Assembly: GCF_020217185.1 (NCBI RefSeq)
Contig: NZ_JAIWNX010000315.1
Coordinates: 1 to 10,000, forward strand
From: Asticcacaulis sp.
GTDB lineage: Bacteria; Pseudomonadota; Alphaproteobacteria; Caulobacterales; Caulobacteraceae
Direction: 5' to 3'
DNA: 10,000 nt
This document shows positions 1 through 10,000 of the stretch, in pieces; positions within the stretch are counted from its first letter, which is position 1, and each line of letters opens with the position of its first letter. The notes under the pieces are model-generated. The model ran no database searches. It had not been told where the DNA came from and saw only the letters and a program-made list of their open reading frames with translations. The translations under genes and the position numbers were made by a program.

Positions 1-176
1 CAGAGCTGAACGCCGTGTTGAGCGACACCGGAGAACCCATCCACCTTTTTGAACGCACCCGCCTGTGGGACGCCGTGGCCTGGCCCGCCGCCGCCAGAGG
101 CTTTTTTGCCTTCCGCCCGGTGATTGCGCACCTTATGGCGCTGACGGACCCCGGCGGGTTTCAGGGCAGACCCTGA
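1..176 (+). CDS. C-terminal end of an unidentified protein (5' partial)
   Basis: Frame 3 is open from the window edge to a TGA at 174-176, giving the last 57 residues of a protein that begins outside the window. The other two forward frames hit stops within the first 55 bases, so this is the only frame that can be coding here. The tail is rich in hydrophobic and aromatic residues (HLFERTRLW, then AARGFFAFRPVIAHLMAL) and ends in a short GGFQGRP segment. I do not recognise the family. The next gene starts only 14 bases after this stop and has its own Shine-Dalgarno, so the two are probably co-transcribed. High GC at third positions supports real coding. The function is unknown. Confidence 0.6.
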   Translation, partial: ELNAVLSDTGEPIHLFERTRLWDAVAWPAAARGFFAFRPVIAHLMALTDPGGFQGRP

Positions 177-190
177 GAGGGAGAGCAGGT

Positions 191-646
191 ATGGACGCGA
201 CTCTGTCGAAACTGGACGCCCGCTGGGTGATGGCGCTTACCCTTGCCGGAGGCCTGCCGTTCATAACGGCGGTCCTCATGGCCGCCCTTGGCGTACGCCT
301 TCTCACCCTGAGCGGACCGGATATCGCCATCACCTATGGGGCAGTGATTGCGTCCTTTCTCTGCGGGCTGCACTGGGGCCTTGTGCTGGGGGGACGGGCT
401 CAGGCGACGTGGCTTCTGATCCTGAGTAACGTCCTTTGCCTTTTGGCATGGGCAGGTGCGCTGCTGGCCCTGTCCGGGTGGCCAAAGGCCGCCTTAACCC
501 TCCAGACTGCCGTCTTCCTAAGTTTGCTGGCGGTCGATCATGTCCTGATGCGCCGGGGTTGGCTGTCGGCGGCTTTCTTCCGGCTGCGCGTGGTCATTAC
601 CTGTGTGGTCGTTGCGTGTTTAATTGGGGTCGCCGCCCTCACCTGA
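191..646 (+). CDS. DUF3429 family small integral membrane protein
   Basis: This is a 151-residue protein with about five hydrophobic helices (roughly residues 13-38, 46-67, 73-94, 99-119 and 133-150), so it is an inner-membrane protein. The segment YGAVIASFLCGLHWG (49-63), the acidic-His turn VDHVLM (115-120) and the C-terminal FRLRVVIT (130-137) match my memory of the DUF3429 family, whose members are about this long and whose function is unknown. I chose the ATG at 191 because GGGAGAG lies 6-12 bases upstream and because the frame only extends further upstream by overlapping the preceding gene. It follows that gene by 14 bases, suggesting an operon. Its stop is 3 bases from the stop of the convergent PdxJ-like gene, and I see no intrinsic terminator between them. 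The family call is fairly sure and the role unknown. Confidence 0.75.
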   Translation: MDATLSKLDARWVMALTLAGGLPFITAVLMAALGVRLLTLSGPDIAITYGAVIASFLCGLHWGLVLGGRAQATWLLILSNVLCLLAWAGALLALSGWPKAALTLQTAVFLSLLAVDHVLMRRGWLSAAFFRLRVVITCVVVACLIGVAALT

Positions 647-649
647 GCC

Positions 650-1702
650 TCAGCCCGCGCGCCGTAAGGGGGTGCCGGAGCGGCCCGGGGCCTGAGTCTG
701 ACGCAGATATTTGATGAGCATAATCCCCGCAAAACTGGCGGGCAGGTTCGCCGCGAACACCAGCGCCTCAAGACGCACCAACGGCCCGGCCAGCAGACGT
801 TCTGCCGCATAAAGCTGAGGGTCTTCAAGGCGAGGCAGGGCCTCACGACAAAACCGCTCCAGCCCCTCTTTTAGCCGAATGTCCCCCATACCAGCGACAC
901 GCTCAGTAAGGCGTCTGTGTCTCTCGGCCGGGGTATCTTCTCCTCTGCCTGCCCCGGACATGCGTTCGCGCAAGGTTTTGACAGCCACAGACAGCCCCTC
1001 ATTCAGAGCCTCTGGCATCAGCCGCCGTCCGATATTGAACTGCCGGAAACTGCCCGATCGCGCCAGCACCCTAAGGTCAGCAGGCCGCAGCCCGCCCCCC
1101 AGATGCACCTCAACACCGTGACGATTGAGATAGCGCCCCAGACTGAGCACGTGCGATAAGGCATCAAAGGCCCGGTCGATATCGGGACTGCGCAGGCTGG
1201 CCGCCAGATGCGACATATCCAGCTCCACGGTAAACAAGCCGTAGCGCAGGGCCTGCTCCGCAGCCTCAAGCGTCGGCTCCAGCGTGACAAACAGCGCACA
1301 GTCGCTGTCCTTCAGCGTCTTCTGGACCTTCTGGATATGGCCTATATGGGATTTGAGGAAGAGGCTGGTGCTCGTCCATTGCGCGACCTTCGCTTCACGC
1401 CCCAAATAGATACGGTCGGCCTTAAGGCGACGCGCGCGCTCCACGTGATCGAACGCCGTCGTCACCCGCAAGCAGAAGTCTCTCTGCCGTTCGCCACAAA
1501 CGTCCGCCACGCGCGCCAGATCGTCATCCGAGATCAGGCCATGATCAGAAGTCAGGTGTATCATCACCCCTTCGGCCCCGCCTTCGATCACGCGGTCCGC
1601 CAGGTGCGACAGGTCAACGGTTTCGCCGATGCCGAGCCCCGGCAGAAGCGCCGCACTTTCAAGACTAACGGCCAGTCGGGGGCCAGTCTTAGATCCCAAC
1701 AT
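650..1702 (-). CDS. Divergent PdxJ-like (pyridoxine 5'-phosphate synthase fold) protein with C-terminal extension
   Basis: This is a 350-residue protein. Residues about 9-248 align along their whole length with PdxJ, the TIM-barrel enzyme that condenses 3-amino-2-oxopropyl phosphate and deoxyxylulose 5-phosphate to pyridoxine 5'-phosphate. Landmarks are GAEGVMIHLTSDHGLISDDDL (split as 42-51 and 52-62), VTLEPTLEAAEQAL (139-152), VELDMS (159-164), HLGGGL (200-205) and FNIGRRLM (222-229). Key sites are changed: the N-terminal NxDH motif reads SLES (13-16), the catalytic Glu of strand 3 is Arg79, and the GHG motif carrying the third catalytic residue is GGG. Only the His equivalent to E. coli His45 (His49) and the Glu of the EIH motif (Glu160) remain. 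Normal PdxJ is about 240-250 residues; here a charged, helical tail of about 100 residues (249-350) follows. I chose the ATG at 1702 because GGAGG lies 5 bases upstream; an upstream in-frame start at 1732 lacks this. It is probably not a working pyridoxine phosphate synthase, and its actual role is unknown. Confidence 0.72.
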   Translation of the reverse strand: MLGSKTGPRLAVSLESAALLPGLGIGETVDLSHLADRVIEGGAEGVMIHLTSDHGLISDDDLARVADVCGERQRDFCLRVTTAFDHVERARRLKADRIYLGREAKVAQWTSTSLFLKSHIGHIQKVQKTLKDSDCALFVTLEPTLEAAEQALRYGLFTVELDMSHLAASLRSPDIDRAFDALSHVLSLGRYLNRHGVEVHLGGGLRPADLRVLARSGSFRQFNIGRRLMPEALNEGLSVAVKTLRERMSGAGRGEDTPAERHRRLTERVAGMGDIRLKEGLERFCREALPRLEDPQLYAAERLLAGPLVRLEALVFAANLPASFAGIMLIKYLRQTQAPGRSGTPLRRAG

Positions 1703-1724
1703 CAAAACCTCCGTACACCACGCA

Positions 1725-1829
1725 CTACGCACCCCCGTTGCGATTCAACTGGTTTACGTCTGGGTGCAGGGGTCCGATGACGGCCAAAATGTCGCAGGGC
1801 ACGGAGGCCTTCTTGCGCGCCTTGCGCAT
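1725..1829 (-). CDS. Possible 34-residue small ORF upstream of the PdxJ-like gene
   Basis: The frame runs from an ATG at 1829 to a TAG at 1725-1727 and would encode a basic N-terminus (MRKARKKAS) followed by a hydrophobic/proline stretch (CDILAVIGPLHPDV). An AGGTGG sequence (1836-1841 on the minus strand) sits 6 bases before the ATG. Most third codon positions are G or C, as in the neighbouring genes. The stop lies 22 bases before the ATG of the PdxJ-like gene, so it would be a leader-like gene in the same transcript. Against it: it is very short, I recognise no family, the AGGTGG is part of a repeated element, and the opposite strand shows equal third-position bias in a 22-codon frame (1777-1845). 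I list it as tentative. Confidence 0.25.
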   Translation of the reverse strand: MRKARKKASVPCDILAVIGPLHPDVNQLNRNGGA

Positions 1830-1835
1830 CCATCA

Positions 1836-1905
1836 CCACCTGTGAAACGTAGACCACCTGAAACCGGTGCCCGTTGATGTCCGCAAAACCACCCCACCTG
1901 AGACC
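1836..1905. repeat. Three imperfect direct repeats of CCACCTG(A/T)(A/G) type
   Basis: CCACCTGTGAAACG starts at 1836, CCACCTGAAACC at 1854 and CCACCTGAGACC at 1894. The first two are 18 bases apart and the last two 40 bases apart, all on the same strand. They lie in the divergent region between the PdxJ-like gene and the ABC1 kinase gene, the last one inside the extreme 5' end of the kinase frame if the ATG at 1877 is used. Repeated sites of this kind in a divergent promoter region can be transcription-factor sites, but no protein is known to bind here and chance similarity in GC-rich DNA is possible. Confidence 0.35.
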
Positions 1906-3199
1906 CTCTGCCATGCCGGCCGGGCCTGCCTCGCGCCTGTTCGCGCTGGGGGGTCTGGCGGCGTCCGGCCTTGGCCACGTGGTCAAAGAAAGCGCCAGAC
2001 AAATGTCGCGCGGACAAAAGCCCGACCTCGCCAGCCTGTTGTTTGATGAAACCAACGGCCTGCGCATGGCCGATCAGCTGGCGCGGATGCGCGGCGCGGC
2101 CATGAAGGTGGGACAGATTCTGTCGATGGACAGCGGCGACATCCTGCCGCCCGCCTTCACTCAGGCGCTCAGCCGTCTGCAACAGGAGGCCCACATCATG
2201 CCGCGCGACCAACTGGAGCGCGTCTTGCGCGGCGCGTGGGGCGATGACTGGCGACAACATTTCGTGCGTTTTGACCTGACACCCTTTGCGGCGGCCTCGA
2301 TTGGTCAGGTGCACCGCGCGCAACTGAAAAGCGGCGAGGTTCTGGCCATCAAGGTGCAGTTCCCGAACGTAACGAAAACCATAGATTCCGACGTCGCCAA
2401 TATTGCCGGGCTCCTGAAACTGCTGGGCGTGGCGCAGAAGGTGAAGGACCTGCCGGACCTGATCGAGACGGCGCGCGTACAGTTGCACGAAGAGGCGGAT
2501 TACCTGCGTGAAGCCGCGCACATGGCACGCTATGCCGACGCCCTGTCCGACGACCAGACCTTTGTGGTGCCGCGTACTCATGCGCCGCTTCTGCGTCCCA
2601 ACATCCTGCCGATGGATTTCGTCGAGGGCGAGCCGGTCGAGACGCTCACACACGCCCCCACCGCCACACGCAATCAGGTGATGGAGACGCTGTTTGGTCT
2701 GGTGCTGCGCGAGCTGTTTGACCTCAGGCTGATGCAGACCGACCCCAACTTCGCCAATTTCAAATGGCGGCCGCAAACGGGACAGGTGGTGCTTCTTGAT
2801 TTCGGTGCCACGCGCACTGTCCCTGAGACTACTGTCGAGGCCTATCGCACCCTGATGCAGGCGGGCCTCAACGAAGACCGCGAGGGGCTGATCGTCGGCT
2901 TAAGCGAGATCGGGGCGGTCAATGAGGCCGTCCTGACCGCCCACCGCGCGCGCCTGAACGCCATGCTCGACATCATGATCCAGCACCTGCGGCGGCCGCT
3001 GCTCGATCTGGCGGATCGCCATTTCGTACCCCTGATCCGTGAAAAGGCGCACGAAATTGCTATGGATCAGACGACCTGGCAAAGCCCGCCGGCGGATACC
3101 CTGTTCGTGCAGCGCAAGCTCAGCGGCATGGCGCTTCTGGGGGTGCGCATGCGTGCGACTATCCCTCTGAGAGCTATGGTCGCGCAGGCTATAGCCTGA
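1877..3199 (+). CDS. ABC1/COQ8-UbiB family atypical kinase-like protein
   Basis: This is a 440-residue member of the ABC1 (UbiB/COQ8/ADCK) family, atypical kinases or ATPases that support ubiquinone biosynthesis at the inner membrane. All family hallmarks are visible: the KVGQ signature (77-80), the alanine-rich AAAS loop replacing the glycine loop (138-141), the ATP-site lysine in AIKVQFP (Lys159), HEEADYLRE (204-212), the catalytic loop QTDPNFANF (287-295, Asp289 and Asn294) and DFG (308-310). The QTDP-type catalytic loop is closer to eukaryotic COQ8 and its alphaproteobacterial relatives than to E. coli UbiB, and the C-terminal membrane helices of E. coli UbiB are absent. The start is uncertain: neither the ATG at 1877 nor the ATG at 1913 has a strong Shine-Dalgarno. 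I prefer 1877 because it keeps a proline-rich N-terminus common in relatives. It is transcribed divergently from the PdxJ-like gene and followed by a hairpin terminator. Confidence 0.88.
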   Translation: MSAKPPHLRPSAMPAGPASRLFALGGLAASGLGHVVKESARQMSRGQKPDLASLLFDETNGLRMADQLARMRGAAMKVGQILSMDSGDILPPAFTQALSRLQQEAHIMPRDQLERVLRGAWGDDWRQHFVRFDLTPFAAASIGQVHRAQLKSGEVLAIKVQFPNVTKTIDSDVANIAGLLKLLGVAQKVKDLPDLIETARVQLHEEADYLREAAHMARYADALSDDQTFVVPRTHAPLLRPNILPMDFVEGEPVETLTHAPTATRNQVMETLFGLVLRELFDLRLMQTDPNFANFKWRPQTGQVVLLDFGATRTVPETTVEAYRTLMQAGLNEDREGLIVGLSEIGAVNEAVLTAHRARLNAMLDIMIQHLRRPLLDLADRHFVPLIREKAHEIAMDQTTWQSPPADTLFVQRKLSGMALLGVRMRATIPLRAMVAQAIA

Positions 3200-3200
3200 G

Positions 3201-3228
3201 AAATGCCCCTTTCTGAGCGGGTATTTTA
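3201..3228 (+). terminator. Probable intrinsic terminator after the ABC1 kinase gene
   Basis: AAATGCCC (3201-3208) can pair with GGGTATTT (3219-3226) through eight pairs including one G-U, with a 10-base loop, followed by a short T-containing tail. It starts 2 bases after the kinase stop codon, the expected place. The U tract is weak, so efficiency is uncertain. Confidence 0.55.
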
Positions 3229-3369
3229 ATGCCGCACGCCTGGCGAGATAACCCAAGGTGCGCAGCCTGTGATTTTATATCATATTTAAAACTTCATTCA
3301 CCCATCACGTAAGCGTCGTACAGCGTCCCTAGTCAGACCCCATTCCATTCATGTTTTGGGGACAAAGAC
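3229..3369 (+). promoter_or_regulatory. Probable promoter and leader region of the TonB-dependent receptor
   Basis: The 141 bases between the kinase terminator and the receptor start hold no convincing ORF. Bases 3271-3298 are strikingly AT-rich (runs such as TTTTATATCATATTTAAAA) against a GC-rich background, the usual look of a -10/UP-type promoter region. I cannot assign an exact -35/-10 pair, and I see no clear Fur-box-like palindrome. About 70 bases of leader would follow to the ATG at 3370, and a GGGGAC sequence just upstream of that ATG can serve as a weak Shine-Dalgarno. Confidence 0.4.
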
Positions 3370-5784
3370 ATGCTCGCCTTCCATCTGCGTTCGCTGCGCG
3401 CCACCGCCTCCTTGTGGCCGCTCCTGCCCACCGCGCTCCTGCTGGCTCCGGCGGTTGCGGCACACGCACAGACTCAGCCTGTTGCCCAAGAGACGCAGGA
3501 AGTCATCGTCACCGGCACCCGTGAAAAGGGTCGCACCAAATACGAGAGCCTGACCCCCGTCGATGTCATCTCGGCGAAGGCGGTTCAGGACGGCGCGTCG
3601 GCGGAACTGGCCGACAATCTGGCGCAGGTCATCCCGTCGCTTCAGGTACTGAAACTGCCGTCGTCGGACGGTCTGCAATTCATCCGCCCGGCGCGTCTGC
3701 GCGGCCTGTCGTCGGATCAGACGCTCGTTCTGGTCAATGGCAAGCGCTTCCACCGTTCGGCCTTTCTGGGCCAGCGCGGGGCGCAGGGGGCCGATCTGAA
3801 CAAGATTTCGTCCTTGAGCGTCGGTCGCGTCGAAGTGCTGCGCGACGGGGCCTCGGCCCAGTACGGTTCGGACGCCATCGCCGGGGTCATCAATATCCAG
3901 TTGGATGAGCGTCCGGGCGTCAACGCCTATGTGCAAGGCTCGCAATATTACGAAGGCGACGGCGAAACCGTGCGCGCCGGTCTGAAGGCCGGAACGCGCT
4001 TCGATCAGGGCTTTTTGACCGCCTCGGTCGAATGGGCCGACGCCAAAATGACCTCGCGCAGCCATCAGCGTCAGGACGCGCTCGACTATATGAAGGCCAA
4101 TCCGGGCGTCGTTCTGCCCGACCCCGTGCAGCACTGGGGTGCGCCGGACAGCAAGAGCTATAATCTGGCGCTCAACGGCGCGTTCAATCTGGGCTTTGCC
4201 GAAGCCTATGGCTTCGCCACGGCGGCCAAGGGCGAAGGCATCAACGATATCAACTGGCGCATCCCCTCGGCCACGTCGAACGCCAGCGTCTATAAGACCG
4301 TAGCCAGCTTCCCCGGCTGGGATCTGAAATCGGTCTATCCGCTGGGCTTCACGCCGCGCGAACAGGCCAAGTATCAGGACTATCAGGCCGTGGGTGGCGT
4401 GCGCCACACCGGCGACGTCTTCAGCTGGGACCTGTCGGCCTCGGTCGGTGAAAACGAGACCAAATTCTACCTCTATAACTCGATCAACGCTTCGCTGGGC
4501 CCGTCTTCACCGTTCGACTTCTTCCTCGGCACCCAGACCCAGCGCGAAGTCACCGTCAATGCCGATGGCGTCTATCGCCTCGATCTGGGCCTGAGCGAGC
4601 CGGTCAATATCGCCTTTGGGGCCGAACACCGCAAGGAAACCTATAAGGTCGGTGCCGGTGACAAGGCCTCCTACGCTGTCGGTGCCGGCGCCAAGGACGG
4701 ACTCGCCGTCGGCTCCAACGGCTTCCCCGGCTTCTCCGACCTGCAGGCCGGTGAGTGGTCGCAGGACAGCGACGCCGCCTATGTCGATGTCGAAGCCAGG
4801 CTGACGCCGGAATGGACGCTGGGCGGTGCGGTGCGCTACGAAGACTTTGACAGCTTCGGCAGCACCACCAATGGAAAGGTCTCGACCCGTTACGAGTTCA
4901 CGCCCTTCTTCGCGGCGCGCGGCTCGTGGTCCACCGGCTTCCGCGCACCAACGCCGGGTCAGATCAATTCGGTTTCCGTCTCACAGGGTCTGGATACGGT
5001 GACGCTGCAAGTGTTCACCAATGGCCGCCTGTCGCCGCTGAACCCGATCGCCGTCAGCAAGGGTGCCAAGCCCCTGCAACCGGAAGAGTCGACCAACAAG
5101 AGCGCCGGTTTTGTCTGGCGCACCGATTTCGGCCTGTCGGGCTCATTCGACATGTATCAGATTGAGGTCGATAACCGTCTGGGACAGTCGTCCTCGATCA
5201 CCTTGACGACGGCCGAAAAGAACGCTCTGGTCGCTCAGGGCTATCCGGCGGCGGCCAGCTTCACCTCGGTCTATTGGTACACCAACGACTACAATACCCG
5301 CACCAAGGGTATCGACGTGGTGACCACCTATGTGCGCCCGCTGTGGAATGGCCGTCTGAACCTGACGTTCGCCTATAACAACAACAAGACCTTGATCACC
5401 GGCGGGACGCTCAACGCCAACCCGACCACCAAGCGCGTCTTCGAAGAAGGCCTGCCGCAGAACAACGCCACCTTCACCGGCACCTTCCGCAAAGGGGCGT
5501 TTGAGTATCAGGTGCGTGCGCGTCACTACGGCGGCTGGACCGACTCGACCGGCAATTCCACCGGCGACATCTTCCAACGCTTCGGCGCGATGAACTTCGT
5601 CGATGCCTCGGTACTGTGGGACATGACCGACAAGCTGTCACTGAAGGTTTCCGCGGAAAACCTGTTCGACCAGTATCCGGAAAAGGCCGTCTTCCAGGCG
5701 TCGCGCGGCATCGAATATTCGCGTAACGCGCCTTACGATACCTATGGCGGTCAGTACTATGTGCGCCTGAACGCCAAATTTTGA
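3370..5784 (+). CDS. TonB-dependent outer-membrane receptor
   Basis: This is an 804-residue outer-membrane active transporter that imports a ligand using energy from TonB-ExbB-ExbD. A Sec signal peptide spans residues 1-33 (Arg at 7 and 10, hydrophobic core, cleavage after AHA). A TonB-box-like EVIVTGTR follows at 44-51. The plug domain runs to about residue 177 and contains the conserved RVEVLRDGASAQYGSDAIAG segment (about 153-172) and VINI. The rest is a 22-strand-type beta-barrel with alternating aromatic residues, ending in YYVRLNAKF, whose terminal Phe is the usual BAM signal. The length is normal and the frame intact. The ligand cannot be read from the sequence. The following gene encodes an exported PvdN-like PLP enzyme, which suggests a siderophore or other amino-containing ligand. 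A strong terminator follows 20 bases after the stop. Confidence 0.93.
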   Translation: MLAFHLRSLRATASLWPLLPTALLLAPAVAAHAQTQPVAQETQEVIVTGTREKGRTKYESLTPVDVISAKAVQDGASAELADNLAQVIPSLQVLKLPSSDGLQFIRPARLRGLSSDQTLVLVNGKRFHRSAFLGQRGAQGADLNKISSLSVGRVEVLRDGASAQYGSDAIAGVINIQLDERPGVNAYVQGSQYYEGDGETVRAGLKAGTRFDQGFLTASVEWADAKMTSRSHQRQDALDYMKANPGVVLPDPVQHWGAPDSKSYNLALNGAFNLGFAEAYGFATAAKGEGINDINWRIPSATSNASVYKTVASFPGWDLKSVYPLGFTPREQAKYQDYQAVGGVRHTGDVFSWDLSASVGENETKFYLYNSINASLGPSSPFDFFLGTQTQREVTVNADGVYRLDLGLSEPVNIAFGAEHRKETYKVGAGDKASYAVGAGAKDGLAVGSNGFPGFSDLQAGEWSQDSDAAYVDVEARLTPEWTLGGAVRYEDFDSFGSTTNGKVSTRYEFTPFFAARGSWSTGFRAPTPGQINSVSVSQGLDTVTLQVFTNGRLSPLNPIAVSKGAKPLQPEESTNKSAGFVWRTDFGLSGSFDMYQIEVDNRLGQSSSITLTTAEKNALVAQGYPAAASFTSVYWYTNDYNTRTKGIDVVTTYVRPLWNGRLNLTFAYNNNKTLITGGTLNANPTTKRVFEEGLPQNNATFTGTFRKGAFEYQVRARHYGGWTDSTGNSTGDIFQRFGAMNFVDASVLWDMTDKLSLKVSAENLFDQYPEKAVFQASRGIEYSRNAPYDTYGGQYYVRLNAKF

Positions 5785-5804
5785 TTTAGGCTAAACTACC
5801 CTTT

Positions 5805-5842
5805 GGGGGCAGGTGTGAAAGCCTGCCCCCTTTTCTGTTTTT
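5805..5842 (+). terminator. Strong intrinsic terminator after the TonB-dependent receptor
   Basis: GGGGGCAGG (5805-5813) pairs perfectly with CCTGCCCCC (5822-5830), a 9-bp GC stem with an 8-base loop, followed by TTTTCTGTTTTT (5831-5842). This is a textbook rho-independent terminator. It ends only 12 bases before the ATG of the next gene on the same strand, so it should reduce read-through into that gene. Confidence 0.92.
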
Positions 5843-5854
5843 CGGGAACCCGCC

Positions 5855-7114
5855 ATGCATCGCCGCCACCTTCTGAGCGCCGTCGGAGCGCTGCTGCCCG
5901 CCGTCGCTGCCGCGCAATCAGCACCCCCTGCGCTGACACCACCCTTGGGGCCGCAGGACGAGGCGGGCTGGGCGCGCGTGGCTGAGGCCTTTCCGGCACG
6001 ACCGCAGGGGTTGATCAATCTGGAATACGGGGCCTTTGGTCAGATGCCGCGCGCTGTCGAAGCGGCCTTTGCCCGCTATACGGCGCAGGTTAATCAGGAG
6101 GGCGCGGCCTTCACGCGGCGGGGCTTTGTCCCCTACTATCTGAAACTGCGTCAGACGATAGCCACGGCCCTGAACGCCGATGCGTCCGAAATCGCTCTGA
6201 CGCGCAACGCCACCGAGGCGCTTCAGGCCCTGATCAGCGGTTACAACCGCCTGAAGCCCGGTGATGCGGTTTTGATGGCCGACCACGATTACGACAGCAT
6301 GCAGACGGCCATGCAGTGGCTGAAAACGCGGCGCGGGGTCGAGGTGGTGCGCTTGGCCCTTCCGCATCCGGCCACGTATCAAAACCTGATCGACGCTTAC
6401 GAACAGGCTTTGAAGGCCCACCCGGCGATCCGAATGATGCTGCTCACCCCTGTCGGTCACCGCAGCGGTCTGCGCCTGCCCGTGCGCGAGATCATCGCCA
6501 TGGCGAAAGCGCGCGACGTCGATGCCATAGTCGATAGCGCCCATGCCTGGGGGCAAAGCCCGGTCGATGTACGCGCCGAAGGCTTTGAATTTGCAGGCTT
6601 CAACCTGCACAAATGGATCGGCGCACCCGTCGGCGTCGGTGCCCTGTTTATCCGCAAGGACCGGGTGGAGGCCATCGACCCCTATATGGGCGAAAGCGTC
6701 AATCCGCGCGATCCGGTTTCCGCCCGTGTTCATACGGGCACGGCCAATTTCGCCGCGCAAATGGCGGCCATAGACGCACTGGAACTGCACACAAAACTAG
6801 GCTCCGCAGCGGTCGAAGCCCGTCTGCGTTATCTGCGCGACCTGTGGGCTGAACCGGCGCGCGATCTGAAGACGATCGACATTCTGACGCCTGTCGATCC
6901 GCGCCTGCATATCGGCATCACCTCCCTGCGCCTTAAGGCCGATCCGTCGCCCGAAGCACACGCGGCACTGGCCAAACGCCTTCTGGACGCGCACGGCCTG
7001 TTCACCGTGACGCGGACAGGACTTGACGGCGGGGCCTGCCTGCGCGTCACGCCGGGCTATAGCTCGACCCCAGCCGATATGGTGCGGTTGCTGGGGGCAC
7101 TGAGATCCGTGTGA
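5855..7114 (+). CDS. Exported class-V PLP-dependent enzyme, PvdN-like / isopenicillin-N-epimerase-like
   Basis: This is a 419-residue fold-type I PLP enzyme of aminotransferase class V. The N-terminus MHRRHLLSAVGALLPAVAAAQS has a twin-arginine pair (3-4), a hydrophobic core and an AAA-Q cleavage site near residue 20, so export by Tat as a folded holoenzyme is likely, although the motif is short and Sec is not excluded. PLP-site residues are visible: NATEAL (118-123) for phosphate, Asp227 in DSAHAWGQ (227-234) for the pyridine nitrogen and Lys253 in FNLHKWIG (249-256) as the Schiff-base lysine. An exported member of this class is well known: PvdN of fluorescent Pseudomonas, a Tat substrate that modifies the glutamate side chain of periplasmic pyoverdine precursor. 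Other relatives are cytosolic epimerases and desulfurases. The position right after a TonB-dependent receptor supports action on an imported or secreted ligand. The start ATG at 5855 has a weak GGGAA ribosome site just after the upstream terminator. The substrate is unknown. Confidence 0.85.
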   Translation: MHRRHLLSAVGALLPAVAAAQSAPPALTPPLGPQDEAGWARVAEAFPARPQGLINLEYGAFGQMPRAVEAAFARYTAQVNQEGAAFTRRGFVPYYLKLRQTIATALNADASEIALTRNATEALQALISGYNRLKPGDAVLMADHDYDSMQTAMQWLKTRRGVEVVRLALPHPATYQNLIDAYEQALKAHPAIRMMLLTPVGHRSGLRLPVREIIAMAKARDVDAIVDSAHAWGQSPVDVRAEGFEFAGFNLHKWIGAPVGVGALFIRKDRVEAIDPYMGESVNPRDPVSARVHTGTANFAAQMAAIDALELHTKLGSAAVEARLRYLRDLWAEPARDLKTIDILTPVDPRLHIGITSLRLKADPSPEAHAALAKRLLDAHGLFTVTRTGLDGGACLRVTPGYSSTPADMVRLLGALRSV

Positions 7115-7176
7115 GCCGCTTCCTGCCCGCAAGTTTCAGTGGACAGACGGATACGCTTGAGGCCTAATCCTGCGAA

Positions 7177-7190
7177 CGATTGCACAATCG
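7177..7190. promoter_or_regulatory. Palindrome CGATTG-CA-CAATCG just upstream of the small membrane gene
   Basis: Two perfect 6-base arms separated by CA lie directly ahead of the GAGGGG ribosome binding site (7190-7195) of the gene at 7202. The position fits an operator or a small mRNA hairpin touching the ribosome site. It may equally be chance: arms of six bases are short. Confidence 0.25.
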
Positions 7191-7201
7191 AGGGGATTAA
7201 A

Positions 7202-7342
7202 ATGGGGCCCGATCCGCACAACGCCGCCGCTGCCTGGCAGCACGCCCACCCACTGACCATGGTGCTGATTTCCACTGTGATCTCGCTGATCGTGGTTAGT
7301 CTGATCGTGCTGATCCGCTGGGGCGTCAGCTATAAGGCGTGA
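7202..7342 (+). CDS. Small single-helix membrane protein (46 residues), possibly the front part of a split gene
   Basis: The ATG at 7202 has GAGGGG at 7190-7195 as a good Shine-Dalgarno; a start further upstream (GTG at 7139) would read through the palindrome and has no such site. The product has a His-containing polar start followed by one helix (about residues 20-39, MVLISTVISLIVVSLIVLI) and a short RWGVSYKA tail. It stops at TGA 7340-7342, but the same frame stays open beyond the stop and runs into the next small membrane ORF without any shift. It therefore either is a separate tiny protein or is the N-terminal third of a three-helix protein interrupted by TGA. I do not recognise the family. 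It begins 87 bases after the PLP enzyme and could share its transcript. Confidence 0.6.
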   Translation: MGPDPHNAAAAWQHAHPLTMVLISTVISLIVVSLIVLIRWGVSYKA

Positions 7343-7387
7343 CGCTATCATCCGGAGGGGCCGCGCGGTTTCCTGAAGGACGAATGC

Positions 7388-7612
7388 GTGCGCTGGGGCG
7401 CGATCCTGCTGCCCTATCTGGTGTTGTCGATTGGCTTTAAATTCTTCATCTATGACCTGCATCCGGAATGGAACCGCCCGGAGGTATGGGCCGGATTCGT
7501 TATCGTGGCCATTGTGGGCCGCCGCCTGCTGGCGCGTCACCCCTTCATCAAGGCCATGGGTCGTCACATTGATCTGGCCAAAGCGCAGGCCAAGGCGCCC
7601 GCCAAGGGCTGA
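7388..7612 (+). CDS. Small two-helix membrane protein (74 residues), in frame with the preceding ORF
   Basis: The protein from the GTG at 7388 has two hydrophobic segments (about residues 3-20 and 33-47) joined by a polar loop with DLHPEWNRPEVW, and a basic, alanine/lysine-rich tail (HIDLAKAQAKAPAKG). AAGGA at 7376-7380, 7 bases before GTG, is a usable ribosome site. The frame continues upstream through plausible coding sequence (RYHPEGPRGFLKDEC) up to the TGA at 7340, so the real protein may be longer and joined to the preceding ORF. The stop lies 6 bases from the stop of the convergent MFS gene, and I see no terminator there. I do not recognise the family. High third-position GC supports coding. 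Confidence 0.6.
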   Translation: MRWGAILLPYLVLSIGFKFFIYDLHPEWNRPEVWAGFVIVAIVGRRLLARHPFIKAMGRHIDLAKAQAKAPAKG

Positions 7613-7618
7613 GACGCT

Positions 7619-8836
7619 TTACGCTTGGGGTTGAGCATAGACCCGCGACAGATGCAAAACACCGACCGCCGCCAGATAGACCGTACCGGCGACAAAGAAT
7701 ATCAGGCTGTAGGAGCCGGTATATTCCAGCACCACGCCTGAAAACAGCGCCATCAGCATAGCCCCCACTGCCCCCGCCGCCCCGCCAAGGCCGACGACGC
7801 TGCCGACCACCTCCGGCGGGAAGAGGTCCGACGGCACGGCCAGCAGATTGGCCGAAAAGGCCTGATGAGCCGCTGCCGCTACGGCTACGATCATGACAGA
7901 CAGCCACAGCCACGGACTGAGCGGCACAGCGACCAGAGGCAGGATAACCAGCGCGCAGGCGAGCATCACGCGGCTGCGCGCCGGCCCGACGCTGAGGCCA
8001 CGCGCCATCAGCCGCGCCGAGGCCCAGCCGCCGATGATGCTGCCCAAATCGGCCAGCAGAAAAATCAGCAATAACGGCACGCCAAACTGCCGCAAATCCA
8101 AGCTGTGGGTGCGATAAAGAAAGTCCGGCAGCCAGAACAGATAGAGCCACCACACGGGCACGGTGAGAAACTTCACCACAATATAGACCCAGGCGCGCCG
8201 CGTCCGCAGCACCCGGGCAAGGGTGGACCAACTTGGAGGGATAACAGGCCGCGGTGCATCCGCCGTCTGGGGCCGCTTGTATATTCTGAGCCACAGGATC
8301 AGCCAGAGAAAGCTGACGAGGCCGGTGATCAGAAACGCCCCGCGCCAGCCATAGCTTTCGGTGAGCCACGGTACGAGCGCCAGAGTGAGCAGAGCCCCGG
8401 AGGCCGAACCGGCGTTAAACAGGCCGATGGCCAGCGCGCGCTCCTGCGGGCGGAACCCCTCGGAAATCGCCTTCAGACGCGCCGGAAAGGTGCCGGATTC
8501 ACCCACCCCCAGCAGAAAGCGGATCAGGCCAAACTGCGCGGTTGTGGTGGCCACCCCCAGCAATGTGTGCGCCGCTGCCCACAGGGTAAAGGCCCCGACA
8601 TAGCCCAGCCGCGCGCCGACGCGGTCCATCAGTGGCCCGAAGGTCAGAAACCCCACCACAAAGGCCGCGTGAAAAGCAATCACCACGCCGGAATAGTCGA
8701 TTTCCGACCAGCCCAGTTCGGCCTGCATCATCGGCTTGAGCAGGCCAAACATCTGACGGTCCATATAGGTCAGGCAGGAGGCCACAAAGATAAGGCCCAC
8801 GACCCGCCAGGGTCCGCGCCGCGCGCCCGTTTCCAT
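7619..8836 (-). CDS. MFS transporter, ExuT-like (anion:cation symporter, hexuronate type)
   Basis: This is a 405-residue, 12-helix inner-membrane carrier. The end of helix 1, YMDRQMFGLLKP, then the WSEIDYSGVVIAFHAAFVVG segment, GPLMDRVGARLGY (the MFS loop 2-3 signature) and GVGESGTFPARLKAISEGF followed by QERALAIGLFNAGS are the conserved stretches of the hexuronate/glucarate branch of the anion:cation symporter family, which import sugar acids with protons. I chose the ATG at 8836 because it leaves the usual short cytoplasmic tail of about 15 residues before helix 1. The frame is open far upstream (to 9082), but that part overlaps the esterase gene. The gene lies 77 bases downstream of the esterase gene on the same strand, probably in one operon. 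That spacer holds a 9-bp hairpin covering the GGG of the likely ribosome site. Substrate assignment to hexuronates or other sugar acids is by family only. Confidence 0.87.
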   Translation of the reverse strand: METGARRGPWRVVGLIFVASCLTYMDRQMFGLLKPMMQAELGWSEIDYSGVVIAFHAAFVVGFLTFGPLMDRVGARLGYVGAFTLWAAAHTLLGVATTTAQFGLIRFLLGVGESGTFPARLKAISEGFRPQERALAIGLFNAGSASGALLTLALVPWLTESYGWRGAFLITGLVSFLWLILWLRIYKRPQTADAPRPVIPPSWSTLARVLRTRRAWVYIVVKFLTVPVWWLYLFWLPDFLYRTHSLDLRQFGVPLLLIFLLADLGSIIGGWASARLMARGLSVGPARSRVMLACALVILPLVAVPLSPWLWLSVMIVAVAAAAHQAFSANLLAVPSDLFPPEVVGSVVGLGGAAGAVGAMLMALFSGVVLEYTGSYSLIFFVAGTVYLAAVGVLHLSRVYAQPQA

Positions 8837-8847
8837 CGTTTCACTGT

Positions 8848-8885
8848 CCCGTCTTTTGTTTGCCTGATCATGGGCCAAAGACGGG
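8848..8885 (-). promoter_or_regulatory. Intercistronic hairpin ahead of the MFS gene
   Basis: On the minus strand CCCGTCTTT (8885-8877) and AAAGACGGG (8856-8848) form a perfect 9-bp stem with a 20-base loop that itself contains a GGCC...GGC-type pairing and TGATCA. The 3' arm ends in GACGGG, the best ribosome-site candidate, 11 bases before the MFS ATG. There is no U tract after it, so it does not look like an intrinsic terminator. It may tune translation or stability of the transporter mRNA. Confidence 0.45.
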
Positions 8886-8913
8886 GCCTTGTCACGCACG
8901 GGCACGCCACCGC

Positions 8914-10000
8914 TTATGAGCCGGGCGACAAAGACAGGGTGAAAGGCACGACCGGCAGGCCGCTCTTGCCATAGAGATTGACCGGCGGTGAGCCCTGCCA
9001 GGCGTAGCGCACCTGACGCGCGGACGCATCGGCGGGCAGGCGCACGGTATCGCCCTCGACCTGCGCCGAAACGAAGCGGCACTTGCCCGCGGCGTCACAC
9101 AGCTCAAAGGTCGCCGCCTCGTGCGAGCCGTAGGCGATCAGGCTGCCACCCGTATCGGTAAAGCGCACACGGATACCATCGGCGGTGGCTTCAGCCTTAA
9201 CCGGCGACGGCGCGCGCAACAGCGGACGGCCATAGGCAACGCGCAGCATCTCAGTGCCCAGACGCGCCCCGACCTCGTCCTTATGCGCCGGGTGGATGTC
9301 ATAGGAGACGCCGAGGTCGATCAGTACGGCAAGGCCCATATGCGGGTCCTTCGCGACGGTCAGGCGCTGCGCTTCCCGCAGTTTTGCCCAATCATTATCG
9401 CTCGGCACAGCGCTGCGCGGCCCATAGCCCGGCAGTTGTGCGATGATCACCGGCAGGGCCGGATCGTGGAAAAACGACCGCCACGAGGCCGCCCAGCCGT
9501 CCAGCAGCCCGGCATAGGTCGCCGCCGCGGCTGTATTGGTTTCACCCTGATACCAGGCGATGCCTTTTAGCGCCAAACCGTCGAGCGGGGCGATCATGCC
9601 GTTCCACAACATGCTCACGCCGCGCGGTGCGGCCCACGGCACGAAGGGCGGCGGCGTCTTCCAGTTGCGACGCTCCGCCCCGGTCTGATAGCGCCACGGC
9701 CCGGACAGATCGAGCGCCGGGGCCCCGCTCAGCTCAAGGCGCAGTTCCCCCGCCTTGCCCATCAGGCCCCCTGCCCCGCGCTCATCCACCACGCGGATGG
9801 CGATAAGATTACGCCCCGCCTTGAGAAGCCCAGCCGGCAGGGTGTAGGTGCGCGGTTCACTGCCCAGCAGCGTTGCGCCGACCACCTGACCATTGACCCA
9901 CACCTGATCGCGCTCATCAATGCGCCCCAGCCGCAGGATGGCGGGTTTGGCCGCCTGTTCCGCCGTCAGCTCGACACTATGGCGATACCACATCAGGCCG
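8914..10000 (-). CDS. Sialate O-acetylesterase / CE20-type esterase (5' partial)
   Basis: The frame is open from the window edge, so the N-terminus, including the nucleophile Ser region, is outside. The visible 361 residues (counted below from the Met at 9993) begin with an inserted jelly-roll domain (about 1-95: MWYRHSVEL, RIDERDQVWVNGQVVG, NLIAIRVVDERG), then return to the SGNH-type esterase core with GIAWYQGETN (144-153) and the catalytic Asp-x-His in YDIHPAHKDEVG (231-242; Asp232, His234), and end in a small beta domain. This order is that of bacterial sialate 9-O-acetylesterases and the related acetyl-xylan esterases (CE20). These usually act in the periplasm after a Sec signal, which would lie outside the window. 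With the ExuT-like gene downstream, removal of acetyl groups from plant polysaccharide fragments is more likely than sialic acid use, but this is inference. Confidence 0.88.
   Translation of the reverse strand, partial: GLMWYRHSVELTAEQAAKPAILRLGRIDERDQVWVNGQVVGATLLGSEPRTYTLPAGLLKAGRNLIAIRVVDERGAGGLMGKAGELRLELSGAPALDLSGPWRYQTGAERRNWKTPPPFVPWAAPRGVSMLWNGMIAPLDGLALKGIAWYQGETNTAAAATYAGLLDGWAASWRSFFHDPALPVIIAQLPGYGPRSAVPSDNDWAKLREAQRLTVAKDPHMGLAVLIDLGVSYDIHPAHKDEVGARLGTEMLRVAYGRPLLRAPSPVKAEATADGIRVRFTDTGGSLIAYGSHEAATFELCDAAGKCRFVSAQVEGDTVRLPADASARQVRYAWQGSPPVNLYGKSGLPVVPFTLSLSPGS

Follow-up and report, generated by a model that had tools for sequence, protein, structure and literature searches.

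A PdxJ-type barrel without PdxJ catalytic residues, joined to an SdhE-type domain in Asticcacaulis

Introduction

SdhE, also known as Sdh5 or SDHAF2, is the flavinylation factor of complex II, a helper protein that attaches flavin, while PdxJ, the pyridoxine phosphate synthase, is an octamer. His45, Glu72 and His193 are taken here to be the catalytic residues of the Escherichia coli enzyme, with the NxDH motif likewise assigned a role, and the glycines of the GxG and NxG motifs presumably form part of its phosphate side. SdhE is a small protein, of approximately 90-140 residues according to the available text of one report (PMC5773532). The same text and a second, also available in part, indicate that flavinylation requires the RGxxE motif and that the carbonyl of G16 forms a bond with the FrdA histidine that carries the flavin (PMC5773532, PMC8621075); the Serratia variants G16R and E19A are described as non-functional (PMC8621075). 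A fusion of SdhE within the complex II family is not expected, as far as the accessible portion of PMC5773532 goes, and fusion to an unrelated protein, as described here, is a different case from the one discussed there.

A third point of comparison is offered by dead-paralogue regulators (prozymes and other pseudoenzymes), which resemble the present protein in being catalytically dead copies beside a live enzyme. In the parts of the sources that are available, the known examples act on their own live paralogue, whereas the protein analyzed here unites two altered halves of unrelated pathways in one chain. No description of a PdxJ-SdhE fusion was found in the literature searched (most subscription journals lie outside it), and within the same scope no joint paper was found for SdhE and PdxJ, for Asticcacaulis and SdhE, for ABC1 kinases and SdhE, or for DUF3429 and photolyase.

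The fusion gene and its surroundings

The window, a stretch of 10,000 nucleotides from an Asticcacaulis genome (G000 below), carries the fusion gene and its neighbors as follows.

650..1702, minus strand: PdxJ-SdhE fusion gene, 350 residues; the same two-part orthologues occur in 7/25 Asticcacaulis genomes, the window's own counted
953..1678, minus strand: PdxJ-fold barrel, residues 9-250, active site lost (Pfam, AF2, Foldseek, site table)
1466..1468, minus strand: codon of Arg79 at the position of catalytic Glu72 (Glu in 61/61 canonical PdxJ, Arg in 8/8 fusions)
689..931, minus strand: SdhE/Sdh5/SDHAF2-like domain, residues ~258-338
875..889, minus strand: degenerate RGxxE position, reading MGDIR, residues 272-276 (alignment of 20 stand-alone SdhE and seven tails)
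1703..1873, no strand: intergenic region between the divergent fusion and ABC1 genes, alignable among G000, G005, G010 and G019
1874..3199, plus strand: ABC1-family (UbiB/COQ8-like) kinase, the second ABC1 of the genome (PF03109, 193 bits)
191..646, plus strand: DUF3429 protein, adjoining the fusion in 6/7 carriers (PF11911, 89.2 bits)
3..176, plus strand: 3' end of a photolyase-like FAD_binding_7 protein, homologue of L036:7315-8487; the remainder lies at the end of contig G000:C124

The length of 350 residues is counted from an ATG common to the orthologues; an alternative GTG start at 1732 would give a product longer by 10 residues. A promoter scan of the intergenic region found no sigma-70-like promoter. 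The protein consists of a barrel of the PdxJ type, devoid of PdxJ catalytic residues, followed by the SdhE domain, and we regard this two-domain identity as very nearly certain.

The PdxJ-type barrel and its lost active site

The Pfam PdxJ family (PF03740) matches residues 9-247 with 79.8 bits (E 2.2e-22, cut-off 24.5), the AF2 model of the barrel has a mean pLDDT of 90, and the first 16 Foldseek matches to this model are all PdxJ chains, among them 6rg0_A with a target-normalized TM-score of 0.91, all of which confirms the proposal of an initial annotation, made from the letters of the window, that the barrel aligns with PdxJ from end to end. The window protein nevertheless lies more than 100 bits under all six cut-offs of the NCBIfam PdxJ equivalogs, the best score being 68.9 bits against a cut-off of 331 (TIGR00559, 40 against 192.75).

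Comparison with 61 canonical PdxJ sequences (24 from Asticcacaulis, 17 from relatives, that of E. coli and 19 from a protein collection) reveals how thoroughly the active site has been altered. In E. coli numbering, N9/I10/D11/H12 have become S13/L14/E15/S16, R17, R20 and R47 have become P21, G24 and T51, E72 and T102 have become R79 and W109, H155/T156/G157 have become D162/M163/S164, and H193 and H216 have become G203 and R226. N9, D11, H12, E72 and H193, all replaced here, are each invariant in 61/61 canonical sequences. The changes noted initially (NxDH to SLES, the strand-3 Glu to Arg79, GHG to GGG, TG to MS) are thus correct for the window protein, as is the statement that His45 alone survives of the three catalytic residues, with the refinement that E153 is kept as well and that His193 is still found in G006. 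The alignment reveals no reappearance of the catalytic residues elsewhere in the barrel.

The orthologues share most of these losses. Unlike PdxJ (PF03740; structures 1m5w and 6rg0), all seven have Asn9, Asp11, His12, Arg17, Arg47, Glu72 and His216 replaced, six have also lost His193, and they carry an additional C-terminal domain; like PdxJ, they keep His45 (as H49) and Glu153 (as E160), in 7/7 copies, and the GxG and NxG glycines. Near-invariant PdxJ columns are retained at 21/63 positions in the window protein and at 27/63 in that of G006, the least changed orthologue. Across a set of eight fusions, which includes five close relatives, 16 of these 63 columns are unchanged in all and 41 are variable, while six sites that are invariant in canonical PdxJ are fixed to a new residue in 8/8 (N9S, R17P, R47T, E72R, H155D and H216R). 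The positions of H193 and T103 vary between orthologues. A conserved stretch found only in the fusions, S187..R190-Y191..R194-H195 followed by G (S187..RY..RHG), is invariant in the eight.

An SdhE-type tail

The initial annotation had also described a charged helical extension of 100 residues; the tail (residues ~252-350) is real, but within it lies an SdhE-like domain rather than a mere extension, as indicated by Pfam matches of relatives, a profile chain and the predicted fold. Tails of distant orthologues match Pfam Sdh5 (PF03937) with 49.5 bits (G009), 49.3 bits (G006) and 34.7 bits (P0008), the cut-off being 27. The window protein has no Sdh5 match at E 0.1 in the Pfam search, the G005, G010 and G019 copies and P0004 have none at E 1, and P0006, at 0.071, falls under the cut-off. 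A stand-alone SdhE HMM gave the window tail 4.1 bits, with shuffled tails reaching up to 6.9. Since this direct test failed, the sequence tie of the window tail to SdhE holds through the chain of G009, G006 and P0008 only; profiles linked via these relatives gave 96.8% and 99.1%, whereas no more than 8.2% was reached when columns were shuffled 60 times. The predicted fold of the window tail has SdhE/SDHAF2 structures as its top matches. Judged by chained profiles and predicted fold, the window tail is an SdhE (Sdh5/SDHAF2) domain.

Two features set it apart from known SdhE proteins (PF03937; structures 1x6i, 6b58, 6c12 and 6vax): a PdxJ barrel precedes it in the same chain, and the clade of the window is devoid of RGxxE. 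This motif is intact in two of the seven tails (G009 and G006) and gone in the other five, MGDIR standing in its place in the window. Since RGxxE is needed for flavinylation, the forms of G006 and G009 may act as SdhE, and that of the window probably has no SdhE activity.

In G023, a premature stop interrupts the fusion copy (L035:51-1100, plus strand) at codon 312, close to where the SdhE-like domain ends. Conserved sequence continues past this stop, which is known from one contig of a metagenome-assembled genome, and it fits a lost role of the tail in that genome.

Companion genes, distribution and phylogeny

The genome of the window has a separate canonical pdxJ (G000:C192, 297.8 bits), which agrees with the notion that the fusion is a paralogue, and a stand-alone sdhE (87.4 bits). 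Canonical pdxJ occurs in 24/25 Asticcacaulis genomes, including all seven fusion carriers, and none was found in G003 (87% complete); separate SdhE-type ORFs, sought with the tail of the fusion profile, occur in 25/25. Since these separate genes persist, the fusion gene is an extra and not a replacement.

The fusion was found in 7/25 Asticcacaulis genomes (G000, G005, G006, G009, G010, G019 and G023) and not found in the other 18. Among 390 Caulobacteraceae genomes, the same seven and G029 were recovered (E 1e-38 cut), the G029 match stopping at profile position 255 of 349 and being read as ordinary PdxJ, while among 385 Alphaproteobacteria sampled evenly across the class only the window was recovered, and no other genus (E 1e-41 cut); both searches scored the best five candidates or fewer per genome, so that more diverged fusions could escape these cuts. 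A scan of genome contigs yielded two fusion loci, both from Asticcacaulis. In a protein collection, where approximately 8000 candidates were scored per search, the matches listed (in one search the best 120 of 144) include at least seven fusion-type proteins, P0002-P0008, of which P0005 is incomplete; with the SdhE part of P0007 as query, P0007 alone was recovered among 21 candidates. Four of these at least seven listed proteins carry source names, each being 'pyridoxine 5'-phosphate synthase', and one of the four also has a UniRef name starting 'FAD assembly factor S'. Automatic annotation thus conceals proteins of this kind.

In a tree with the 61 canonical PdxJ, the fusion barrels form a clade of their own (support 100/99), separated from canonical PdxJ by approximately 5 substitutions per site (1.26 + 4.04 on either side of the drawn midpoint root), a branch too long for its point of departure within PdxJ to be placed. 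In the canonical PdxJ tree, the carriers fall into two parts, {G000, G005, G010, G019, G023} and {G006, G009}, and G007 groups with G009 yet is without the fusion; the fewest changes that account for its presence number three (24 Asticcacaulis). The fusion occurs in two separate Asticcacaulis lineages.

Selection on the fusion

Among five close genomes, dN/dS is 0.11-0.18 in the barrel and 0.23-0.41 in the tail, where pairs with G023 comprise 57 codons only; the corresponding values are 0.015-0.063 for canonical pdxJ and 0.03-0.15 for stand-alone sdhE. The reading frame is intact in 6/7 copies, and the most distant ones are approximately 30% identical. Between G009 and G006, identity is 38% for the fusion, compared with 83% for ABC1, 86% for PdxJ, 83% for SdhE and 96% for UbiB. 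The fusion is thus under purifying but relaxed selection, and is retained while evolving several times faster than related genes. Since neither half seems fit for its old job in the strain of the window and selection retains the gene, it probably has a new one. The initial proposal of a PdxJ paralogue recruited to a new role consequently stands in part: the lost active site, the separate clade and the purifying selection bear it out, and the interpretation as a whole is partly supported.

An accompanying ABC1 kinase

The ABC1-family kinase gene is divergent from the fusion in G000, G005, G010, G019 and G009; in G023 the contig of the fusion ends where the divergent kinase would stand, and G006 is the only genome in which kinase and fusion are on different contigs, both well inside them. 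This second ABC1 is present in 7/7 genomes with the fusion and in 0/18 without, another ABC1 gene being present in 25/25 Asticcacaulis genomes. The odds of such a split are 1 in 480,700 if relatedness is ignored; since the well-supported independent pairs number two (three on the best tree; sign test, p 0.5), the co-occurrence is suggestive only. ABC1 genes of this type occur in 38/390 Caulobacteraceae genomes, of which 31 lack the fusion, so that the kinase can do without it. Eleven ABC1 loci from other Caulobacteraceae genera, searched by tblastn (E 1e-5), have no fusion, FAD_binding_7 protein or DUF3429 within the stretches read.

Upstream of the G006 ABC1 gene, which begins at 8702, lie IS66 transposase genes (L119:6223-8245, minus strand), separated from the kinase by a run of N. 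A rearrangement at this element could have split the kinase-fusion pair in that genome.

The photolyase-like FAD protein is present in 6/7 fusion genomes, as is DUF3429, which is also found in G024, a genome without the fusion. These genes and the kinase, rather than the PLP-dependent enzyme at 5855-7114, are the recurring neighbors. The initial annotation had considered a vitamin B6 link to this enzyme, 4 kb away, tempting; it and its TonB receptor are unmatched (E 1e-8) in the flanks read beside the other six copies, with one flank only available in G023, where the contig ends, and the enzyme was rejected as a partner.

Proposed function and alternatives

The fusion most likely acts in flavoprotein or respiratory-chain maintenance, by a mechanism that we infer. 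The reading that we tentatively favor, while holding it to be somewhat less than an even chance, is that of a pseudoenzyme-type adaptor, a modulator that a ligand would tune and that acts on the assembly of flavoproteins or of complex II. Since the GxG and NxG glycines, H49 and E160 are kept and R79 and R226 are newly fixed, the barrel has most likely retained the binding of a small anion, probably a phosphorylated one, and lost the ability to make pyridoxine phosphate. For the SdhE domain, docking on a flavoprotein is most likely: in G006 and G009, with RGxxE intact, the docking partner would be SdhA or a relative, while in the clade of the window the contact could be changed, or the domain could be a decoy that competes with the real SdhE. 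The co-varying ABC1 kinase suggests one shared process, possibly the upkeep of quinone-linked flavoproteins. Against such a modulator, its function is read from fold and context, the tail is under weaker constraint than the free-standing SdhE (dN/dS 0.23-0.41 as opposed to 0.03-0.15), the kinase link comes down to the two independent pairs and faces 31 genomes with the kinase alone, and the G023 copy stops at codon 312. Furthermore, the 25 Asticcacaulis genomes have one full-length SdhA match and one short, weaker match (two short ones in G001), and no extra SdhA was found in carriers, which equal non-carriers in this respect; no dedicated client is therefore visible.

A more specific, and doubtful, proposal is a metabolite-gated switch of flavoprotein maturation, in which the dead barrel would sense a phosphorylated metabolite and the SdhE domain would relay the signal to a flavoprotein, be it complex II or a different one. 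The ABC1/COQ8-type kinase could be a dedicated co-worker, and the clade of the window would have turned the switch into an SdhE decoy. If this were so, the protein would represent a regulated rather than a housekeeping form of SdhE.

An equally doubtful suggestion is that the barrel is a new enzyme, catalyzing another reaction on a phosphorylated substrate via H49, E160, R79, D162 and R226, with SdhE as a tether. The fixed, non-random replacements at six sites, the presence of H49 and E160 in 8/8 fusions and the barrel dN/dS of 0.11-0.18 would suit a catalyst; the survival of only 16/63 invariant columns in the eight fusions, the variability at the H193 and T103 positions and the rapid divergence (38% identity between G009 and G006, against 86% for PdxJ) would not.

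It is unlikely that the dead barrel joins the oligomer of canonical PdxJ in the manner of a prozyme, regulating B6 synthesis or bringing SdhE there, even if the PdxJ fold is kept, canonical pdxJ is present in 7/7 carriers and dead paralogues that activate a partner are known in other families from the available portions of PMC5201418 and PMC3663545. Identity to the resident PdxJ of G000 is 23%, which makes common interfaces doubtful, and the two genes lie on different contigs in 6/7 carriers and approximately 90 kb apart in G006.

It appears similarly unlikely that the gene has been decaying slowly since its duplication and no longer serves any important function. Fast evolution, the G023 stop, the 41/63 variable sites, the loss of RGxxE in five of seven tails and the 18/25 Asticcacaulis genomes in which the fusion was not found would all be expected from decay, yet in the five close genomes barrel and tail alike have dN/dS values well under 1, six of seven frames are intact, and six sites are fixed to new residues despite approximately 30% identity between the most distant copies. 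Lastly, a working pyridoxine phosphate synthase with displaced catalytic residues, to which the Pfam match across the whole barrel might have pointed, is excluded for practical purposes by the alignment, which offers no Glu or His to fill the catalytic positions, and by the six NCBIfam cut-offs missed by more than 100 bits, a full canonical pdxJ being present elsewhere in the genome.

To our knowledge, ABC1/COQ8-family kinases have no known partners in many bacteria. The regulation of SdhE/SDHAF2 genes was, in turn, a subject on which almost nothing was known as of 2016, according to the part of PMC5042078 that is available. A natural protein in which an SdhE domain is tied to a likely ligand-binding barrel, and which follows an ABC1 kinase across genomes, provides a handle on both.

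Other genes near the fusion

The photolyase-like protein is found at L036:7315-8487 and L040:5909-7180 (both plus strand), and window positions 3-176 are the 3' end of the same protein. FAD_binding_7 covers residues 74-195 (L036), the DNA_photolyase domain is not matched, and the ~195 residues that follow FAD_binding_7 are without a Pfam match above cut-off; from its sequence, this could be a photolyase in circularly permuted form or half of one. In G009, a full-length photolyase by Pfam (L040:7177-8730, plus strand) lies near the fusion and this half-photolyase, and L040:4786-5589 (plus strand), also near the fusion, is presumably a thiazole synthase.

In the window, the gene at 5855-7114 (plus strand) encodes a protein of the class V aminotransferase fold and is directly preceded by that of the TonB-dependent receptor (3370-5784). 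Of the NCBIfam models, that of the periplasmic PvdN scores highest against this protein, with 115.9 bits (cut-off 650). An ORF at 8914-9993 (minus strand) encodes a sialate O-acetylesterase domain, and its N-terminal part weakly matches a galactose-binding or GH2-like domain, below cut-off; the ORF adjoins an MFS transporter gene (7619-9082, minus strand), and similar genes are found in L038.
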